From Streptomyces liliiviolaceus (GTDB lineage: Bacteria > Actinomycetota > Actinomycetes > Streptomycetales > Streptomycetaceae), in contig NZ_JAGPYQ010000001.1 of NCBI RefSeq assembly GCF_018070025.1, positions 3,472,001 through 3,536,000 on the forward strand: 64,000 nucleotides of DNA, in the 5' to 3' direction. How positions within the stretch are numbered: position 1 is the first letter of the stretch; every line of letters begins with the position of its first letter. A program made the position numbers and the translations under genes. Below the pieces are notes generated by a model. It saw only the letters and a list, made by a program, of their open reading frames with translations, made no database searches and had not been told where the DNA came from. This document shows positions 1 through 64,000 of the stretch, in pieces.

Positions 1-102
1 AACGCGCATGAAATGCTGATGTGGTGTGATGCGCAGGTGCCCGACCGCCTCCCTGGGACGGGAGCAGGCGGCCTGACCAGCAAGATTGGGTGGAAGCGGA
101 AG

Positions 103-1464
103 ATGGACAAGCAGCAGGAGTTCGTGCTCCGTACTTTGGAAGAGCGCGACATCCGTTTCGTACGCCTGTGGTTCACGGACGTGCTGGGCTTCCTCAAATC
201 GGTGGCCGTGGCCCCGGCGGAGCTGGAACAGGCCTTCGACGAGGGCATCGGCTTCGACGGATCCGCCATCGAGGGCTTCGCCCGCGTCTACGAGTCCGAC
301 ATGATCGCCAAGCCGGACCCGTCGACCTTCCAGGTGCTGCCGTGGCGGGCCGAGGCCCCCGGCACCGCCCGGATGTTCTGCGACATCCTGATGCCGGACG
401 GCTCGCCGTCCTTCGCGGACCCGCGGTACGTGCTGAAGCGGGCGCTGGCGAAGGCCTCCGACCAGGGCTTCACCTTCTACACCCACCCGGAGATCGAGTT
501 CTTCCTGCTGAAGGACAAGCCGACGGACGGCTCGCGGCCGACCCCGGCCGACAACTCCGGCTACTTCGACCACACCCCGCACAACGTCGGCATGGACTTC
601 CGCCGCCAGGCGATCACCATGCTGGAGTCGATGGGCATCTCGGTCGAGTTCTCGCACCACGAGGGCGCGCCGGGCCAGCAGGAGATCGACCTGCGGTACG
701 CGGACGCGCTGTCCACGGCCGACAACATCATGACGTTCCGGCTGGTCATGAAGCAGGTGGCGCTGGAGCAGGGCGTGCAGGCGACGTTCATGCCGAAGCC
801 GTTCAGCGAGCACCCGGGCTCGGGCATGCACACGCACCTCTCGCTCTTCGAGGGCGACCGCAACGCGTTCTACGAGTCGGGCTCCGAGTACCAGCTCTCC
901 AAGGTCGGCCGTTCCTTCATCGCGGGCCTGCTGAAGCACTCGGCGGAGATCGCCGCGATCACCAACCAGTGGGTCAACTCGTACAAGCGCATCTGGGGCG
1001 GCTCCGAGCGCACCGCGGGCGCGGGCGGCGAGGCGCCCTCGTACATCTGCTGGGGCCACAACAACCGCTCGGCCCTGGTCCGTGTCCCGATGTACAAGCC
1101 CGGCAAGACGGGCTCGGCGCGGGTGGAGGTCCGCTCGATCGACTCGGGCGCGAACCCCTACCTGACGTACGCGGTCCTGCTGACCGCCGGCCTCAAGGGC
1201 ATCGAAGAGGGCTACGAGCTGCCGCCGGGCGCCGACGACGACGTGTGGGCCCTCTCCGACGCGGAGCGCCGGGCGATGGGCATCGAGCCGCTGCCCCAGA
1301 ACCTGGGCGAGTCCCTGTCCCTGATGGAACGCAGCGAACTGGTCGCCGAAACCCTCGGCGAACACGTCTTCGACTTCTTCCTGCGCAACAAGCGCCAGGA
1401 GTGGGAGGAGTACCGCTCCGAGGTGACGGCGTTCGAACTGCGGAAGAACCTGCCGGTGCTGTAA
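103..1464 (+). CDS. glnA2: glutamine synthetase-like gamma-glutamylpolyamine synthetase GlnA2
   Basis: A 453-residue type I GS-family ligase. Visible GS motifs are HHEGAPGQQE near residue 184, FMPKPF near 228 and GSGMHTHLSL just after. Compared with GlnA in this window it has an extra stretch (GGSERTAGAGGEAP) after the NSYKR motif, where GlnA reads VPGFEAP. This marks it as a GlnA-like paralogue. The S. coelicolor orthologue (SCO2241, GlnA2) is known to glutamylate polyamines instead of ammonium; that function is transferred by orthology. The ATG at 103 is preferred over an in-frame ATG at 13 because the family starts at MDKQQEF. The leader holds a small hairpin at 45-71. The last 29 codons lie in the attachment repeat of the inserted element, so the gene end and TAA stop are element-derived. 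Confidence 0.9.
   Translation: MDKQQEFVLRTLEERDIRFVRLWFTDVLGFLKSVAVAPAELEQAFDEGIGFDGSAIEGFARVYESDMIAKPDPSTFQVLPWRAEAPGTARMFCDILMPDGSPSFADPRYVLKRALAKASDQGFTFYTHPEIEFFLLKDKPTDGSRPTPADNSGYFDHTPHNVGMDFRRQAITMLESMGISVEFSHHEGAPGQQEIDLRYADALSTADNIMTFRLVMKQVALEQGVQATFMPKPFSEHPGSGMHTHLSLFEGDRNAFYESGSEYQLSKVGRSFIAGLLKHSAEIAAITNQWVNSYKRIWGGSERTAGAGGEAPSYICWGHNNRSALVRVPMYKPGKTGSARVEVRSIDSGANPYLTYAVLLTAGLKGIEEGYELPPGADDDVWALSDAERRAMGIEPLPQNLGESLSLMERSELVAETLGEHVFDFFLRNKRQEWEEYRSEVTAFELRKNLPVL
1377..1463 (+). repeat. attL: left copy of the 87-bp attachment repeat
   Basis: This matches 17372-17458 at 86 of 87 positions. The only difference is G1431 against C17426, a synonymous GCG/GCC alanine codon. Identity stops at the third base of the stop codon (TAA here, TAG on the right). 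The copy lies inside glnA2. Because the sequence right after it is element DNA, strand exchange probably took place in the 54 identical bases 1377-1430. Confidence 0.9.
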
Positions 1465-1502
1465 GGGCAGGTCAGAGCGGGTTTTCTCGCCGGTCAGACG
1501 AG

Positions 1503-1531
1503 TGGGCCGACGGTCGCGTACCGTCGGCCCA
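1503..1531. terminator. element-borne terminator of glnA2
   Basis: A perfect 12-bp stem (TGGGCCGACGGT / ACCGTCGGCCCA) with a 5-nt loop lies between the convergent stops of glnA2 and int. It closely resembles the native hairpin at 17514-17542 beyond attR, so the element appears to carry both the gene end and a terminator. It can act in both directions. Confidence 0.8.
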
Positions 1532-1539
1532 ACCCTGTC

Positions 1540-2808
1540 TTACTGCCCCTGGGCCGTCTGTGGGCCGTCCGGTGCTGGATCGGGCCCCGCGTACAGGCTG
1601 TCCACGGCCATGCGAGCGCGCGCGTCGCTGTTCGGCATGAGGTGGGTGTAGACCCGGAGCGTGAACCCCGGGTCGTTGTGCCCGAGATAGCGGCTCAGCG
1701 CCTTGATGTTCTCCCCGGCGTTCAGCAAAACCGACGCGTAGAAGTGCCTCAGGGCGTGCATGCCGTGTTCGCGGGCCGCTTGGTGTCGCTCACCCGCCTC
1801 CGGCTCCGGCAGCACGCCGGCCGCTACGAGAGCGGGCTTCCAGGCGCGATCGTTGAAGTCGGTTCGGCGAACCGCGCCTGCACCATCAAGGCGGGTGAAC
1901 AGCAATTGCCGTGTCACCGGGCGGCCGTCCTGCCGGAGCCACGGCAGGGTGATTGAGACCGGCGGGAACGCCTTCATATGGCTTTTGAGGATGTCCGCCA
2001 CGCGGTCGGACAGAGGAACGTCACGAAGCTTGTTGCGCTTCGGCGGACCGAACACGAGTCCCCCGGTCGTCACCTTGACCTGGTTCACGACGTGCAGCCA
2101 CCCGGAGTCAAAGTCGATTTCGTCCACGGGTAGTCCGAAGATCTCCCCTTGCCGCAACCCGCATCCTGCCCCGAGGTCGACCGCCGCACGGAAGCGCTCG
2201 GGCAGAGCCTCCCGGACGCCGAAGACGCGTTCAGCCGCCCACGGCACCACACGGCCGGTTCCCGGCGCAGGAGGGCGTACGGACTGTGCGCGGCACGGGT
2301 TCTTCAATAGGTGACCGTCATCGACGGCCGCGTTGAGGATCGTCGACACGCTGTTGTAGATCACCCGTCGGTACGACGACGCGGGTATGGCCCGCTCCAA
2401 CTCGCTCAGCCAGTCCCGGATGTGCTCCGGCTTGAAGGAACCGAGAGGGCGCGTGCCGATATAGGGAATCGCGTGACCGCGAACGGAAGAGGTGACCGTT
2501 TCACGGGTTGTCAGGTCGGTGGTCTGGGTGCTCAGCCACTTCTCGGCGTACTGCCCGAACGTCGTTCGGCCGGCGGCAGGGTCCACGTAGGTGCCGCTGT
2601 CCATGTCGGCTTCCGTCTTCGTGAGCCACTTCTCGGCGAGCCGCTTCTGTCCGTCGGGGTAGCTCTTGGACTTCTCGGTGCCGTCGGGGCCGATGTAGCG
2701 GGCCCGGTAGCGCAGGCCGGTGCCGTGGCGGTCGCTTTTGACGCGGGTGGTCTTGCCCTGGGCGTTGGTGTTGGTCTTGTACCAGCGGTCTTGGATGTGG
2801 CCTGCCAT
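1540..2808 (-). CDS. int: tyrosine recombinase / integrase
   Basis: A 422-residue phage-type integrase that should join the attP of the circular element to the glnA2 3' end. An N-terminal arm-binding-type region (about 1-75) and a SAM-like core-binding domain (about 82-170) precede the catalytic domain. The catalytic residues are visible: R219 (GLRQGE), H351 and R354 (HALRH), H377 (LGH) and the nucleophile Y387 (VYTHL). It is full length for AICE integrases. The gene is convergent with glnA2 and adjacent to attL. A 17-bp perfect hairpin separates its start from the upstream xis gene, so its expression may be insulated from the rep-xis transcript. Confidence 0.95.
   Translation of the reverse strand: MAGHIQDRWYKTNTNAQGKTTRVKSDRHGTGLRYRARYIGPDGTEKSKSYPDGQKRLAEKWLTKTEADMDSGTYVDPAAGRTTFGQYAEKWLSTQTTDLTTRETVTSSVRGHAIPYIGTRPLGSFKPEHIRDWLSELERAIPASSYRRVIYNSVSTILNAAVDDGHLLKNPCRAQSVRPPAPGTGRVVPWAAERVFGVREALPERFRAAVDLGAGCGLRQGEIFGLPVDEIDFDSGWLHVVNQVKVTTGGLVFGPPKRNKLRDVPLSDRVADILKSHMKAFPPVSITLPWLRQDGRPVTRQLLFTRLDGAGAVRRTDFNDRAWKPALVAAGVLPEPEAGERHQAAREHGMHALRHFYASVLLNAGENIKALSRYLGHNDPGFTLRVYTHLMPNSDARARMAVDSLYAGPDPAPDGPQTAQGQ
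1551..1569 (+). repeat. 19-bp direct repeat flanking attP, left copy (candidate integrase arm site)
   Basis: GGGCCGTCTGTGGGCCGTC occurs here and at 17249-17267 in the same orientation. Each copy is two GGGCCGTC octamers spaced by TGT. In the circular element the copies would lie about 90 and 105 bp on either side of the core repeat, a layout typical of arm-type sites. This copy is inside the 3' end of int. Confidence 0.5.
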
Positions 2809-2831
2809 GTGGCGGCGGTCCTCTCGACATG

Positions 2832-2869
2832 CAGCAGGGAGAGCCGCCGGGTGGCGGCTCTCCCTGCTG
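2832..2869 (-). terminator. 17-bp perfect hairpin between xis and int
   Basis: CAGCAGGGAGAGCCGCC (2832-2848) pairs perfectly with 2853-2869 around a GGGT loop. It lies 18 bp past the xis stop and about 24 bp ahead of the int ATG. It is most simply the terminator of the rep-xis transcript, but could also act as an int leader attenuator. No T-run follows, as is usual in Streptomyces. Confidence 0.7.
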
Positions 2870-2887
2870 TCTGCGGTAGTTGCGGGA

Positions 2888-3145
2888 TCAGGCGGCGGCC
2901 TGGTCGTCGGTCTTGCGATCAGTGACGTAGTCGTGGACGTCGGCGGGGTCGTAGCGCAGGTGTTTCCCGATGCGGAATCCGGGTGGTCCGGTGCGCTTCT
3001 TGTGCCACTGGTAGACGGTCTCTTTGGGCACTTTGAACATCACGGCGATGTCATCGGGGGTCAGGTACTGGTCTGGAAGGCCGCGCCGGAGGGTGGCGAA
3101 GGGGTCGGCACGGACGGGGGCGGATGCGCTCACTGCGTCCTCCAC
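2888..3145 (-). CDS. xis: excisionase, MerR-like helix-turn-helix (HTH_17 type)
   Basis: An 85-residue protein with one winged helix-turn-helix of the excisionase/HTH_17 type. The recognisable core is YLTPDDIAVMF near residue 27, then VPKETVYQWHKK and a wing FRIGKHLRY. Such proteins bend attachment-site DNA and direct the integrase toward excision. The gene sits between the replication helicase and int, as in other AICEs. A large inverted repeat lies immediately upstream at 3165-3233. Confidence 0.85.
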   Translation of the reverse strand: MEDAVSASAPVRADPFATLRRGLPDQYLTPDDIAVMFKVPKETVYQWHKKRTGPPGFRIGKHLRYDPADVHDYVTDRKTDDQAAA

Positions 3146-3164
3146 AAGGTGGAATCACATTGCT

Positions 3165-3233
3165 CTGAGTCGTGACTCATCGCGACTCAGAGCAGGTTGG
3201 CGGGGTCTTGAGTCGCGATGAGTCACGACTCAG
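3165..3233. repeat. 25-bp inverted repeat at the rep-xis junction
   Basis: Arms 3165-3189 and 3209-3233 are perfect reverse complements with a 19-bp spacer. Each arm is itself built from TGAGTCG and CGACTCA half-sites, so the GAGTC core recurs several times in 69 bp. The right arm overlaps the last codons and stop of the helicase gene; the left arm is just upstream of xis. It may be an iteron-type replication origin or an operator. Confidence 0.6.
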
Positions 3234-4647
3234 GCGAATGTGGTTCGCGCTGGTTGAGGGTGATTCCGCTGTAGGTGGCGACCTGTTGCCCGTAGGCGTC
3301 GCGGGGGCGGGTGCGGTTGAGCTGGGGAACCACGGAGAGCAGGTTGCGGCCGAAGACCTGCTTGGTGCCGGCGCGGACGCCGTTGTCCTCGGCCCACTCG
3401 CGCCAGACCGTCCACAGCGCGTCCACGGGGACGCTGCATGTCGGGCCGGTCGCGCAGCGTTCACGGACGAACGCGCTGGTGGGTGAGGCGGTGTCTTGCA
3501 TGGTGGTGACCGCTTCACGGCTGGACTTCGGTTCCGTGATCCGGCCCGTCTGCTGGAGCCGGGCGAGGCCTTCCAGAGCCCAGTTGAGGATGCCGGGCAT
3601 CTCCGTGGTGAGCTTGTCCATGAGGGTGGGATCTTCCTTGCCCAGCCACGACACGGTCATGTTGAGCAGCACGAACCGTTTGGCGATGACGCCTGAGGAG
3701 TCGCCGAAGTGCGGCAGCTCGTTGGACAGGATCATCAGCCGGGTGGGCAGCTTGCCGGTCCACACGGCGCGGTACTTGCGGTCCACGTCGATCGTGTCTT
3801 CACCAGAGATCGTCAGGAGTCGTTCAACGACCTGGCTGTTGTTGCTGTTGCCGTCCAGCCGGGCGTCCGAGATGACGGCGAGCGGCTTGCCCACGAGGGT
3901 GGACAGACCGAAGTTCGTGCCGAGTCCGGCGAGGGTGGGCCCGGCCAAGTTCTCCTTGCCGACCAGTTCTTTGAGGACGCGGGCGATGGTGCCTTTGCCG
4001 GATCGTGTGGGGCCGACCATGAGGAGGATCTTCTGCTGGTCGGTGCGGCCGGACAGGACGTAGCCGAACCACTCCTGAACAGCGTGGACGGCGTCGGGGT
4101 CGTCGGGCCACAACTGCGCCAGGAAGCGTTCCCACGTTGGTGCGGCGGCGGTGGGGTCGTAGGTGAAGGGGACGGAGACGAGGTTGAAGAATCCGGGACT
4201 GTGCGGCAGGAGCGCGCGGTCACGAATCCTCAGCAGTCCGTTCTCACACGCCACGATCGGGCTTTCCTCCTGCTCGCCGGCGCCCTGGTTGTCGAGCCAT
4301 GCGGGGGCGTCCAGGTCGGTGGGCAGGAGCGTGATCGAGCCGAGCGCGTCCAGCAGGTTGCTGATCTTCTGCTTGGTCGGTGCCCAGTCGCGTTCCTCGG
4401 TCTGCCCGTCCTTGACGGGCACCCGGTAGAGAGCGTGCTCAAGACGCTCGTACATCGCTGCGCGCACCTGCGCTTCGTCGAACTCGCGCCAGCAGGTGCC
4501 GTTCCAGCGCATCCAGGACGCGCGCCAGCGCCGGTAGATGAGCTGTTCGTCCTCGGTCTCCCAGTCGGGCAGCAGACGACGGGCGACGGCCATGGGGTGG
4601 GACGGCGCGGGAAGTTCCTCGGTCTCGGTGGCAGGCTGCTTCATCAT
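3223..4647 (-). CDS. superfamily 3 (D5/P4-like) replication helicase
   Basis: A 474-residue replication protein resembling the helicase half of phage P4 alpha and D5-type primases. Counted from the chosen ATG, the Walker A motif GPTRSGKGT is at 212-220, a Walker B-like LAVISDAR near 256-263, and SF3 motif C LMILSNELP near 304-312. The ATG at 4647 is chosen because GGGAGGG lies upstream and it overlaps the stop of the preceding ORF (ATGATGA), implying translational coupling; the in-frame extension to 4821 is mostly antisense-like arginine-rich residues. With the prim-pol two genes upstream it forms a split RepPP-like initiator for episomal replication of the excised element. Confidence 0.85.
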   Translation of the reverse strand: MMKQPATETEELPAPSHPMAVARRLLPDWETEDEQLIYRRWRASWMRWNGTCWREFDEAQVRAAMYERLEHALYRVPVKDGQTEERDWAPTKQKISNLLDALGSITLLPTDLDAPAWLDNQGAGEQEESPIVACENGLLRIRDRALLPHSPGFFNLVSVPFTYDPTAAAPTWERFLAQLWPDDPDAVHAVQEWFGYVLSGRTDQQKILLMVGPTRSGKGTIARVLKELVGKENLAGPTLAGLGTNFGLSTLVGKPLAVISDARLDGNSNNSQVVERLLTISGEDTIDVDRKYRAVWTGKLPTRLMILSNELPHFGDSSGVIAKRFVLLNMTVSWLGKEDPTLMDKLTTEMPGILNWALEGLARLQQTGRITEPKSSREAVTTMQDTASPTSAFVRERCATGPTCSVPVDALWTVWREWAEDNGVRAGTKQVFGRNLLSVVPQLNRTRPRDAYGQQVATYSGITLNQREPHSPES

Positions 4648-4991
4648 GCGGCGGCCCTCCCTTCCCGGGGGGTGCGAAGCGGGCATGCGTCGCGGTGGTC
4701 GGTGTGCTCGATGATCAGGGCCAGGACGCGCCGCCGGCCGAACGCCCGCCGCTCCCACCCACACGCGCACCGCGAGGACGCGGTGGGGGTGGCGCCGTAC
4801 GGGGCGCAGATGGTCAGCCACGCGACCGGGTAGCGGCCGTCTGCGGTCTGTCGGTCAGGGAGAACAGCAGTGGGGACGCCTTCGGCGACGCCCTTCGAGT
4901 CGCCTACGGCCGTCCGGGGTCCGGCAGGTGCGGCGGCCTGCGGACCGGTGGGGTGCCGGGTGAGGCTCTTAGAGGGGAGAGGGTTGGTCAT
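4644..4991 (-). CDS. small cysteine/histidine-rich protein of the replication operon
   Basis: A 115-residue protein of unknown function between the primase and the helicase. It overlaps both by 4 bp (ATGA), so it belongs to the replication operon. The C-terminal half has a run of candidate metal ligands: C at CAPYG, C-x-C at RCACGW, then H, H and C at EHTDHRDACP. The N-terminal half is low complexity. A zinc-binding accessory role in replication is an inference from position only. Confidence 0.65.
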   Translation of the reverse strand: MTNPLPSKSLTRHPTGPQAAAPAGPRTAVGDSKGVAEGVPTAVLPDRQTADGRYPVAWLTICAPYGATPTASSRCACGWERRAFGRRRVLALIIEHTDHRDACPLRTPREGRAAA

Positions 4992-5896
4992 GCGGCCCTG
5001 CCCCGCGGGGAGTTGTGGGTGATCGACCAGTCCAGCGCGCGGCGGATCACGTCGTCGTAGTAGCGCTGTGGCTGTGTGGCGTTGGCCCCCGCCGCTCCCC
5101 TAAGAGCCTGCTCAACCACAGATCGGGCGAGGTCGCCGGACGCGACGAACCGTCCCAGAGCCCGTGCGGCTCGTAGGAGGGTGGCGTTGCGGGTGCCGTC
5201 GGCGGCGGTGGCCACGTTCCGCACCTCACAGTCGAGTGCTACGTCCGCGTATCGGCGTGATTGCCCCGCTACGACCCCTGTAGGAGCCTGTACTGGCTTG
5301 GGGGCGGGTTGAAGGATGCTCAGCAGCCACGCGGGCACCGGGGCCGCCACAGAGCCGCCTATGGCTTCGTACGGTCCGGAGGGGGTGGTGCTGCCCGCGG
5401 CGACGACATATCCACCGCACGCTCGGGTGTCGACCAACGGAGCGATGCTGCCTGCCGTGTTGGTCAGCCGCACGCCGTCCGGTGCGGTGAAGTACAGGTG
5501 CTGTCCGCCGCTCGCGGTCCGGGTCCGGTAGGTGTGGGGGACGGCGTGGCCGGTGTGCTCGCAGAGCGCCTCAAAGGTCGTCACGCCGTCAGGCGTGCCC
5601 GCATCGCCCTTGTCTTGGCTCTTGTCCTTGGGCACGTCCAGATCGACGACGACCAGCCGTGACGGACCGGTGGCGATACCGACGTTGAACGGCCCATGTG
5701 ACCAGGCCACACGGATACGGTCCGGGTCCGTCGTGGCCCGCTGCTCCCACTTGGCATGGCCGCTCGCGCAAGGGCCGGTGCCTGGGCACGACGTTTCGCC
5801 GTGCAGGGCCGGCCGCTTACTGCCGACCCGGAGCGGGAAGACGTACCAGCCTCGCTCTGTGGCGCTCATGGCCGCGTTCAGGAGGTGCTCGCTCAT
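4988..5896 (-). CDS. bifunctional DNA primase/polymerase (prim-pol, AEP superfamily)
   Basis: A 302-residue archaeo-eukaryotic-type primase/polymerase. The catalytic acidic pair is in VVVDLDVPK near residue 84-92; SGGQHLYF near 130 and the R-x-CGGYVVAAGS block near 160 are family motifs. The GWYVFPL start after an N-terminal helix is also typical. The C-terminal 100 residues are helical. Its stop overlaps the next gene by 4 bp and its start overlaps the stop of the upstream gene. Together with the SF3 helicase it should initiate replication of the circular form, a role known for RepPP-type AICEs. Confidence 0.88.
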   Translation of the reverse strand: MSEHLLNAAMSATERGWYVFPLRVGSKRPALHGETSCPGTGPCASGHAKWEQRATTDPDRIRVAWSHGPFNVGIATGPSRLVVVDLDVPKDKSQDKGDAGTPDGVTTFEALCEHTGHAVPHTYRTRTASGGQHLYFTAPDGVRLTNTAGSIAPLVDTRACGGYVVAAGSTTPSGPYEAIGGSVAAPVPAWLLSILQPAPKPVQAPTGVVAGQSRRYADVALDCEVRNVATAADGTRNATLLRAARALGRFVASGDLARSVVEQALRGAAGANATQPQRYYDDVIRRALDWSITHNSPRGRAA

Positions 5897-6264
5897 GCCG
5901 CAACCTCCGGGTGAAGGTAGGCGACCAGCTTGCCCAGCGCGCGGGCATAGGCGATCTCGGAGCGGGTGGACGTGCCGATACGGGTTCCGACGACGATGAC
6001 CTGATCGGCAAGCCGGATCTTCGCCTTGTGGAGCCGGTCAAGCCGGTCTTTCAACAGGTCGGCGTCGGTGGGGTCGGCCCACAGGAGATGCGGTTGTTTC
6101 ATGTTGCAGCCGACTGAGAGGACGATCCGGCCCATGGCGGTCTGCCTGAGATTGGTCTCGGTGAACTCATCCATGAACTCGGTGGATCCGCACAGAACGA
6201 CGATCAGCGGCATGTCCGCGAGGGGTGCGGCGAGGGCTCGCCGGATGGGGGTGAGTTGGGTCAT
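5893..6264 (-). CDS. DUF4406 / nucleoside 2-deoxyribosyltransferase-like protein
   Basis: A 123-residue protein with a Rossmann-like nucleoside deoxyribosyltransferase fold signature: PLIVVLCGSTEF near residue 19, VIVVGTRIG near 89, and STRSEIAYA, whose glutamate matches the catalytic or binding position of that superfamily. It may act on nucleotides, but no substrate can be named. The start has AGGAG 9 nt upstream. It is the first gene of the replication operon and overlaps the primase by 4 bp. It is preceded by the conserved leader hairpin at 6304-6340. Confidence 0.65.
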   Translation of the reverse strand: MTQLTPIRRALAAPLADMPLIVVLCGSTEFMDEFTETNLRQTAMGRIVLSVGCNMKQPHLLWADPTDADLLKDRLDRLHKAKIRLADQVIVVGTRIGTSTRSEIAYARALGKLVAYLHPEVAA

Positions 6265-6285
6265 GCTGGAGTTCTCCTGTTTCTG

Positions 6286-6340
6286 TCGAAGGGACGGAGA
6301 ACCGGGGCGGTCGCGGTCTTTGGCGAGAGGCGACCGCCCC
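6286..6340 (-). promoter_or_regulatory. leader hairpin copy A with conserved 15-nt loop
   Basis: An 11-bp perfect stem (6304-6314 with 6330-6340) encloses a loop that reads CTCTCGCCAAAGACC on the minus strand. On the RNA it is followed by TCCCTTCGA and the ribosome binding site of the DUF4406 gene. The same loop, stem position and downstream motif occur in copies B (11767-11818) and C (12677-12737). It starts 8 bp after the stop of the upstream gene, so a terminator role is also possible. Confidence 0.7.
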
Positions 6341-6348
6341 AGCCACGT

Positions 6349-6828
6349 CTAGCCGTGGAAGTGATTGCGCTTGATCACGGCCTTGCGGATGTGGAAGGTG
6401 TTGCCGCCGTTGTGGCCGCTCGCGCTGAACACCTGCACCGCCACCCAACCGCCGAAGATCACGGCGGCGAGGATGACGAGCTGGGTGATCAGGGCGGTCA
6501 GTGCGGTGATGAACGCGGTCAGCAGGAAGAGGCCGCCGCACACCGCGCCGAACCCGATCCCTCCGAGGGCGATGTTCACCGCCGTGCGCGAGACGGCCGG
6601 CTTGGCCGCGAGGGGTTCGGGCTTGGCGGGCTCGATGGAGTAGCCGGTGACGACGCGACCGTCCGGTAGGACGACGCTCGTCACCGCCGGGATGCTGCTC
6701 GGCTGTACCGGTACGAGCGGCGCGGCGTGCTGAATCGGGGCGAGGGGCATCGGGTGGTGGACTTCCAGGGCCGCCGCGTCACGCACGGCCGGATGCTGCC
6801 GGTCGTAGGGCGTGGTGGGATCGTTCAC
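6349..6828 (-). CDS. two-segment membrane protein (Spd-like, AICE-specific)
   Basis: A 159-residue protein with a proline-rich cytoplasmic N-terminal part, a VLPDGRVVTGY motif near residue 55, and a long hydrophobic stretch (about 83-137) that can form two membrane spans. The C-terminal tail FHIRKAVIKRNHFHG is basic. It overlaps the upstream ORF by 4 bp. Small membrane proteins next to tra genes in Streptomyces elements are often intermycelial spread (Spd) proteins. That role is inferred from position and topology, not from a recognised domain. Confidence 0.7.
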   Translation of the reverse strand: MNDPTTPYDRQHPAVRDAAALEVHHPMPLAPIQHAAPLVPVQPSSIPAVTSVVLPDGRVVTGYSIEPAKPEPLAAKPAVSRTAVNIALGGIGFGAVCGGLFLLTAFITALTALITQLVILAAVIFGGWVAVQVFSASGHNGGNTFHIRKAVIKRNHFHG

Positions 6829-7076
6829 TTTGTACCCCCAGCGAGGTAGGCGCGGCCCGCGGCGGTCGCCTTCACGGGATCGGTGTGGCCGTTGCCGATG
6901 TCGACGAGCCCGAGGGCGGCCAGCGGGTGAAAGGTGCGGTCGTTGACCGTGTACTGCGTGCCATCAAGGCGCCAGCGGCCACAAGGCGCGTGGTGGAACA
7001 GGATTCCGTGGCCGTCGTCTTGGTCAGCGATGGTCTGCAACAGCGTGAGAACGGCGCGCGAAAGTTTGATGGTCAT
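6825..7076 (-). CDS. small winged-helix-like hypothetical protein
   Basis: An 83-residue protein. The pattern of an N-terminal helix (LSRAVLTLLQTIADQ), a middle WRLDGTQYTVNDRTFHPLAALGLV and a C-terminal VKATAAGRAYL resembles a degenerate winged helix with the usual LxxLGLV...TxxGRAYL layout. I do not recognise the family. It overlaps the downstream membrane protein gene by 4 bp and lies 12 bp from the upstream one, so it is part of the spread/transfer operon. Confidence 0.6.
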   Translation of the reverse strand: MTIKLSRAVLTLLQTIADQDDGHGILFHHAPCGRWRLDGTQYTVNDRTFHPLAALGLVDIGNGHTDPVKATAAGRAYLAGGTK

Positions 7077-7088
7077 GGGTGCCTCCCG

Positions 7089-7283
7089 TCAGTTGCCGAG
7101 AGCGGACAGGGCGTCGGCGGACGCCTGCACGAGGTTGCGGATGGGCTCGTACGCACCGGTCCCAGCGGCGAAGAACCCGAAGAGGAACAGCACGATGGCC
7201 GCGCCCCCTCCGGCGGACTTGGTCTTGACGGCGAGGGCGGACGCGGCGCCGAACAGCAGCACGGCGGAAATGTTGAGGATCAT
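7089..7283 (-). CDS. small membrane protein (SpdA-like)
   Basis: A 64-residue protein with two hydrophobic segments, ISAVLLFGAASALAV (about 5-19) and AAIVLFLFGFFAA (about 28-40), and an amphipathic C-terminal helix. The ATG at 7283 overlaps the stop of the upstream zinc-protein gene (ATGA). A longer in-frame reading is only the shadow of that gene. Topology and position match small spread proteins of Streptomyces conjugative elements, but no motif proves it. Confidence 0.6.
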   Translation of the reverse strand: MILNISAVLLFGAASALAVKTKSAGGGAAIVLFLFGFFAAGTGAYEPIRNLVQASADALSALGN

Positions 7284-7558
7284 CGGGAGCCTTCCGGGCG
7301 CGGGGTGTCGGTGCCGGCGCGGTAGATGCGGGCCCACCGGTTGTAGAGCCAGCGGCCCACTCGGATGCGCTTGCCGGTCGCGTGGCAGCGGCGGCAGTCC
7401 TTGCCGCGCTTGGGCCGTCCCTTGCGGTCGGTCTTCAGCGCGTGGCCCATGCCGCGGCACTTGCGGCAGTTGCCGAACGGCGAGCCAGCACACACCGCGA
7501 TATAACAGAGAGTGACGCCGAGAATCAGGGTGATAGCGAGCAGGGCAGGGGTCATCAC
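7280..7558 (-). CDS. membrane-anchored zinc-ribbon protein (DnaJ-like CxxCxG motifs)
   Basis: A 92-residue protein with one N-terminal membrane segment (residues 5-24) followed by two CxxC units, CRKCRGMG and CRRCHATGKR, arranged like a DnaJ-type zinc ribbon. A basic C-terminal region follows. It overlaps the next small membrane gene by 4 bp. The family is common in actinomycete mobile elements; its role is unknown to me. The pair of CxxC motifs makes zinc binding likely. Confidence 0.7.
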   Translation of the reverse strand: MMTPALLAITLILGVTLCYIAVCAGSPFGNCRKCRGMGHALKTDRKGRPKRGKDCRRCHATGKRIRVGRWLYNRWARIYRAGTDTPRPEGSR

Positions 7559-7596
7559 GGGCCCTTCCAGGCGGGTTTCCAGGGTTTCCGCAGGTG

Positions 7597-7690
7597 GGCC
7601 GCTATCCGCTAGCGGCCTGATCAGAGCAGGTTTGGGGCGCTAGCGGGGTCGCTAACGTTAGCGGGGTGTGCCGCTAGCGTTAGCGACCCC
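7597..7690. repeat. CGCTARCG octamer cluster (candidate clt transfer locus with TraB recognition sites)
   Basis: Six perfect octamers of the form CGCTAGCG or CGCTAACG (either strand) begin at 7607, 7638, 7650, 7656, 7672 and 7678. A larger inverted repeat (7645-7664 with 7671-7690, one mismatch, 6-bp spacer) contains four of them. The cluster starts 7 bp past the traB stop. In pSVH1 and relatives, TraB binds 8-bp repeats in clt just downstream of traB; the position and 8-bp size fit. The hairpin may also terminate traB transcription. Confidence 0.6.
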
Positions 7691-7696
7691 AGAGGG

Positions 7697-9934
7697 TCAG
7701 CCCGCGTCCCGCTTTCCGTCACGCTCCGCAATCGCGGCGAGGATGTGGGCACGCTCGATGCCGCGCCGGTTGACGACCTTGCCGTCCACGCGGCGGCCCA
7801 CCTGGATGGTGGCGACGCCGTGCGGCTTCAGGGCCGCGTTCAGCGCGTCGGGGTCCCATCCGTCGTAGACCTCGGGGCGCAGGTCGGCGAGCCGGGCAAC
7901 GACCGTCTCGGACCACGCCTTGGGCTCCTTGGCGGGGACCACGGCGAGGATGTCGGCGAGCAGGTCGTAGGCGGGACCGGTGACCGTCTCGGGTGCTTCC
8001 CCGAGCGCGTGGCCGGACAGGAGTCCGGCCTTCTCGCGGACCTTGCGGGCGCGGGCCGCGATGACGTCGGCGCCGGGTCCGTCGACGTAGACGGAGCCGA
8101 CGATCCTCGCGTCCGAGCCTTCACCGATGAAGTAGTGAATGCCCTTGTCACCCCACGCGAACATCGTCGCGCGGACCCCGCGCTTGTAGGCGGAGGTGCC
8201 GAGCACCATGTCGTTCTCGGTCTGGCCCATGACCTTCAGGCACCACCGCGCCGACGCGTTCGCGCTGATACCGGTGGGCAGGGACTTGGCATCCGGGCGC
8301 TGGGTGGCCGCGAGGAACACGATGCCGGTCGCGGGACCGCGCTTGACCAGGTCAGTTGCGATCTCCTCGAACTCCTTGCCGTGCTCCCCGTGCTCGAACA
8401 GCACCTGGCATTCGTCCACCGCGATCACGATCGGGTGCAGACCCAACGACCGCTTGTCCGCCAGCGCGCTGGTCACCTTGTTCTCGGGGCAGATGTCCCG
8501 CGGAAGCGACCGGATCACCTTCGTGCGGCGGCGCAGTTCCTCGCGCAGGGCCCGCCAGTCGGCGAGCGCGTAGGCGATGGCTTCGTCGTCGTCACCGGCC
8601 GCGTGCCGGTGGGAGACGGCGTTGCCGACCGGGTCAAGGTCGCCGGTGCCCTTCATGTCGTAGGTGTGCAGCTCCGCCCGCGGGTCCAACGCGGCGATGA
8701 GCATGAGCAGCCTGAGCAGGAAGGTTTTACCCATGCGCGGGATGGCACCGATGACGCCCGCGATGTACATGAGGGTGATCTCGACCCAGCGTCCGCGCTG
8801 GTCGGTGCCGTAGGCGACCGGCTTGAACAGGTCGACCGTACCGGCCTTGGCCAGCGGCCAGGCAGGCTTCTTCGACTTGTTCAGATCCTGGTCCCCGACC
8901 CACAGCACGAGGTGCCCGGTGTGCTCATCCGGGACCGCCTCCGGCCACACGCACCCGAGAGGGCGGCGCAGGCCGGACGCGAGGCGGTCGCGCCGCTCGA
9001 TGACGTCGGTGACCGTCACGCCGTAGGGGAGGTTCCCCTCCGCACGCCATCCGGGGCCGTCGCGGGTGATCGGGGCGGTGAACTCGAACCCGTCCCGCCC
9101 CTTGCCCTGCGCCTGGTTGATGGCGGGAATGCCGAGCGCTCCCAGCGCGCGCAGCACGATGTCACTGGTGAGCTTGACCGCCTTGGGCAGTTCCACAGCC
9201 TTGTGGATGACCGGTGCATCCGCCTTGCGTCCCGCGGCCCCGAGCGCCATCGTCACGGCGCCGACCGACACGGCCTGAAGCCAGTCGGGGGCGAGGACGT
9301 AGAGGGCGAGTGCGGAGCCGAGTCCGATGAACATCGCCAGCACGGTCACGAGGGTCCGCAGTCGGACCCGTCCGTCGCGCTGCCGGGACAGCTTCAGGTA
9401 CTCGGCCGCGTCCTCGCGCCGTACCGCGGCGAGCCTCACCGGTTCACCCTCGCGGTCTGCCACCCACCGCATCGTGCCGCCGATGAACCGCGCGGTACCG
9501 GTCGGCGCCTGGAAGGCGAGGCGGGCGGCGTAGACCGGGGAGCGGAGCGCGTGGTAGCCGAGCGAGTGGGCGTAGTGCCGGGCCACCCACGCGGTGGCGG
9601 TCTTCAGTTCCGCGAGCGACTTGAGCCAGATGGGGACGACCGGGCGGCGCCGTGCGGCGAGCAGCCGACCGAGGTAGCCCGGACCGGCCGCCTTCACGGT
9701 CGGCTGGTCGACCATGATGCGGGCGGTCGGGTCGGCCGACTCGGCACCCGACCGGTCCGGTGTCGAGTCGGCCGACGGGTCGGCGTCGGGTCGGGCGGTC
9801 GAGTCGGCCGACTCGCTGCGGGCGGATCGGGCCTTGTCGAGGTCGACCACCTCGCCCCCGGTCGGGGCGGTCGGGTCGGCCATCTCGGCTTCCAGTCGGT
9901 TGAACAGTTCGTTGTCGTCGTCGGGGTGCTTCAC
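7697..9934 (-). CDS. traB: TraB-type FtsK/SpoIIIE DNA translocase (conjugative transfer)
   Basis: A 745-residue ATPase that would move double-stranded DNA between hyphae. From the GTG start, a serine/aspartate-rich N-terminal region (about 35-75, coded by repetitive GTCGGCCGACTCG-like DNA) is followed by membrane segments near 193-235. Walker A GAIPRMGKT is at about 396-404 and Walker B PIVIAVDE near 501-508. The C-terminal 70 residues form a likely winged-helix domain, the part that reads clt repeats in TraB proteins. GTG at 9934 is preferred over the ATG at 9949 because GGAAGG lies 7 nt before it. It is followed by the octamer cluster and preceded by a hairpin leader. Confidence 0.88.
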   Translation of the reverse strand: MKHPDDDNELFNRLEAEMADPTAPTGGEVVDLDKARSARSESADSTARPDADPSADSTPDRSGAESADPTARIMVDQPTVKAAGPGYLGRLLAARRRPVVPIWLKSLAELKTATAWVARHYAHSLGYHALRSPVYAARLAFQAPTGTARFIGGTMRWVADREGEPVRLAAVRREDAAEYLKLSRQRDGRVRLRTLVTVLAMFIGLGSALALYVLAPDWLQAVSVGAVTMALGAAGRKADAPVIHKAVELPKAVKLTSDIVLRALGALGIPAINQAQGKGRDGFEFTAPITRDGPGWRAEGNLPYGVTVTDVIERRDRLASGLRRPLGCVWPEAVPDEHTGHLVLWVGDQDLNKSKKPAWPLAKAGTVDLFKPVAYGTDQRGRWVEITLMYIAGVIGAIPRMGKTFLLRLLMLIAALDPRAELHTYDMKGTGDLDPVGNAVSHRHAAGDDDEAIAYALADWRALREELRRRTKVIRSLPRDICPENKVTSALADKRSLGLHPIVIAVDECQVLFEHGEHGKEFEEIATDLVKRGPATGIVFLAATQRPDAKSLPTGISANASARWCLKVMGQTENDMVLGTSAYKRGVRATMFAWGDKGIHYFIGEGSDARIVGSVYVDGPGADVIAARARKVREKAGLLSGHALGEAPETVTGPAYDLLADILAVVPAKEPKAWSETVVARLADLRPEVYDGWDPDALNAALKPHGVATIQVGRRVDGKVVNRRGIERAHILAAIAERDGKRDAG

Positions 9935-9969
9935 TGAGGTTCCTTCCACTTCCGGGTGTGAGGGAGAGC

Positions 9970-10063
9970 GGGCCCGGCCGTCGCTGTAGGAGGTGGGCGG
10001 CCGGGCCCGTGAACTGATGCTGAGCGCTGCGTTGAGCGGTAAGGGCTACAACCTGTAGCCCTT
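9970..10063 (-). promoter_or_regulatory. traB leader hairpin and upstream palindrome
   Basis: An 11-bp perfect stem (9970-9980 with 9998-10008) lies about 35 bp ahead of the traB start. Upstream, AAGGGCTACA (10041-10050) and TGTAGCCCTT (10054-10063) form a second perfect inverted repeat with a 3-nt centre. One may be the terminator of the RRQRL gene, whose stop is at 10085, and the other an operator for traB, which is normally tightly repressed. The sequence alone cannot assign the roles. Confidence 0.5.
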
Positions 10064-10084
10064 CTACGGGTGGACACTTCGTCG

Positions 10085-10465
10085 TCAGGTGCGCTGTTCT
10101 TCGAGGGCGATGCACAGTCCGCAGATGCCGTACGAGGTGGGGATGCAGTAGCCGACATCGATCCGGCAGCGGGGGCAGGTGCGGCGGGCGAGCATCGCCA
10201 GCGCGAGCGCGCCCCACTTGCGGGAGGTCATCGGCCGGACCGGCTTGGCCCGGTCGACGTGGTAGAGGTACGCGACGCGGACACCGCCGGCGCGTCGGTT
10301 GCCGCGCATCACCTGTGCCGCGATCGGCTGTCCGCCGGGCCGTAAGCCCTTCGCCCGGAGTTGGCGGCGGGTCGCCAGACCCTCCGGCGCCAGACGCCAT
10401 GGGTAGGTGGGAATCCCGTGCAGTGCGCCGGTCGGGTCGTTGCACTTCCCCCAGACCGCGGACAT
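10085..10465 (-). CDS. RRQRL motif-containing zinc-binding protein
   Basis: A 126-residue protein of a family recurrent in actinomycete mobile elements. It has the RRQLRAKGLRPGG signature near residue 31 and a C-terminal four-cysteine zinc site: C-P-R-C, then C at VGYCIP and C-G-L-C near the end. The ATG at 10465 touches the stop of the DUF2637 gene (TGATG), showing coupling; the in-frame extension to 10630 is the shadow of that gene. Its function is unknown; position suggests a role in transfer or its control. Confidence 0.75.
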   Translation of the reverse strand: MSAVWGKCNDPTGALHGIPTYPWRLAPEGLATRRQLRAKGLRPGGQPIAAQVMRGNRRAGGVRVAYLYHVDRAKPVRPMTSRKWGALALAMLARRTCPRCRIDVGYCIPTSYGICGLCIALEEQRT

Positions 10466-11463
10466 CAGGCGGCCACAGCCGTCGGTGTCTCGCCCTCCGG
10501 GTTCACGGCGTGCAGCGGGCGGCCGTCGGCACGCTCGGTCTTCATCGCGTCCCGGAGCTTGCGGGCGTTGGCAGCCGAGCAGTGCACCGCAGTTCGGACG
10601 GCTTCCGCGTTCAGCTCCGCATCCGTCCACGACGCGGTGAGCGTGCGAGCCTCGCTCAGCAGCTCCTCAAAGGTGCGCTGAGGGGTGCCCTTTGCCTTCA
10701 CCCTGGTCTGCCGGGGCGGGCGCTGCTTGGACGCGGCCGGGGGCGCCGGCCGCTTCCCCGCCGGGGGCGGGGCGGGGATGTCCTGCTCGCTGCCGGGGGC
10801 CATAGTGCCCATGCGGAGCATCACGCGCTCACGCCGCGGGGTCTTGGTCCGCCACGAGCGGCCGTAGGTTTCGCGCAGGTCCGCGCGGGCCAACTGCCGC
10901 TCCTTCTCCCGCGCCAGTGCCTCGCTGTAGGAGGTGATCTCCCACAGCGTCATCCGGCGCCACAGCGCGAACGTGGACGGGAAGGCGAGCAGCCAGCGGG
11001 AGAACCGGATCTTCTCCATGCGGCGGCCGGTGGCGGCGCCGATCCGCACGGCGTAGATGTGCGCGCCGATCTCGGAGAACACCACCCACAACAGCGGCAT
11101 CGTGCCGTGCGCGACCTTCGCCCACACCTCATGGCCGGCAGCGACGTTCAGCCCGCAGGTGATCAGGGTGAGGATCCAGGGCACGAACCGCACCCACGCG
11201 AGCGCCATGTCCATCCGGATCAACAGGAGGTTGGCGACGGTGAACACCGGGATGGCCACGTCGATACCGACCGGCAGCATCCACGGCGAAGTGAACCCCC
11301 ACCGCGCCGCGGCCTCGGAGACAGCGGCGAAGGAAGAGATCAGACCGAGCGCGCCGACACCGGCTGCGGCCAGCGCTCCGACACCGGCGAGCCCCAACTC
11401 AGGACGGGTCAGCGGCGGCACCCCGGACGTGGCCGTCTCAGGGGCGGGGACTGTAGCGCTCAT
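10465..11463 (-). CDS. DUF2637 membrane protein (SpdB-like)
   Basis: A 332-residue protein. The N-terminal 170 residues hold four to five hydrophobic segments, including GLAGVGALAAAGVGALGLIS, WMLPVGIDVAIPVFTV and FVPWILTLITCGLNVAAG, which is the DUF2637 layout. The C-terminal half is cytoplasmic, basic and ends in a helix-turn-helix-like segment (ELNAEAVRTAVHCSAANARKLRDAM). DUF2637 proteins accompany traB in Streptomyces plasmids and AICEs and are regarded as spread proteins. It overlaps the upstream gene by 4 bp and the downstream gene by 1 bp. Confidence 0.8.
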   Translation of the reverse strand: MSATVPAPETATSGVPPLTRPELGLAGVGALAAAGVGALGLISSFAAVSEAAARWGFTSPWMLPVGIDVAIPVFTVANLLLIRMDMALAWVRFVPWILTLITCGLNVAAGHEVWAKVAHGTMPLLWVVFSEIGAHIYAVRIGAATGRRMEKIRFSRWLLAFPSTFALWRRMTLWEITSYSEALAREKERQLARADLRETYGRSWRTKTPRRERVMLRMGTMAPGSEQDIPAPPPAGKRPAPPAASKQRPPRQTRVKAKGTPQRTFEELLSEARTLTASWTDAELNAEAVRTAVHCSAANARKLRDAMKTERADGRPLHAVNPEGETPTAVAA

Positions 11464-11750
11464 GCCGCTACCCCCTTGCGGGCCACGCGGCGGCGCCGGG
11501 CGGTGCGGGTCAGCGGGGTGACGTCGAACAGGTCCGGGTTGTCCTCGACGACCTGCGCCGCGATGCGGATCAGGTCGTCGGGCAGGTCCGGGTTGTCGGC
11601 GAGGATGTCGCGCGCCGCGTCCTCGCGGGCCGCGCGCTCTTCATCCGTCTCGCCCTCGACCCCGAGCCACAGTTCAACGGGGGTGCCAAGCGCGAGTTCC
11701 GCGAAGTCTTCGGCAGAGATCGCCTGTTGGCGGCCGATATAGGTACGCAT
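11460..11750 (-). CDS. small acidic hypothetical protein
   Basis: A 96-residue protein, acidic in the middle (EGETDEERAAREDAARDILADNPDLPDDLIRI) with a basic tail (RTARRRRVARKG). A DNPDL motif occurs twice. No family is recognised. It overlaps the DUF2637 gene by 4 bp (ATGA) and is first in that operon. AGGA lies about 9 nt before its ATG, and hairpin copy B sits in its leader. Confidence 0.65.
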   Translation of the reverse strand: MRTYIGRQQAISAEDFAELALGTPVELWLGVEGETDEERAAREDAARDILADNPDLPDDLIRIAAQVVEDNPDLFDVTPLTRTARRRRVARKGVAA

Positions 11751-11766
11751 GGAGGAAGTCCTGACG

Positions 11767-11818
11767 TCGAAGGGATGCCGGGGCGGTCGCGGTCTTTGGC
11801 GAGAGGCGACCGCCCGGG
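11767..11818 (-). promoter_or_regulatory. leader hairpin copy B with conserved 15-nt loop
   Basis: The stem (11781-11790 with 11806-11815, ten pairs) holds the loop 11791-11805, identical to copies A and C. TCCCTTCGA (minus strand, 11767-11775) again lies between the hairpin and the start codon at 11750. It follows the DUF4097-like gene stop by about 30 bp, so it may also terminate that gene. Confidence 0.7.
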
Positions 11819-11847
11819 AAGAGAGGAAGGGGTGCGGGGCGCGGGGG

Positions 11848-12660
11848 CTAGCTGATCTGGACGGAGCCGCTGGTCACTCGGCGGCGGATGTCCAGGTGCG
11901 AGGCGCCAGTGATGCGCGCGCTCCCTGAAGTGGCGTTCACGGCGAGACGGCCGGTGGCCTGCGGTGTCGCGGCCATGCGGACGTTGCCGGAGGTGAGGTT
12001 CAAGCGGGCGTGATGGCCGCTGTAGGCGCCGACGGTGACGTTGCCGGAGGTGAGATTGATGTCCAGCGGACCGCTCACCTCGCCGACGATGACGCTGCCG
12101 CTGGTGACCCTGGCTTCCAGGTCGCCGACCTGCTCGGCGGTCAGCATGCCGGAGGTGCCGTCGTACTCCAGGCGTGCCAGTGCGCCCGTGACGAGGGTGT
12201 TCGTGGAATGCGTGCTGATCGCGGCTACCGACCGCGCGGGCAGGTGGACGATCGCGCTGATCGGCGTCGCCGCGTCGCCGGCCGGGCCGGTGGCGGTGAC
12301 CTCGCGGCCGTTGACGAAGACCTTGCCGCCACCGTGACCGGTGACGTGCACGTTGCCGGTGATGACGTGTACGCCGCTGCCGCCGGAGAACGTCATGGTG
12401 CTGCCACCCATGCTGATCGTGGTGCTGCCACTCATGCCGCCGGCCACGTCCGGGACGCGGACCATGAGGTTCTGCCCCCGGAGACTGACGTCGGTGTCGC
12501 GGATCGCGTCCGCCGACGGGCCGGAGGCGGCGTCGGTCTTCAGCACCATGTATGCCTGCTTCAGCTCCGGGTCGACCACGACGCGGATGGCGCCCGCGTT
12601 CATGGTCAGATTCAGGGCGATCGGGCCGAGGACGTCCACGGGAATCGTGCGTTCGGTCAC
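11848..12660 (-). CDS. DUF4097-like beta-strand repeat protein
   Basis: A 270-residue protein dominated by short repeats such as VTSGSV, LTSGNV and ATSGSA, each about 20 residues apart, from residue 60 to the end. This is the DUF4097/head-GIN-type right-handed beta-helix pattern. No signal peptide or membrane span is visible, unlike many DUF4097 proteins, so it is probably cytosolic. The GTG at 12660 is chosen because GGAG precedes it and leader hairpin C ends upstream; the in-frame reading to 12747 runs through that hairpin. Its function in the element is unknown. Confidence 0.75.
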   Translation of the reverse strand: MTERTIPVDVLGPIALNLTMNAGAIRVVVDPELKQAYMVLKTDAASGPSADAIRDTDVSLRGQNLMVRVPDVAGGMSGSTTISMGGSTMTFSGGSGVHVITGNVHVTGHGGGKVFVNGREVTATGPAGDAATPISAIVHLPARSVAAISTHSTNTLVTGALARLEYDGTSGMLTAEQVGDLEARVTSGSVIVGEVSGPLDINLTSGNVTVGAYSGHHARLNLTSGNVRMAATPQATGRLAVNATSGSARITGASHLDIRRRVTSGSVQIS

Positions 12661-12676
12661 GGTGAACTCCAGGAAG

Positions 12677-12737
12677 TCGAAGGGACGTACGAAGCACCGG
12701 GACAGCCGCGGTCTTTGGCGAGAGACGGCCGTCCGGC
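12677..12737 (-). promoter_or_regulatory. leader hairpin copy C with conserved loop and changed stem
   Basis: The loop 12710-12724 is identical to copies A and B, but the stem differs: on the minus-strand RNA a U-A pair becomes C-G, G-C becomes A-U, and two pairs become G-U, so pairing is kept. TCCCTTCGA (12677-12685) again follows. No gene ends upstream of it, so it is not simply a terminator. It precedes the DUF4097-like gene start at 12660. Confidence 0.7.
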
Positions 12738-13042
12738 TCCCCCTCACCGCACCTGCGAGAGATGCGGATCAGGCAGCCGGCCTTCGCGCTAGGTGCGAAG
12801 GCGAGGTGAGGTGGTACTGGTGTCTCCTTCGGGAACACGGGCTCCCGGCGAAGGCGTACGGAGACGTGACCTTTCGGTCTGTAAGCCCTCCGGACTGCCA
12901 AGGGGTCCGGGTCCCTCGCCCCCGCCGAAACGGGGCCTCATGACCCCTTCCGGGGCCCTTTGGTGCTGCGGTCTTGCAGGTCAAGCACTTACGAACACAG
13001 CCGGTCGAAGCCCTATCGGGCTCGGCGTGCTGTTGTGACTTC
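12738..13042 (-). other. gene-free, hairpin-rich stretch (possible structured RNA)
   Basis: No convincing gene is seen. On the minus strand at least five hairpins follow in series between 12781 and 12935: 12781-12801, an extended one at 12822-12865, a GACC-GAAA-GGTC GNRA-type tetraloop at 12868-12879, CCGGAC/GTCCGG at 12890-12910, and CCCCG/CGGGG at 12920-12935. This density suggests a structured 5' leader or small RNA upstream of hairpin C. It may instead be a transfer or replication site. Confidence 0.35.
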
Positions 13043-13107
13043 AGATTGACCTAGGTCAATCTGACTGTCAAGGGGGTGCGGAGAAGGATCAGAGATTGAC
13101 CTAGGTC
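13043..13107. promoter_or_regulatory. operators of the GntR regulator
   Basis: AGATTGACCTAGGTCAATCT at 13043-13062 is a perfect 20-bp palindrome. The first 15 bases recur at 13093-13107, 17 bp before the gntR start. The pair suits cooperative autorepression of gntR and repression of the divergent minus-strand transcript. Confidence 0.75.
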
Positions 13108-13124
13108 CGGCTACTCTCGAAGCC

Positions 13125-13520
13125 ATGGACCAGAGCCCCGAAGCGCCCAAGCAGACGCCCACGGCCAAGGAGATTGCGGGGGAGTTCCGTGACAAGATCA
13201 CGGGCCCCGATCGCGAGTACGAGCCGGGGGACCAGCTCCCAGTCGCTCGCAAGCTCGCCAAGGAACTTGGCGTGCAGCTCATGACTGTTCAGAGCGCGTT
13301 TGGCCAGCTCCGTGATGAGGGACTGGTTCTCACTCAGCAGGGCCGTGGAACGTTCGTCCGCGATCCTTCTGTACCCCTCGGCACCGAGCCGGGCAGTAGC
13401 CCCGCATTCAGTGCTTTGGCGGCTGAGCTCAGCACGATTCATGACGCTCTCCACTCGCTCGGGGAACGTCTGGAGCGGCTTGAGCGGCTCGTGGGCAGCG
13501 AGACTCCACCATCGCCGTGA
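13125..13520 (+). CDS. GntR-family repressor (KorSA-like)
   Basis: A 131-residue regulator: a GntR-type winged helix in the first 80 residues (core YEPGDQLPVARKLAKELGV, then LMTVQSAFGQLRDEGLVLTQQGRGTFV) and a short C-terminal coiled-coil-like segment with no ligand-binding domain. Short GntR proteins of this kind (KorSA, KorA) silence transfer and replication genes of Streptomyces elements. Two palindromic sites lie directly upstream. It is one of only two genes of the element on the plus strand, divergent from the transfer block. Confidence 0.82.
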   Translation: MDQSPEAPKQTPTAKEIAGEFRDKITGPDREYEPGDQLPVARKLAKELGVQLMTVQSAFGQLRDEGLVLTQQGRGTFVRDPSVPLGTEPGSSPAFSALAAELSTIHDALHSLGERLERLERLVGSETPPSP

Positions 13521-13659
13521 GTTCATCCGCGCGCCTCAGCAGTCGTTCGACCTTGACGCGCGCCTCGCTCAAACTCGCTTTGATCAAAGCGAGTTCAGCA
13601 GGAGTCATGCCTTCCAGCTCGCCGCTTCGCTCATTGATCCCTGACATGCCAATGAGCAT
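13429..13659 (-). CDS. possible small coiled-coil protein
   Basis: An open frame of up to 76 codons antisense to the end of gntR. From the internal ATG at 13608 it reads MTPAELALIKASLSEARVKV and continues as a plausible helix, then a low-complexity tail. GGAAGG lies too close to that ATG to be a good ribosome site. It could be real or a shadow; I include it at low confidence because otherwise 13521-13736 holds no gene. Confidence 0.25.
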   Translation of the reverse strand: MLIGMSGINERSGELEGMTPAELALIKASLSEARVKVERLLRRADELTAMVESRCPRAAQAAPDVPRASGERHESC

Positions 13660-13675
13660 GTGGCCAGGAACGGCA

Positions 13676-13704
13676 GAGGACCCGGACAGTCTGTCCGGGT
13701 CCTC
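13676..13704. terminator. GACCCGGACA hairpin 1
   Basis: A perfect 13-bp stem, GAGGACCCGGACA (13676-13688) with 13692-13704, closes a GTC loop and is followed by CTTTC on the plus strand. It lies downstream of the flavoprotein gene stop (13737, minus) and of gntR (plus). Its core matches hairpin 2 at 15647-15677. Confidence 0.7.
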
Positions 13705-13736
13705 TTTCCATGCAGATCAGGCGAGTTGACGGCTCG

Positions 13737-14300
13737 TCACCGAGTAACCTCATCGACCGTGTCGAGCACGGCCGACCATGGGAGCGTGCGCCCCGCCGGC
13801 GCTTCCCGCGGTTCGTACAGCGGCCACACGTCCGAGCCTTGGACAACGTGCACACTCCCGGCTCGAAGGGCATCGATGTGACGCTGCCACGCAGGGTGGC
13901 GAGCGTGCGCCGCGTTCACCCGTGGAAAGACGACAACGGGCAAACCGAGAGTGCCGATAGCCTCGCCCACCTGCGTCAATGCCTGGTTGTCCATCAGGCC
14001 CGTCGCCAGCTTGGCAACCATATTGGCGGATGCGGGGGCGACCACGTAGCAGTCAACCGGCGGGTGCGGTCGGGCCTCGCCGGGCAACCGCGGCTCATCG
14101 CGAACGGGAAGTCCGGTCAGCTTCTCCAGCCGCTCGACCTCGCCGCTCAGTCGTAGCCACTGCCCCGCGGTCGGCGTCAGCGTGACAGCCACCTGCCACC
14201 CACGGTCCATCGCAGGCTCGACCAGGCCGGTGCGCAGCGCCTCCACACCTCCGGCCGCCGAACCGACGACTCCCAGCACCCCGCGCTTGCCTGCGCTCAC
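13737..14300 (-). CDS. flavoprotein (phosphopantothenoylcysteine decarboxylase-like HFCD family)
   Basis: A 187-residue protein of the homo-oligomeric flavin-containing Cys decarboxylase fold: GVLGVVGSAAGG near the start, PTAGQWL near residue 43, and CYVVAPASANMVAKLATGLMDNQAL near 83-107 (the FMN-binding PASANT-like segment). A substrate cannot be inferred. The GTG at 14300 overlaps the stop of the XRE gene (GTGA), so the two are co-translated. XRE plus flavoprotein pairs of this kind recur in Streptomyces accessory regions. Confidence 0.75.
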   Translation of the reverse strand: MSAGKRGVLGVVGSAAGGVEALRTGLVEPAMDRGWQVAVTLTPTAGQWLRLSGEVERLEKLTGLPVRDEPRLPGEARPHPPVDCYVVAPASANMVAKLATGLMDNQALTQVGEAIGTLGLPVVVFPRVNAAHARHPAWQRHIDALRAGSVHVVQGSDVWPLYEPREAPAGRTLPWSAVLDTVDEVTR

Positions 14301-15532
14301 TGCACCGCCCTGCACCGTTGAGCCATCATGAACACTTCGGACGAACGTGAGCCGCCTGTAACCGGAGACTGCTTGACCAGGTCCCGCAGCGTCTCACGCA
14401 CCCTGGGATTGTTGCGTACGAGCTGCGGTGCTGAGCGCTCAGCGGTTCGGAGTTCCGCGAATGCGTCGTCCCCCTGCCCGCTGAGTGACAGGGCGCGCGC
14501 GAAGTCGATTCGGTGCGACACGCTCCGCTCCTGCGGCATGTGGTCGACGTTGATCCGGCCGTGTTCCACCACGTACGACACGTTGTCGAGATCCAGCTCA
14601 ACGGACAGCCGGTGAAGCAGTACGTTCGTAGGCCCAAAACCGGTCTGCCAGTAGTTCTCATCCGATCCGAGGTCATCCGCGAGTTCCTCGGCACGATCCA
14701 ACAGGCTCGTTGCGGTCGGCCGGTCCTGATGACGTGCCGCTGCCACGGCGGCGCGCAGGTGGATCATCCCCAGCAGGCTCAGCGCCGCAGGGTCGTTGCC
14801 GGCCACCCGAGACGACAGCCATGCAGCGGCCGTATTGCCCAGCTCCAGCGCGTCGTCATACCGGCCGTTTGCCAGGAGGGCGTGTGTGCCGGAACGGGCG
14901 GCCGATGCCAGTACGAGCGGGTCGTCCGACTCGTCCGCGGCACGCATCGCGCGCTCGGCAGCGAGCCATGAGATGTCCGATTCGCCGATCTTCGCAAGCG
15001 TTGTCGCTGCGAGGTGGTGAGTACGAGCCGAAACGGCCCAGCAGTCGCTACGGTCCTCGCCGCGCCGTGCCGCTCGCTCCTCCAGCTCCTGTGCGGTCTG
15101 GAGGAGTGTGGGCAGCGCGGCGATGACGCTGCCGAGCCGCCCACCCTGGTAGTCGTTCCACGCGTGCTCGACACGTACGGCAGTGGGGACGGGAGTCGGG
15201 AGCTGCATCTCAGCCTCAGGACCGAAGAGCAAACGAGACAGACGGCGCGGGCTCATGAGCGCGTCGCGCACGGCCGGAACGTCGTCGTGTTGCCTCTCGT
15301 CCTCCATGAGTACGGTCTGACCTAGTAGATCCCCGAGGGGGACCCGCAGGATGCGCGACAGTTCAGCGAGCATGTCGATGCGGGGCGGCTTACGGCGGCC
15401 CGTTTCGATCTTCGCCAGCCAGTCAGTGCTGTAGCCGACCAGCCCAGCCAGAACCTCTTGCGTATAGCCGCGCCGCTTGCGGTAGAACGCGATCCGCTCG
15501 CCGATGCTGAGGTGATCTCCGAGACCACGCAT
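14297..15532 (-). CDS. XRE-family regulator with TPR-like C-terminal region
   Basis: A 411-residue protein. Residues 7-65 form a Cro/C1-type helix-turn-helix (IGERIAFYRKRRGYTQEVLAGLVGYSTDWLAKIETGRR). The remaining 340 residues are helical repeats resembling TPRs (HLAATTLAKIGESDISWLAAERAMRAA and similar). The start at 15532 has GGAGG 8 nt upstream; the longer in-frame reading is not needed. It overlaps the downstream flavoprotein gene and the pair is framed by two similar hairpins. Such large XRE/TPR proteins may sense peptides or small ligands. Confidence 0.8.
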   Translation of the reverse strand: MRGLGDHLSIGERIAFYRKRRGYTQEVLAGLVGYSTDWLAKIETGRRKPPRIDMLAELSRILRVPLGDLLGQTVLMEDERQHDDVPAVRDALMSPRRLSRLLFGPEAEMQLPTPVPTAVRVEHAWNDYQGGRLGSVIAALPTLLQTAQELEERAARRGEDRSDCWAVSARTHHLAATTLAKIGESDISWLAAERAMRAADESDDPLVLASAARSGTHALLANGRYDDALELGNTAAAWLSSRVAGNDPAALSLLGMIHLRAAVAAARHQDRPTATSLLDRAEELADDLGSDENYWQTGFGPTNVLLHRLSVELDLDNVSYVVEHGRINVDHMPQERSVSHRIDFARALSLSGQGDDAFAELRTAERSAPQLVRNNPRVRETLRDLVKQSPVTGGSRSSEVFMMAQRCRAVQ

Positions 15533-15646
15533 TGCGTGCTGCCTCCTGCTGGTAGTGGGGGCCGGTTTCACCGTACAGAGCCCAAGACCGGGTAGGTAGT
15601 TGGCCATGCTTAGCTCTGCAGGAACAAGGGTGAGTGGTTCGTGGTG

Positions 15647-15677
15647 GGGGGACCCGGACATAGTGTCCGGGTCCCCC
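15647..15677. repeat. GACCCGGACA hairpin 2
   Basis: A perfect 14-bp stem (15647-15660 with 15664-15677) with a TAG loop. It shares the core GGACCCGGACA-N3-TGTCCGGGTCC with hairpin 1. It lies between divergent gene starts (XRE and the cargo gene), an odd place for a terminator. With hairpin 1 it frames the XRE/flavoprotein module. The octamer GACCCGGA, present twice inverted, equals the TraB recognition octamer I recall for pSVH1. Confidence 0.55.
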
Positions 15678-15831
15678 ACCATCACGACTTGAAGAGGGAG
15701 GCGGTTTGACGGCTGTGCCGACGACCTAAAAGTGCGTACGTGCGACTGTCCACTTGTTTCCATATGTGGCAGGTGATGTCGTTCGAGCGCTGATAACCTG
15801 CCTCTCAGATCTGCTGGCGGAGGGGCGTGTA

Positions 15832-17223
15832 ATGGAAATTGAGTCGTCGGAATTTCTTGAGCGGAAAAAAGTTGAGCTTGGTGATGGGGAGCCGCGGCGT
15901 GAATTGGAGAAGCTGTGTCAAGAGAGGCGCATTGAGTGCTCTTGGATTTGGCACGAGTCACTCGGGCTCCGATTTCGTGTCGGATTCCCGAATGGGAGAG
16001 AGAAGAGGTGGCAGATAGTCACCCCTGCGGACGCAAAAGACCTTCTTCTGGCTGATTTTCCTGTCTTCACCTACTTGGGGGACTTTGATGCCGTGCTCTT
16101 CAATTCCTCGCAGACTGTAGAGGCGGCAATCCGCTCTGATATTTCATATCAAGCCTTCTTTGATCTTCCGGGAGTTCGGAAAATTGAGCCCCCTCAGCCA
16201 GAGCTTCCGGGGCTGGAAGACGATGTCGATGAGGAGTCGAGGTTTGGCTCGCGAATCCAAATCAATGATGCGTGGGTTCTAGATTTTTCACCAACGCCGG
16301 ATCGCCCTGACCTGAGAGTTCAAATCGGGTCTGCATCTCGAAATTTCAGTGCCGTATCTGATCGCAAGCGTAGAAGGCTGACTGCCAGGGATAGACCCCC
16401 TCTTCCGGGCGGGTTGGGGCGCTTTCCGACTTTGCGTATATCCGGCATGCAGGTGACGCGACACGATGATGCGCTAGATCTCTTGAAGCGTATCTCGGGC
16501 GCCATCTTCTTCGAACTTGACTTGCAGTATGGTGTAGCGGCATCCATTATTCCCTCCTTCGCGTCTGAGCTGGCACGGCGGAAGGGTAGGGTGCAGCGCG
16601 AAAAAAATCAGCAGCTTCCGAGGAATCCCCAGAATCAATATCCAGAAAAGCCGCTGAGTCTCTACCGGTATGGGCGATCGAGTGGGATACCGCTCTTGGA
16701 GTATTTGGCCTACTATCAAGTGCTCGAATACTTCTTCCCTAGCTTCAGTCATCGAGACACCCTCGCAAGGCTGCGCAATGAACTCCTGGACCCGCGTTTC
16801 AGAGCTGATGATGATAGTAATTTGGTGCGAATAATCGGCTTGACGGCGGGAACCGGAAAAGCGTTCGGGAGTGAACGGGATCAACTTCGATCGACAATAG
16901 CGGGTTGCGTGACTGAAGGGCACCTTCGGGATTTCATAGCTAGTGACGACATTCTCCATGAGCATTTTTCAGGGAAGCAGAAAATTAAAGATGTGACCCA
17001 TCTGAATCTCGCGGATACGAGGAATGACTTCCTAACGGCAGTCGCGAATCGCGTGTACGATATTCGGTGCCGGATCGTGCATACCAAAGATGATGGCGGT
17101 GGTGCTGCGGATCTCTTGTTGCCCTTTACGAAGGAGGCGGAGGATCTTGGTCCAGACATTGAGTTGGTCAAGTACCTGGCCCAGAAGGTCCTTATCGCCG
17201 GAGCTTCTCATTTGCGCCTCTGA
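15832..17223 (+). CDS. low-GC cargo protein with a C-terminal HEPN-like RxxxxH motif
   Basis: A 463-residue protein of no recognised full-length family. Near the C-terminus YDIRCRIVHTK carries R-x4-H (about R412 and H417), within a helical segment; this is the signature of HEPN ribonuclease domains such as the Apea-like group linked to abortive infection. The N-terminal 350 residues show mixed alpha/beta segments without a known motif. ATG 15832 is chosen because GGAGGGG lies 6 nt upstream. Base composition (roughly 50% GC by eye) and codon use differ sharply from the 70% GC neighbours. It is the last gene before attR, a common cargo position. An anti-phage role is inference. Confidence 0.7.
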   Translation: MEIESSEFLERKKVELGDGEPRRELEKLCQERRIECSWIWHESLGLRFRVGFPNGREKRWQIVTPADAKDLLLADFPVFTYLGDFDAVLFNSSQTVEAAIRSDISYQAFFDLPGVRKIEPPQPELPGLEDDVDEESRFGSRIQINDAWVLDFSPTPDRPDLRVQIGSASRNFSAVSDRKRRRLTARDRPPLPGGLGRFPTLRISGMQVTRHDDALDLLKRISGAIFFELDLQYGVAASIIPSFASELARRKGRVQREKNQQLPRNPQNQYPEKPLSLYRYGRSSGIPLLEYLAYYQVLEYFFPSFSHRDTLARLRNELLDPRFRADDDSNLVRIIGLTAGTGKAFGSERDQLRSTIAGCVTEGHLRDFIASDDILHEHFSGKQKIKDVTHLNLADTRNDFLTAVANRVYDIRCRIVHTKDDGGGAADLLLPFTKEAEDLGPDIELVKYLAQKVLIAGASHLRL

Positions 17224-17248
17224 TGAGGAGTGTGACGACGCTGCGGCC

Positions 17249-17267
17249 GGGCCGTCTGTGGGCCGTC
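17249..17267 (+). repeat. 19-bp direct repeat flanking attP, right copy (candidate arm site)
   Basis: This is identical to 1551-1569, consists of two GGGCCGTC octamers spaced by TGT, and sits 105 bp before the attR core. The 17224-17371 stretch holds no gene. Confidence 0.5.
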
Positions 17268-17371
17268 GAAGGGTGGCCCACGACGACCAACAACACCCAA
17301 TGACGGCCGTTCGATCGCAGTTCAATGCTGCGCTGACGTCGATTGTGTGAGGTCACTAAGGGTCGACGCCA

Positions 17372-17458
17372 CTTCCTGCGCAACAAGCGCCAGGAGTGGG
17401 AGGAGTACCGCTCCGAGGTGACGGCCTTCGAACTGCGGAAGAACCTGCCGGTGCTGTA
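17372..17458 (+). repeat. attR: displaced native 3' end of glnA2
   Basis: This 87-bp copy of the glnA2 end lacks the rest of the gene; it is the remnant of the original gene terminus (native GCC alanine codon and TAG stop). Native downstream sequence and the native terminator follow it. Confidence 0.9.
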
Positions 17459-17513
17459 GGCGTCGCGGGCGGGTCGCGGGAGCGGCCGGCTGTTTGAATC
17501 GTGTGGACCACTT

Positions 17514-17542
17514 GGGGTCGACGGTCGTGGACCGTCGGCCCC
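17514..17542. terminator. original glnA2 terminator, now orphaned beyond attR
   Basis: A 12-bp stem with one G-T pair (GGGGTCGACGGT / ACCGTCGGCCCC) and a 5-nt loop, followed by GACTGGTTTT. It shares the CGACGGT/ACCGTCG core with the element-borne hairpin at 1503-1531. Confidence 0.75.
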
Positions 17543-17645
17543 GACTGGTTTTCCGGGAGACGCGGGTCACACGTGTGCGTGTCACAGGGGGTCGGGCTGT
17601 CTCGTCTCAGGGGTGTAGGCCCCGACGAGCACCGAGGAGTGCGTG

Positions 17646-18119
17646 ATGGACGCTCGACTGAACTATTTCGCCAGCCCGATGGCCGGGAAGGCCCTCAAGT
17701 ACTTCATGTCGGCGGGCAAGGCGCTCAAGGAGTCGCCCTTGCCGGTCGTGACGCAGGAGTTGGTGGCCCTGCGGGTCAGTCAGGTCAACGGGTGCGCCGT
17801 CTGCCTCGACATGCACACCAAGGAAGCCGCCGCCGCCGGGGAGAGCGCCGTGCGGCTCGGTCTCGTGGCGGCCTGGCGGGAGGCCACCGTCTTCACCGAG
17901 GCCGAGCGGGCCGCGCTGGAACTGGCCGAGCAGGGGACCCGGGTCGCGGACGCGGCCGACGGGGTCAGCGACGAGGTCTGGGCGCGTGCCGCCGAGCACT
18001 ACGACGAGGAGCAGCTCACCGCCCTGGTGATCCTGGTGTCCTTCATGAACACGGTGAACCGGCTGAACATCATCACTCGGCAGCCCGCCGGTGACTACAA
18101 GGTCGGCCAGTTCCACTGA
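17646..18119 (+). CDS. carboxymuconolactone decarboxylase-family (AhpD-like) protein
   Basis: A 157-residue alkylhydroperoxidase/CMD fold protein. The redox motif CAVCLDMH (C-x-x-C-x-x-x-H) is near residue 50, in the helix VTQELVALRVSQVNGCAVCLD split by it. The ATG has GAGGAG 6 nt upstream. It lies 28 bp ahead of an ECF41-type sigma gene; CMD-type proteins are among the known COE partners of ECF41 sigma factors and are their usual targets. It probably detoxifies peroxides or a related electrophile. Confidence 0.85.
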   Translation: MDARLNYFASPMAGKALKYFMSAGKALKESPLPVVTQELVALRVSQVNGCAVCLDMHTKEAAAAGESAVRLGLVAAWREATVFTEAERAALELAEQGTRVADAADGVSDEVWARAAEHYDEEQLTALVILVSFMNTVNRLNIITRQPAGDYKVGQFH

Positions 18120-18147
18120 ACCGTACGAACGACGAAGGGGAGTCGGC

Positions 18148-19071
18148 GTGAGCAAGGTCGAGGAGTTCGAGGAACTGCGGCCCCTGCTGTTCTCGATCGC
18201 CTACCGCATGCTGGGCAGCGTGAGCGAGGCCGAGGACGCGGTCCAGGAGACCTGGCTGCGCTTCGACGGCTCCGCGACCCGGCCCACGTCGGTCAAAGCC
18301 TTCCTGTCCGCCACGGTGACCCGTGTCTCGATCGACGTGCTGCGCTCCGCGCGGGTGCGGCGCGAGGAGTACGTCGGGCCGTGGTTCCCCGAGCCGCTGC
18401 TCACCGACCCCTACCAGGACCCGGCCCGCTCGGCGGAGCTGGCCGACTCGGTGTCGATGGCCGCGCTGCTCCTCCTGGAACGGCTCAGTCCGCTGGAGCG
18501 GTCCGTGTTCGTGCTGCGCGAGGTGTTCGGCTTCGGCTTCGACGAGGTCGCCGCGGCGGTCGGGCGGTCGGAAGCGGCCTGCCGGCAGCTCCAGGTACGG
18601 GCCCGGCGGCACATGCGGGCCGGACAGCCACGGTTCGAAGCGGACCGTCAGGAGCGGGAGGAGCTCGCGACCCGCTTCTTCGACGCCCTGCGCGAAGGCG
18701 ATGTCGACGGTCTGCGGGATCTGCTCGCCGCCGACGTGTCGATGGTCGGGGACGGCGGCGGCAAGGCCCCGCAACTGGCCCGGGCCGTCACCGGCGCCGA
18801 GAGCGTGGCCCGGCTGCTCGCCTCCGTTTTCCCCCACATGGCCCGCGTCGACGTGACCTTCGAGCCCCACGAGGTCAACGGCCGCCCCGGCGCGGTCTTC
18901 CGCGACCGCGACGGCAAGGTGCTCCACATCCTGGCCCTTGAGGTGCTCGACGGGCGCGTCCACACCATCCGCTCGGTGATCAATCCCGACAAGCTCGGCC
19001 ACCTCGGGCCGGTCGCCGACGCGTGGGCCGTCGACCGCGAGGTCAAGCGGGCCCGCCGCCAGGCGAATTGA
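18148..19071 (+). CDS. ECF41-type (SigJ-like) RNA polymerase sigma factor
   Basis: A 307-residue ECF sigma factor. Region 2 (FSIAYRMLGSVSEAEDAVQETWLRF) and region 4 (LSPLERSVFVLREVFGFGFDEVA) are followed by a SnoaL/NTF2-like C-terminal domain holding the DGGGK motif near residue 204 and the NPDKL motif near 289, both diagnostic of ECF41. In this group the C-terminal extension controls activity instead of a separate anti-sigma factor. The GTG start follows GGGGAG. The adjacent CMD gene is its likely target. Confidence 0.87.
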   Translation: MSKVEEFEELRPLLFSIAYRMLGSVSEAEDAVQETWLRFDGSATRPTSVKAFLSATVTRVSIDVLRSARVRREEYVGPWFPEPLLTDPYQDPARSAELADSVSMAALLLLERLSPLERSVFVLREVFGFGFDEVAAAVGRSEAACRQLQVRARRHMRAGQPRFEADRQEREELATRFFDALREGDVDGLRDLLAADVSMVGDGGGKAPQLARAVTGAESVARLLASVFPHMARVDVTFEPHEVNGRPGAVFRDRDGKVLHILALEVLDGRVHTIRSVINPDKLGHLGPVADAWAVDREVKRARRQAN

Positions 19072-19211
19072 GCGATCGACCGACCCGTACGCGGGCTCAG
19101 CGTACGGGCTCACCGTGTGGACAGTATGTGTAACCCTCCGTGACCATGGGTGGGTTGGCGGTGTTGACGGTGTGGACGGGTCGATGGGCGCGGGTGAACG
19201 GAGGGCCTGGC

Positions 19212-20069
19212 ATGGCGGACGGTACGGGTGGGGCGGGCGCCCCCCTTGGCTGTGGTGGCGGCGAGCCGGAGGTGTCCGACAGCCTCAAGACGTTCGGCGA
19301 GGTGGTCAAGGCCTTCCGGAAACGGGCCCGCCTCACGCAGGAGGAGTTCGCGCCCAGAGTGCGGTACTCGGCGCCGACCGTGGCCTCCATCGAGCAGGGC
19401 CGCCGGTTTCCGCCGCCGGAGTTCGTCGAGCGCGCGGAGGAAGTGCTCGACGCGTTCGGGGCGTTGCGGGGTGCCGCGCGGCATCTGTCGCGGCAACCGG
19501 GGCTGGCCAGCTGGTTCCGCCAGTGGGCCCGCCTGGAGGAGACGGCGGTGAGCCTCTACACGTACGAATGCCGCCTGATCCCGGGGCTGTTGCAGACCGA
19601 GGCGTATGCGCGCACGCTGTTCGTGAACCAGCTGCCTCCGCTGGGCGACGACCAGATCGAGGCCCAGTGGGCGGCACGGGCTGAACGCCAACGGCTGCTG
19701 CGGGAGCGGCCGAACACGGCGTTCAGCTTCATCCTGGAGGAGCATTTGTTCCTCCGGAGGACAGGGGAGGCCGAAGTTTCCCAGGGGGTTGTGGACCATG
19801 TACTGGAGCTTGCCGAGCAGCGCAACGTCGAGGTCCAGGTGATGCCCCTTGCCCAAGGGGCACATGCCGGTCTCGCGGGGCCGATGCAGCTGTTGGAGAC
19901 TTCGGAGAACCGTTGGTTTGCCTACAACGAGGGTCAGCGCGGGGGCCTGTTCGTTTCCGAATCGAAGGAAATCAGCGTCCTCCAGATGCGGTATGCCAGG
20001 ATGCGCTCACAGGCTCTCTCCCTCGATGACTCTGTGAGCCTGTTGCGGCAGATGCGAGGAGCGCTATGA
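19212..20069 (+). CDS. XRE regulator with DUF5753 domain
   Basis: A 285-residue Streptomyces-type regulator. The helix-turn-helix (FGEVVKAFRKRARLTQEEFA, then APTVASIEQGRR) is near residues 27-70. The remainder is the DUF5753 region with ECRLIPGLLQTEAYAR and NVEVQVMPL. The ATG at 19212 follows GGAGGG. It overlaps the DUF397 gene by 4 bp, the arrangement of WhiJ-like regulator/effector pairs of morphological control. The specific target is not known. Confidence 0.85.
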   Translation: MADGTGGAGAPLGCGGGEPEVSDSLKTFGEVVKAFRKRARLTQEEFAPRVRYSAPTVASIEQGRRFPPPEFVERAEEVLDAFGALRGAARHLSRQPGLASWFRQWARLEETAVSLYTYECRLIPGLLQTEAYARTLFVNQLPPLGDDQIEAQWAARAERQRLLRERPNTAFSFILEEHLFLRRTGEAEVSQGVVDHVLELAEQRNVEVQVMPLAQGAHAGLAGPMQLLETSENRWFAYNEGQRGGLFVSESKEISVLQMRYARMRSQALSLDDSVSLLRQMRGAL

Positions 20070-20251
20070 AGACGACCGAACTGGCCTGGTTCAAGAGCAG
20101 TTACAGCAGCAGTGGTGATGGCGACTGCGTCGAGATGGCCGTCTGCCCGGATCTCATCCACGTACGTGACTCCAAGGCGCAGGCGGGTCCTCAACTCGTC
20201 GTCACCCCCAGCGCCTGGACCAGCTTCCTGGCGTACGCGGTCAGCGGCTGA
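20066..20251 (+). CDS. DUF397 protein
   Basis: A 61-residue DUF397 protein. It shows the family signature W-F-K-S-S-Y-S near residue 8, a C-V-E-M-A motif and V-R-D-S-K. It partners the preceding XRE/DUF5753 regulator, with coupled translation (ATGA). In characterised pairs the small protein modulates DNA binding by the regulator. Confidence 0.88.
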   Translation: MKTTELAWFKSSYSSSGDGDCVEMAVCPDLIHVRDSKAQAGPQLVVTPSAWTSFLAYAVSG

Positions 20252-20282
20252 CGCCGGCCGGTCCAGGCGCCCGGGCCGGGGG

Positions 20283-20720
20283 CTACTGCTGTTCCGCCTG
20301 GTCCGCCAGCAGGCGATGCAGCGGCTTCGCCGCGCGCTCGCGGTACTCCTGGATCGCCCAGCCGTTGCCGTCCGGGTCGGTGAAGTGCATGAACGTGCCG
20401 CCGTCCTGAGGGGCGTACGCGACGGGCTCGCTGAGTTCCAGGCCCCGCGCGGTCAGCTCCTCGTACGCGGCTTTCGCGTCCGCGACGACCAGCTGCATGC
20501 CGTGGTACGTGCCCGGCTGCGGGGTGCCCGACGGGATCGGCACGCCCTTGGCGAGCGCGATCGAACAGCCGGAACCGGGCGGCGTCAGCTGGACCACCCG
20601 CGCGCCCGGCATCACCTCCGTGTCGATGTCGACGTGGAAGCCCACCTTGTCCTCGTAGAAGGCCTTCGCCCGGTCGATGTCGGTGACGGGCAGCATGATC
20701 ACTTCAAGGGCCATGTCCAT
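20283..20720 (-). CDS. VOC-superfamily (glyoxalase/bleomycin-resistance-like) protein
   Basis: A 145-residue protein with two beta-alpha-beta modules: EVIMLPVTDIDRAKAFYEDKVGF at the start and GMQLVVADAKAAYEELTARGL in the middle. A metal-type glutamate is in GWAIQEYRE, and HFTDPDGNGW is the typical C-terminal turn. The ATG has GGAG 6 nt upstream. Convergent with the DUF397 gene and divergent from glnE. Substrate unknown. Confidence 0.82.
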   Translation of the reverse strand: MDMALEVIMLPVTDIDRAKAFYEDKVGFHVDIDTEVMPGARVVQLTPPGSGCSIALAKGVPIPSGTPQPGTYHGMQLVVADAKAAYEELTARGLELSEPVAYAPQDGGTFMHFTDPDGNGWAIQEYRERAAKPLHRLLADQAEQQ

Positions 20721-21019
20721 GAACGACTCCTTTGTCGTACGTCAGGCGAACCGCCGGCGCGTCCGGCCGAACGGCTCCCCCTTACCGAAGCCGAAAACGG
20801 TCCCGGGCGCCACCGAGAAGACAAAGGCATTCCCGGCACCGTGGTGGAAGCCTCGGGCAGCGGCGTCACGTGCGGCCCGCCGGTGAAACCGCCGTCCGCG
20901 TCCAGGCGCTTCCCCGCGGCTCTGCGGTTAGGCTCAAGCCGTACGACCTTGATCGCGTGGGCGGCATCCGGTGGGTGGCGTCGCGCTGGGTGACATCGCG
21001 GGGGACGACGGAGGCCGGG

Positions 21020-24000
21020 ATGACGGTGCCGGGACGCAGGAGCAGTACCTTCTCTCGGCTGCTGCGGCACGGTTTCACCGATCCGTCGGGCGCCGAGCGG
21101 CTGCTCGACAGCCCGCAGCTCGCGGCCGTGACCAACGACCCGGTGCTGCTCGACGCGCTCGGCGCCACCGCAGACCCCGATCTGGCGCTGCTCGGGCTCG
21201 TCCGGATCGTCGAGGCGCAGGACAGCGACGCGGGGCGGCGTGAACTGCTCGACACGCTGATCGCGGCCAAACCGCTGCGCGACCGGCTGCTGGGGGTCCT
21301 CGGCGCCTCCGACGCCCTCGGTGACCATCTCGCGCGCCACCCGCTCGACTGGCAGGCCCTCGTCACGTACGAGCCGCAGGACCTGCATCCCGGCGTCGCG
21401 GAGTTCGAGCGCGGGCTCGCCGAGGCGACCGACCCCGTGTCGCTGCGGGTCGCCTACCGGCGCTGCCTGCTGTCCATCGCCGCCCGTGACGTGTGCGGGA
21501 CCACCGACGTCACGCAGGCGGCGGCCGAGCTGGCCGACCTCGCGACCGCCACCCTGCGCGCCGCGCTCGCCCTCGCCCAGACCGACGCGCCCGAGGACGC
21601 CGGGATGTGCCGGCTGGCCGTGATCGCGATGGGCAAGTGCGGCGGCCACGAGCTGAACTACGTGTCGGACGTCGACGTCATCTTCGTCGGGGAGCCCGCC
21701 GAGGGGACCGACGCGGCCGACGAGGACAAGGCGATGCGGGCCGCCACCCGGCTCGCGGCCCATCTGATGCGGATCTGCTCGGAGACCACCGTCGAGGGTT
21801 CCATCTGGCCCGTCGACGCCAATCTGCGCCCCGAGGGCCGCAACGGCCCGCTCGTGCGCACACTCAGCAGCCACCTCGCCTACTACCACCGCTGGGCCAA
21901 GACCTGGGAGTTCCAGGCCCTGTTGAAGGCGCGGGCCGTCGCGGGGGACCTCACACTGGGAGAGGAGTACGTCTCCACGCTGGCCCCCCTCGTCTGGCAG
22001 GTCGCCGAGCGGGACAACTTCGTCGCCGACGTGCAGAAGATGCGGCGGCGCGTCGTCGAGAACATCCCGCCCGCCGAGATAGAGCGGGAGCTGAAGCTCG
22101 GCCCCGGCGGACTGCGGGACGTCGAATTCGCCGTACAGCTCCTGCAGTTGGTGCACGGGCGGGTGGACACGTCACTGCGCAGCGGGACCACGCTGGACGC
22201 CCTGAAGGCACTGGCGGCGGGCGGGTACGTGGGACGCGTCGACGCCGTGCAGTTCGACGAGGCGTACCGGTTCCTGCGGTCCATGGAACACCGCATACAG
22301 CTCTTCCGGCTGCGGCGTACGCACCTGGTGCCCGAGGACGACGCCGATCTGCGGCGCATCGGACGGTCGCTCGGCCTGCGGACCGACCCGGTCAAGGAAC
22401 TCAACCGGGAGTGGAAGCGGCACGCCGGTGTGGTGCGGCGGCTGCACGAGAAGCTGTTCTACCGGCCGCTGCTCGACGCCGTCGCCCAACTCGCGCCCGG
22501 CGAGAGCAGGTTGAGCGCGGGAGCGGCGCGGGAGCGACTGGTCGCCCTCGGCTACGCGGACCCGGCCGCCGCGCTGCGCCACCTGGAGGCGCTGGCCTCC
22601 GGCGTCACCCGCAAGGCAGCCATCCAACGCACGCTGCTGCCCGTCCTGTTGGGCTGGTTCGCCGACTCCGCCGACCCCGACGCGGGACTGCTCAACTTCC
22701 GCAAGGTCTCGGACGCGCTCGGCAAGACCCCCTGGTATCTGCGGCTGTTGCGGGACGAGGGCGCCGCCGCAGAGAACCTCGCCCGCGTGCTGTCCGCCGG
22801 ACGACTCGCCCCCGACCTGCTGATGCGGGCGCCCGAGGCCGTGGCCCTGCTCGGCAACGGGTCCGGCGGCGGCCTCGTGTCCCGCACCCGCGCCCACCTG
22901 GAGCAGGAGATCCTCTCCGCGGTGGGCCGGGCCGGCAAGGGAGAGGCCGCGGTCACCGCGGCACGCGGCGTACGGCGGCGGGAACTCTTCCGTACGGCCG
23001 CCATCGACATCGTCAGCTCCTACGGCACCGAGGAGACGCCCGCCAACGCCGACCAGGGCGCGCTCGTCGACCTCGTCGGAGGCGCCATCTCCGACCTCAC
23101 GGCGGCGACCCTCGCCGGCACCCTGCGGGCCGTGGTGCGCGACGGCTGGGGCGAGACCCTGCCCACCCGCTTCACCGTCATCGGCATGGGCCGCTTCGGC
23201 GGCCACGAACTGGGCTACGGGTCCGACGCCGACGTCCTCTTCGTGCACGAGCCCCGGGAGGGCGTCGGCGACGAGGAGGCCTCACGGGCCGCCGGCGCCG
23301 TCGTCTCCGAGATGCGCAGACTGCTCCAGATCCCCAGCGCCGACCCGCCGCTGCTCATCGACGCCGACCTGCGCCCCGAGGGCAAGTCGGGGCCGCTCGT
23401 ACGGACACTGAAGTCGTACGAGGCCTACTACCGGCGCTGGTCGCTGGTGTGGGAGTCGCAGGCCCTGCTGCGGGCCGAAGTCGTCGCGGGGGACGAGGAG
23501 TTGGGGCGCCGGTTCCTCGACCTCGCCGATCCGCTGCGGTACCCGGCGGAAGGGCTCGGGGAGGACGCCGTACGGGAGATCCGGCGGCTCAAGGCCCGCA
23601 TGGAGACCGAGCGGATGCCCCGCGGCGCCGACCCCACACTGCACACCAAGCTCGGCCGGGGCGGGCTGTCCGACGTGGAGTGGACCGTGCAGTTGCTGCA
23701 GTTGCGGCACGGGTGGGTGGAGCCGGGGCTGCGGACCACGCGCACGCGGGAAGCGCTCGCCGCGGCGTGTGCGGCCGAGCTGATCTCCGGCGAGGACGCG
23801 GCGATCCTGGACGAGGCGTGGGTGTTGGCGACTCGGGTGCGGAACGCGGTGATGTTGGTGCGGGGGCGGGCGGGGGACACGTTTCCGTCCGACGGGCGGG
23901 AGCTGGCGGCCGTGGGGCGGTACCTGGGGTACGGGCCCGGGCATGTGGGCGACATGCTCGACGACTACCGGCGTACCACGCGGCGGGCGCGGGCGGTGGT

Positions 24001-24025
24001 GGACGAGCTGTTCTACGGGGCGTAG
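21020..24025 (+). CDS. glnE: bifunctional glutamine synthetase adenylyltransferase/deadenylyltransferase
   Basis: A 1001-residue GlnE that adds and removes AMP on the GlnA tyrosine in response to nitrogen status. Two nucleotidyltransferase modules are clear: GKCGGHELNYVSDVDVIFV near residue 204 (deadenylylase half) and GMGRFGGHELGYGSDADVLF near 723 (adenylylase half), each followed by a helical domain with LGPGGLRDVEF or LGRGGLSDVEW. The ATG at 21020 follows GAGG; the open frame upstream to 20732 is not typical of GlnE. Its substrate gene glnA lies 33 kb away in this window. Confidence 0.95.
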   Translation: MTVPGRRSSTFSRLLRHGFTDPSGAERLLDSPQLAAVTNDPVLLDALGATADPDLALLGLVRIVEAQDSDAGRRELLDTLIAAKPLRDRLLGVLGASDALGDHLARHPLDWQALVTYEPQDLHPGVAEFERGLAEATDPVSLRVAYRRCLLSIAARDVCGTTDVTQAAAELADLATATLRAALALAQTDAPEDAGMCRLAVIAMGKCGGHELNYVSDVDVIFVGEPAEGTDAADEDKAMRAATRLAAHLMRICSETTVEGSIWPVDANLRPEGRNGPLVRTLSSHLAYYHRWAKTWEFQALLKARAVAGDLTLGEEYVSTLAPLVWQVAERDNFVADVQKMRRRVVENIPPAEIERELKLGPGGLRDVEFAVQLLQLVHGRVDTSLRSGTTLDALKALAAGGYVGRVDAVQFDEAYRFLRSMEHRIQLFRLRRTHLVPEDDADLRRIGRSLGLRTDPVKELNREWKRHAGVVRRLHEKLFYRPLLDAVAQLAPGESRLSAGAARERLVALGYADPAAALRHLEALASGVTRKAAIQRTLLPVLLGWFADSADPDAGLLNFRKVSDALGKTPWYLRLLRDEGAAAENLARVLSAGRLAPDLLMRAPEAVALLGNGSGGGLVSRTRAHLEQEILSAVGRAGKGEAAVTAARGVRRRELFRTAAIDIVSSYGTEETPANADQGALVDLVGGAISDLTAATLAGTLRAVVRDGWGETLPTRFTVIGMGRFGGHELGYGSDADVLFVHEPREGVGDEEASRAAGAVVSEMRRLLQIPSADPPLLIDADLRPEGKSGPLVRTLKSYEAYYRRWSLVWESQALLRAEVVAGDEELGRRFLDLADPLRYPAEGLGEDAVREIRRLKARMETERMPRGADPTLHTKLGRGGLSDVEWTVQLLQLRHGWVEPGLRTTRTREALAAACAAELISGEDAAILDEAWVLATRVRNAVMLVRGRAGDTFPSDGRELAAVGRYLGYGPGHVGDMLDDYRRTTRRARAVVDELFYGA

Positions 24026-24109
24026 CCACGCCCACGGGCTTTTTCTCGCCCCCGCCGCCCCTACCCTTCCCGTCACTGACTCGGGGGCGCTGCCCCCGAA
24101 CCCCCGGTC

Positions 24110-24290
24110 CTCAAACGCCGGACGGGCTGAGATGTCGCGGACGGCCGGAGATCTTCAGCACGCCCGCGAATCTTCCAGCCCGTCCGCGTATCTTTCAGCC
24201 CGTCCGGCGTTTGAGGACAAAGGGGGGCGAGGGGGCGCAGCCCCCATGCGTGGACGGGAACGGGTAGGGGCGGCGGGGGCGAGGAAAGGC
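24110..24290. repeat. intergenic GC-rich repeat cluster (CAGCCCGTCCGGCGTTTGAG family), copy 1
   Basis: An inverted pair carries CTCAAACGCCGGACGGGCTG (near 24113) and its complement (near 24197). The stretch 24192-24290 is about 95% identical to 61309-61404, 37 kb away, including the GGGGGCGCAGCCCCC palindrome. This fills the glnE to PAP2-gene gap, which holds no gene. It probably folds as a bidirectional terminator. Confidence 0.75.
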
Positions 24291-24326
24291 CACCCCCCCC
24301 AGCACCTGCGGGGCCGCGCTGGTCGC

Positions 24327-25181
24327 TCAGGGCTTGGGCGGGACCTTTTGCTGGACCTGTTGCGGGAGCGCGTACGGCAGCGCCCCGTACCAGAGCCTCG
24401 CCACCGTGTAGCCGAACGCCAGGCACGCCATGCCGCCCACCGCGTCCAGCCAGAAGTGGTTGGCCGTGGCGACGATGACCACCAGGGTCGCCACCGGGTA
24501 CAGCAGGCCGAGGACGCGGACCCAGGGGACCGAGGCCAGGGCGAAGATCGTGAGGCCGCACCACAGGGACCAGCCGATGTGCATGGACGGCATCGCGGCG
24601 TACTGGTTCGACATGCTCTTCAGGTCGCCCGAGGCCATCGAGCCCCAGGTCTGGTGGACCACGACCGTGTCGATGAAGTCGTTGCCGGTCATCAGGCGCG
24701 GCGGGGCCAGCGGATACAGGTAGTAGCCGATCAGGGCCACGCCCGTGGTGGCGAAGACGACCGTGCGCGTGGCCGCGTACCGGCCCGGGTGGCTGCGGTA
24801 GAGCCACACCAGGACGCCGATGGTCACCACGAAGTGCAGCGTCGCGTAGTAGTAGTTCATGCCGACGATCAGCCATGTCACCGAGTTCACGGCGTGGTTG
24901 ACCGATTCCTCGACGGCGATGCCGAGATGGTGCTCCACTCTCCAGAGCCAGTCGGCGTTCTCCAGCGCCTGACTCCGCTGCTCCGGAACCGCGTTGCGGA
25001 TCAGCGAGTACGTCCAGTAGCTCACGCCGATGAGCAGGATCTCGAACCAGAGCCGGGGGCGGCGGGGCGTACGCAGCCTTCGCAGGAGACGGTGTCCCGC
25101 GCTGCCGTGCGCCTCGTCCGCGACGGGCTGTGGAGGGGCCTGCTCCTGGCCTTCCAGTGTCGTCACGGTGCTCTCACCCAT
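24327..25181 (-). CDS. PAP2-type membrane phosphatase/lipid phosphotransferase-like protein
   Basis: A 284-residue integral membrane protein with about six hydrophobic spans. PAP2_3 motifs are visible: YPLAPPRL near residue 158, AAMPSMHIGW near 198 (conserved PSMH) and TANHFWLDAVGG near 244 (second histidine and aspartate). Such proteins hydrolyse or transfer lipid phosphate head groups at the outer face of the membrane. The long open frame running on to 26744 is a shadow of malR. ATG 25181 has only a weak ribosome site; a GTG five codons later is possible. Confidence 0.82.
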   Translation of the reverse strand: MGESTVTTLEGQEQAPPQPVADEAHGSAGHRLLRRLRTPRRPRLWFEILLIGVSYWTYSLIRNAVPEQRSQALENADWLWRVEHHLGIAVEESVNHAVNSVTWLIVGMNYYYATLHFVVTIGVLVWLYRSHPGRYAATRTVVFATTGVALIGYYLYPLAPPRLMTGNDFIDTVVVHQTWGSMASGDLKSMSNQYAAMPSMHIGWSLWCGLTIFALASVPWVRVLGLLYPVATLVVIVATANHFWLDAVGGMACLAFGYTVARLWYGALPYALPQQVQQKVPPKP

Positions 25182-25348
25182 AGGGACAGAGTCTGCCAGA
25201 TGAGCCTTTCTCGACCGATCATCCCTTGGGTGGGTTCTGGCCGCACGTTCTACACCTGAAGTAGGTGGACCACTACTTCCCGCGCACGACCACGCCCGGC
25301 CCGCACCCCTACGTAATACCCCTGGGCGGTACCTCTGAGCTGGTGTTC

Positions 25349-26476
25349 CTACGAGCGGTTGCGGTCCCCGGGGGACGAGGCCGTCGAGCCCCGCACCACC
25401 AGCTCGGGCATGAACACGAACTCGCTGTGGGGTGCCGGCGTCCCGCCGATCTCCTCCAGCAGCGTACGCACCGCGGCCTGGCCCATCGCCGGGACCGGCT
25501 TGCGGACCGTGGTCAGGGGCGGGTCGGTGAACGCGATCAGCGGGGAGTCGTCGAAGCCGACGACGGAGATGTCGTCCGGGACTTCCAGCCCGCGCTGCCG
25601 GGCCGTGCGTATGGCACCCAGCGCCATCATGTCGCTCGCGCAGACGATCGCCGTGCAGTCGCGGTCGATGAGCGCCGCCGTGGCGGCCTGGCCGCCCTCC
25701 AGCGTGTACAGCGAGTGCTGGACCAGGCGCTCCTCGATGTCGGCCGTGGCCAGCCCCAGCAGGTCCTGCATCGTGCGGACGAAGCCCTCGATCTTGCGCT
25801 GCACCGGCACGAACCGCTTGGGGCCCAGCGCGAGGCCGATCCGGGTGTGGCCGAGCGAGACGAGGTGGGTGACCGCGAGGGCCATCGCCGCCCGGTCGTC
25901 CGGGGAGATGAAAGGTGCCTGCACCTTTGGCGAGAAACCGTCGATGAGGACGAACGGCACGCCCCGCCCGCGCAGTTGCTCGTAGCGCTGCATGTCCGCG
26001 GAGGTGTCCGCGTGCAGTCCGGAGACGAAGATGATGCCGGCGACCCCCCGGTCGACCAGCATCTCGGTCAGTTCGTCCTCGGTGGAGCCGCCGGGGGTCT
26101 GGGTCGCGAGGACCGGCGTGTAGCCCTGCCGGGTCAGCGCCTGGCCGATGACCTGGGCCAGGGCCGGGAATATCGGGTTCTCCAGCTCCGGGGTTATCAG
26201 CCCGACGAGCCCCTCGCTGCGCTGGCGCAGCCGTACGGGCCGCTCGTAGCCGAGCACGTCGAGCGCGGCCAGTACGGACTGGCGGGTGGTGGCGGCGACG
26301 CCCGGCTTCCCGTTCAGGACCCGGCTGACGGTCGCTTCGCTCACCCCCGCCTGCGCTGCGATGTCGGCAAGCCGTGTGGTCACGGGATTGGACTGTACCG
26401 GCCGGGGATCGCGTTGCCCACTGAACGAACGCCGTGCACGGGCACTTGGACGGCCCGCTCCGGGCTGCTGCGTCAT
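25349..26476 (-). CDS. malR: LacI-family maltose/maltodextrin repressor
   Basis: A LacI/GalR repressor: helix-turn-helix TRLADIAAQAGVSEATVSRV followed by hinge LNGKPGVAATTRQ, then a periplasmic-binding-like effector domain ending near SVVGFDDSPLIAFTDPPLTTVRKP. It is divergent from malE, and the orthologue (S. coelicolor MalR, Reg1 of S. lividans) represses malEFG and amylase genes. Two starts are possible. The ATG at 26476 has GAGGGAA at good spacing and gives 375 residues; the GTG at 26383 gives 344 residues, the length I recall for MalR, but has no clear ribosome site. Confidence 0.9.
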   Translation of the reverse strand: MTQQPGAGRPSARARRSFSGQRDPRPVQSNPVTTRLADIAAQAGVSEATVSRVLNGKPGVAATTRQSVLAALDVLGYERPVRLRQRSEGLVGLITPELENPIFPALAQVIGQALTRQGYTPVLATQTPGGSTEDELTEMLVDRGVAGIIFVSGLHADTSADMQRYEQLRGRGVPFVLIDGFSPKVQAPFISPDDRAAMALAVTHLVSLGHTRIGLALGPKRFVPVQRKIEGFVRTMQDLLGLATADIEERLVQHSLYTLEGGQAATAALIDRDCTAIVCASDMMALGAIRTARQRGLEVPDDISVVGFDDSPLIAFTDPPLTTVRKPVPAMGQAAVRTLLEEIGGTPAPHSEFVFMPELVVRGSTASSPGDRNRS

Positions 26477-26611
26477 CGCGTTCCCTCGTGATTCTGGTCG
26501 GCAGTGTCGTGGCGGGGTGGTCGTCGTCCGCCGCGTGCGCCCGTGCGGTCGGGGTGCTTCCTGCAAGGCGCCGAGCGCCGATGATCCTCGTGACCGACGA
26601 GTATGGCAAGA

Positions 26612-26766
26612 GCTTGCAGAGTCTTGCACGGCGGGCCCGCACCCCACGAATGCCCCTGTGGCAAGGCATCGCGGCAGATCGGGACGGTTCCGAAGAGGTC
26701 ACGGCGGGGTAACTGTCGGCGGGTCTTGCACTTTTTTGCTGCAAGGTCTTTCGCGCCGCTTACATC
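26612..26766. promoter_or_regulatory. malR-malE intergenic control region with CTTGCA operators
   Basis: CTTGCAGAG and CTTGCACGG lie as direct repeats at 26613-26631. CTTGCA (26725-26730) and TTGCTGCAAG (26736-26745) form an inverted set just ahead of malE. TACATC at 26761 could be a -10 element. The motif family matches known MalR targets of Streptomyces. Confidence 0.7.
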
Positions 26767-26879
26767 GCTGTTACGTTCACGTCGCCCGACGGCGGCAACG
26801 GTGCGGTCGGCGAGTCGGCAGGGACGGCGGACGGGGCCGCTCCCTCAAGCACACGGGCTTTCACCCTCAAGGAGAACTC

Positions 26880-28154
26880 ATGCGGCGTGGCATAGCGGCC
26901 ACCGCACTGGTGGCGTCCCTCGCCCTCACGGCGACGGCCTGCGGCGGAGACAGCGACGACAGTGGCAAGGCGGACGGCCCGGTCACCCTCACGTGGTGGG
27001 ACACGTCCAACGCCACCAACGAGGCACCGACGTACAAGGCCCTCGTGAAGGAATTCGAGAAGGCCAACCCGGACATCAAGGTCAAGTACGTCAACGTGCC
27101 CTTCGACCAGGCGCAGAACAAGTTCGACACCGCCGCCGGTTCCAAGGGCGCCCCGGACATCCTGCGTTCCGAGGTCGGCTGGACCCCCGCGTTCGCCAAG
27201 AAGGGCTTCTTCCTGCCGCTCGACGGCACCGAGGCCCTCGCGGAGCAGGACAAGTTCCAGGCCAGCCTGATCGAGCAGGCCAAGTACGAGGGCAAGACGT
27301 ACGGTGTGCCGCTGGTCACCGACACCCTCGCGCTGGTCTACAACAAGGACCTCTTCGCGAAGGCCGGCATCGACGCGGCGCCCACCACCTGGGCCGACCT
27401 CAAGACGGACGCCGGCACGGTCAAGGACAAGACGGGCGTCGACGGCTACTGGGGCTCCACCCAGGCCTACTACGCGCAGTCGTTCCTGCACGGCGAGGGC
27501 ACCGACACGGTCGACGCCGACGCCAAGAAGATCACCGTGAAGTCGCCCGAGGCGGTCAAGGGCTACAAGACCTGGCAGGGCCTGTTCAGCGGAAAGGGCC
27601 TGCACAAGGCGGACACCACCGCCGACGCGTACGCCCACATCCAGGACGCCTTCGTCAACGGCAAGGTCGCCTCGATCATCCAGGGCCCGTGGGAGATCAC
27701 GAACTTCTACAAGGGCTCGGCCTTCAAGGACAAGGGCAACCTCGGTATCGCCACCGTCCCGGCCGGCTCCGGCGGCAAGGCGGGCGCCCCGACCGGCGGC
27801 CACAACCTCTCCGTGTACGCGGGCTCGGACAAGGCCCACCAGGAGGCGTCGCTCACGTTCCTGAAGTTCATGACGTCGGCGAAGTCCCAGGAGACCATCG
27901 CCCTCAAGAACTCCACGCTGCCGACCCGCGAGGACGCCTACACCACCGAGGTCAAGTCCGACCCGGGGATCGCCGGCTACCAGGGTGTGCTCGCCGCCGC
28001 CCAGCCGCGCCCGGCGCTGCCCGAGTACAGCTCCCTGTGGGGTCCGCTCGACACCGAGCTGCCGAAGATCGCCGGTGGCAAGGAGTCCCTCGACAAGGGC
28101 CTGAGCAACGCGGAGACCGCGATCGCCAAGCTGGTCCCGGACTTCAGCAAGTGA
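26880..28154 (+). CDS. malE: maltose/maltodextrin ABC transporter substrate-binding lipoprotein
   Basis: A 424-residue extracellular solute-binding protein (family 1). The signal peptide ends in a lipobox-like LTATAC with lipidated Cys21. The body starts VTLTWWDTSN and shows GVPLVTDTLALVYNKDLF and GPWEITNFY, typical of maltodextrin binders. AGGAG lies 6 nt before the ATG. It heads the malEFG operon and is divergent from malR. Captured maltodextrins would pass to MalF/MalG. Confidence 0.93.
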   Translation: MRRGIAATALVASLALTATACGGDSDDSGKADGPVTLTWWDTSNATNEAPTYKALVKEFEKANPDIKVKYVNVPFDQAQNKFDTAAGSKGAPDILRSEVGWTPAFAKKGFFLPLDGTEALAEQDKFQASLIEQAKYEGKTYGVPLVTDTLALVYNKDLFAKAGIDAAPTTWADLKTDAGTVKDKTGVDGYWGSTQAYYAQSFLHGEGTDTVDADAKKITVKSPEAVKGYKTWQGLFSGKGLHKADTTADAYAHIQDAFVNGKVASIIQGPWEITNFYKGSAFKDKGNLGIATVPAGSGGKAGAPTGGHNLSVYAGSDKAHQEASLTFLKFMTSAKSQETIALKNSTLPTREDAYTTEVKSDPGIAGYQGVLAAAQPRPALPEYSSLWGPLDTELPKIAGGKESLDKGLSNAETAIAKLVPDFSK

Positions 28155-28212
28155 CACCGGGTGGCCGCCGGATCCGTCCCCGTCCAGAACGGGGGGCGCG
28201 TCCGGCGGCCAC

Positions 28213-28260
28213 CGGCCCACGACCGGCCCAAGACAGGCCCGTCGGCCCACGACCGGCCCA
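28213..28260 (+). repeat. malE-malF intergenic 18-bp direct repeat
   Basis: CGGCCCACGACCGGCCCA occurs at 28213-28230 and again at 28243-28260, separated by 12 bp, within the 172-bp malE-malF gap. Each unit contains inverted GGCC elements that can fold. It may trim or stabilise the malE mRNA so that the binding protein outnumbers the permeases. Confidence 0.6.
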
Positions 28261-28326
28261 CAGGCTCGGGCCCGCAGACCCACCGGCCCGCTGATCAGCC
28301 CCTGATTTTCCAGAAGGTGTCGAATC

Positions 28327-29331
28327 ATGACAGTCGTCGTCGACCGCGCGACCGGCAAGCGCCGGGGGAGCCGGGCCCCGCGCCCCGGCCCGCTCCAGCG
28401 CGTGAAGCGCGCGTACCAGAAGTACTGGTACGCGTACGCGATGACCGCCCCGGTGGTCGTCGTCCTCGGTGTGCTGGTGCTCTATCCGCTGCTGCGCGGC
28501 ATCTACCTGACGTTCACCGACGCCACCAGTCTCAACTCGGCCCGCACGATCGGCGTCAACCACATCGACGCCACGTACGAGTTCATCGGCCTGGACAACT
28601 ACGCCGACATCCTGTGGGGGCCGACCGCGTACGACCGGTTCTGGTCGCACTTCATCTGGACGATCGTGTGGACGGCGCTGTGCGTGCTGCTCCACTACGT
28701 CATCGGGCTCGGGCTGGCGCTGCTGCTCAACCAGAAGCTGAAGGGCCGCACCTTCTACCGGCTCATCCTCGTCCTGCCATGGGCCGTGCCCACCTTCGTC
28801 ACCGTCTTCGGCTGGCGGTTCATGCTCGCCGACGGCGGCATCATCAACTCCATGCTCGACGCGGTCCATCTGCCCTCGCCGCTCTGGCTTGAGGACACCT
28901 TCTGGCAGCGGACCGCCGCGATCATGGTCAACACCTGGTGCGGTGTGCCGTTCATGATGGTCTCGCTGCTCGGCGGCCTCCAGTCCATCGACCCCGTCCT
29001 GTACGAGGCCGCGGAGATGGACGGCGCCAACGCCTGGCAGCGCTTCAGGAACGTGACGCTGCCGGGTCTGCAGTCGGTCAGCTCCACCGTCGTCCTGCTG
29101 GGCGTCATCTGGACGTTCAACCAGTTCGCCATCATCTTCCTGCTCTTCGGCGACACCGCGCCGGACGCGCAGATCCTCGTCACCTGGGCCTACTACCTGG
29201 GCTTCGGCCAACAGCCGCGCGACTACGCGCAGTCCGCCGCGTACGGCGTCCTGCTGCTGTCCATCCTGATCGTCTTCACCTCCGTCTACCGCCGCTGGCT
29301 GGCCCGCAATGAGCAGCAGCTCGCGATCTGA
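28327..29331 (+). CDS. malF: maltose/maltodextrin ABC transporter permease
   Basis: A 334-residue inner-membrane permease with six predicted spans, beginning with TAPVVVVLGVLVLYPLLRGIY near residue 40 (split by family variation). The cytoplasmic EAA loop, EAAEMDGANAWQRF, which docks on the ATPase, is near residue 231. No ATPase gene is nearby; in Streptomyces the shared ATPase MsiK, encoded elsewhere, energises such importers. Lies 13 bp upstream of malG. Confidence 0.93.
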   Translation: MTVVVDRATGKRRGSRAPRPGPLQRVKRAYQKYWYAYAMTAPVVVVLGVLVLYPLLRGIYLTFTDATSLNSARTIGVNHIDATYEFIGLDNYADILWGPTAYDRFWSHFIWTIVWTALCVLLHYVIGLGLALLLNQKLKGRTFYRLILVLPWAVPTFVTVFGWRFMLADGGIINSMLDAVHLPSPLWLEDTFWQRTAAIMVNTWCGVPFMMVSLLGGLQSIDPVLYEAAEMDGANAWQRFRNVTLPGLQSVSSTVVLLGVIWTFNQFAIIFLLFGDTAPDAQILVTWAYYLGFGQQPRDYAQSAAYGVLLLSILIVFTSVYRRWLARNEQQLAI

Positions 29332-29344
29332 GGCAGGAGCCCCC

Positions 29345-30256
29345 ATGAGCACCACGACCGTCAAGACCCCGCCCCCGGTGGACGGGGCGCCCACGGGCAC
29401 CGCACCGGCCGGCAAGGGGCCGCGGCGCGGCGAGCGCAGTCGCGCCGGGGCCCTGACCTCGCACGGCATCCTCAGCGTCGCCAGCCTGATAGCGCTCTTC
29501 CCGATCGCCTGGCTGATCTATCTGTCGCTCGGCCCGGACAAGGACGACTATCTGCACCCCGGGGGCATCCTCGGCAAGATGACGTTCGACAACTACACGT
29601 TCGTGTTGCAGCACACGCCGTTCTTCGACTGGCTGTGGAGCACGCTCGTCGTGTCGCTGGGCACGACCGTCATCGGCGTCCTGGTCGCCGCCACCACCGG
29701 CTACGCGGTCTCGCGCATGCGCTTCCCCGGCTACAAGAAGTTCATGTGGGTGCTCCTGGTCACCCAGATGTTCCCGGTCGCGGTACTGATGGTCCCGATG
29801 TACGAGATCCTCAGCGAACTCCAGCTGATCGACAACTACTTCGGCCTGATCCTCGTCTACTGCTCGACGGCCGTGCCGTACTGCGCGTGGCTGCTCAAGG
29901 GGTACTTCGACACGATCCCCTTCGAGATCGACGAGGCCGGACGCGTCGACGGGCTCTCGCCCTTCGGCACGTTCGCCCGGCTGATCCTGCCGCTCGCCAA
30001 GCCGGGGCTCGCCGTCGCCGCGTTCTACAGCTTCATCACCGCGTTCGGTGAGGTCGCGTTCGCCTCGACGTTCATGCTGTCCGACACGAAGTACACGTTC
30101 GCGGTGGGGCTGCAGAGCTTTGTCAGTGAGCATGACGCTCAGCGCAATCTGATGGCTGCGACGGCTGTGCTCGTGGCCATTCCGGTGTCCGCGTTCTTCT
30201 ACCTTGTGCAGAAGAACCTGGTGACCGGGTTGACCGCGGGTGGCACGAAGGGTTAG
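29345..30256 (+). CDS. malG: maltose/maltodextrin ABC transporter permease
   Basis: A 303-residue permease. A low-complexity basic N-terminal tail of about 35 residues precedes six spans. The EAA loop reads IDEAGRVDGLSPFGTF near residue 198. The ATG at 29345 has GGAG 6 nt upstream; the in-frame reading from 29309 runs back into malF. It forms the heterodimeric channel with MalF. The aglA gene follows after a repeat-containing gap. Confidence 0.93.
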   Translation: MSTTTVKTPPPVDGAPTGTAPAGKGPRRGERSRAGALTSHGILSVASLIALFPIAWLIYLSLGPDKDDYLHPGGILGKMTFDNYTFVLQHTPFFDWLWSTLVVSLGTTVIGVLVAATTGYAVSRMRFPGYKKFMWVLLVTQMFPVAVLMVPMYEILSELQLIDNYFGLILVYCSTAVPYCAWLLKGYFDTIPFEIDEAGRVDGLSPFGTFARLILPLAKPGLAVAAFYSFITAFGEVAFASTFMLSDTKYTFAVGLQSFVSEHDAQRNLMAATAVLVAIPVSAFFYLVQKNLVTGLTAGGTKG

Positions 30257-30307
30257 CCGTACGCGGCGAGCTGCGGGTTGTCTGCCGTCTGCGGACCCGC
30301 TGTGGCT

Positions 30308-30340
30308 GGTCGCGCAGTTCCCCGCGCCCCTTCGGGGCGC
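30308..30340. repeat. GCGCAGTTCCCCGCGCCCC repeat, copy 1
   Basis: This is one of five intergenic copies in the window of a Streptomyces-type repeat (others at 33612-33695, 41322-41387, 51447-51500 and 61263-61286). It ends in a GCCCCTTCGGGGC hairpin. It lies between malG and aglA and could act as a terminator or attenuator there. Confidence 0.75.
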
Positions 30341-30364
30341 TCTCCGTCACGTATCTAGGAAGCC

Positions 30365-32050
30365 ATGAGCCAGCAGTATTCCGCCGACCCGGCGCCGAAC
30401 TCCGCTCTTGTGACCGTCGCCGACCGCCGCGACTGGTGGCGGGACGCGGTGATCTACCAGGTCTATCCGCGCAGCTTCGCCGACAGTAACGGCGACGGCA
30501 TGGGCGACCTGGAGGGCGTACGTTCCCGACTCCCGTATCTGCGCGACCTCGGCGTCGACGCCGTGTGGCTCAGCCCGTTCTACGCCTCGCCGCAGGCCGA
30601 CGCGGGCTACGACGTGGCGGACTACCGGGCCGTGGACCCCATGTTCGGCAATCTGCTCGACGCCGACGCGCTGATCCGCGACGCCCACGAACTGGGCCTG
30701 CGGATCATCGTCGACCTCGTCCCCAACCACTCCTCCGACCAGCACGAGTGGTTCAAGCGCGCCCTCGCGGAGGGGCCCGGTTCGCCGACCCGGGAGCGCT
30801 ACCACTTCCGCGCCGGCCAGGGCGAGAACGGCGAACTGCCGCCCAACGACTGGGAGTCCATCTTCGGCGGCCCCGCCTGGACGCGCGTCACCGAGCCGGA
30901 CGGCACCCCGGGCGAGTGGTACCTCCACCTCTTCGCGCCCGAGCAGCCCGACTTCGACTGGGACCACCCGGCGGTCGGCGACGAGTTCCGCTCGGTGCTG
31001 CGGTTCTGGCTCGACATGGGCGTCGACGGTTTCCGGATCGACGTGGCCCACGGTCTTGTGAAGGCGGAAGGGCTCCCGGACCTGGGATCCCACGAGCAGC
31101 TGAAGCTTCTGGGCAACGATGTCATGCCGTTCTTCGACCAGGACGGGGTGCACGAGATCTACCGCCAGTGGCGGCTCGTGCTCGACGAGTACTCCGGCGA
31201 CCGCATCTTCGTCGCCGAGGCATGGACGCCGACCATCGAGCGCACCGCCAACTACGTGCGCCCCGACGAGCTGCACCAGGCCTTCAACTTCCAGTACCTG
31301 AGCACCCATTGGGACGCCGATGAGCTGCGCGCCTGCATCGACCGCACGCTCGACGCGATGCGTCCCGTGGGCGCCCCCGCCACCTGGGTGCTGTCCAACC
31401 ACGACGTGACCCGGCACGCGACCCGGTTCGCCAACCCGGCCGGGCTCGGCACCCAGATCCGCCTCGCCGGAGACCGCGAACTGGGTCTGCGCCGGGCCCG
31501 CGCCGCCACCCTGCTGATGCTCGCGCTGCCCGGATCCGCGTACCTGTACCAGGGCGAGGAACTGGGCCTGCCGGACGTCGTCGACCTGCCGGACGAGGTC
31601 CGCCAGGACCCCGCGTACTTCCGGGGCGCCGGCCAGGACGGATTCCGCGACGGCTGCCGGGTGCCGATCCCGTGGGACCGCGAGGGCTCCTCGTACGGCT
31701 TCGGCGGCGGGGGCAGCTGGCTTCCGCAGCCCGCCGGGTGGGGCGAGCTGAGCGTCGAGGCGCAGACCGGCGTCGCCGGTTCGACCCTTGAGCTGTACCG
31801 GGCCGCGCTCGCCGCGCGCAGTGAGCAGGCCGACCTCGGCGCGGGCGACAGCGTCGAGTGGCTGAAGGCGCCCGAGGGCGTGCTGGCCTTCCGGCGCGGG
31901 GCGTTCGTGTGCGCCGCCAACACCGGGGGAGAGGCGGCGACCGTCCGCGCGTACGGGCGGGTGCTGCTCGCGAGCGGCGAGGTGACCGTCACGGACGACG
32001 GCGAGGCGAAGGTGCCCGCCGACGTCACCGTGTGGTGGATCGCCGACTGA
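30365..32050 (+). CDS. aglA: GH13 alpha-glucosidase (oligo-1,6-glucosidase/maltase type)
   Basis: A 561-residue cytosolic glycoside hydrolase without a signal peptide. GH13 motifs: DLVPNHSS near 117, FRIDVAHG with nucleophile Asp near 225, acid/base Glu in VAEAW near 284, and NHDVTRH near 346. The opening WWRDAVIYQVYPRSF and the QPDFDW element are typical of the maltase/isomaltase subfamily. It follows malEFG and should degrade imported maltodextrins to glucose. The S. coelicolor orthologue next to malEFG is aglA. Confidence 0.9.
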   Translation: MSQQYSADPAPNSALVTVADRRDWWRDAVIYQVYPRSFADSNGDGMGDLEGVRSRLPYLRDLGVDAVWLSPFYASPQADAGYDVADYRAVDPMFGNLLDADALIRDAHELGLRIIVDLVPNHSSDQHEWFKRALAEGPGSPTRERYHFRAGQGENGELPPNDWESIFGGPAWTRVTEPDGTPGEWYLHLFAPEQPDFDWDHPAVGDEFRSVLRFWLDMGVDGFRIDVAHGLVKAEGLPDLGSHEQLKLLGNDVMPFFDQDGVHEIYRQWRLVLDEYSGDRIFVAEAWTPTIERTANYVRPDELHQAFNFQYLSTHWDADELRACIDRTLDAMRPVGAPATWVLSNHDVTRHATRFANPAGLGTQIRLAGDRELGLRRARAATLLMLALPGSAYLYQGEELGLPDVVDLPDEVRQDPAYFRGAGQDGFRDGCRVPIPWDREGSSYGFGGGGSWLPQPAGWGELSVEAQTGVAGSTLELYRAALAARSEQADLGAGDSVEWLKAPEGVLAFRRGAFVCAANTGGEAATVRAYGRVLLASGEVTVTDDGEAKVPADVTVWWIAD

Positions 32051-32096
32051 CGGTCCACCAACCGGCGCGTCCTGTAAGAAGTTTCAGGAATTTTCA

Positions 32097-32129
32097 GAAG
32101 CCCGTCTTCCGCTTTGGGAGACGGGCTTC
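32097..32129. terminator. aglA terminator
   Basis: An 11-bp stem GAAGCCCGTCT / AGACGGGCTTC with an 11-nt loop lies 47 bp after the aglA stop, followed by TACG. It separates aglA from the amylase promoter. Confidence 0.8.
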
Positions 32130-32161
32130 TACGATCTGCGGCACCGCACTGCTGTTGAATA

Positions 32162-32171
32162 TTGCAGCAAG
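32162..32171. promoter_or_regulatory. MalR-type operator before the amylase gene
   Basis: TTGCAGCAAG lies 30 bp before the amylase ATG. It is the same CTTGCA/TGCAAG motif family as at malE and at the pullulanase gene. Confidence 0.6.
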
Positions 32172-32200
32172 AACCTTCAACGGAGAAGGGACCCCCACAC

Positions 32201-33583
32201 ATGGCCAAGAGAGCACTGTCCTGCGCGCTCGCCGTGGCGGCCGCCGCGTTCGTCGTCCCCGCGAGCACCGCCGGAACCGCCCACGCCTCCCCACCGGGCA
32301 CCAAGGACGTCACCGCCGTCCTCTTCGAGTGGAACTTCGCGTCCGTGGCCAAGGAGTGCACCAACCGGCTGGGCCCGGCCGGTTACGGATACGTCCAGGT
32401 CTCCCCGCCCGCGGAGCACATACAGGGCTCGCAGTGGTGGACCTCGTACCAGCCCGTCAGCTACAAGATCGCCGGGCGCCTCGGTGACCGTGCCGCCTTC
32501 CAGAACATGGTCAGCACGTGTCACTCGGCGGGCGTGAAGGTCGTCGCCGACACGGTGATCAACCACATGTCGGCGGGCAGCGGCACCGGTACGGGCGGCT
32601 CGTCCTACACGAAGTACGACTACCCGGGCCTGTACTCCTCCTACGACTTCGACAACTGCACCTCGCAGATCAGCAACTACCAGGACCGCGCGAACGTCCA
32701 GAACTGCGAACTCGTCGGACTCGCCGACCTGGACACCGGCGAGGAGTACGTCCGCTCCGCCATCGCCAAGTACATGAACGACCTGCTGTCGCTCGGCGTC
32801 GACGGGTTCCGCATCGACGCGGCCAAGCACATCCCGGCCGCCGACCTCGCGAACATCAAGGGCCGGCTGAGCAACACGTCCGCGTACTGGAAGCAGGAGG
32901 CCATCTACGGGGCCGGGGAGGCGGTCCAGCCGACCGAGTACACCGGCACGGGGGATGTGCAGGAGTTCCGGTACGCGTTCGACCTCAAGCGCGTCTTCAA
33001 CAACGAGAACCTCGCCTACCTGAAGAACTACGGGGAGGGCTGGGGGTACATGAGCAGCGGTGTCTCGGGGGTCTTCGTCGACAACCACGACACCGAGCGC
33101 AACGGGTCGACGCTCAGCTACAAGGACAATGCGAACTACACCCTCGCGAACGTGTTCATGCTGGCGTATCCGTACGGGGCGCCCGACATCAACTCGGGGT
33201 ACGAGTTCTCGTCCACGGACGCGGGGCCGCCCAACGGGGGCTCGGTGAACGCCTGCTGGCAGGACGGGTGGAAGTGCCAGCACGCCTGGCCGGAGATCCA
33301 GTCGATGGTGGGCTTCCGCAACGCCGTCCGGGGGGAGTCGGTCTCCAACTGGTGGGACAACGGGGGTGACGCGATCGCCTTCGGCCGTGGCGGGAAGGGG
33401 TTCGTGGCGATCAACCACGAGTCGTCGTCGCTTTCGCGCACGTATCAGACGTCGCTCGCGGCGGGCACGTACTGCAATGTGCAGGCGGGGTCCACGGTGA
33501 CGGTGAACGGGTCCGGTCAGCTGACGGCGACGCTGGCCGCGAATACCGCGCTGGCGGTGTACACGGGCAAATCCACCTGCTGA
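32201..33583 (+). CDS. aml: secreted alpha-amylase (GH13)
   Basis: A 460-residue secreted endo-amylase resembling the animal-type GH13 group. The signal peptide is about 28 residues and ends AHA/SPP. Catalytic residues: nucleophile in [11 protein letters not shown] near 205, acid/base Glu in GAGEAVQ near 240, and FVDNHDTER near 296. A C-terminal all-beta domain ends [11 protein letters not shown]. No starch-binding domain is present. The ATG at 32201 follows GGAGAAGGG. It would cut starch into maltodextrins for MalEFG. Confidence 0.92.
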
Positions 33584-33611
33584 TTCGCCTGCGGGCGGGC
33601 GGGGGCGGGCC

Positions 33612-33695
33612 CTAAGGATCGCGCAGTTCCCCGCCCCCACCGGCCCGCAGCCGAATGTCGTCTTCAGGGGCGCGGGGAACTGCGCAGTCGCTTAG
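33612..33695. repeat. GCGCAGTTCCCCGC inverted repeat, copy 2
   Basis: CTAAGGATCGCGCAGTTCCC and its near complement 40 bp on (GGGGAACTGCGCAGTCGCTTAG, here split as two parts) face each other and can form a long hairpin after the amylase gene. It probably serves as its terminator. Confidence 0.75.
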
Positions 33696-33720
33696 GCGGT
33701 TGCTGAAAACTCTTTCTGCT

Positions 33721-33763
33721 CTTTGCAAGGGTCTTGCTGAAAGCGTTTCGGCGGGGATAGCGT
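33721..33763 (+). promoter_or_regulatory. promoter and MalR-type operator of the pullulanase gene
   Basis: CTTTGCAAGG and CTTGCTGAAAG (33721-33743) are operator-like. TTGCTG at 33734 and TAGCGT at 33758 could be -35 and -10 elements with an 18-bp spacer, so a bound repressor would cover the -35. Confidence 0.55.
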
Positions 33764-33794
33764 CGCGCCGATCCCACCGCAAGGAGTCAGGCCT

Positions 33795-36700
33795 GTGATA
33801 CCGAGACGGACCGCGGCCCTCACCGCCGCAGCCCTCGCCGCCGCGCTCGTCCAACCCCTCGCCGCCCAGGCGGCAACCCCACCCGCGCCCCCCTCGGACG
33901 CGGCCCTGGCGAAGACGTCCGCCCGTAACGACCTCACCCGCGAGCAGTTCTACTTCGTCCTGCCGGACCGGTTCGCCAACGGCGACACCGGCAACGACAG
34001 GGGCGGCCTCACCGGCTCCCGGCTCGCCACCGGTTACGACCCCACCGACAAGGGTTTCTACCAGGGCGGCGACCTCAAGGGCCTGACGAAGAAGCTCGAC
34101 TACATCAAGGGCCTCGGCACGACGGCCATCTGGCTGGCGCCGATCTTCAAGAACCAGCCCGTGCAGGGCACCGGTGAGAACGCCTCGGCCGGCTACCACG
34201 GTTACTGGATCACCGACTTCACCCAGGTCGACCCGCACTTCGGCACGAACGCCGACCTGGAGCGGCTGATCGACAAGGCCCACGGCAAGGGCATGAAGGT
34301 CTTCTTCGACGTCATCACCAACCACACGGCCGACGTCGTCGACTACGAGGAGAAGTCCTACTCCTACCTCTCCAAGGGCGCCTTCCCGTATCTGACGAAG
34401 GACGGCGAGCCCTTCGACGACACCGACTACGCGGACGGCGAGCGGAGGTTCCCGGCCGTCGGCGGCGGTTCCTTCCCGCGCACGCCCGTCGTGGCCGCCG
34501 CGAAGAAGAACGCCAAGGTGCCGTCCTGGCTCAACGACCCGTCGATGTACCACAACCGCGGTGACTCGACCTTCGCCGGTGAGAGCTCCGAGCAGGGCGA
34601 CTTCTCCGGGCTCGACGACCTGTGGACCGAGCGTCCCGAGGTCGTCACCGGTATGGAGAAGATCTACCAGCGGTGGGTGCGGGACTTCGACATCGACGGC
34701 TTCCGGATCGACACCGTGAAGCACGTGAACATGGAGTTCTGGACGCAGTGGGCGACCGCGCTCGACGCGTACGCGGCCAAGCAGGGCCGCGACGACTTCT
34801 TCATGTTCGGTGAGGTGTACTCGGCGGACACGTCGATCACCTCCCCGTACGTCACCGAGGGCCGCCTCGACTCCACGCTGGACTTCCCCTTCCAGGACGC
34901 GGCACGGGCGTACGCCTCCCAGGGCGGCAGCGCGCAGCGGCTGGCCTCGGTCTTCGGCGACGACTACAAGTACACGACGGACAAGGCCAACGCGTACGAG
35001 CAGGTCACCTTCCTCGGCAACCACGACATGGGCCGCATCGGAACGTTCCTCAAGCAGGACGACCCCGACGCGTCCGACGCCGAACTGGTGAAGAAGGCCG
35101 GGCTGGCCAACGAGCTGATGTTCCTAAGCCGCGGCAACCCCGTCGTCTACTACGGCGACGAGCAGGGCTTCACCGGCGCGGGCGGCGACAAGGACGCCCG
35201 CCAGAGCATGTTCGCGTCGAGGACCGCCGACTACCTGGACGACGACCAGCTCGGCACCGACCGCACGCACGCCGAGGACGCGTACGACACGAGCGCGCCC
35301 CTGTACCGGCAGATCGCCGCGCTGGCGAAGCTCCGCAAGGCCAATCCGGCCCTCGCGGACGGCGTGCAGACCGAGCGGTACGCGGCCGACGGCGCCGGCG
35401 TCTACGCCTTCTCCCGCACCGACGCGAAGACCGGAGTCGAGTACGTCGTCGCCGTGAACAACGCGGACGAGGCGAAGAGCGCCACCTTCGCGACCGGGTC
35501 GGCGGGCATGACCTTCCGTGGGATCCACGGGACGGAGGAGTCGCTGAAGAGCGGGTCCGACCGGCGGGTCGCCGTGACCGTTCCGGCCGGGTCCGCCGTC
35601 GTCTACAAGGCGGCGGGGCGGCTCGCCCCGCCCGCCACCAAGCCGACCGTCACGCTGAACGCCCCCGCCGCCGGCGCCACCGGCACCGTCGAGATCGCCG
35701 CCGACGTCGACGGGGGACAGCTCAACCGGGTCGTCTTCGCCGCGCAGGTGGGCGGCGGGAAGTGGCACACGCTCGGCTCCGCCGACCACGCCCCCTACAA
35801 GGTCACCCAGGCCGTCGGGAAGGACGTGCCGGCCGGAACCGCCCTGCGCTACAAGGCCGTTGTCGTCGACTCGGCCGGGCGCACCGCGAGTGCGACGGCC
35901 GCCTCCACCACCGGCACCCCGCCCGCCGAGGAGGTGCCCACCGCGTCCTCGCGCGAGGACGCGATCGTCCACTACAAGCGTGCCGACGGCGACTACACCG
36001 ACTGGCGGCTCTACGCCTGGGGCGACATCGCCGAAGGGGAGGAGACCACCTGGCCGGCGGGCCACGACTTCGTGGGCCGGGACGCCTACGGGGCCTTCGC
36101 GTACGTCAAGCTCAAGCCGGGCGCCTCGGCCGTGAACTTCCTCGTCATCGACAAGGACGGCAACAAGGACGTCTCCGCCGACCGCACGATCGATGTCACG
36201 AAGACGGGCGAGGTCTGGGTCGAGCAGGGCAAGGAGGCCGTACGGACCGAGAAGCCCGCCGCCGACTACCCGGCGCCGGACAAGAGCAAGGCGGTCCTGC
36301 ACTACCACCGGGCCGACGGGAAGTACGACGGCTGGGGTCTGCACACCTGGACCGGCGCCGCGAACCCCACGGACTGGTCGAAGCCCCTGGAGCCGGTACG
36401 GACCGACGCGTACGGCGCCGTCTACGAGGTGCCGCTCGCCGAGGGCGCCACGAGCCTCAGCTACATCCTCCACAAGGGCGACGAGAAGGACCTCCCCACC
36501 GACCAGTCGCTCGATCTCACGGCGAACGGCCACGAGGTGTGGATGCTGGGCGGCCGGGAGAAGTACCTCCTGCCGCAGCCCGCGGGCAGCGCCGCCGCAC
36601 TCGACCTGACCACCTCCAAGGCCATCTGGATCGACCGGAACACCGTCGCCTGGAAGGGCAACGAGAGCGCCGCGTCGACCCAGTTGCTGTACTCCCGCAA

Positions 36701-39194
36701 GGGCAGCATCAAGGCGGAGAACGGCACGCTCACCAGCACCGACGAGCGCTGGCTGCGGCTGGGGAAGACCTCCCTGACCGACGCCCAGAAGGCCGCGTTC
36801 CCGCACCTCAAGGACTACAGCGCCTGGACCGTCGACCCGCGTGACCGCGACCGGGTGCGCGAGGCACTGAGCGGCCAGCTCGTCGCCTCGCAGCGGGCTG
36901 CCAACGGGGCCGTGCTCGCGGCGACGGGCGTACAGATCGCGGGCGTGCTCGACGACGTGTACGGGACGGCCGCGACGAAGGCGGACCTCGGTCCGACGTT
37001 CCGCGGCGGCCGGCCCACACTGGCCGTCTGGGCGCCGACCGCCCAGGAGGTGGCGCTGGAGATCGGCGGCACGACCGTTCCCATGAAGCGGGACGCCGCC
37101 TCCGGGGTCTGGTCCGTCACCGGGCCGGCGTCCTGGAAGAACAAGCCCTACCGGTACGTCGTCAAGGTGTGGGCGCCCAGCGTCCGCCGACTCGTCACCA
37201 ACAAGGTCACCGACCCCTACTCGGTCGCCCTCACCGCGAACTCCGAGCGCAGCCTCGTCGTCGACCTGGACGACAAGTCCCTCGCCCCCGGCGGCTGGTC
37301 GAGCCTGAAGAAGCCGAAGGCCGTACCGCTGAAGGACGCGCAGATCCAGGAACTGCACATCCGTGACTTCTCCGTCGAGGACACCACCGTCCCGGCGAAG
37401 GACAAGGGCACCTACCGCGCCTTCAGCGACAAGGACAGCGCGGGCTCCCGGCACCTCAAGAAGCTCGCCGAGGCCGGGACGTCGTACGTCCATCTGCTGC
37501 CCGCCTTCGACATCGCCACGATCCCCGAGAAGAAGGCGGACCAGACGGTCCCCGACTGCGACCTCGCCTCCTACGCGGCCGACTCCGACAAGCAGCAGGA
37601 GTGCGTGGCGAAGAGCGCCGCGAAGGACGCGTACAACTGGGGGTACGACCCCTACCACTACACGGTGCCGGAGGGCTCGTACGCCAGTGATCCCGACGGG
37701 ACGCGCCGCACGGTCGAGTACCGGCAGATGGTGAAGTCGCTCAACGAGGACGGTCTGCGGGTCGTCATGGACGTGGTCTACAACCACACCCCGGCGAGCG
37801 GTCAGGCCGACACGAGCGTGCTCGACAAGGTGGTCCCCGGCTACTACCAGCGGCTCCTCGCCGACGGCTCGGTCGCCACCTCCACCTGCTGCGCCAACAC
37901 GGCACCCGAGAACGCCATGATGGGCAAGCTGGTCGTCGACTCGATCGTCACCTGGGCCAGGGAGTACAAGGTCGACGGATTCCGCTTCGACCTGATGGGC
38001 CACCACCCGAAGGCCAACATCCTGGCGGTCAGGAAGGCCCTCGACGCGCTGACCGTCGCCAAGGACGGCGTCGACGGCAAGAAGATCGTCCTCTACGGCG
38101 AGGGCTGGAACTTCGGCGAGGTCGCCGACGACGCCCGGTTCGTCCAGGCCACCCAGAAGAACATGGCCGGGACCGGCATCGCCACCTTCTCCGACCGGGC
38201 CCGCGACGCCGTACGCGGCGGCGGACCCTTCGACGAGGACCCCGGCGTCCAGGGCTTCGCGTCCGGCCTCTACACCGACCCCAACGACAGCGAGAACAAC
38301 GGGAGTCCGGCCGAGCAGAGGGCCCGGCTGCTGCACTACCAGGACCTGATCAAGGTCGGCCTGTCCGGCAACCTCGCCGACTACACCTTCACCGACACGG
38401 CGGGCAAGCAGGTCAAGGGCTCCCAGGTCGACTACAACGGGGCGCCCGCCGGCTACGCGGACGCGCCCGGCGACGCCCTCGCGTACGCGGACGCCCACGA
38501 CAACGAATCGCTGTTCGACGCGCTCGCCTTCAAACTGCCCAAGGGCACCTCGGCGGCCGAACGCGCACGGATGCAGGTCCTCGCGATGGCCACCGCCACC
38601 CTGTCGCAGGGACCCGCGCTTTCCCAGGCGGGCACCGACCTGCTGCGCTCCAAGTCCCTGGACCGCAACTCCTACGACAGCGGCGACTGGTTCAACGCCA
38701 TCCACTGGCAGTGCCGCGAGAGCAGCGGCGGTGGCAGCGGCAACGGATTCGGGCGCGGGCTGCCGCCGGCCGCCGACAACGAGGCCAAATGGTCGTACGC
38801 CAAGCCCCTGTTGACGTCCGTCGAGGTGGGCTGCCCGCAGATCGAGGGCGCCTCCGCCGCGTACCGCGATCTGCTGCGCATCCGTACGAGTGAAGCCGAC
38901 TTCGGGCTCGGCACCGCCGGACAGGTGCAGTCGAAGCTGTCCTTCCCGCTGTCCGGCAAGGACGAGACACCCGGAGTGATCACGATGGAACTCGGCGACC
39001 TCGTCGTCGTCCTCAACGCGGCCCCCGGGGCGCAGGAGCAGAAGGTGACGGACGTGAAGGGCACGGCGTACGCGCTGCACCCCGTCCAGGCCGAGGGCGG
39101 GGACACCGTCGTCAAGTCCGCCTCCTACGCGGCGGACTCGGGCACGTTCAGCGTTCCCGGACGGACCGTGGCGGTGTTCTCCCGAACCTCCTGA
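33795..39194 (+). CDS. pulA: secreted bifunctional alpha-amylase/pullulanase
   Basis: A 1799-residue starch-debranching fusion. Layout: signal peptide (1-29); GH13 amylase unit (about 50-600) with [10 protein letters not shown] near 299, FGEVYS near 338 and GNHDMGR near 409; an Ig-like linker; two CBM41-type domains starting [11 protein letters not shown] near 721 and [11 protein letters not shown] near 832; a CBM48-type domain; and a GH13_14 pullulanase unit with YNWGYDP near 1280, [11 protein letters not shown] near 1398, YGEGWNF near 1435 and DAHDNES near 1566. Both active sites look complete. The GTG start has AAGGAG 8 nt upstream. It cuts alpha-1,4 and alpha-1,6 links outside the cell. 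Confidence 0.93.
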
Positions 39195-39247
39195 CTGGGC
39201 ATTAACGTTGGTGGGGCGGTCCCGGGACCCCGGACCGTCCCACCGGC

Positions 39248-40885
39248 ATGTCCGAGGGCTGGCAGATGGACGGCAACGGCAAACGAACAGACGCGACCGT
39301 GCTGCTCGTGGACGACACGGCGGCAGGCCGGTACGCCATGGGCGCCCTGCTGCGCCGGGCCGGACACCAGGTCGTCGCGGCCGCCACCGGCAACGAGGCC
39401 CTCGTCGAACTCGACGCACGGCTGCGCAGGGGAACCCTCCCCGACGTGGCCCTCGTCGACGTGGAACTCTCCGACATGAACGGCTTCGACCTCTGCCGCA
39501 GGATCAAGGCCCGCCCGCACATGGCCGGCCTGCCCGTCGTGCACTTCTCGGTCTCCGCCGTGAGCCCCGCCGACCGGTGCCGGGGTCTTGAGGCGGGCGG
39601 GGAGGCGTATCTGGCGGTGCCGGCCGAGCCCGAGGAGATCGACGCGGTGGTCCGGGCCGCGGTGCGCTCCGCGCGGCTACGGGCCGACGACCAGGCACTG
39701 GCCCGGCGGCTGACCCTGCTGTCGGAGACGATCGTCACCATCCAGGCGGCCCGCAACCTCCAGGAACTCGCCGACGCCGCCGCCAACGGCACCGCGCGGC
39801 TCACCGGCGGCCCCGCCGCCGTCTTCTTCCTCGGCCCGGACGACGAGCTGTACCGCGCCCTCTCCCGGGACCGCACCTCGCTCGCGCTGCCCGACGAGGG
39901 CGCCCACCGGGCCGTGGCCGGGCTGCTCCGGCGGCTCACCCGAGGGCAGTCCGGGGTACGGATCACCACGGTGCCCGCGCCGCTGTGGCCCGCCGGGTTC
40001 TTCCGGCCCGGCATGGAGCACGACGCCCGGCTGGCGCTGATCCTCACGCAGGAGGGCAAGGCCTCGGTGTGCCTGGCCACGCCCACCCGCGGGATGCGCA
40101 GGGTCAACCCGGAGGAGGAGACCCTGGTGGCCCGGCTCGCCCAGGCCACGGCGTACGCCGCCGAGCCGCTGCTCATGTACCAGGTCGAACGGCACGTCGC
40201 CCTCACCCTCCAGCACAGCTTCCTGCCCCAGCCGCACCGGCTCCCCGAACTCCCGGGCATCGACGTCGCGGTCCGTTACGTGCCCGCCTCGCAGCAGACC
40301 GAGATCGGCGGCGACTTCTACGCGGCACTGCGCACCGACGACGGCGTGCTCGTCGCGGTGGGAGACGTCGTCGGACACTCGCTGGACGCGGCCACCGTCA
40401 TGGTCGAGATCCGGCACGCGCTGCGCGCCTACTGCGTCGACGAGAGCGACCCGGCCGTACTGGCCGAGCGCCTCGACAAGATGCTGCGCTACTACCACCC
40501 CGGGGTCACCACCACGGTCTGCCTGGCCCTCATCGACCCCGCCACCGGGCGCACCCGCATCGCGAACGCCGGCCACATCCCGCCGCTGATCATCCGCGAC
40601 ACCGGTACGGCCGACTACGCGAAGGCCGCCGGGCCGCTGCTCGGGATCGGGCTGCCCCATCCGGCGCCGACCGAGCTGTTCCTCGAAGCGGGCGACCGGC
40701 TCCTGATGGTGACCGACGGGCTGATCGAGACCCGGGGCACGGACCTGTCCGCCTCGATGGAACACCTCCGGGCCGCCGCCGTCGGTGCGCTGCCCGGTCT
40801 GGACGCCCTGTGCGACACGCTCCTGGACTGCTTCGGCCATGAGCGGGAGGACGACATCGCGCTGCTCGCCCTGAGGCTAGGGTGA
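39248..40885 (+). CDS. receiver/GAF/PP2C serine phosphatase (SpoIIE-type)
   Basis: A 545-residue signalling protein. An N-terminal response-regulator receiver (VLLVDDTAAGRYAMG; phospho-acceptor Asp in VALVDVELSD near residue 64) is followed by a GAF-like domain (about 150-300) and a C-terminal PP2C/SpoIIE phosphatase (EIGGDFYAAL near 350; GDVVGHSLDAA; ANAGHIPPL; VTDGLIETRG). It should dephosphorylate an anti-sigma antagonist in response to a phosphorelay. No partner kinase or antagonist gene is adjacent. Confidence 0.88.
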   Translation: MSEGWQMDGNGKRTDATVLLVDDTAAGRYAMGALLRRAGHQVVAAATGNEALVELDARLRRGTLPDVALVDVELSDMNGFDLCRRIKARPHMAGLPVVHFSVSAVSPADRCRGLEAGGEAYLAVPAEPEEIDAVVRAAVRSARLRADDQALARRLTLLSETIVTIQAARNLQELADAAANGTARLTGGPAAVFFLGPDDELYRALSRDRTSLALPDEGAHRAVAGLLRRLTRGQSGVRITTVPAPLWPAGFFRPGMEHDARLALILTQEGKASVCLATPTRGMRRVNPEEETLVARLAQATAYAAEPLLMYQVERHVALTLQHSFLPQPHRLPELPGIDVAVRYVPASQQTEIGGDFYAALRTDDGVLVAVGDVVGHSLDAATVMVEIRHALRAYCVDESDPAVLAERLDKMLRYYHPGVTTTVCLALIDPATGRTRIANAGHIPPLIIRDTGTADYAKAAGPLLGIGLPHPAPTELFLEAGDRLLMVTDGLIETRGTDLSASMEHLRAAAVGALPGLDALCDTLLDCFGHEREDDIALLALRLG

Positions 40886-40916
40886 GGGTTGTTTCCCCCC
40901 CCGAACAGGAGTGCCC

Positions 40917-41273
40917 ATGCCGCAGATCACCGTCGACTACTCCGCGTCGCTCGGCGACGCCTTCGACCGGCAGGGGTTCGCTGCCGCGCTGCACGCCGTG
41001 GTGGTGGAGACGGCCGCCGCGAAGATCGAGGCCTGCAAGTGCCGGTTCCGGGCCGTGGACGACATCGTCGTCGGCGCCGATGTCACGGGGCATGCGCTGG
41101 TGCATGTCGGTCTGGCACTGCTGCCGGGGCGCTCCGCTGCGGTGAAGTCGGCGTTGACGTCGGGGGCGTTGGAGCTGGTACGCGCGCATGTGAAGCCGGT
41201 GGATGGACTCGCGCTGCACGCGTCCGCGGAGGTCCGCGACCTGGAGCCGTCGTACCAGAAGTTCGTGGACTGA
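40917..41273 (+). CDS. 5-carboxymethyl-2-hydroxymuconate isomerase-like tautomerase
   Basis: A 118-residue protein starting MPQITVDYS: removal of Met leaves the N-terminal proline that is the catalytic base of the tautomerase superfamily. AGGAG lies 6 nt before this ATG, which decides it over the GTG two codons earlier. Later features (HVGLALLPGRS, length) match the CHMI group. Substrate unknown. Confidence 0.78.
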   Translation: MPQITVDYSASLGDAFDRQGFAAALHAVVVETAAAKIEACKCRFRAVDDIVVGADVTGHALVHVGLALLPGRSAAVKSALTSGALELVRAHVKPVDGLALHASAEVRDLEPSYQKFVD

Positions 41274-41321
41274 CGTCCGGGTCCTGCGGGCCGGCTTCAC
41301 CGTGCGGCCCGGTGGGGGTCA

Positions 41322-41387
41322 CCCGCGCAGTTCCCCGCGCCCCTGATGGGGCGCAGCCCCTCTTGAGGGGCGCGGGGAACTGCGCAG
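41322..41387. repeat. GCGCAGTTCCCCGCGCCCC inverted repeat, copy 3
   Basis: CGCGCAGTTCCCCGCGCCCC at about 41325 and its complement ending near 41386 face each other, with a GGGGCGCAGCCCC palindrome between them. The structure lies between the convergent tautomerase and tetR genes and should terminate both. Confidence 0.8.
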
Positions 41388-41424
41388 TCTTTTAGGCCCG
41401 CCCCCACCGGCCCGCACTGTGGGG

Positions 41425-42114
41425 TCAGCCGGCCAGGGCCACCAGTCGGGTCACCAGGTCCGCGAACGGGCTCTCGGTCGGCTCCTGGGACAGGGCCGAA
41501 CGAAGGACCGCCGCCATCTCCGCATCCGACGCCGCACTGACCGCCGCCAACGCGGCGAAATCATGCACCAGCTGAACTTCGAGCTCCGCCCGAGGAATCC
41601 GGCGGCCGTCCAGCCAGATCAGCGCGGTCGCCTCCGCCAGCGAGATCCAGGAGCGGACGACGAGTTCGAGCCGGGCGGACGGCCGCTCCACCCCCAGGTG
41701 GGACAGGATCTGCAGATACGCCGCCTGCCGCACCCCGTCGACCAGGGCGTTCGTCGTGGTGGACCCGACCGAGGGCCCGCCCCGCATCAACGCCGAGAAA
41801 CCGGGCCCGTGCTCGTCGACGAAGTCGAAGAACCGCCGCATCACACGCAGCAGCCGCGCCCCCAGCGGACCTTCGCGCGGCTCAACGAAACGTTCCGCCA
41901 GATCGTCCGAGGCACGCTTCAACGCGGCCTCGTACAGGCTGAGTTTGCCCGGGAAGTAGTGGTAGACCAGCGGTCGTGAGATGCCCGCGGCGGAGGCTAT
42001 CTCGTCGATGGACACGTCGTCCGGCGAGCGCCGGCTGAACAGGTCGAGGGCGACGCCGATCAACTGCTGTCGTCGCTCCTCGACGCCCATTCTGCGCCGC
42101 ACCCCGGTAGTCAT
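41425..42114 (-). CDS. TetR-family regulator
   Basis: A 229-residue regulator. The helix-turn-helix is at residues 14-58 (VEERRQQLIGVALDLFS, then VSIDEIASAAGISRPLVYHYF). The C-terminal ligand domain is unclassified. ATG 42114 is followed upstream by a direct repeat at 42126-42143 that may be its operator. Target genes are not evident; the upstream membrane protein gene runs in the same direction. Confidence 0.85.
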   Translation of the reverse strand: MTTGVRRRMGVEERRQQLIGVALDLFSRRSPDDVSIDEIASAAGISRPLVYHYFPGKLSLYEAALKRASDDLAERFVEPREGPLGARLLRVMRRFFDFVDEHGPGFSALMRGGPSVGSTTTNALVDGVRQAAYLQILSHLGVERPSARLELVVRSWISLAEATALIWLDGRRIPRAELEVQLVHDFAALAAVSAASDAEMAAVLRSALSQEPTESPFADLVTRLVALAG

Positions 42115-42125
42115 ATGAACACCTT

Positions 42126-42143
42126 ACCGATCGAACCGATCGG
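42126..42143. promoter_or_regulatory. candidate TetR operator
   Basis: ACCGATCGA and ACCGATCGG abut as direct repeats, each with a CGATCG palindrome, 11 bp ahead of the tetR ATG. Confidence 0.45.
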
Positions 42144-42164
42144 AACCGGCCTTCAACGGGCCGC

Positions 42165-44111
42165 TCAGTGGAGCCCGCCGATCTCCCGCCCGCCGCTCAG
42201 CGTGCCCTTCAACTCGGCCTGCGCGCCCTGTTCGGCCCGCACGGCGAGGAGATTGCTGCGCGCCGCCCCGCTGACGCCGCCCGTCGCACGGATCGACGCC
42301 GTGTCCTCGCCGCCGGCGGCCAGGAGGTACCAGTCGCCCTCGACGGACTTCCACAGCACACCCGCCAGGACATGGGGATCCTTCGAGCCGCACGCGGACG
42401 CGTTCTCCGCCTTCGCCGCGACCGCGCCGAACCGCTGCCCCGGCGCGTGGAACTGGGCGAGCACCCGCGGGCCGCCGCCGCGCCAGGTCTCCGCGCGGGT
42501 GCACAGCCACTCAGCGGTGCCGCTCCCGTCGGGGAGGGGCTGGCGGGCGTAGCTCCAGGAGTTGACCGAGCGCACGCCCTGGCCGCGGGCGTCCACGAGG
42601 GAGCAGGCCAGCGGGGACCAGTCCGCCGCCGAGGCGTCGCCGGGCCGCCCCGGACGGCCCGAGGTGAGCCGGGCGGGCGTCAGCTCCCCGAGGTCGGTCG
42701 ACAGACGGGTCCCGCTCTTGTCCGTCAGCTCCAGCACGTTCCAGGAGCGGCACGCGCCGGTCTGCAGGGCCGGGCTCGCGAACGGCTCGCTCACCCCGTC
42801 CGCCGAGCGCGCCAGCGGTGTCGTACCGGCGGTGGGTTTCAGCAGGTCGCGCACGACGGCGGTACGCACCCAGGGGGCCGTCAGATAGCGGACGTTGCCG
42901 TCGGAGCGGCCCAGGACCAGCGCGTCGGCGTCGGCCCCCGAGGCGCCGTCGACCCGCGCGAAGTCGAGGGCCGCGCCCTGGGTGCCGCCGTCCTTCGCCT
43001 CCGCGTACCGCGCGATCCGCAGTCCGTCGTACAGCAGCACCACCCGGCTCTGGTCGACCTCGCCCGCGTACAGCAGCTGTGGCGGTCCCGGCGGGGCGCC
43101 CGAGGGGGTGCCGGGGGTCGCCGAGACCTGTACGGTCCCGCCGGGCCGCGCCCATACGGCGAGCGCGCGGCGCAGCAGGGCCTTGTCGCCGGTGAGCGCG
43201 CCGCGCGCGGGCCAGACGGAGAAGTCGGTGCGCGCGGACGACTCCCACGCCCCCGCCGGGACCAGCGTGAGCTTCGCGGGGTCCAGGGCGGCCTGAGCGG
43301 CCGGGTTCTGCGCGTACGGGGGCGCGGCGGCGCCCTCGGGGCCCCAGCCGTCCCCGGGCATGCCGAGGAGCGCCCCGCACACGGCGACCGCGGCCGCCGC
43401 GGCGATCGCCGCCTTCATGTGCTGGCGGCGGCGCACCAGGTCCGTGGGCCGGGCGTGCAGCGAGCACGGGTCGAACTCGGGGGAGGACAGCAGCGCGTCG
43501 GCGCCCTCGGCCGTGTCCACCGCGTCCGCCGCGGCGAGGGCGGCGGCCGGGTCCGGCTCACCGGCCGCGGCCAGCACCCTGCGTACGTCCGCGTCGGCCA
43601 TCCGCTCCAGGCCGCGCAGGACGAAAGCGGCGCGGGCCGGGGCGGACAGGGCCGACAGCCGCTGGTCCAGGGCCAGTTCGTCCGCTCCGCCCGAGCGCGG
43701 GAACAGCCGCAGGCCCCACACCTGCGGGAGCAGCGGCGGCAGTTGGGCCCGGGTGGGCCAGGCCCGGAAGGTCAGCGGCCTGGCCGCCTCCAGCGCCGTC
43801 CGCAGGACCCGCAGCCGCACGTACGCGTACCCGGGGTCGCCGTCACGGCCCTCGGTGGCGGTCTTCTGGGCCGGGAGCACGGGGGCGTCGCCGGGAGTCC
43901 GGCCGCGGGGCAGGGTGCGCTGGGTGAGCGCGTGCGCGGTGAGCACCCGGCGGTTGCGGCCGAGGCTCGGCGGCAGCACCAGATAGGCGAGCCGCACGAG
44001 CCGGGGGTAGTGCTCGACGAGCGCGGCCTCGGCCTGCTCGATGTCGACCCCCGGCCCGGGGGCGGCGGCTGATGCGGGGCGGGGGCGCGGGGCGACATCC
44101 TGTGACTGCAC
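42165..44111 (-). CDS. large membrane protein with a sigma-70-like N-terminal region
   Basis: A 648-residue protein. The first 190 residues resemble an ECF sigma factor in layout (VEHYPRLVRLAYLVLPPSLGRNRR like region 2; LSALSAPARAAFVLRGLERMADADVRRVL like region 4). A single membrane segment follows near 235-252 (AAIAAAAAVAVCGALLGM), and the last 390 residues appear extracytoplasmic. A sigma-like domain tethered to a large outside domain is unusual. DNA-binding residues seem degraded, so it may be a structural relic or a binding module. Function unknown. Confidence 0.75.
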   Translation of the reverse strand: MQSQDVAPRPRPASAAAPGPGVDIEQAEAALVEHYPRLVRLAYLVLPPSLGRNRRVLTAHALTQRTLPRGRTPGDAPVLPAQKTATEGRDGDPGYAYVRLRVLRTALEAARPLTFRAWPTRAQLPPLLPQVWGLRLFPRSGGADELALDQRLSALSAPARAAFVLRGLERMADADVRRVLAAAGEPDPAAALAAADAVDTAEGADALLSSPEFDPCSLHARPTDLVRRRQHMKAAIAAAAAVAVCGALLGMPGDGWGPEGAAAPPYAQNPAAQAALDPAKLTLVPAGAWESSARTDFSVWPARGALTGDKALLRRALAVWARPGGTVQVSATPGTPSGAPPGPPQLLYAGEVDQSRVVLLYDGLRIARYAEAKDGGTQGAALDFARVDGASGADADALVLGRSDGNVRYLTAPWVRTAVVRDLLKPTAGTTPLARSADGVSEPFASPALQTGACRSWNVLELTDKSGTRLSTDLGELTPARLTSGRPGRPGDASAADWSPLACSLVDARGQGVRSVNSWSYARQPLPDGSGTAEWLCTRAETWRGGGPRVLAQFHAPGQRFGAVAAKAENASACGSKDPHVLAGVLWKSVEGDWYLLAAGGEDTASIRATGGVSGAARSNLLAVRAEQGAQAELKGTLSGGREIGGLH

Positions 44112-44184
44112 GTTCAGCAGAACGAGCGAATCGGTGGATGGTCACCTGGACCGCCGCGACACCAGCGGGACTTGGCGGCTCGTG

Positions 44185-44745
44185 CTATGCCTCCGGCTCC
44201 ACGAGCAGGCGCGCGTAGTTCGCCATGGACCGCTGGTAGCGCGGCAGATGAGGGGCGAGGGCGCCCAGGACCAGCGAGAGGCCTTCGCGCTCACGGCCGA
44301 GGCTCGCCAGGCACAGGGCGAGGGTCGCCCGCACGGCGTCGTCCAACTCGTCCGACACGCCGACGAGTTCGGGCGACAGGAGCTTGACGCCCTCCTCCGG
44401 CTGCCCGGTGTTCCGCAGTGAGCTGGACAGCTGGATCTTCGCGCGCCGGCCCCGGTAGCCGTCGAGGCCGAGGTCCAGGGCCTCGCGGTACAGCGGAACG
44501 GCGTTGTCCGAGTGGCCCGTCGAGTCCCACGCGCACGCCCGCTCGAAGGGGGCGACCGGGCTGCCGGCGGGCAACTCGGCGGCGAGCGCGTCGATCAGCG
44601 CCCGGAACCGTGCCGCGTCCGTCTGCGGATCGGCCTCGAAACCGGCCCAGGCGGCGGCCACCCGCTCGTCCGAGTCCGCCGCGCCGCCGGCTGTGCCTCC
44701 GGCCGTACGGTCCGCTGCCCTGTTGGTCGCGCTGTCCTCTGTCGT
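44185..44745 (-). CDS. tetratricopeptide-repeat protein
   Basis: A 186-residue protein from the GTG at 44745 (GAAGG upstream). After an alanine-rich leader of about 25 residues it has about three TPR-like helix pairs, such as AVPLYREALDLGLDGYRGRRAKIQL. This is the conserved actinobacterial tetratricopeptide type. Cytosolic; partner unknown. An in-frame ATG ten codons earlier is the alternative start. Confidence 0.72.
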   Translation of the reverse strand, partial: TTEDSATNRAADRTAGGTAGGAADSDERVAAAWAGFEADPQTDAARFRALIDALAAELPAGSPVAPFERACAWDSTGHSDNAVPLYREALDLGLDGYRGRRAKIQLSSSLRNTGQPEEGVKLLSPELVGVSDELDDAVRATLALCLASLGREREGLSLVLGALAPHLPRYQRSMANYARLLVEPEA

Positions 44746-44983
44746 CACGCGCTCACCTTCGCACACGTGCGCCAATCAAAAGCAATGCTTCTGTGGCGCA
44801 GGTCACTGTCACGTGTCCCGTGGTGCCTGTATGACGGAATCGGTCGCCCGTGCCGTCGTCGTTTGAGCGCGGAGCGCGCGGGAGCCGTATCGAAGACCGG
44901 GGCCCCTGTGCGGGCTCTCGCAGGCGTGGGCGCACGGCCCCGGCGAGGCATGTCGCCGGAATGGACCCGGAGGTACGGACGTA

Positions 44984-45439
44984 ATGAGTTTTACGGGCAA
45001 GAGGCTCGCGGTCGGCACGGCCGGGGCGGTCGTGGCACTCCTCGCGGTGACCGGCTGCGGCTCCGACGGCGGCGACGAGAAGAAGGTTCCCGAGACCGCG
45101 ACCGGGAGCCTGGAGCACATCGCGAGCGAGGCGGGCTGCAAGCCGAACATGCAGACCGACGCGGACACGATCCGGCAGGCCATCTGCAAGAGCTCCGGCG
45201 AGAAGTACGTCCTCGCGACGTTCGCCACCGACCGCGGTCAGGCCGAGTGGCTGACCGGGGCGAAGGACTACGGCGGCTACTACCTCGTGGGCCGCAAGTG
45301 GGTCGCCGTCGGGGAGAAGAAGACGGTCACGGCACTGCGCGGCCGGCTCGGCGGGACCATGGAGGAAGGCTCCGAGCACATGAACCCGGGCGGCAGCCAC
45401 AACAGCGGCACGCACAGCGGCGGCAGCCACGAGGGCTGA
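44984..45439 (+). CDS. putative lipoprotein
   Basis: A 151-residue protein with a lipoprotein signal (VVALLAVTGC, lipidated Cys about 25), two further cysteines near 52 and 68 that could form a disulfide, and a Gly/Ser/His-rich tail (GGSHNSGTHSGGSHEG) that could bind metal. No family is recognised. It is single-gene, with a strong palindromic terminator downstream. Confidence 0.75.
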   Translation: MSFTGKRLAVGTAGAVVALLAVTGCGSDGGDEKKVPETATGSLEHIASEAGCKPNMQTDADTIRQAICKSSGEKYVLATFATDRGQAEWLTGAKDYGGYYLVGRKWVAVGEKKTVTALRGRLGGTMEEGSEHMNPGGSHNSGTHSGGSHEG

Positions 45440-45448
45440 CCCCGCACG

Positions 45449-45518
45449 GACGAACAGAAGCAGACGAACGGAAGCGGACGAACAGAAGCCGGCGGTGGGA
45501 ATTCCCACCGCCGGCTTC
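45449..45518. terminator. tandem 14-bp repeats merging into a 34-bp perfect palindrome
   Basis: GACGAACRGAAGCN is repeated three times (45449-45490). It runs into a perfect palindrome at 45485-45518 (GAAGCCGGCGGTGGGAA and its complement), the likely terminator of the lipoprotein gene and, from the other side, of the DUF1996 gene. Confidence 0.8.
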
Positions 45519-45550
45519 CTCATGCTCGACGTTCAGCTGCCGCGTAAGGA

Positions 45551-47140
45551 CTACGTGCAGTTCTGACCGCTGTTGATGCAGTCCACGACCTCGTTCATCT
45601 CGTTCTCGTCGAAGAAGTTGATGAAGTCGTTGTGGTCCGTGATCGGCTTGTGCAGCTGGTCCGGGAAGGAGTCCACCGCGAACGCGTTGGTGATCTGGTC
45701 ACCCTGGATCTGCGGGGCCGCCACGTCGTAGACGAGACGGACCTGCAGCTGCGGGATGGCCTGGAAACCGTTGCCGCAGGTGCCGTCCGCCTGGACGAAG
45801 GACACGTGCGTGCGGTGGTTGGCGCTGTCGATGTTCTGGCCGTCCCAGCAGCTCTGGAAGTTGGACGTGCGCACCACGGAGCTGCCCTCGGGGCAGATCG
45901 GGAACTTGTCCGTCAGCTGGCGGTCCTCGAAGCCGGTGCAGCTCCAGTTCGTGTTGGCGTTGTTGAGGCCGTTGACGAAGGCCTTGGCGTCACCGGTGAT
46001 GATGCGCAGCGCCTTCGGCATCGCGACGACATCACCCTGCTTGTTGCCCACGAACTTCAGCTGCGCCTCGCTGGCCTGCTGGATCGTGCCGACGTTGCCG
46101 TCCTGACCGCCACCGGCGGCGTCCGCGTCGATGTCGTCCTTGCCGTCCTGCACACGCAGCACCGGCCAGAAGTACGAGGACTTGTCGCCCTGGTTCTGGC
46201 AGGTGGTGTCGGCGTTCGCCAGGTCCTCGTCGCTCGCGAAGGCGTCGTTGGACTGGTTGCCGACGTAGTCGTGCTGGTGCTGGGCGCCGTTGCTGACACC
46301 CGGGGCGACGATCACGTTGTCCGAGTTGCGGAGCTCGTTCTCGTTGGTGCCGCAGCTCGTGGTGAAGGTGCCGGTGGAACCGCTGTCCCCGTTCGCGGGG
46401 AGCCCGTTGGCGCCCACACCCTTGGGGCCGCCGTTCGGCTGGACCTGGGTGATGTCCTGGAAGTCGGCTGCCACGGGCCCGTTGTCGGCCTGACCGCCGT
46501 TACCGCCGTCGCCACCCTGGCCGCCGCCGTTGCCGGCCTGACCACCGTTGTTGCCCTGGCCGCCATTGTTGCCCTGGCCGCCATTGTTGCCCTGGCCACC
46601 GTTGTTCCCCTGGCCGCCGTTGTTACCGGCCTGGCCACCGTTGTTGCCCTGGCCCCCGCCGGTGGGATTCTCGGCAGGCACACCCTGGCATCCGGCGAGC
46701 TTGCCGCCTCCTCTCGGACCCTTGCCGCCCGCGCGCTTGATGTTGTTGCTGATCCTGTCGATCGTGGCAACACGCTTGGACTTCAGTGGACCGAGGATGG
46801 CGTTGTTGACGTAGCCGGGGTCCCCCGCCTGGGCCTGGCGAGTGTCCGCAAGACGCTTATAGGCCTCCGTGACCTGCTGGTCGAGCTGAGCCAGCTCCTT
46901 GTCGACACCGGCGCGGGCGCCCTTGGGCACGGAGGTCAGCTTCTGGCCGACGTCCGGGCATTTGATCGTGGCCACCGAAGCGGCGGTCGTCTGCGCGTTC
47001 CGCGTCGAGTTCTTGCTCTCGCCCGCGGAAGCGTAGATGTTGGCCGCAAGCAGACCGCCGCCACCCAGCGCGAGAGCCGCCGATGCGGCTATCGCCCGGT
47101 TGGCGAGCGTGGAGCGGCGTTTTCGGTTCGTGCGTCCCAT
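45551..47140 (-). CDS. secreted DUF1996 protein with Gly/Asn/Gln repeat linker
   Basis: A 529-residue secreted protein. The N-terminal signal/anchor ([22 protein letters not shown]) is followed by a region with [10 protein letters not shown], a linker of GNNGGQ hexapeptide repeats (about 163-220), and a C-terminal DUF1996 domain ([20 protein letters not shown] start, [25 protein letters not shown]). DUF1996 domains occur in fungal and actinobacterial secreted proteins and may act on or bind polysaccharide. The ATG has GAGGGAG upstream; the longer in-frame reading to 47305 is not needed. Confidence 0.85.
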
Positions 47141-47401
47141 GGAACTCCCTCTGGCTTCCTTGCGGGGGCATCGAGGCGCCCGGCAGGAGGTGAAGCGGCT
47201 CCGTTCAATACGGAGGAGGTTCCTGGGGCGTTCAGAGGCCTCAGAAATTGATGAGAGTTCCGTGGAGCAATCCTGCCGCAAGGGGCCCAGAAGCCCCTCA
47301 AACAACGGCAGTTGAGCGGGAATTACTGAATATCATTCAGCGGTTCCGATACTCGGGAACGGTTTCGCGCCCGGCCTTGTCCCCCTTGCTTATGAACCCT
47401 T

Positions 47402-48055
47402 TCAGCGGCCCTGGTCCAAATAGGCGAGAACGGCCAGGACGCGACGGTTGTCGTCGTCCGACACATCCAGGCCGAGCTTCTGGAAGATGTTCGACGTGTG
47501 CTTCGCGATCGCCCGCTCCGTGACCACGAGTTGGCCCGCGATCGCCGCATTCGACCTGCCCTGCGCCATCAGTTCCAAAACCTCCAGCTCGCGAGGTGTC
47601 AGCCGCCCCAGCGGCCGGCCGTCGCCCTGCCGCCGCGCCAGCAACTGCTGGATGACCTGCGGATCCATCGCCGTGCCGCCCGCGGCCACCCGCCGTACCG
47701 CGTCGATGAACTGCTCGGCGTCGAACACCCGGTCCTTCAGCAGATAGCCGACCCCGCCGTTCCCGTCGGCGAGCAGTTCACGCGCGTACAGCTGCTCGAC
47801 GTGCTGGGACAGGACGAGGACCGGCAGCCCGGGTCTGGCCCGGCGCGCCGCGAGCGCGCACTGCAGCCCCTCGTCCGTGTGCGAGGGCGGCAGGCGTACG
47901 TCGACCACGGCGATGTCCGGCTCCAGGTCGGCCAGCGCCCGCGTCAGTTCGGGCCCGCTCTCGACCGCGGCGGCGATCTCGAAGTCGAACGCCTCCAGCA
48001 TCCGCACCAGACCGTCGCGCAGCAGGAACAGGTCTTCGGCTAGGACAACTCGCAA
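47402..48055 (-). CDS. LuxR/NarL-family response regulator
   Basis: A 217-residue regulator. The receiver has VVLAEDLFLLRDGL at the start and phospho-acceptor Asp in IAVVDVRLPP near 51. The C-terminal LuxR helix-turn-helix is LTPRELEVLELMAQGRSNAAIAGQL near 151. No ATG fits; the TTG at 48055, with GGAG 5 nt upstream, overlaps the kinase gene end by 16 bp and is chosen. It pairs with the sensor kinase. Confidence 0.85.
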   Translation of the reverse strand: MRVVLAEDLFLLRDGLVRMLEAFDFEIAAAVESGPELTRALADLEPDIAVVDVRLPPSHTDEGLQCALAARRARPGLPVLVLSQHVEQLYARELLADGNGGVGYLLKDRVFDAEQFIDAVRRVAAGGTAMDPQVIQQLLARRQGDGRPLGRLTPRELEVLELMAQGRSNAAIAGQLVVTERAIAKHTSNIFQKLGLDVSDDDNRRVLAVLAYLDQGR

Positions 48056-49350
48056 GGGATCTCCATGGTCACCATGGTGGGACCGCCCGCGGGGCTGCTG
48101 ACGGCCAGGACGCCGTCGAATGTACCGAGTCGCCGTTCGACTCCGGACAGTCCCGACCCCGAGCCGATCGCGGCGCCGCCCCCGCCGTCGTCGGTGACGG
48201 CGATCCGCAGCATGCCGCCGTGCTCGGGGGTGTGGTGCACGTCGACCCAGATCCGCTCGGCGCCCGAGTGCTTGACCGCGTTGGTGAGGACCTCGCTGAC
48301 GGCGAAGTACGCCGCCGCCTCCACCGGTTCCCCGAGCCGGCCGGGCAGGTCCACGTCGACCTCGGTGGCGATCGGCAGCCGCAGCGCCAACGCCCGTACG
48401 GCGTCCCCGAGTCCGCGCTCGGCGAGCACCGGGGGATGGATGCCGCGTACGAGGTCCCGGAGTTCGGTGAGGGCCTCCGCGGAGGACCGGCGGGCCTGCG
48501 CGACGAGCTGCCTGGCCTTCGCCGGGTCCTTCTCGATCAGGGCCTCGATCGTGCCGAGGTCCATGCCCATCGCGACCAGCCGGGCCTGGGCCCCGTCGTG
48601 CAGGTCCCGCTCGATCCGGCGCAGTTCGGCCGCGGAGGTGTCCACGGCGTCCCGCCGGGTCTCGGTCAGTACGCGGACCCGCTGGGCGAGTTCGCCCTGC
48701 CCGGACGCCAGGACGGACCGGGTCAGCAGGAAGTGGACGCGCAGCAGGAAGGGAGCCGTGTACACGCCGACGACGAGCAGGGCGGCGCCCAGGGCTCCCG
48801 CGGCGAGGGCGCTCGGCTGCCCGCCGATCGGCACGAACCCGTACCACCAGCCGACGTACGTGCCGTCGGTGAAGACCCGCCACAGCCCGGCGGCCAGCGC
48901 GAACCCCTCGAAGGGGTAGAGGATCAGCAGGGCGGGCAGCAGCGCGGTGACGAACCCCGCGGTCATGTCCACCGGGAGCCACAGGAGGTCCCGCCGGACG
49001 GCCGGGTCGCCGAGCAGACGGAAGCACCGCTCCCACGGATTGGCGTCCGGCGGGACGGGCCGGTACTCGGGCGGGATCCGCACCCCGCTCCACCGGACCG
49101 CCAGCAGCCGCCGCCAGTTCGCGAAGCCGCGTACGGCGGCCAGCACCCACGGCGTCGTGACGATGCCGATGCCCAGCGGCACGAGCACGATCGACACGAC
49201 GGAGAACAGGAACAGGACGATCGACCCGGTGAGAGCCACGACGGCCAGCAGCAGGGCCCGCACTCCGGCGAGCGCGGCGGCGAGCGCCCGGCCGCCCGCC
49301 TCGCCGTCCCCGTGATCCCGGCGCTCCCCGCGTTCCCCGTTGATGTCCAT
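48040..49350 (-). CDS. two-component sensor histidine kinase (HPK7/NarX-like)
   Basis: A 436-residue kinase. A sensor region with about four spans (residues 20-200) precedes the HisKA_3 box RIERDLHDGAQARLVAMGM (phospho-His near 244) and an ATPase domain with SEVLTNAVKHSG and DDGGGG. The ATG at 49350 is preferred over 49398, which adds a non-typical tail. It phosphorylates the overlapping LuxR-type regulator. Stimulus unknown. Confidence 0.87.
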   Translation of the reverse strand: MDINGERGERRDHGDGEAGGRALAAALAGVRALLLAVVALTGSIVLFLFSVVSIVLVPLGIGIVTTPWVLAAVRGFANWRRLLAVRWSGVRIPPEYRPVPPDANPWERCFRLLGDPAVRRDLLWLPVDMTAGFVTALLPALLILYPFEGFALAAGLWRVFTDGTYVGWWYGFVPIGGQPSALAAGALGAALLVVGVYTAPFLLRVHFLLTRSVLASGQGELAQRVRVLTETRRDAVDTSAAELRRIERDLHDGAQARLVAMGMDLGTIEALIEKDPAKARQLVAQARRSSAEALTELRDLVRGIHPPVLAERGLGDAVRALALRLPIATEVDVDLPGRLGEPVEAAAYFAVSEVLTNAVKHSGAERIWVDVHHTPEHGGMLRIAVTDDGGGGAAIGSGSGLSGVERRLGTFDGVLAVSSPAGGPTMVTMEIPCELS

Positions 49351-49446
49351 GCCCTCAGTCTCGCCCACCCCGCGGCCGTGGTCAGGGGGTCGAACCACCG
49401 GAAGGGGGGTGGTGCCAGCACCACCCCCTTGTCCGCTCCGCCGGTC

Positions 49447-50463
49447 TCAGCCGCCCAGGAGTTTCTCCTCCACGGCGGGATCGAGTCCGACCGCGGGACG
49501 ATCGGGGCGCTGGGGCGGGACACCGCCGATGCCCTGGAGCCAGCTCCAGGTGTCGGCCACCGTCTCGGAGACGGGACGGCAGCGCAGCCCGGCCCCTACC
49601 GCCTTCGACACGTCGACGCGGTGCAGCATGGCGTGCAGCTCGGAGTCCGGCGGCACCCACACGGGCAGCTGCGTCCAGGGCTCGACACCGGCCGCCAGGA
49701 TCTCCTCGGGCCCGGTCCACCGGAGCTCGGCCCGCCCGCCGGTGACCCGCGCACAGGCGTCGAGCAGCGTCCGCGTGGTCGCGTGCCCCGAAGGACTGAT
49801 GAGGTTGTACGCCCCGCCGGCGGCCCCGCCCTCCACGGCCCCCAGCGTCCACTCGGCGAGGTCGCGCACGTCGATGTACTGGAGGGGGAGTTCACGGGGG
49901 CCGGGCGCGAGCACGGGGCCGCCCCGGGCCGCACGGGTGAGCCACCACGGCAGCCTGCCGATGTTCTCGTACGGGCCGAGAATCAGACCGGCCCGTACCA
50001 GGAGCGACCGCTCCTCGCCGAAGGCGTCGAGCACGGCCAGCTCGCCCCCGCGCTTGTCGCGCGCGTAGTCGGTCCGTCCGGCGTCGGGGGAGGCCCCTTC
50101 GACCGGCGGAGCGCTCTCGTCGTAACCGGCCGGCTGCGGCCACGCGTACACGGAGCAGGTCGACACGTACACGTACTGCCGGACGCGGTCCTTCAACAGC
50201 CGCGCGGAGTCCCGCACCACCCGTGGAGCGCCGGACCAGGTGTCGACCACGAGGTCCCATGAGCCGCCGCCGGGGCCCTGTCCGTCCTCGGCGAGGGCCG
50301 CGAGCCCGTCGGGCGCGGTGCGGTCGCCGTGCAGGGAACGTACGCCCGCGGGCGGTTCGTGCCGGCCGCGGTGGAAGACGGTCACGTCCCAGCCGCGCTC
50401 CAGCGCCGCCTCCACGACGGCCCGCCCCACGAACTCCGTACCGCCGAGCATCAGAAGTCTCAT
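49447..50463 (-). CDS. NAD-dependent epimerase/reductase (extended SDR)
   Basis: A 338-residue SDR. The nucleotide-binding motif MLGGTEFVGRAVVEAA is at residues 5-20 (GxxxFxG variant), YVSTCSVY near 97, and YARDK near 133 gives the Tyr-x-x-x-Lys pair. GxxGPYENIGRLPWW follows. AGGGG precedes the ATG. It resembles isoflavone-reductase-like or NAD-epimerase enzymes of unknown substrate in actinobacteria. Confidence 0.83.
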   Translation of the reverse strand: MRLLMLGGTEFVGRAVVEAALERGWDVTVFHRGRHEPPAGVRSLHGDRTAPDGLAALAEDGQGPGGGSWDLVVDTWSGAPRVVRDSARLLKDRVRQYVYVSTCSVYAWPQPAGYDESAPPVEGASPDAGRTDYARDKRGGELAVLDAFGEERSLLVRAGLILGPYENIGRLPWWLTRAARGGPVLAPGPRELPLQYIDVRDLAEWTLGAVEGGAAGGAYNLISPSGHATTRTLLDACARVTGGRAELRWTGPEEILAAGVEPWTQLPVWVPPDSELHAMLHRVDVSKAVGAGLRCRPVSETVADTWSWLQGIGGVPPQRPDRPAVGLDPAVEEKLLGG

Positions 50464-50572
50464 GGAGGGGACTCTGCCCTGCTCGGCCGTGCGGCGGAAC
50501 GGAATTCTGCCCACAGGCGATCTGCCCGCAGGCGGTCTGCCCAGAGGCGAACCCGTCCCGCCGCCGGATGGA

Positions 50573-51163
50573 TCAACCGCCGTTGACGGGCGCGTACTTG
50601 TAGCCGACCCGCCGCACGGTCCTGATGGTGTCGCGGTGCTCCACGCCGAGCTTGCGGCGCAGCCGGGCGATGTGGACGTCGACGGTCCGGCCGTCGCCCA
50701 CGTGTCCGTAACCCCACACCGTGGTGACCAGCTGGTCGCGGGTGTGCACCCGGTGCGGATGCGCCACCAGGTGCGCGAGCAGCTCGAACTCCAGGTACGT
50801 GAGGTCGAGCGGGCGCCCGTCGACCTCGGCGGTGCGCTGGACGGTGTCGACCCGCACGGGCAGATCGTCACCGGCCACCGCCTCCGTCTCCGCCCCGGTC
50901 TCCGCCTCCGGCACGGCGACCGGCAGGAGGGAGGGCTGATCGGCGGGTACGAGGACCAGGTACCCGATCATCGGCGGATGGCCCGGCAGCGCGGGCAGGG
51001 TGTGCGGGGGAGCGGGCAGCCAGGTGGCGCCCGGCGGCAGGAAGTCGGTGACGTCGACCACCTCGTCCCGGTCGACGGCCCGCAGCCGATGACGTGCGGA
51101 GCCGGTGGACGGGGCCGGGGAGGTGGCGGTGGCCACGGAGGAGAAGGAGCGGGTGTTCGCCAT
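50573..51163 (-). CDS. OmpR-type winged-helix regulator without receiver domain
   Basis: A 196-residue protein. Only the C-terminal third matches a known domain: a Trans_reg_C winged helix (LTYLEFELLAHLVAHPHRVHTRDQLVTTVWG, then TVDVHIARLRRKLG and VRRVGYKYAP). The N-terminal 100 residues contain a hydrophobic MIGYLVLVPADQPSLLPV stretch, not a receiver with phospho-Asp. It may be an atypical or orphan regulator. It lies next to glnII but separated by a small ORF. Confidence 0.82.
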   Translation of the reverse strand: MANTRSFSSVATATSPAPSTGSARHRLRAVDRDEVVDVTDFLPPGATWLPAPPHTLPALPGHPPMIGYLVLVPADQPSLLPVAVPEAETGAETEAVAGDDLPVRVDTVQRTAEVDGRPLDLTYLEFELLAHLVAHPHRVHTRDQLVTTVWGYGHVGDGRTVDVHIARLRRKLGVEHRDTIRTVRRVGYKYAPVNGG

Positions 51164-51240
51164 GAGAGGTCAGCTCTTTTCGCGCGAGAGGTCGTCGAGG
51201 ACGTACGTCGTGCGCGCTGGCCGAAGACCGGTGTACGGCT

Positions 51241-51396
51241 TTAGAGGGCCCGCGCGTTCGTCGCGCGACAACACACCCGGTCGAAGTCGTGGTGCTGACG
51301 GGAAGGCCAGAAGGGCTCAAGGTCGTGACGACCCGTAGCGATGCACTCCTGGAAGCTGGCCATGCCCCCATTGAAGCAGACACAGCCCCGCAACAT
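51241..51396 (-). CDS. small cysteine-containing protein with strong ribosome site
   Basis: A 51-codon ORF: it begins MLRGCVCFNGGMASFQECI and ends CCRATNARAL, with five cysteines and a W-P-S-R-Q-H-H segment. AGAGGAGG lies 4 nt before the ATG, an unusually good Shine-Dalgarno match. No family is recognised. It could be a leader peptide or a small regulatory protein. The flanking gaps 51164-51240 and 51397-51559 hold no other gene. Confidence 0.5.
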   Translation of the reverse strand: MLRGCVCFNGGMASFQECIATGRHDLEPFWPSRQHHDFDRVCCRATNARAL

Positions 51397-51446
51397 CAGC
51401 CTCCTCTCACTGTCCGGACACCCAGCACGGCCCGGAGCCCGCACAG

Positions 51447-51500
51447 GGGCGCCCCGTCAGGGGCGCGGGGAACTGCGCGACCAGCCCCCACCGGCCCGCA
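51447..51500. repeat. GGGGCGCGGGGAACTGCGCG repeat, copy 4
   Basis: GGGGCGCCCCGTCAGGGGCG hairpin and GCGGGGAACTGCGCGACCAG, then CCCCCACCGGCCCGCA. This is the same family as the copies at 30308, 33612, 41322 and 61263. Confidence 0.75.
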
Positions 51501-51559
51501 CGCGCCCACAACCCCCGCCCACACCCCGCCGCCCCCACCCCTCCCCCGAGCGGACGCGA

Positions 51560-51592
51560 AAGGGCGCCCACCAACGCAGGTGAGCGCCCCTT
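51560..51592. terminator. glnII terminator
   Basis: AAGGGCGCCCACC (51560-51572) pairs with GGTGAGCGCCCCTT (51579-51592), 25 bp beyond the glnII stop (minus strand). Confidence 0.75.
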
Positions 51593-51616
51593 ACAAGTTC
51601 AAACAGAACAGCCGAT

Positions 51617-52645
51617 TCAGACCTGCCCGGCCTTCTCCAACGCGGAGCAGCACGTGTCGACGATCAGCCGGGTCACCACATACGGGTCGACGTTCGCGTT
51701 CGGACGCCGGTCCTCGATGTACCCCTTGCCGTCCTTCTCGACCTGCCAGGGGATACGCACCGAGGCCCCACGGTTGGACACCCCGTACGAGTACTCGTTC
51801 CACGGCGCCGTCTCGTGCAGCCCCGTCAGCCGGTCGTCGATCCCCGCGCCGTAGTTCTTGACGTGGTCGAGCGGCTTCGAGCCCTCGCCCAGCGACTCGC
51901 ACGCGGTGATGATCGCGTCGTACCCCTCGCGCATCGCCTTCGTGGAGAAGTTGGTGTGCGCACCGGCGCCGTTCCAGTCGCCCTTCACCGGCTTCGGGTC
52001 CAGCGTCGCGGAGACGTTGAAGTCCTCGGCGGTGCGGTAGAGCAGCCAGCGGGCCACCCACAGGTGGTCGGAGACCTCCAGCGGCGAGACCGGTCCGACC
52101 TGGAACTCCCACTGCCCGGGCATGACCTCGGCGTTGATGCCGGAGATGGCCAGACCCGCCTTGAGGCAGTTGTCCAGGTGCGCCTCGACGATCTTGCGGC
52201 CGAAGATCTCGTCCGCGCCGACGCCGCAGTAGTAGCCGCCCTGCGGGGCCGGGAAGCCGCCCACGGGGAAGCCGAGCGGACGCTCGCCGTCGAAGAAGGT
52301 GTACTCCTGCTCGATGCCGAAGATCGACTCCTGGGCGGCGAACTTCTCGGAGACCTCGCTGAGCGCGGCACGCGTGTTGGACTCGTGCGGCGTCATGTCG
52401 ATGTTGAGGACCTCGCACATGACGAGGATGTCGTCACCGCCGCGGATCGGGTCCGGGAAGGACGCGACCGGCTTGAGCACACGGTCCGAGGCGTGACCCT
52501 CGGCCTGGTTCGTGGACGAGCCGTCGAAGCCCCAGATCGGCAGCTCCGCACCCTTCGCGTCGTCGCCCAGTATCTTCGTCTTCGAACGGAGCTTGGCCGT
52601 CGGCTCGGTGCCGTCGATCCAGATGTACTCAGCCTTGAAGGTCAC
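51617..52645 (-). CDS. glnII: glutamine synthetase type II
   Basis: A 342-residue eukaryote-like GSII. The start TFKAEYIWIDG, WGFDGSSTNQAEG near 43, GIEQEYTFF near 112, AEVMPGQWEFQVGP near 170 and GAGAHTNFST near 231 are GSII hallmarks. It makes glutamine from glutamate and ammonium and is not adenylylated by GlnE. The GTG at 52645 gives the family start and has GAAGGA upstream; the reading to 52705 is not typical. A four-part GlnR box lies about 100 bp upstream. Confidence 0.95.
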   Translation of the reverse strand: MTFKAEYIWIDGTEPTAKLRSKTKILGDDAKGAELPIWGFDGSSTNQAEGHASDRVLKPVASFPDPIRGGDDILVMCEVLNIDMTPHESNTRAALSEVSEKFAAQESIFGIEQEYTFFDGERPLGFPVGGFPAPQGGYYCGVGADEIFGRKIVEAHLDNCLKAGLAISGINAEVMPGQWEFQVGPVSPLEVSDHLWVARWLLYRTAEDFNVSATLDPKPVKGDWNGAGAHTNFSTKAMREGYDAIITACESLGEGSKPLDHVKNYGAGIDDRLTGLHETAPWNEYSYGVSNRGASVRIPWQVEKDGKGYIEDRRPNANVDPYVVTRLIVDTCCSALEKAGQV

Positions 52646-52745
52646 GGGCCACATCCTTCGGGGTGGGTCTCTAAGCGCAGTGCGGTAGCTGCGGCGCTGC
52701 GGCACTGGGGCGCCGCGGAGGATGCCCGAAGCCTGTCAACAGGCA

Positions 52746-52783
52746 GTTTCCCGATCATTGCCCGGATGTGAACCCCGTGTTAC
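52746..52783 (-). promoter_or_regulatory. GlnR box of glnII
   Basis: On the minus strand GTAAC-n6-TTCAC-n6-GCAAT-n6-GAAAC is spaced exactly 5-6-5-6-5-6-5. This matches the known GlnR consensus (gTnAc-n6-GaAAc repeated). It ends about 100 bp before the glnII start and should activate or repress glnII by nitrogen supply. Confidence 0.85.
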
Positions 52784-52879
52784 CTGGTGCCCATGTGGTG
52801 GGGGTCACCTATGGAGAGTGTCCCTTACTCGTATGCGATGGGTTTCGGACAGGTGGCGGCGGCCCGGGCCGCCACCCGA

Positions 52880-52924
52880 CACGAAACAGCCCGGCACGAA
52901 ACAGCCCGGCACGGAACACCCGGG
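52880..52924. repeat. 15-bp tandem repeat between glnII and the next gene
   Basis: CACGAAACAGCCCGG is present twice exactly and once with changes. It contains GAAAC like GlnR half-sites, but the 15-bp period does not fit the GlnR spacing. The rest of 52784-52952 shows nothing recognised. Confidence 0.65.
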
Positions 52925-52952
52925 CGGGACGCAGCGGTCCGACGGGGGACCC

Positions 52953-53672
52953 TCAGCCCACCTTCTCGATGACGGCCCTGCGGATCAGGAACTTCCCGGG
53001 CTCGCGGACCTGCTCGAACGCCTCGTTGTTCAGGAGCGCGCAGCTGCCGGAGACCGAGGTGACCTCCACGGTCGTGGACTTGTTGTTGTCCAGGTTCGTG
53101 ACCTTGAGCTTCGTACCGGCGGGGAACTGGTTGCTGGACGCGGCGGGCGCGCCCGCCTCACCCGAGAGGGTGACCGTGGACCCGTTGCAGACCTGCTCGC
53201 CGGCCGCGGCGCCGCCACCGCCACCGGCGGCCGGGGCGGACGGAGCCTGCGACGGCTGCTCGGCGGGAGCGGACGCGGCGGGCGGTGCCTCGGTCCCCGC
53301 CCCGGTACCGTTCCCGGTGCCGGCGTCGCCGCCCCCTTCGCCCACGTTCGCGTCGGACTCGCCGACCGTGCAGCCCGAGGCCTCCTGCTGCACCTTGATC
53401 TGCGCGATGACCGCTTCACGGTTGGCGATCCGCGCCTCGGACTGGGCGTCCGGTGCCGTGCGCTGTCCCTCGATGAACTTCTCGTTGTTGCCGAGGGCGG
53501 TGGCCAGTCCGCTGCACACCACGGAGGACTGCGCGGTGGACTTGGCGGAGTTCGTGGCCGGCGTCGCGTTCGACGTGGCGGCCAGGGCGAAGGCCCCGCC
53601 ACCGGCCACCGCGGCGGCGCTCACCAGCAGGGCGATCTTCTTCTTCGTCCCGAGAGTTCTTCTGCGCGACAT
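52953..53672 (-). CDS. secreted hypothetical protein with low-complexity linker
   Basis: A 239-residue protein. Basic N-terminus and hydrophobic segment (IALLVSAAAVAGGGAFALAA) form a signal peptide or anchor. Two folded parts (about 45-100 and 165-239) are joined by a Gly/Ala/Pro/Gln-rich linker with EAPPAASAPAEQPSQAP. Cysteines at CSGL, GCTV, VCNG and GSCALL suggest disulfides. Family unknown. GGAG 6 nt before the ATG decides the start. Confidence 0.72.
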   Translation of the reverse strand: MSRRRTLGTKKKIALLVSAAAVAGGGAFALAATSNATPATNSAKSTAQSSVVCSGLATALGNNEKFIEGQRTAPDAQSEARIANREAVIAQIKVQQEASGCTVGESDANVGEGGGDAGTGNGTGAGTEAPPAASAPAEQPSQAPSAPAAGGGGGAAAGEQVCNGSTVTLSGEAGAPAASSNQFPAGTKLKVTNLDNNKSTTVEVTSVSGSCALLNNEAFEQVREPGKFLIRRAVIEKVG

Positions 53673-53794
53673 CAACGGCTCCTGTCCCCGGCCGCCCCTG
53701 GCGGCGACCGTTCGCCGTTATGTACGAGATACCGAACGAAGTTACTCAGTGGTTGACCGGAGTCGTTCAAGTAACGTGGATCACATGGGTGTTG

Positions 53795-54166
53795 TCACGG
53801 CCGCTGCCGCCTGCCCAGCGCGTCCCGCACCGCCTCGTCCGTCCGCGCGACGACGGCGCTCCCGTCCTCCGCGGTGATGATGGGCCGCTGGATGAGCCGG
53901 GGGTGCTCGGCCAGTGCCGTGACCCACCGCTCCCGCGAACCGGCGTCACGCGCCCACTCCTTCAGCCCCAGCTCCTTCGCCTCGGCCTCCTGGGTCCGGG
54001 TGATGTCCCAGGGCTCAAGACCGAGCCGCTCCAGGACCTCCCGGATCTCGGCCTCGCTCGGCACGTCCTCCAGATACCGCCTGACCGTGTACTCGGCCCC
54101 CTCGGCGTCCAGCAGACCGATGGCGCCGCGGCACTTCGAACAGGCCGGATTGATCCAGATCTCCAT
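53795..54166 (-). CDS. arsC: ArsC/Spx-family arsenate reductase-like protein
   Basis: A 123-residue thioredoxin-fold protein: MEIWINPACSKCRGAIGLL with the catalytic Cys near 9, RRYLEDVP near 35, and HPRLIQRPII near 85 (the conserved cis-proline and arginine region). The ATG at 54166 gives the family start; the open frame to 54202 is extra. It belongs to the glutaredoxin-linked ArsC group. No ars operon is adjacent, so an arsenic role is uncertain. Confidence 0.8.
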   Translation of the reverse strand: MEIWINPACSKCRGAIGLLDAEGAEYTVRRYLEDVPSEAEIREVLERLGLEPWDITRTQEAEAKELGLKEWARDAGSRERWVTALAEHPRLIQRPIITAEDGSAVVARTDEAVRDALGRRQRP

Positions 54167-54331
54167 GCCGCCCAAGGTACGCGAGAACACCGTGCCACTC
54201 ACTTGTCACGGCACCCCCAAAAGGCCTGTGGCCAGGGGCGATTGTCAGTGGGCGGCAGTAGAATAGAAGCAGTGTTCGAGGGTGCCGCCGGAGACGCCGA
54301 CCGGTGCCCTGACCGCGACAGGAGGATGCCT

Positions 54332-54640
54332 GTGCCCGCTGCCGCACTGAGTCCGCTGCCCACCCAGTCCACCGCCAAGAGGGCGGTCCAGCTGGACCTG
54401 CCCTACCAGCCCGTCGAGAAGCGCGCGCTGCCACCGGGGCGCCCGCGCGAGTGGTACATCACGCACAACCGCCGCCTCAAGGCGATGCGGCTGGCCATCG
54501 CCCTCCTCGACTCCGGCGTCTACGTACCCAGGCAAGCCCACAACGACACGATCCGCAGCACGGCCGCACTCATAGGCGTACACCCCCCGTCGGACACGAC
54601 CTGCCACATGGTCCGGGCCCTGATGAGGTACGCGCGCTGA
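54332..54640 (+). CDS. small basic conserved hypothetical protein
   Basis: A 102-residue protein. GGAGG lies 6 nt before the GTG at 54332 (the ATG at 54326 directly abuts it and is less likely). It reads PAAALSPLPTQ, then PPGRPREWYITHNRRLKAM and helices (AIRL-like AMRLAIALLDSGVY; TIRSTAALIGV; MVRALMRY), rich in arginine. It could bind nucleic acid, but no domain is recognised. Divergent from arsC, convergent with the next gene. Confidence 0.65.
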   Translation: MPAAALSPLPTQSTAKRAVQLDLPYQPVEKRALPPGRPREWYITHNRRLKAMRLAIALLDSGVYVPRQAHNDTIRSTAALIGVHPPSDTTCHMVRALMRYAR

Positions 54641-54716
54641 GCCCGCGTCCGTAGCGCCACCCGTGTCCGTAGCGCCGCCCGCGTCCCGGGCGGCGCTACG
54701 GCACGGCTTCCCGGTC

Positions 54717-55916
54717 TCAGCCGGACGCCAACTCCCGTTCCAGCGGCGTCCGGAAGCGAGGGGTGACCCGGGTCGGCCCCATCCACGACCGCAGCCGCTC
54801 GGCCTCGGCCCCGATCGCGTCCAGGGCCTCGGCGCCGACGCCCTCGGTGTCCGCGCCCTCGTTGTCCAGCAGCCGCCAGGCGATCTCGCCGTCGGGGCGC
54901 TGCGCCCAGCCGCCCACGATCCGCCCGTCCCACCAGACGGTCGGCCCGATGTTCCCGCTGCGGTCGAAGAGCGCGGGCCGCAGCCCGGGCGGGCAGTACC
55001 AGTCCCGTTCCCGCCATCCCATGGCCGTCGGGTCCAGGCCGGGCAGCAGCGCGGCCCACGGCTCGACGGCGCGTACCGGCTCCACCGCGTCGGCGAGCAC
55101 GTACGCCACGCCCTCGTCCACCGAGACGGTCACCGCCCCCACCGCCCCCAGCGCCCGCCGTACGTTCCCGGCCTTCCACCCCGTCCACCACTTCAGGTCG
55201 GCCTCCGTGGCCGGCCCGCACGCGGCGAGCCAGCGCCGGATCAGCTCCGCCTGGGCCTCGGCGACGGGCAATTCGGCGCACGGGGGAGCCGCGGCCCACC
55301 GGAACTGCGTGGACGTCCACGACCCCAGCGGCCGGCCCCGTACGACCCGGCCCTCGATCCCCAGGACACGCAGCAGCCGCGACGACACGGTGTGCACCCC
55401 TTCGTAGCTCGTGCCCGGCGCGTACGCGAACCGCTCCCTCAACCGGGGCTCCTCGCGCGCCAGTTCGGCGGCCGTCGCCTCGCCGCGCCGGGTCAGCACG
55501 GCCAGCGTGGACGTCTCCACCTCCGCGAGCCACTTCGCGTCGGGGGCACCGACTCGGGCCATGTCCTTGACCAGCGAGGCCCGCGCCCGGGCGGCCACGG
55601 CGAGGCCGGTGGACGCGTGCACGACCGGGACCAGCCCGGTGGGGAACACGAACACGGTCTGCCGCATGCCGTGCATCCGGATTAGCGTCCGGTCCTCGTA
55701 CAGGGCCCGTTCCATCTCCGGCACGAGCCCCGCCGCGTCCGTGAGCCGCGCCCCCACGGCGAGGTGGACGCTGACGGGATCCGTCCCGTGCAGGGCCACC
55801 AGCGAGGCCGCGACCTCCTCGGGGGTGTCCGCCCGGGCGGCCCCGGCCAGCCGCTGCCCGACGGCCAGCCGGGCCCGCCGCTCGGCCGCCCCGATGTGCC
55901 GCCGCTGCCCGCTCAT
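54717..55916 (-). CDS. winged-helix (HTH_42/AlkZ-like) DNA-binding protein
   Basis: A 399-residue protein of the AlkZ/YcaQ-like HTH_42 superfamily. Three tandem winged-helix modules are suggested by the pattern LAGAARADTPEEVAASLVALHGTDP, SLVKDMARVGAPDAKWLAEVETSTLAVLTRRGEATAAELA and RWLAACGPATEADLKWWTGWK (each quoted in part). Related proteins are DNA glycosylases acting on crosslinks, or are of unknown role. The LHGTDP segment lies where AlkZ has its catalytic motif. Glycosylase activity is therefore possible but unproved. Confidence 0.75.
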   Translation of the reverse strand: MSGQRRHIGAAERRARLAVGQRLAGAARADTPEEVAASLVALHGTDPVSVHLAVGARLTDAAGLVPEMERALYEDRTLIRMHGMRQTVFVFPTGLVPVVHASTGLAVAARARASLVKDMARVGAPDAKWLAEVETSTLAVLTRRGEATAAELAREEPRLRERFAYAPGTSYEGVHTVSSRLLRVLGIEGRVVRGRPLGSWTSTQFRWAAAPPCAELPVAEAQAELIRRWLAACGPATEADLKWWTGWKAGNVRRALGAVGAVTVSVDEGVAYVLADAVEPVRAVEPWAALLPGLDPTAMGWRERDWYCPPGLRPALFDRSGNIGPTVWWDGRIVGGWAQRPDGEIAWRLLDNEGADTEGVGAEALDAIGAEAERLRSWMGPTRVTPRFRTPLERELASG

Positions 55917-56262
55917 ACCGTTCCCCCGCCCGTGTTCCCGCCGGCCCCGTCCTCTGATTCTCCCGGATCGTCCCCGGATCCGCCCTTGCGGCAGCCGGGA
56001 CGGATCCGGGGAGGGCAGTGGCCCCGGACGCAGATTTACTCACTCCGAAGCACCCTCATTGCTCCCCTCTGTGACGATTTCGCTTGACTCCGGGCTGTTT
56101 TGTGACTGCTCGTAAGCGGACCCGACCGTTATTCGTTTCCGTCGGACGGGGATCGCGCGGCATCCTGAGGGCTACTCTCGACGTCATCGACGGCCCGGCA
56201 CACAGTCCGGCACGGCGTCGGTCAGCTCAAGGTCCCACCACCCACGTACAAGGAGACCCGCC
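55917..56262. other. gene-free intergenic stretch
   Basis: It lies between the divergent AlkZ-like and small membrane protein genes. No ORF with a good ribosome site is visible apart from AAGGAG just before the next gene. GGCTACTCT near 56170 could be a -10 region for the plus-strand gene. Nothing else is recognised. Confidence 0.5.
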
Positions 56263-56550
56263 ATGGGTACCTTGATCATTTTGGCGATCCTCGTCCTGGT
56301 AGTCCTGGGATTCAACAGTCCCGTCTGGTGGCTCACCGCGGCCGCCCTGATCTATCTCTACGTCCGCTACTTCCGGGCGGGCCAGGGAGCCTCCGGCTCG
56401 TCGGGCGGTGGAGGCGGCGGTGGAGGCGGCGGTTCGAGCTCCACGACCCGGATGGACAGCGACTACCACGCGTACCGCCAGCGCCGCGACCGGATGGCCA
56501 AGTGGGAACGCCGCTACCGCCGCGAACGCCCCTGGAACGTCAAGAAATGA
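56263..56550 (+). CDS. small membrane protein with poly-glycine linker
   Basis: A 95-residue protein: two hydrophobic segments (LIILAILVLVVLGF and VWWLTAAALIYLYV), then ten consecutive glycines, serines and a basic C-terminal tail (YRQRRDRMAKWERRYRRER). It is a known conserved type in Streptomyces, of unknown role. AAGGAG lies 8 nt upstream. Convergent with glnA, with a shared terminator. Confidence 0.75.
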   Translation: MGTLIILAILVLVVLGFNSPVWWLTAAALIYLYVRYFRAGQGASGSSGGGGGGGGGGSSSTTRMDSDYHAYRQRRDRMAKWERRYRRERPWNVKK

Positions 56551-56553
56551 CAG

Positions 56554-56588
56554 AACCCCGCCACTGCCCGAGGGGCGATGGCGGGGCT
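56554..56588. terminator. bidirectional terminator between the small membrane protein gene and glnA
   Basis: AACCCCGCCA (56554-56563) pairs with TGGCGGGGCT (56579-56588), one base wobble. It lies between convergent stops. Confidence 0.7.
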
Positions 56589-56632
56589 CCGGTCACACCG
56601 TACGACCGGTCACCGGGCGGACACCGGATCGA

Positions 56633-58042
56633 TCACACGTCGTAGTACAGCTCGAACTCGTGCGGGTGCGGACGCAGCTGCAGCGGGGCGATCTCGTTCG
56701 TGCGCTTGTAGTCGATCCACGTCTCGATGAGGTCGGACGTGAAGACGTCGCCCGCGAGCAGGAACTCGTGGTCGGCCTCAAGGCGGTCGAGGACGGCCGG
56801 GAGCGAGGTCGGGACCTGCGCGACGCCCGCGTGCTCCTCGGGCGCCAGCTCGTAGAGGTCCTTGTCGATCGGCTCGGCCGGCTCGATCTTGTTCTTGATG
56901 CCGTCGAGGCCCGCGAGGAGCAGCGCCGAGAAGGCGAGGTACGGGTTGCCGGAGGAGTCGGGCGCGCGGAACTCGACGCGCTTGGCCTTCGGGTTCGAGC
57001 CGGTGATCGGGATACGCATGGCCGCGGAGCGGTTGCGCTGCGAGTACACCAGGTTGACCGGGGCCTCGAAGCCGGGGACCAGGCGGTGGTACGAGTTCAC
57101 CGTCGGGTTGGTGAAGGCCAGCAGCGACGGGGCGTGCTTGAGGATGCCGCCGATGTAGAAGCGGGCGGTGTCCGACAGGCCCGCGTAACCGGCCTCGTCG
57201 TAGAACAGCGGGTCGCCGTTGGCCCACAGCGACGAGTGGATGTGCATGCCCGAGCCGTTGTCACCGAAGATCGGCTTCGGCATGAAGGTCGCGGTCTTGC
57301 CGTTGCGCCACGACACGTTCTTCACGATGTACTTGAAGAGCTGGAGGTCGTCGGCCGCGGCGAGCAGCGTGTTGAACTTGTAGTTGATCTCGGCCTGGCC
57401 GGCCGTGCCCACCTCGTGGTGCTGGCGCTCGACCTGGAGGCCGGACTTGGCCAGCTCCAGGGAGATCTCCGCACGCAGGTCGGCGAAGTGGTCGACCGGC
57501 GGGGTCGGGAAGTAGCCGCCCTTGTAGCGGACCTTGTAACCGCGGTTGTCCTCGATGGCACCGGTGTTCCAGGCGCCGGCCTCGGAGTCGATGTGGTAGA
57601 ACGCCTCGTTCGCCTTGGTGTCGAAGCGGACGCTGTCGAACACGTAGAACTCGGCCTCGGGGCCGAAGAACGCGGTGTCGGCGATACCGGTCGACGCGAG
57701 GTACGCCTCGGCCTTCTTCGCCACGTTGCGCGGGTCACGGGAGTACTGCTCGCCCGTGATCGGGTCGTGGATGAAGAAGTTGATGTTGACCGTCTTGTCG
57801 CGGCGGAAGGAGTCGACGCGCGCGGTGGACAGGTCGGCGCGGAGCGCCATGTCGGACTCGTGGATGGCCTGGAAGCCGCGGATGGAGGAGCCGTCGAAGG
57901 CCAGTTCCTCGGTCGGGTCGAAGGCCTCTGCCGGAATCGTGAAGTGCTGCATCACACCCGGCAGGTCGCAGAAGCGGACGTCGACGAACTTGACGTCCTC
58001 GTCCTTGATGAACTTCTTGGCCTCGTCGGCGTTCTGGAACAT
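56633..58042 (-). CDS. glnA: glutamine synthetase type I
   Basis: A 469-residue GSI-beta. Motifs: [12 protein letters not shown] near 25, [11 protein letters not shown] near 45, [10 protein letters not shown] near 130, [20 protein letters not shown] near 261, [13 protein letters not shown] near 318 and NRSAAMRIP near 338. The adenylylation loop [10 protein letters not shown] (Tyr near 397) is present, so it is the target of GlnE, whose gene is at 21020. AGGAGG precedes the ATG. A GlnR box lies upstream. Confidence 0.96.
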
Positions 58043-58140
58043 CCAGCTCCTCCTACTCCCGCTCACTTCGGACCGGGGTGGTAGTTCGTTCGTGCGGCCA
58101 GTGCGGTGGCACACGCTGAGCCCGACCTTAAGGACGGGTG

Positions 58141-58178
58141 ATTTCTCCAGCGTGACCCATTTGTTTCGCCCAAGTTAA
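58141..58178 (-). promoter_or_regulatory. GlnR box of glnA
   Basis: On the minus strand TTAAC-n6-GAAAC-n6-GTCAC-n6-GAAAT shows the exact 5-6-5-6-5-6-5 spacing of the GlnR consensus. It lies about 100 bp before the glnA start, as at glnII. Confidence 0.85.
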
Positions 58179-58211
58179 CCGGACGAGGTCCGGTGTACCC
58201 CACCCGTCCGC

Positions 58212-58709
58212 ATGGCAAAACGGTCGCAGTACCGTGGACGGGTGGACAACAGGCAAGCAATCGGATCGTGGCTGTCCGGACCCCGCGCGGCCGCGGAGGA
58301 CGCCGGTGCCGACTTCGGATACCGCGGAGAGCAGCTGGGCCTGCCCGAGTCGGGCCCCGGCTCCATCGCGAGCCCCGGCAGGCGTCTGGGCGCCCTCGCC
58401 GTCGACTGGGGCCTGTGCACCTTGATCGCATACGGCCTGATCACCGACGGCTACGGCCAGGCGACCGGCAACTGGGCACTGCTCGTCTTCTTCGTCGTGA
58501 GCGTGCTGACCGTGGGCACCCTCGGCTTCACACCCGGCAAGCGGCTGTTCGGCCTACGGGTCCTCGACCTGCGGACCGGCACGGTCAACCCGCTGCGCGC
58601 CCTGCTGCGCACGGCCTTGCTGTGCCTCGCGCTCCCGGCCCTGATCTGGGACCGCGACGGACGCGGGCTGCACGACCGCCTGGCCCGCACGGTCGAGGTC
58701 AGGATCTGA
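58212..58709 (+). CDS. RDD-family membrane protein
   Basis: A 165-residue protein with an RDD domain: ASPGRRLGALAVDWGLCTLI (Arg and Asp pair near 58-66), FTPGKRLFGLRVLD near 105, and WDRDGRGLHDRLA near 147. Two to three membrane spans. No clear ribosome site precedes ATG 58212; a GTG at 58242 (VDNRQAIGSW) is an alternative and the start I would expect from related genes. Divergent from glnA. Confidence 0.8.
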   Translation: MAKRSQYRGRVDNRQAIGSWLSGPRAAAEDAGADFGYRGEQLGLPESGPGSIASPGRRLGALAVDWGLCTLIAYGLITDGYGQATGNWALLVFFVVSVLTVGTLGFTPGKRLFGLRVLDLRTGTVNPLRALLRTALLCLALPALIWDRDGRGLHDRLARTVEVRI

Positions 58710-58732
58710 CCCGGCCGCTCCCTTCGCGCGAC

Positions 58733-58816
58733 GGGCCCGGCTTCCGTGCGGAAGCCGGGCCCGGGCATGAGGAAGGGGCGCCCCGGAACCGTCGGTGATT
58801 CCGGAACGCCCCTTCC
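58733..58816. terminator. double-hairpin bidirectional terminator
   Basis: GGGCCCGGCTTCCG (58733-58746) pairs with 58749-58762. A second hairpin, GGAAGGGGCG (58771-58780) with CGCCCCTTCC (58807-58816), contains an inner CCGGAA/TTCCGG stem. It lies between convergent RDD and DUF4191 genes. Confidence 0.85.
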
Positions 58817-58837
58817 CAGTGCAGCTCAGGTGCGGCG

Positions 58838-59536
58838 CTAGCGCATCTTCCCGCCGCGCGGCATCCGCATTCCCTTGGGCATCGGGCCCTTGGGGAGCGG
58901 CATGTTGCTCATCAGGTCGCCGAGGGCGCGCAGCCGGTCGTTGGTCGCGGTCACCTGCGGGCCGGTCAGGACGCGCGGCAGCTTCACCATCGTCGTACGG
59001 AGCTTCTTCAGCTCGACCTGGCCCTCGCCCGTGCCGACGAGGATGTCGTGCACCGGCACGTCCGCGACGATGCGGGCCATCTTCTTCTTCTCGGCGGCCA
59101 GCAGGCTCTTCACCCGGTTCGGGTTGCCCTCGGCCACCAGCACGATGCCGGCCTTGCCCACGGCCCGGTGGACCACGTCCTGGCTGCGGTTCATCGCCAC
59201 GGCCGGGGTGGTCGTCCAGCCGCGCCCGACGTTGTCGAGCACCGCGGCCGCCGCGCCCGGCTGGCCCTCCATCTGGCCGAAGGCCGCCCGCTCGGCCCGG
59301 CGCCCGAACACGATCGCCGACGCGAGGAAGGCGAGCAGGAGGCCGAGAATGCCGAGATAGATCGGGTGACCGATCCAGAAGCCGATCGCGAGGAAGACAC
59401 CAAGGGTGACGATTCCGACAGCCGCGAGTACAAGGCCGATCTTTTTGTCGGCCTTGCGGGTCATCTTGTAAGTCAGAGCGATCTGCTTGAGTCGCCCGGG
59501 GTTCGCAGCGTCCGCTGCGGGTTCCTTCCTCGCCAT
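58838..59536 (-). CDS. DUF4191 membrane protein
   Basis: A 232-residue protein. Two adjacent spans (about residues 34-75: IGLVLAAVGIVTLGVFLAIGF and PIYLGILGLLLAFLASAIVF in parts) follow a basic N-terminal helix with LKQIALTYKMTRK. The rest is cytoplasmic with VVHRAVGKAGIVLVAEG and a Gly/Met/Pro-rich tail (PKGPMPKGMRMPRGGKMR). This DUF4191 layout is typical of actinobacterial genes next to lipA. Confidence 0.85.
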   Translation of the reverse strand: MARKEPAADAANPGRLKQIALTYKMTRKADKKIGLVLAAVGIVTLGVFLAIGFWIGHPIYLGILGLLLAFLASAIVFGRRAERAAFGQMEGQPGAAAAVLDNVGRGWTTTPAVAMNRSQDVVHRAVGKAGIVLVAEGNPNRVKSLLAAEKKKMARIVADVPVHDILVGTGEGQVELKKLRTTMVKLPRVLTGPQVTATNDRLRALGDLMSNMPLPKGPMPKGMRMPRGGKMR

Positions 59537-59644
59537 GCCGTGAAGTCTACGTGTCGGGGGAAGCGACGACGACGGCGGTGCCCGGTCGGCCTTCGGTACG
59601 GCCCTCGCTCGGAGGCGGGGGACGGCTCGCGGACGGGTGGCGAC

Positions 59645-59845
59645 TCAGAGGTGGGTGACGAAGGACTGCTCCACGACACGCTGTGCCTCGACGCGGTCCT
59701 TGGCGCGGCGGCGGTCCTCCAGGACGGACGTCCAGGCGTTGCGGCGGGCGGTGCGCTGGCCACTGCTCAGGAGCAGGGACTCGACGGCACGGAGTGCATC
59801 GGTGAACGACGGAATCGCTGTGGCGCGGACGGGCGCGGCCTGCAT
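59645..59845 (-). CDS. small conserved hypothetical protein
   Basis: A 66-residue protein (MQAAPVRATAIPSFTDALRA and onward) with a central helix rich in Arg/Ala and ending VEQSFVTHL. Predicted helical and soluble. It sits between DUF4191 and lipA as a similar small gene does in other Streptomyces, from memory. Function unknown. Confidence 0.6.
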   Translation of the reverse strand: MQAAPVRATAIPSFTDALRAVESLLLSSGQRTARRNAWTSVLEDRRRAKDRVEAQRVVEQSFVTHL

Positions 59846-60134
59846 GATGGGGGTCCCCCCTCGGGACGGCGGCTCTGGCTAAGGCTCTACGGGGTGTAAA
59901 ACCAGGGTCACTGAATGGTGTTACCAGGGCGTGACCGACCGGTCAAACGCCGGTGAAGCCTTGATATGCAGGCCTCAAACCCTGACGCGGCCCTGATGGG
60001 GCCCCCATCTGCGGGGACGCTCAGGACCGCGTCGTACAGGCCATTACTGGCGAGTAGCCACTTGTGCGCAGATTCACACGTGCGGCTGGCACTGCGTGCC
60101 ATTCGGCGGGGTGGCCGATGGCGGCCGATACGGC
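59846..60134. other. gene-free stretch
   Basis: It lies between the small protein gene and the lipA stop. It contains TGCAGGCCTCAAACC and CGCCCTGGTAACACC-like segments on the minus strand that may be promoter DNA for the small gene. No ORF is convincing. Confidence 0.5.
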
Positions 60135-61100
60135 TCAGACGGCCTGCGAGGCGACGTACGAACCGCGCTTCTCGATGGCCATCTGGTAGAGGCGGCCGGC
60201 CCGGTACGAGGAGCGGACCAGCGGGCCCGACATGACTCCGGAGAAGCCGATCTGGTCGGCCTCCTCCTTCAGCTCCACGAACTCGTGCGGCTTCACCCAG
60301 CGCTCGACGGGGTGGTGGCGCACGGAGGGCCGCAGGTACTGCGTGATGGTGACCAGCTCGCAGCCCGCCTCGTGGAGCTGGCGCAGCGCCTCGCTGACCT
60401 CTTCGCGGGTCTCGCCCATGCCGAGGATCAGGTTCGACTTCGTGACCAGACCGTAGTCGCGGGCCTCGGTGATGACCTTCAGCGAGCGCTCGTACCGGAA
60501 GCCCGGGCGGATGCGCTTGAAGATGCGGGGGACCGTCTCCACGTTGTGCGCGAAGACCTCCGGGCGGGAGGAGAAGACCTCGGCGAGCTGGGCCGGCTCG
60601 GCGTTGAAGTCCGGGGCCAGCAGCTCGACCTTGGTCCGGCCCTCGGCGCGGTCCGCGGTCTGCTGGTGGATCTGGCGGACCGTCTCCGCGTACAGCCAGG
60701 CGCCGCCGTCCTCCAGGTCGTCACGGGCCACGCCGGTGATGGTGGCGTAGTTGAGGTCCATCGTGACCACGGACTCGCCCACGCGGCGGGGCTCGTCGCG
60801 GTCCAGTGCCTCGGGCTTGCCCGTGTCGATCTGGCAGAAGTCGCAACGCCTCGTGCACTGGTCGCCGCCGATGAGGAACGTGGCCTCGCGGTCCTCCCAG
60901 CACTCGTAGATGTTGGGGCAGCCCGCCTCCTGGCAGACCGTGTGCAGGCCCTCGCTCTTCACGAGGTTCTGCATCTTCGTGTATTCGGGACCCATTTTCG
61001 CCCGGGTCTTGATCCACTCGGGCTTGCGCTCGATGGGGGTCTGGGCGTTCCGGACCTCCAGGCGCAGCATCTTGCGTCCGTCGGGTGCGACTGCGGACAC
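60135..61100 (-). CDS. lipA: lipoyl synthase
   Basis: A 321-residue radical SAM enzyme that inserts two sulfurs into octanoyl groups. The auxiliary cluster motif [12 protein letters not shown] (C-x4-C-x5-C) is near residue 55, the radical SAM motif CTRRCDFC near 81, and the C-terminal RSSYRAG serine motif near 300. GTG 61100 with GGGAG 6 nt upstream gives the family length; the reading to 61346 is unrelated. It is downstream of lipB in the same direction. Confidence 0.96.
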
Positions 61101-61262
61101 ATCGGCTCCCTGTAGCTTCGATTCTTCGGCGTACACCAGGGTACGCCCGTTCGGTGCGTGGCCTCCGAGGAGGGGAACCTTCGGGAACGGGGGTGCATTC
61201 CCGAAGCTCGGGGGCGCCGGCTGAAGCCTTCGGCTGCGGGCCGGTGGGGGCGGGCCCAAAAG

Positions 61263-61404
61263 ATTGCGCAGTTCCCCGCGCCCCTTGGTATCTCGACCCG
61301 TCCGCTGCCTTTCAGCCCGTCCGGCGTTTGAGGACACGGGGGGCAAGGGGGCGCAGCCCCCATGCGTGGACGGGAACGGGTAGGGGCGGCGGGGGCGAGG
61401 GAAA
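61263..61404. repeat. compound intergenic repeat between lipB and lipA
   Basis: It contains copy 5 of the GCGCAGTTCCCCGCGCCCC repeat (61266-61284) and then 61309-61404, about 95% identical to 24192-24290. It separates lipB from lipA, suggesting that the two are not simply co-transcribed. Confidence 0.8.
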
Positions 61405-61409
61405 GCCCC

Positions 61410-62207
61410 CTACACCCCCGCCCCCTCGACCGCCCGCGGCAGCAGCTCCGCGTTGCCCAGGACGTCCGCCAGGTGCCGCTCGGCCACGGGCAGCACGTCC
61501 GAGATGGCCAGGTCACGACCCAGCTCGTGCGCCAGCGACGTAACCCCCGCATCCCGGATCCCACAAGGAATGATCTTGTCGAAGCTGGACACGTCGGGGT
61601 TCACGTTCAGCGCGAAGCCGTGCATGGTGACCCCCTTGGCCACCCGGATCCCCATCGCGCAGATCTTCCGGTCCTCCCGCCGCTGCCCGGCATTGGAGGG
61701 CGCGTACTCGGGCCCGTTCAGCCGCGGATCGAACTCCTCGTCCGCCAGCCGGGGATCGAAGTCGAGCGAGAGCCCGCCGAGCGCCGGCCGCCGCTCCACC
61801 GGGTCGCCGAGGACCCAGACACCGGCCCGCCCCTCCACCCGGCTGGTCTCGACGCCGAACTCCGCGCAGACCCGGATCATCGCGTCCTCAAGCCGCCGGA
61901 GGTGGGCGACGACGTCCACCGGACGCGGCAGCTTCTGGATCGGGTAGCCGACCAGCTGCCCCGGACCGTGCCAGGTGATCTTCCCGCCCCGGTCCACGTC
62001 GACGACGGGCGTGCCGTCGAGGGGCCGCTCGTTGTCCGCCGTGCGCCGGCCGGCGGTGTAGACCGGCGGATGCTCAAGGAGCAGACATGTGTCGGGGATC
62101 TCGTCCTGGAAACGGGCCGTGTGGACACGGCGCTGTTCGTCCCAGGCTTCCTGGTACTCGACGGCGTCCGCACCGAAACCCATGCGGACGAACCGCAGCT
62201 CACTCAC
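61410..62207 (-). CDS. lipB: octanoyltransferase
   Basis: A 265-residue LipB that moves octanoyl from acyl carrier protein to lipoyl domains. Motifs: [11 protein letters not shown] near 45, [17 protein letters not shown] near 74, KICAMGIR near 181 with the catalytic lysine, and [13 protein letters not shown] near 214 with the catalytic cysteine. GTG start. It supplies the LipA substrate. Confidence 0.95.
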
Positions 62208-62489
62208 GGCAAGCGCCTCCCTTGCAAGAGTTCATGGGGCCGGTGGACGGTCCCGTAAGGCTCGTAACGCCCCACGCCACTGTACGTCCGGTCGGCGCGC
62301 GTCAGCCCTGAGGGCAATCCTCACACGATCGGATGAATGAACGTCGAAATGTGCGATCGGTTGCTTACAGACCGCTACATTCGCGCCGTTCACGAGGCAA
62401 ATAAGGGCTGCTCAAGGCATGGCGGCCGACCTCGCCCCGGGCCTGCCCGCGCAGGCCCCCAGCCCGGAAGGCAGGAGTTCGCACCGCAG

Positions 62490-63971
62490 ATGACGGAACG
62501 ACCCGCGCAGCGCACCCCCAACCGTCAGCTCGCCGCACTTATCGCAGAAGCGGGGTTCTCCAACGCGGGGCTCGCCCGTCGAGTGGACCAGCTCGGCCTC
62601 GAACACGGTCTCGATCTGAGATACGACAAGACATCAGTGACCCGCTGGCTGCGAGGGCAGCAGCCACGGGGCACCACACCGGCCCTCATCGCCGAGGTGT
62701 TCACCCGCCGCCTCGGCCGCCGGCTCAGCGCACAGGACCTCGGACTCGACGCCTGCGCACCCGTCTACGCGGGTCTTGAGTTCGCCGCCACACCGGAGGA
62801 GGCCGTCGACATCGTCGGCGGGCTCTGGCGCAAGGACTCGGGAAGCCATGCCGAGCTGCGCAAGATCGCGTTCACTCCGGCGGGGCTCGTCGTGCCCAGC
62901 CGGGACTGGCTGATCGGCCGGGCCGACGACCGGGTGAGCCGCGGCGACCCCGGTGCCGCGCGCATCCCCGTACAGGGCGGCCGACCGGTCTCCGCCAAGC
63001 CCCTGGCCGTGCCGGAACAGGTCAGGCCGCCGTTCCGGCAGCGCGCGGGGACCGAGCGCGGACCCGGGCAGCGGGTGACCGCGGGGGACATCGCGGCCCT
63101 GCGCTCGGTCGGCGAACTCTTCCGCTCGCTCGACAACGCGTACGGCGGAGGGCACGCCCGGCAGGCCCTCGTGCGGTACCTGGAACACGAACTGGAGCCG
63201 ATGCTCCGCGGCACGTACGGCGAGCAGACGGGGCGTCGGCTCTTCGCCGCGGCCGCCGATCTGACCCGGCTGGCGGGCTGGACCTCGTACGACATCGCCG
63301 CGCACGGGCTCGCGCAGCGGTACTTCGTGCAGGCGCTGCGGCTGTCGCAGGCGGCGGCGGACCGGGCGTACGGGTCCTACGTGCTCGTCACGATGAGCCG
63401 GCAGGCCGTCTACCTCGGGCACGGGCGCGAGGCGGTGCAACTGGCACGGGTCGCGCAGCAGGGCGTGGGGTCCTCCGCGCCGCCCGTCGTCCAGGCGCTG
63501 CTGTACGCCGTCGAGGCGCGCGGGCACGGGGTGCTCGGTGAGGTGCGGGCGGCCACGGCGTCGCTCGTCCGGGCCGAGCGGGCGCTGGAGATCGCCCGGC
63601 CGGGGGACGAAGTCCCTTACTGGGCGCGGTTCTTCGATGACGCGCAGCTCGCGGACGAGTTCGGGCACTGCCACCGGGATCTGCAGCAGTACCGGGCCGC
63701 GGCCCAGCATGCCGAGCGGTCGCTGCAATTGCGTTCGCCCGGGTATGCGCGCAGTCGGCTCTTCTGCCGGGTGGTGCTGGCTTCGGCGCGGCTCGGTCTG
63801 GGGGAGCTCGACCAGGCGTGCCAGCTGGGCGCGGAGGCTGCTGCGCAGGCGTCCGAGATGCGGTCGGTTCGGGCGCTGGAGTATGTACGGGACTTCGAGC
63901 GCCGGTTGGAACCGTATCGGGACGCGGCACCGGTGAGGGGCTACCGGGACAAGGTCGCTGCGCTCGGCTGA
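62490..63971 (+). CDS. large regulatory protein (NsdA-like, TPR region)
   Basis: A 493-residue protein related to Streptomyces NsdA-type regulators of differentiation and antibiotic production. The N-terminal part (NRQLAALIAEAGFSNAGLARRVDQLG, then VTRWLRGQQPRG) is a helix-turn-helix-like module; the C-terminal 250 residues are TPR-like (ALVRYLEHELEPMLRG and later helices). AGGAG lies about 13 nt before the ATG at 62490; the earlier in-frame reading from 62337 is low complexity. It is monocistronic. Assignment to a specific named gene is not possible. Confidence 0.8.
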   Translation: MTERPAQRTPNRQLAALIAEAGFSNAGLARRVDQLGLEHGLDLRYDKTSVTRWLRGQQPRGTTPALIAEVFTRRLGRRLSAQDLGLDACAPVYAGLEFAATPEEAVDIVGGLWRKDSGSHAELRKIAFTPAGLVVPSRDWLIGRADDRVSRGDPGAARIPVQGGRPVSAKPLAVPEQVRPPFRQRAGTERGPGQRVTAGDIAALRSVGELFRSLDNAYGGGHARQALVRYLEHELEPMLRGTYGEQTGRRLFAAAADLTRLAGWTSYDIAAHGLAQRYFVQALRLSQAAADRAYGSYVLVTMSRQAVYLGHGREAVQLARVAQQGVGSSAPPVVQALLYAVEARGHGVLGEVRAATASLVRAERALEIARPGDEVPYWARFFDDAQLADEFGHCHRDLQQYRAAAQHAERSLQLRSPGYARSRLFCRVVLASARLGLGELDQACQLGAEAAAQASEMRSVRALEYVRDFERRLEPYRDAAPVRGYRDKVAALG

Positions 63972-64000
63972 GCGCGGTTGATCGGTCGCGGTTCGGCCGC

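Follow-up and report, generated by a model that had tools for sequence, protein, structure and literature searches.

What does a hairpin do that recurs ahead of unrelated genes in one mobile element? The window, a stretch of 64,000 nucleotides of Streptomyces liliiviolaceus DNA, carries three copies on the minus strand, which sit in an actinomycete integrative and conjugative element (AICE). An integrase, a replication protein, an FtsK/TraB-like transfer protein and a GntR regulator are all found in the carrier element; Pfam recognizes Prim-Pol and GntR, and the integrase and the FtsK-like protein are assigned from homology clusters and the annotation of a plasmid relative. The genes described here all lie on the minus strand. 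The AICE integrase (1540..2808) is an ORF with a relative annotated as a site-specific integrase, and its homologues (cluster 0) are present in 34 of 42 loci. The transfer protein (7697..9949) is named after the plasmid relative under its BLAST match, annotated "cell division protein FtsK"; its product has no Pfam match and matches NCBIfam TraB weakly (E 2.3e-4, far under the cut-off). Copy A heads a gene (5893..6264) that resembles a nucleoside-2-deoxyribosyltransferase by eye and stands just before the replication module, where Prim-Pol (PF09250; 4988..5896) is the next gene. Copy B heads an acidic ORF of the MRTYIG family (11460..11750) without a family match, and copy C a DUF4097 gene (PF13349; 11848..12660) with a GTG start. 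The earlier note had proposed the DUF4097 assignment, which Pfam bears out, and had called the product of 5893..6264 DUF4406, for which neither Pfam nor NCBIfam gives a match.

The 15-nt sequence CTCTCGCCAAAGACC occurs exactly three times within the window, each time on the minus strand (6315-6329, 11791-11805, and 12710-12724), as had been claimed; the rest of the 11.1 Mb genome holds no occurrence at 0 mismatches and one extra site at 1 mismatch. It had been taken for an invariant loop, and the sequence is indeed shared, but it is not a single open loop: it comprises an internal loop, a mini-stem, and the hexaloop CGCCAA. In copy A (6304..6340), which is defined by sequence and fold and scores 67.3 bits with covariance model R1, the arms 6330-6340 and 6304-6314 enclose an internal loop (6329 and 6315-6316), a mini-stem of UCU (6326-6328) with AGA (6317-6319), and the hexaloop at 6320-6325. 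Copies B (11780..11816; hexaloop 11796-11801) and C (12699..12735; hexaloop 12715-12720) are defined by sequence, covariance model and fold, and arm pairing reaches at least 10 bp in all three. In the stem of copy C, two pairs of A and B are replaced on both sides and so compensated (G-C to A-U and U-A to C-G), and two further changes yield G-U. This agrees with the first description, as does the motif TCCCTTCGAC, which each copy carries after the hairpin and ahead of the start. Leader A (6265..6303, from sequence and fold) runs from the hairpin to the ATG and contains GUCCCUUCGAC and the Shine-Dalgarno (SD) sequence AGGAG (6274-6278); copy C is followed 39 nt on by the GTG start at 12660. The fold z-scores of the three leaders are -3.8, -2.4, and -0.2, and the three hairpins are more than chance because further copies exist in other genomes and loci.

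Those copies, on which the earlier note had staked its reading, were found in number by a covariance model built on 13 hairpin copies, with matches in 183 of 392 Streptomyces genomes (cut-off E<=0.01, E-values rough). The curated set holds 211 copies after rejection of 15 of 226 unique matches, some perhaps real (L197, L188, and L130). Two matches outside the family (L207 and L210) are attributed to chance, the loop core being absent at <=1 mismatch, and three non-actinobacterial matches (L240, L246, and L248) are taken as chance; these three were left out of a set of 143 distinct hairpins, while L246 and L248 remain among the 211. Among viral contigs, 77 contain the exact 15-mer and only one (L095, 29 bits) the stem. 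A BLAST search of plasmids and phages with copy A plus leader gave weak matches only, the best being NZ_CP109056.1 (98% covered, 74.7% identity, E 4e-3); the search is insensitive, since NZ_CP107792.1, which carries a copy, is absent from its matches.

A second sample comprised 100 loci picked by their replication protein, fetched out of about 140 matches with the 33 weakest left out; seven of the first 107 were omitted, namely, one duplicate, the window's own locus, one fragment, and four others, of which three were already known motif carriers. The sample includes three loci from the window's own genome, genomes already used in motif discovery, and three loci (L460, L481, and L491) that are masked or truncated at a contig end. 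In 85 of the 100 loci a generalized hairpin is followed by a start codon after 22-51 nt, and no copy was detected in the other 15 by a scanner that demands a mini-stem and misses copies with a wobble-extended stem, such as copy A of the window. The general scan of these loci returned 99 motifs in sense and three in antisense orientation, with five in shuffled sequence; requiring a start codon and an SD at 22-51 nt left 90 sense motifs in 85 loci and one antisense. Another presence count, 47 of 100 loci, is too low, the start finder having failed at many loci.

The genes that follow the hairpin across loci include Prim-Pol, C5 methylases, DpdA, DnaB-like, FtsK-like and DUF4097 genes, and one copy precedes a RepSA (pSAM2-type) module (L129; NF041486, 824.7 bits). 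The genes are unrelated, their proteins falling into ten or more BLAST clusters, and the leader together with the first codons is common to such genes, as though exchanged as one module.

The claim of a covarying stem holds in the lower stem, where two-sided changes affect 7 of 11 pairs in 11 distinct copies against a shuffled mean of 2.0, and also in the mini-stem, which had been overlooked. Among hairpins chosen through protein homology and stem position, blind to loop sequence, the mini-stem appears as UCU/AGA, UCA/UGA, UUC/GAA, and GUC/GAC under a constant hexaloop. Its closing pair p1 is present in 28 of the 29 distinct loops, where shuffles average 15.0 and 0 of 10,000 reach the observed count, and p2 in 27 of 29 (23.8; 6 of 10,000), while p3 gives no covariation signal in the same 29; one counted loop (L472, the sole G-C closing pair) is probably a chance hairpin, and since the loci are interrelated, the shuffle counts are not probabilities. 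The C.CCA. loop is absent from seven of the 47 hairpins in this loop-blind sample, three of them chance (L407, L415, and L445) and four near variants, with CGACCAA (L416, L446, and L480) or CGGCAA (L422). The pattern behind the 143 distinct hairpins fixed the middle mini-stem pair, so its presence in 143 of 143 is no evidence, and a further variant-loop set, which required a mini-stem, was excluded from the covariation evidence. The hexaloop is CGCCAA in 128 of the 143.

These patterns bear on whether the site is read as RNA or as DNA. A strand-specific RNA helix would prefer wobble, and the lower-stem mismatches show no such preference (16 G-U against 23 A-C in 65 distinct arms), so on the lower stem by itself an RNA cannot be told from a DNA palindrome. 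A cruciform, a transfer or single-strand origin or a recombination site would fit this near-equality and the module-like exchange of leaders, but closing-pair wobbles at the apex are confined to the sense strand (U-G 7 and A-C 0 in the 143 hairpins, with no apical A-C closing pair in the 15 rejected matches either), orientation is almost always that of the next gene (99:3), and the start-codon distance is narrow, with several copies per element. A site acting at the DNA level is thus very improbable.

Spacing is the second regular feature. In the curated set, 203 of 211 copies have a start codon in the interval searched (15-75 nt), which in 124 of the 203 lies at 35-39 nt, and an ORF of 60 or more codons stops 1-11 nt before the hairpin in 130 of 211, at exactly 6 nt in 74. 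A hairpin right after a stop codon, between modules on one strand, could be an intercistronic processing or stability element that is cut or blocks exonucleases and so sets module-specific mRNA half-lives, its loop serving as an RNase recognition feature; this would leave the constant hexaloop over drifting stems and the narrow start-codon spacing unexplained, and we regard it as unlikely. Still less favored is action on RNA polymerase as an attenuator, a terminator or a signal for antitermination: the hairpins are GC-rich and lie within a one-strand gene row of ca. 11 kb, but none of the three in the window is followed by a U-run as in intrinsic terminators, and termination gives no reason for conserving a hexaloop. 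A terminator scan found three against 2.9 expected, with loops of 3-8 nt only, which makes it blind to these hairpins.

The coding starts contain a second conserved nucleotide element, GGCGAG, at nt 23-28 of the coding sequence after copy A (6237..6242, minus strand); GCGAG starts at nt 23 or 24 in 109 of 264 distinct coding starts, in two reading frames. The element itself is real. As a direct partner of the loop it was rejected: the apical region (CUCGCC) pairs with it at -8.75 kcal/mol against -6.87 for shuffled targets, but loops that were permuted match this value (-8.79 kcal/mol), and GCGAG is kept in 10 of 13 copies with CACCACA or CUCCAA loops. An exact hexaloop complement within -400 to +200 occurs in 3 of 90 copies against 6 in a shuffled k-mer control, giving no cis partner. 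The SD is not plainly masked, its predicted probability of being unpaired amounting to 0.40 in native and 0.47 in shuffled leaders (98 of 196 copies), and pairing of the loop as an anti-SD is weak (own -5.90, permuted -5.78, and shuffled -5.33). The loop pairs with 16S rRNA and flanks including part of 23S over at most 8-9 bp, wobbles included, and its 11-mer core occurs 10 times in the genome, six being hairpins and the other four lacking such a stem. All copies share one variant loop in L179 and L130, whereas copies differ in L121, L124, and L187, so co-evolution of the loop with a partner is not consistent.

The many further copies and their covariation support the proposed functional RNA element for several units. 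The data establish its structure, distribution, codirectionality and spacing; from position and conservation we infer control of expression, with an RNA-level action on translation through a trans factor, which may be host-encoded. The reading to which we give about even chances is a cis-acting mRNA hairpin whose hexaloop is read by a putative trans factor and which gates the first gene of each module. The hairpin would form in a long polycistronic mRNA between one stop codon and the next ribosome-binding site, mostly 35-39 nt ahead of the start codon and just upstream of where the 30S subunit would sit. Carried by a mini-stem of 2-3 bp over an internal loop, with a long stem free in sequence beneath, the fixed hexaloop suggests the anatomy of a docking site; a protein or RNA binding there could switch translation, or stability, of the next gene. 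A single factor might thereby co-control replication, excision and integration (copy A), transfer (copies B and C) and any accessory gene placed in the slot, and the hairpin is probably a common control point for replication and transfer of these Streptomyces elements. Such a factor is more likely host- than element-encoded because the same hexaloop heads modules in elements whose replication proteins (Prim-Pol and RepSA) are unrelated. More tentatively, and with considerable doubt, one host-encoded factor may read CGCCAA in every AICE resident in a Streptomyces cell, irrespective of the type of replication machinery, and so gate their replication, excision and transfer together with accessory genes for DNA modification; acting on mRNA, it would be a master switch of the host or a host signal that has been hijacked. 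Control of AICEs has been told as transcriptional so far (GntR/KorSA and Pra), and the hairpin seems to be a structured RNA not described before, heading genes for their replication and movement. With a shared RNA receptor, unrelated elements would have a further, post-transcriptional layer of control in common, which would offer a handle for fishing out the factor, and the leader could serve as a modular part for Streptomyces gene expression.

Among known RNAs, Rfam 15 gave no match in the window, and even at E<=5 no family overlaps a hairpin, which accords with the initial remark that no named motif was known; its only matches in nine further loci are three tRNAs and one gntR-DTE, all away from the hairpins, and the literature searched yielded no description of the hairpin. 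ANTAR-target RNAs likewise have hexaloop hairpins near actinobacterial start codons and consist of two tandem stem-loops with A1 and G4 (PMC8164766), whereas the AICE hairpin is single, with C1 and C4, and the folds of the three window leaders contain no second hexaloop of that type. The sps of Streptomyces plasmid pIJ101 is also a short palindromic motif near transfer-related genes of mobile DNA, but it is a fixed DNA palindrome (CGTCACGTGACG) shown to be bound by the DNA-binding protein SpdA2, with neither variable arms nor a loop (PMC4170104). The gntR-DTE RNA (RF02989) is another structured Streptomyces RNA, with one copy in the hairpin-bearing locus L170; it is larger, lies elsewhere in that locus, and does not match the hairpins.

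There is also a likeness in anatomy with the I-complex plasmids, whose Rep leader/Inc hairpins have a long stem with a destabilized top under a 6-nt loop ahead of a replication gene, pair with an antisense RNA by way of YUNR-type loops, and use a cis pseudoknot partner near the start. The title of a ColIb-P9 paper names 5'-rUUGGCG-3' as the target loop, of which CGCCAA is the exact complement, so that the AICE hairpins carry one of the two repZ/Inc loop sequences. An RNA with a UUGGCG loop, such as an antisense transcript of any copy with a YUNR-type loop, could therefore kiss the hexaloops and co-repress all copies, and the long stem with weakened upper part and the replication module headed by copy A would suit it. 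UUGGCG is, however, absent from the element's transcript strand and occurs 10 times on the other, three times in the hairpins, so any partner would have to be encoded on the antisense strand or outside the element; no antisense RNA is known for these elements, and the hexaloop is nearly constant between elements, with four Prim-Pol loci in one genome sharing it, whereas antisense specificities usually diverge. We consider kissing-loop repression unlikely. Compared with the I-complex hairpins, the AICE hairpin shows no counterpart of the cis pseudoknot partner (3 of 90 copies against 6 in the control), is actinobacterial, and is present in several copies per element, where it heads transfer and accessory genes as well as those for replication.

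The 15-mer CTCTCGCCAAAGACC occurs at exactly three sites in the window, with no other exact site in the genome, and complementary arms of at least 10 bases flank it in each of the minus-strand hairpins A (6304-6340), B (11780-11816) and C (12699-12735). Copy C differs from A and B by two two-sided stem changes and two G-U pairs. Downstream of the hairpin, all three copies carry TCCCTTCGAC, which among relatives is confined to one leader class, the others having a AACTGGAG-type leader. The hairpins lie in a minus-strand gene row of 11-12 kb (about 1540-12740) whose gene content matches that of an actinomycete integrative and conjugative element (AICE): an integrase (1540-2808, with a relative annotated as such), a D5/DUF5906 replication protein, a Prim-Pol (PF09250), an FtsK/TraB-like transfer protein and a DUF2637 gene, all on the minus strand, with a GntR regulator gene diverging from 13125 on the plus strand. 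No tRNA gene was found in the 64,000-nt window. Between the GntR gene and the minus-strand genes, AGATTGACCTAGGTC occurs twice in 13041-13107, one copy inside a 24-bp perfect palindrome (13041-13064), and these are likely the operator of the GntR regulator (KorSA-type). The approximately 300 nt from this presumed operator to copy C (12740-13040, minus strand) contain several inverted repeats and may form a long leader.

Folding placed UCU/AGA pairs inside the 15-nt loop of the earlier note, leaving the hexaloop CGCCAA. In a loop-blind test, a Prim-Pol protein query against 256 genus genomes gave 109 positives at E<=1e-40 (140 rows), of which 100 rows were taken with 2.5 kb upstream and hairpins were picked by stem and position only. 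The hexaloop C.CCA. was present in 40 of 47 such hairpins, representing 29 distinct loops; the other seven were four near variants and three chance matches. Counted at fixed offsets over the 29 loops, the closing pair of the mini-stem (p1) forms in 28 (shuffled mean 15.0; 0/10,000 shuffles), as U-A in 17, A-U in 7, C-G in 3 and G-C in 1, with one A-G; p2 forms in 27 (shuffled 23.8; 6/10,000), and p3 gave no signal (19/29 vs. 18.2 shuffled). After collapsing to 11 distinct triplet combinations, p1 and p2 each pair in 10 (11 and 154 of 10,000 shuffles, respectively), and the lower stem likewise covaries. A general scan of the 100 Prim-Pol loci found 99 motifs in sense orientation, 3 in antisense and 5 in shuffled sequence; 85 loci had at least one motif with a start codon and SD 22-51 nt downstream. 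The consensus is therefore a free-sequence stem of approximately 9-16 bp, a small internal loop, a mini-stem of 2-3 bp and the hexaloop CGCCAA, which was found in 72 of 90 general-scan copies (CACCACA in 10, CUCCAA in 3).

The element is concluded to act as RNA, because closing-pair wobbles among 143 hairpins are of the sense strand only (U-G 7, A-C 0), and the motif nearly always points the same way as the gene that follows, at a tightly restricted spacing from the start codon (35-39 nt in 124/203). This judgment leaves aside the lower stem, where mismatches show no G-U preference (G-U 16 vs. A-C 23), which counts against RNA.

Genus genomes with the exact loop yielded copies of the same architecture, several loci having two or three, 1-7 kb apart. 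A covariance model from 13 copies (R1; E<=0.01, with rough E-values) matched 183 of 392 genus genomes, 41 of 121 family genomes spread over 11 of 17 genera, and 22 of 394 class genomes, 20 of these in the window's own genus and the other two without the loop core. The window's own genome has three more copies, each immediately upstream of a Prim-Pol gene. A pattern scan of named genomes gave at least 120 stretches, nearly all Streptomyces among the 80 listed; one good hairpin among the matches listed came from another family (Rugosimonospora). The plasmid record NZ_CP107792.1 has a copy at 6717-6757 (minus), 39 nt before an annotated Prim-Pol. In a second plasmid, from Streptomyces (NZ_CP109056.1, 133873-133949), BLAST matched copy A with its leader over the full length, but weakly (E 4e-3). 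Of 19 loci from other families, two (L363 and L370, both family f17) have a diverged copy upstream of Prim-Pol, in which a GC/GC mini-stem carries CGCCAA. Two loci of family f18 (L356, L357) have 13 and 10 bp hairpins in the same place sharing a different loop, CGGUCGGACCCC, and may represent the same kind of element with another specificity. The 15-nt core was also seen on unrelated stems, in phage-like context and with no clear SD and start codon, at L120:9925-9960 (minus) and in a viral contig (L095:11418-11453, minus). One hairpin-bearing locus also carries a gntR-DTE RNA (L170:1713-1883; RF02989, 104 bits).

The proteins downstream of 203 starts fall into at least 10 BLAST clusters: Prim-Pol (100), a methylase-like cluster without Pfam match (24), small CxxCxG proteins (16), the acidic MRTYIG family (15), two C5 methylase clusters that may be distant relatives (10 and 4), FtsK-like (7), DpdA (6), DUF4097 (5) and DnaB-like proteins (4, one an artefact). 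Identities were checked on one member each, which supported DpdA, both C5 clusters and a DnaB N-terminal domain, with FtsK borderline. The slot often holds DNA-modification genes, including the 7-deazapurine DpdA (L006, L015, L128) and C5 methylases (L135, L137, L179, L180). Gene maps of 42 loci, some without a hairpin since duplicates had been removed beforehand, place it usually between transfer/spread genes and replication-xis-int genes, and some loci carry additional copies at the transfer end; in L114, L174, L175 and L177 the FtsK-like transfer gene is itself headed by one. A pSAM2-type element with RepSA and FtsK (L129) has it before its CxxCxG gene.

In the Prim-Pol type, genes whose products belong to different clusters share the leader and first codons (MTQPTxIRRE...), as though coding sequences had been swapped downstream of a start that stayed conserved. 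GGCGAG lies at 6237-6242 in the window and, in relatives, at nt 23-28 of the CDSs behind the hairpin. Of 264 distinct CDS starts, 109 keep GCGAG at nt 23-24, against a background of 323 in 4902 30-nt windows; because these cases are split over two reading frames (101 and 8), the element is conserved as nucleotides. Among 70 MTQ-type starts, 62 have CGA as codon 9, vs. 5.0% of arginine codons. GGCGAG as pairing partner of the hairpin loop was rejected; GCGAG does not follow the loop variants.

No Rfam family matches the hairpins, and no description was found among the matches listed in full-text literature on the core sequence, AICE or Streptomyces RNA motifs, a scope including passages of PMC3218068, PMC4170104, PMC3765725, PMC9513070, PMC8164766, PMC4895711, PMC10724649 and PMC7646527. 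The hexaloop is best read as a putative docking site for a trans factor, because it is near-invariant on changing stems and keeps a tightly restricted spacing to many different, unrelated start codons downstream; by docking there, the factor would gate the following gene. We infer a host-encoded factor, since elements with unrelated replication proteins share the hexaloop. Pairing of the hexaloop with a complementary RNA (antisense or kissing) is a rival reading, suggested by the fact that CGCCAA is the complement of UUGGCG, the loop motif in the title of a ColIb-P9 study; plasmids of that type reportedly use the loop in this kind of mechanism. Complements in cis do not exceed chance (3 of 90 copies; control, 6).
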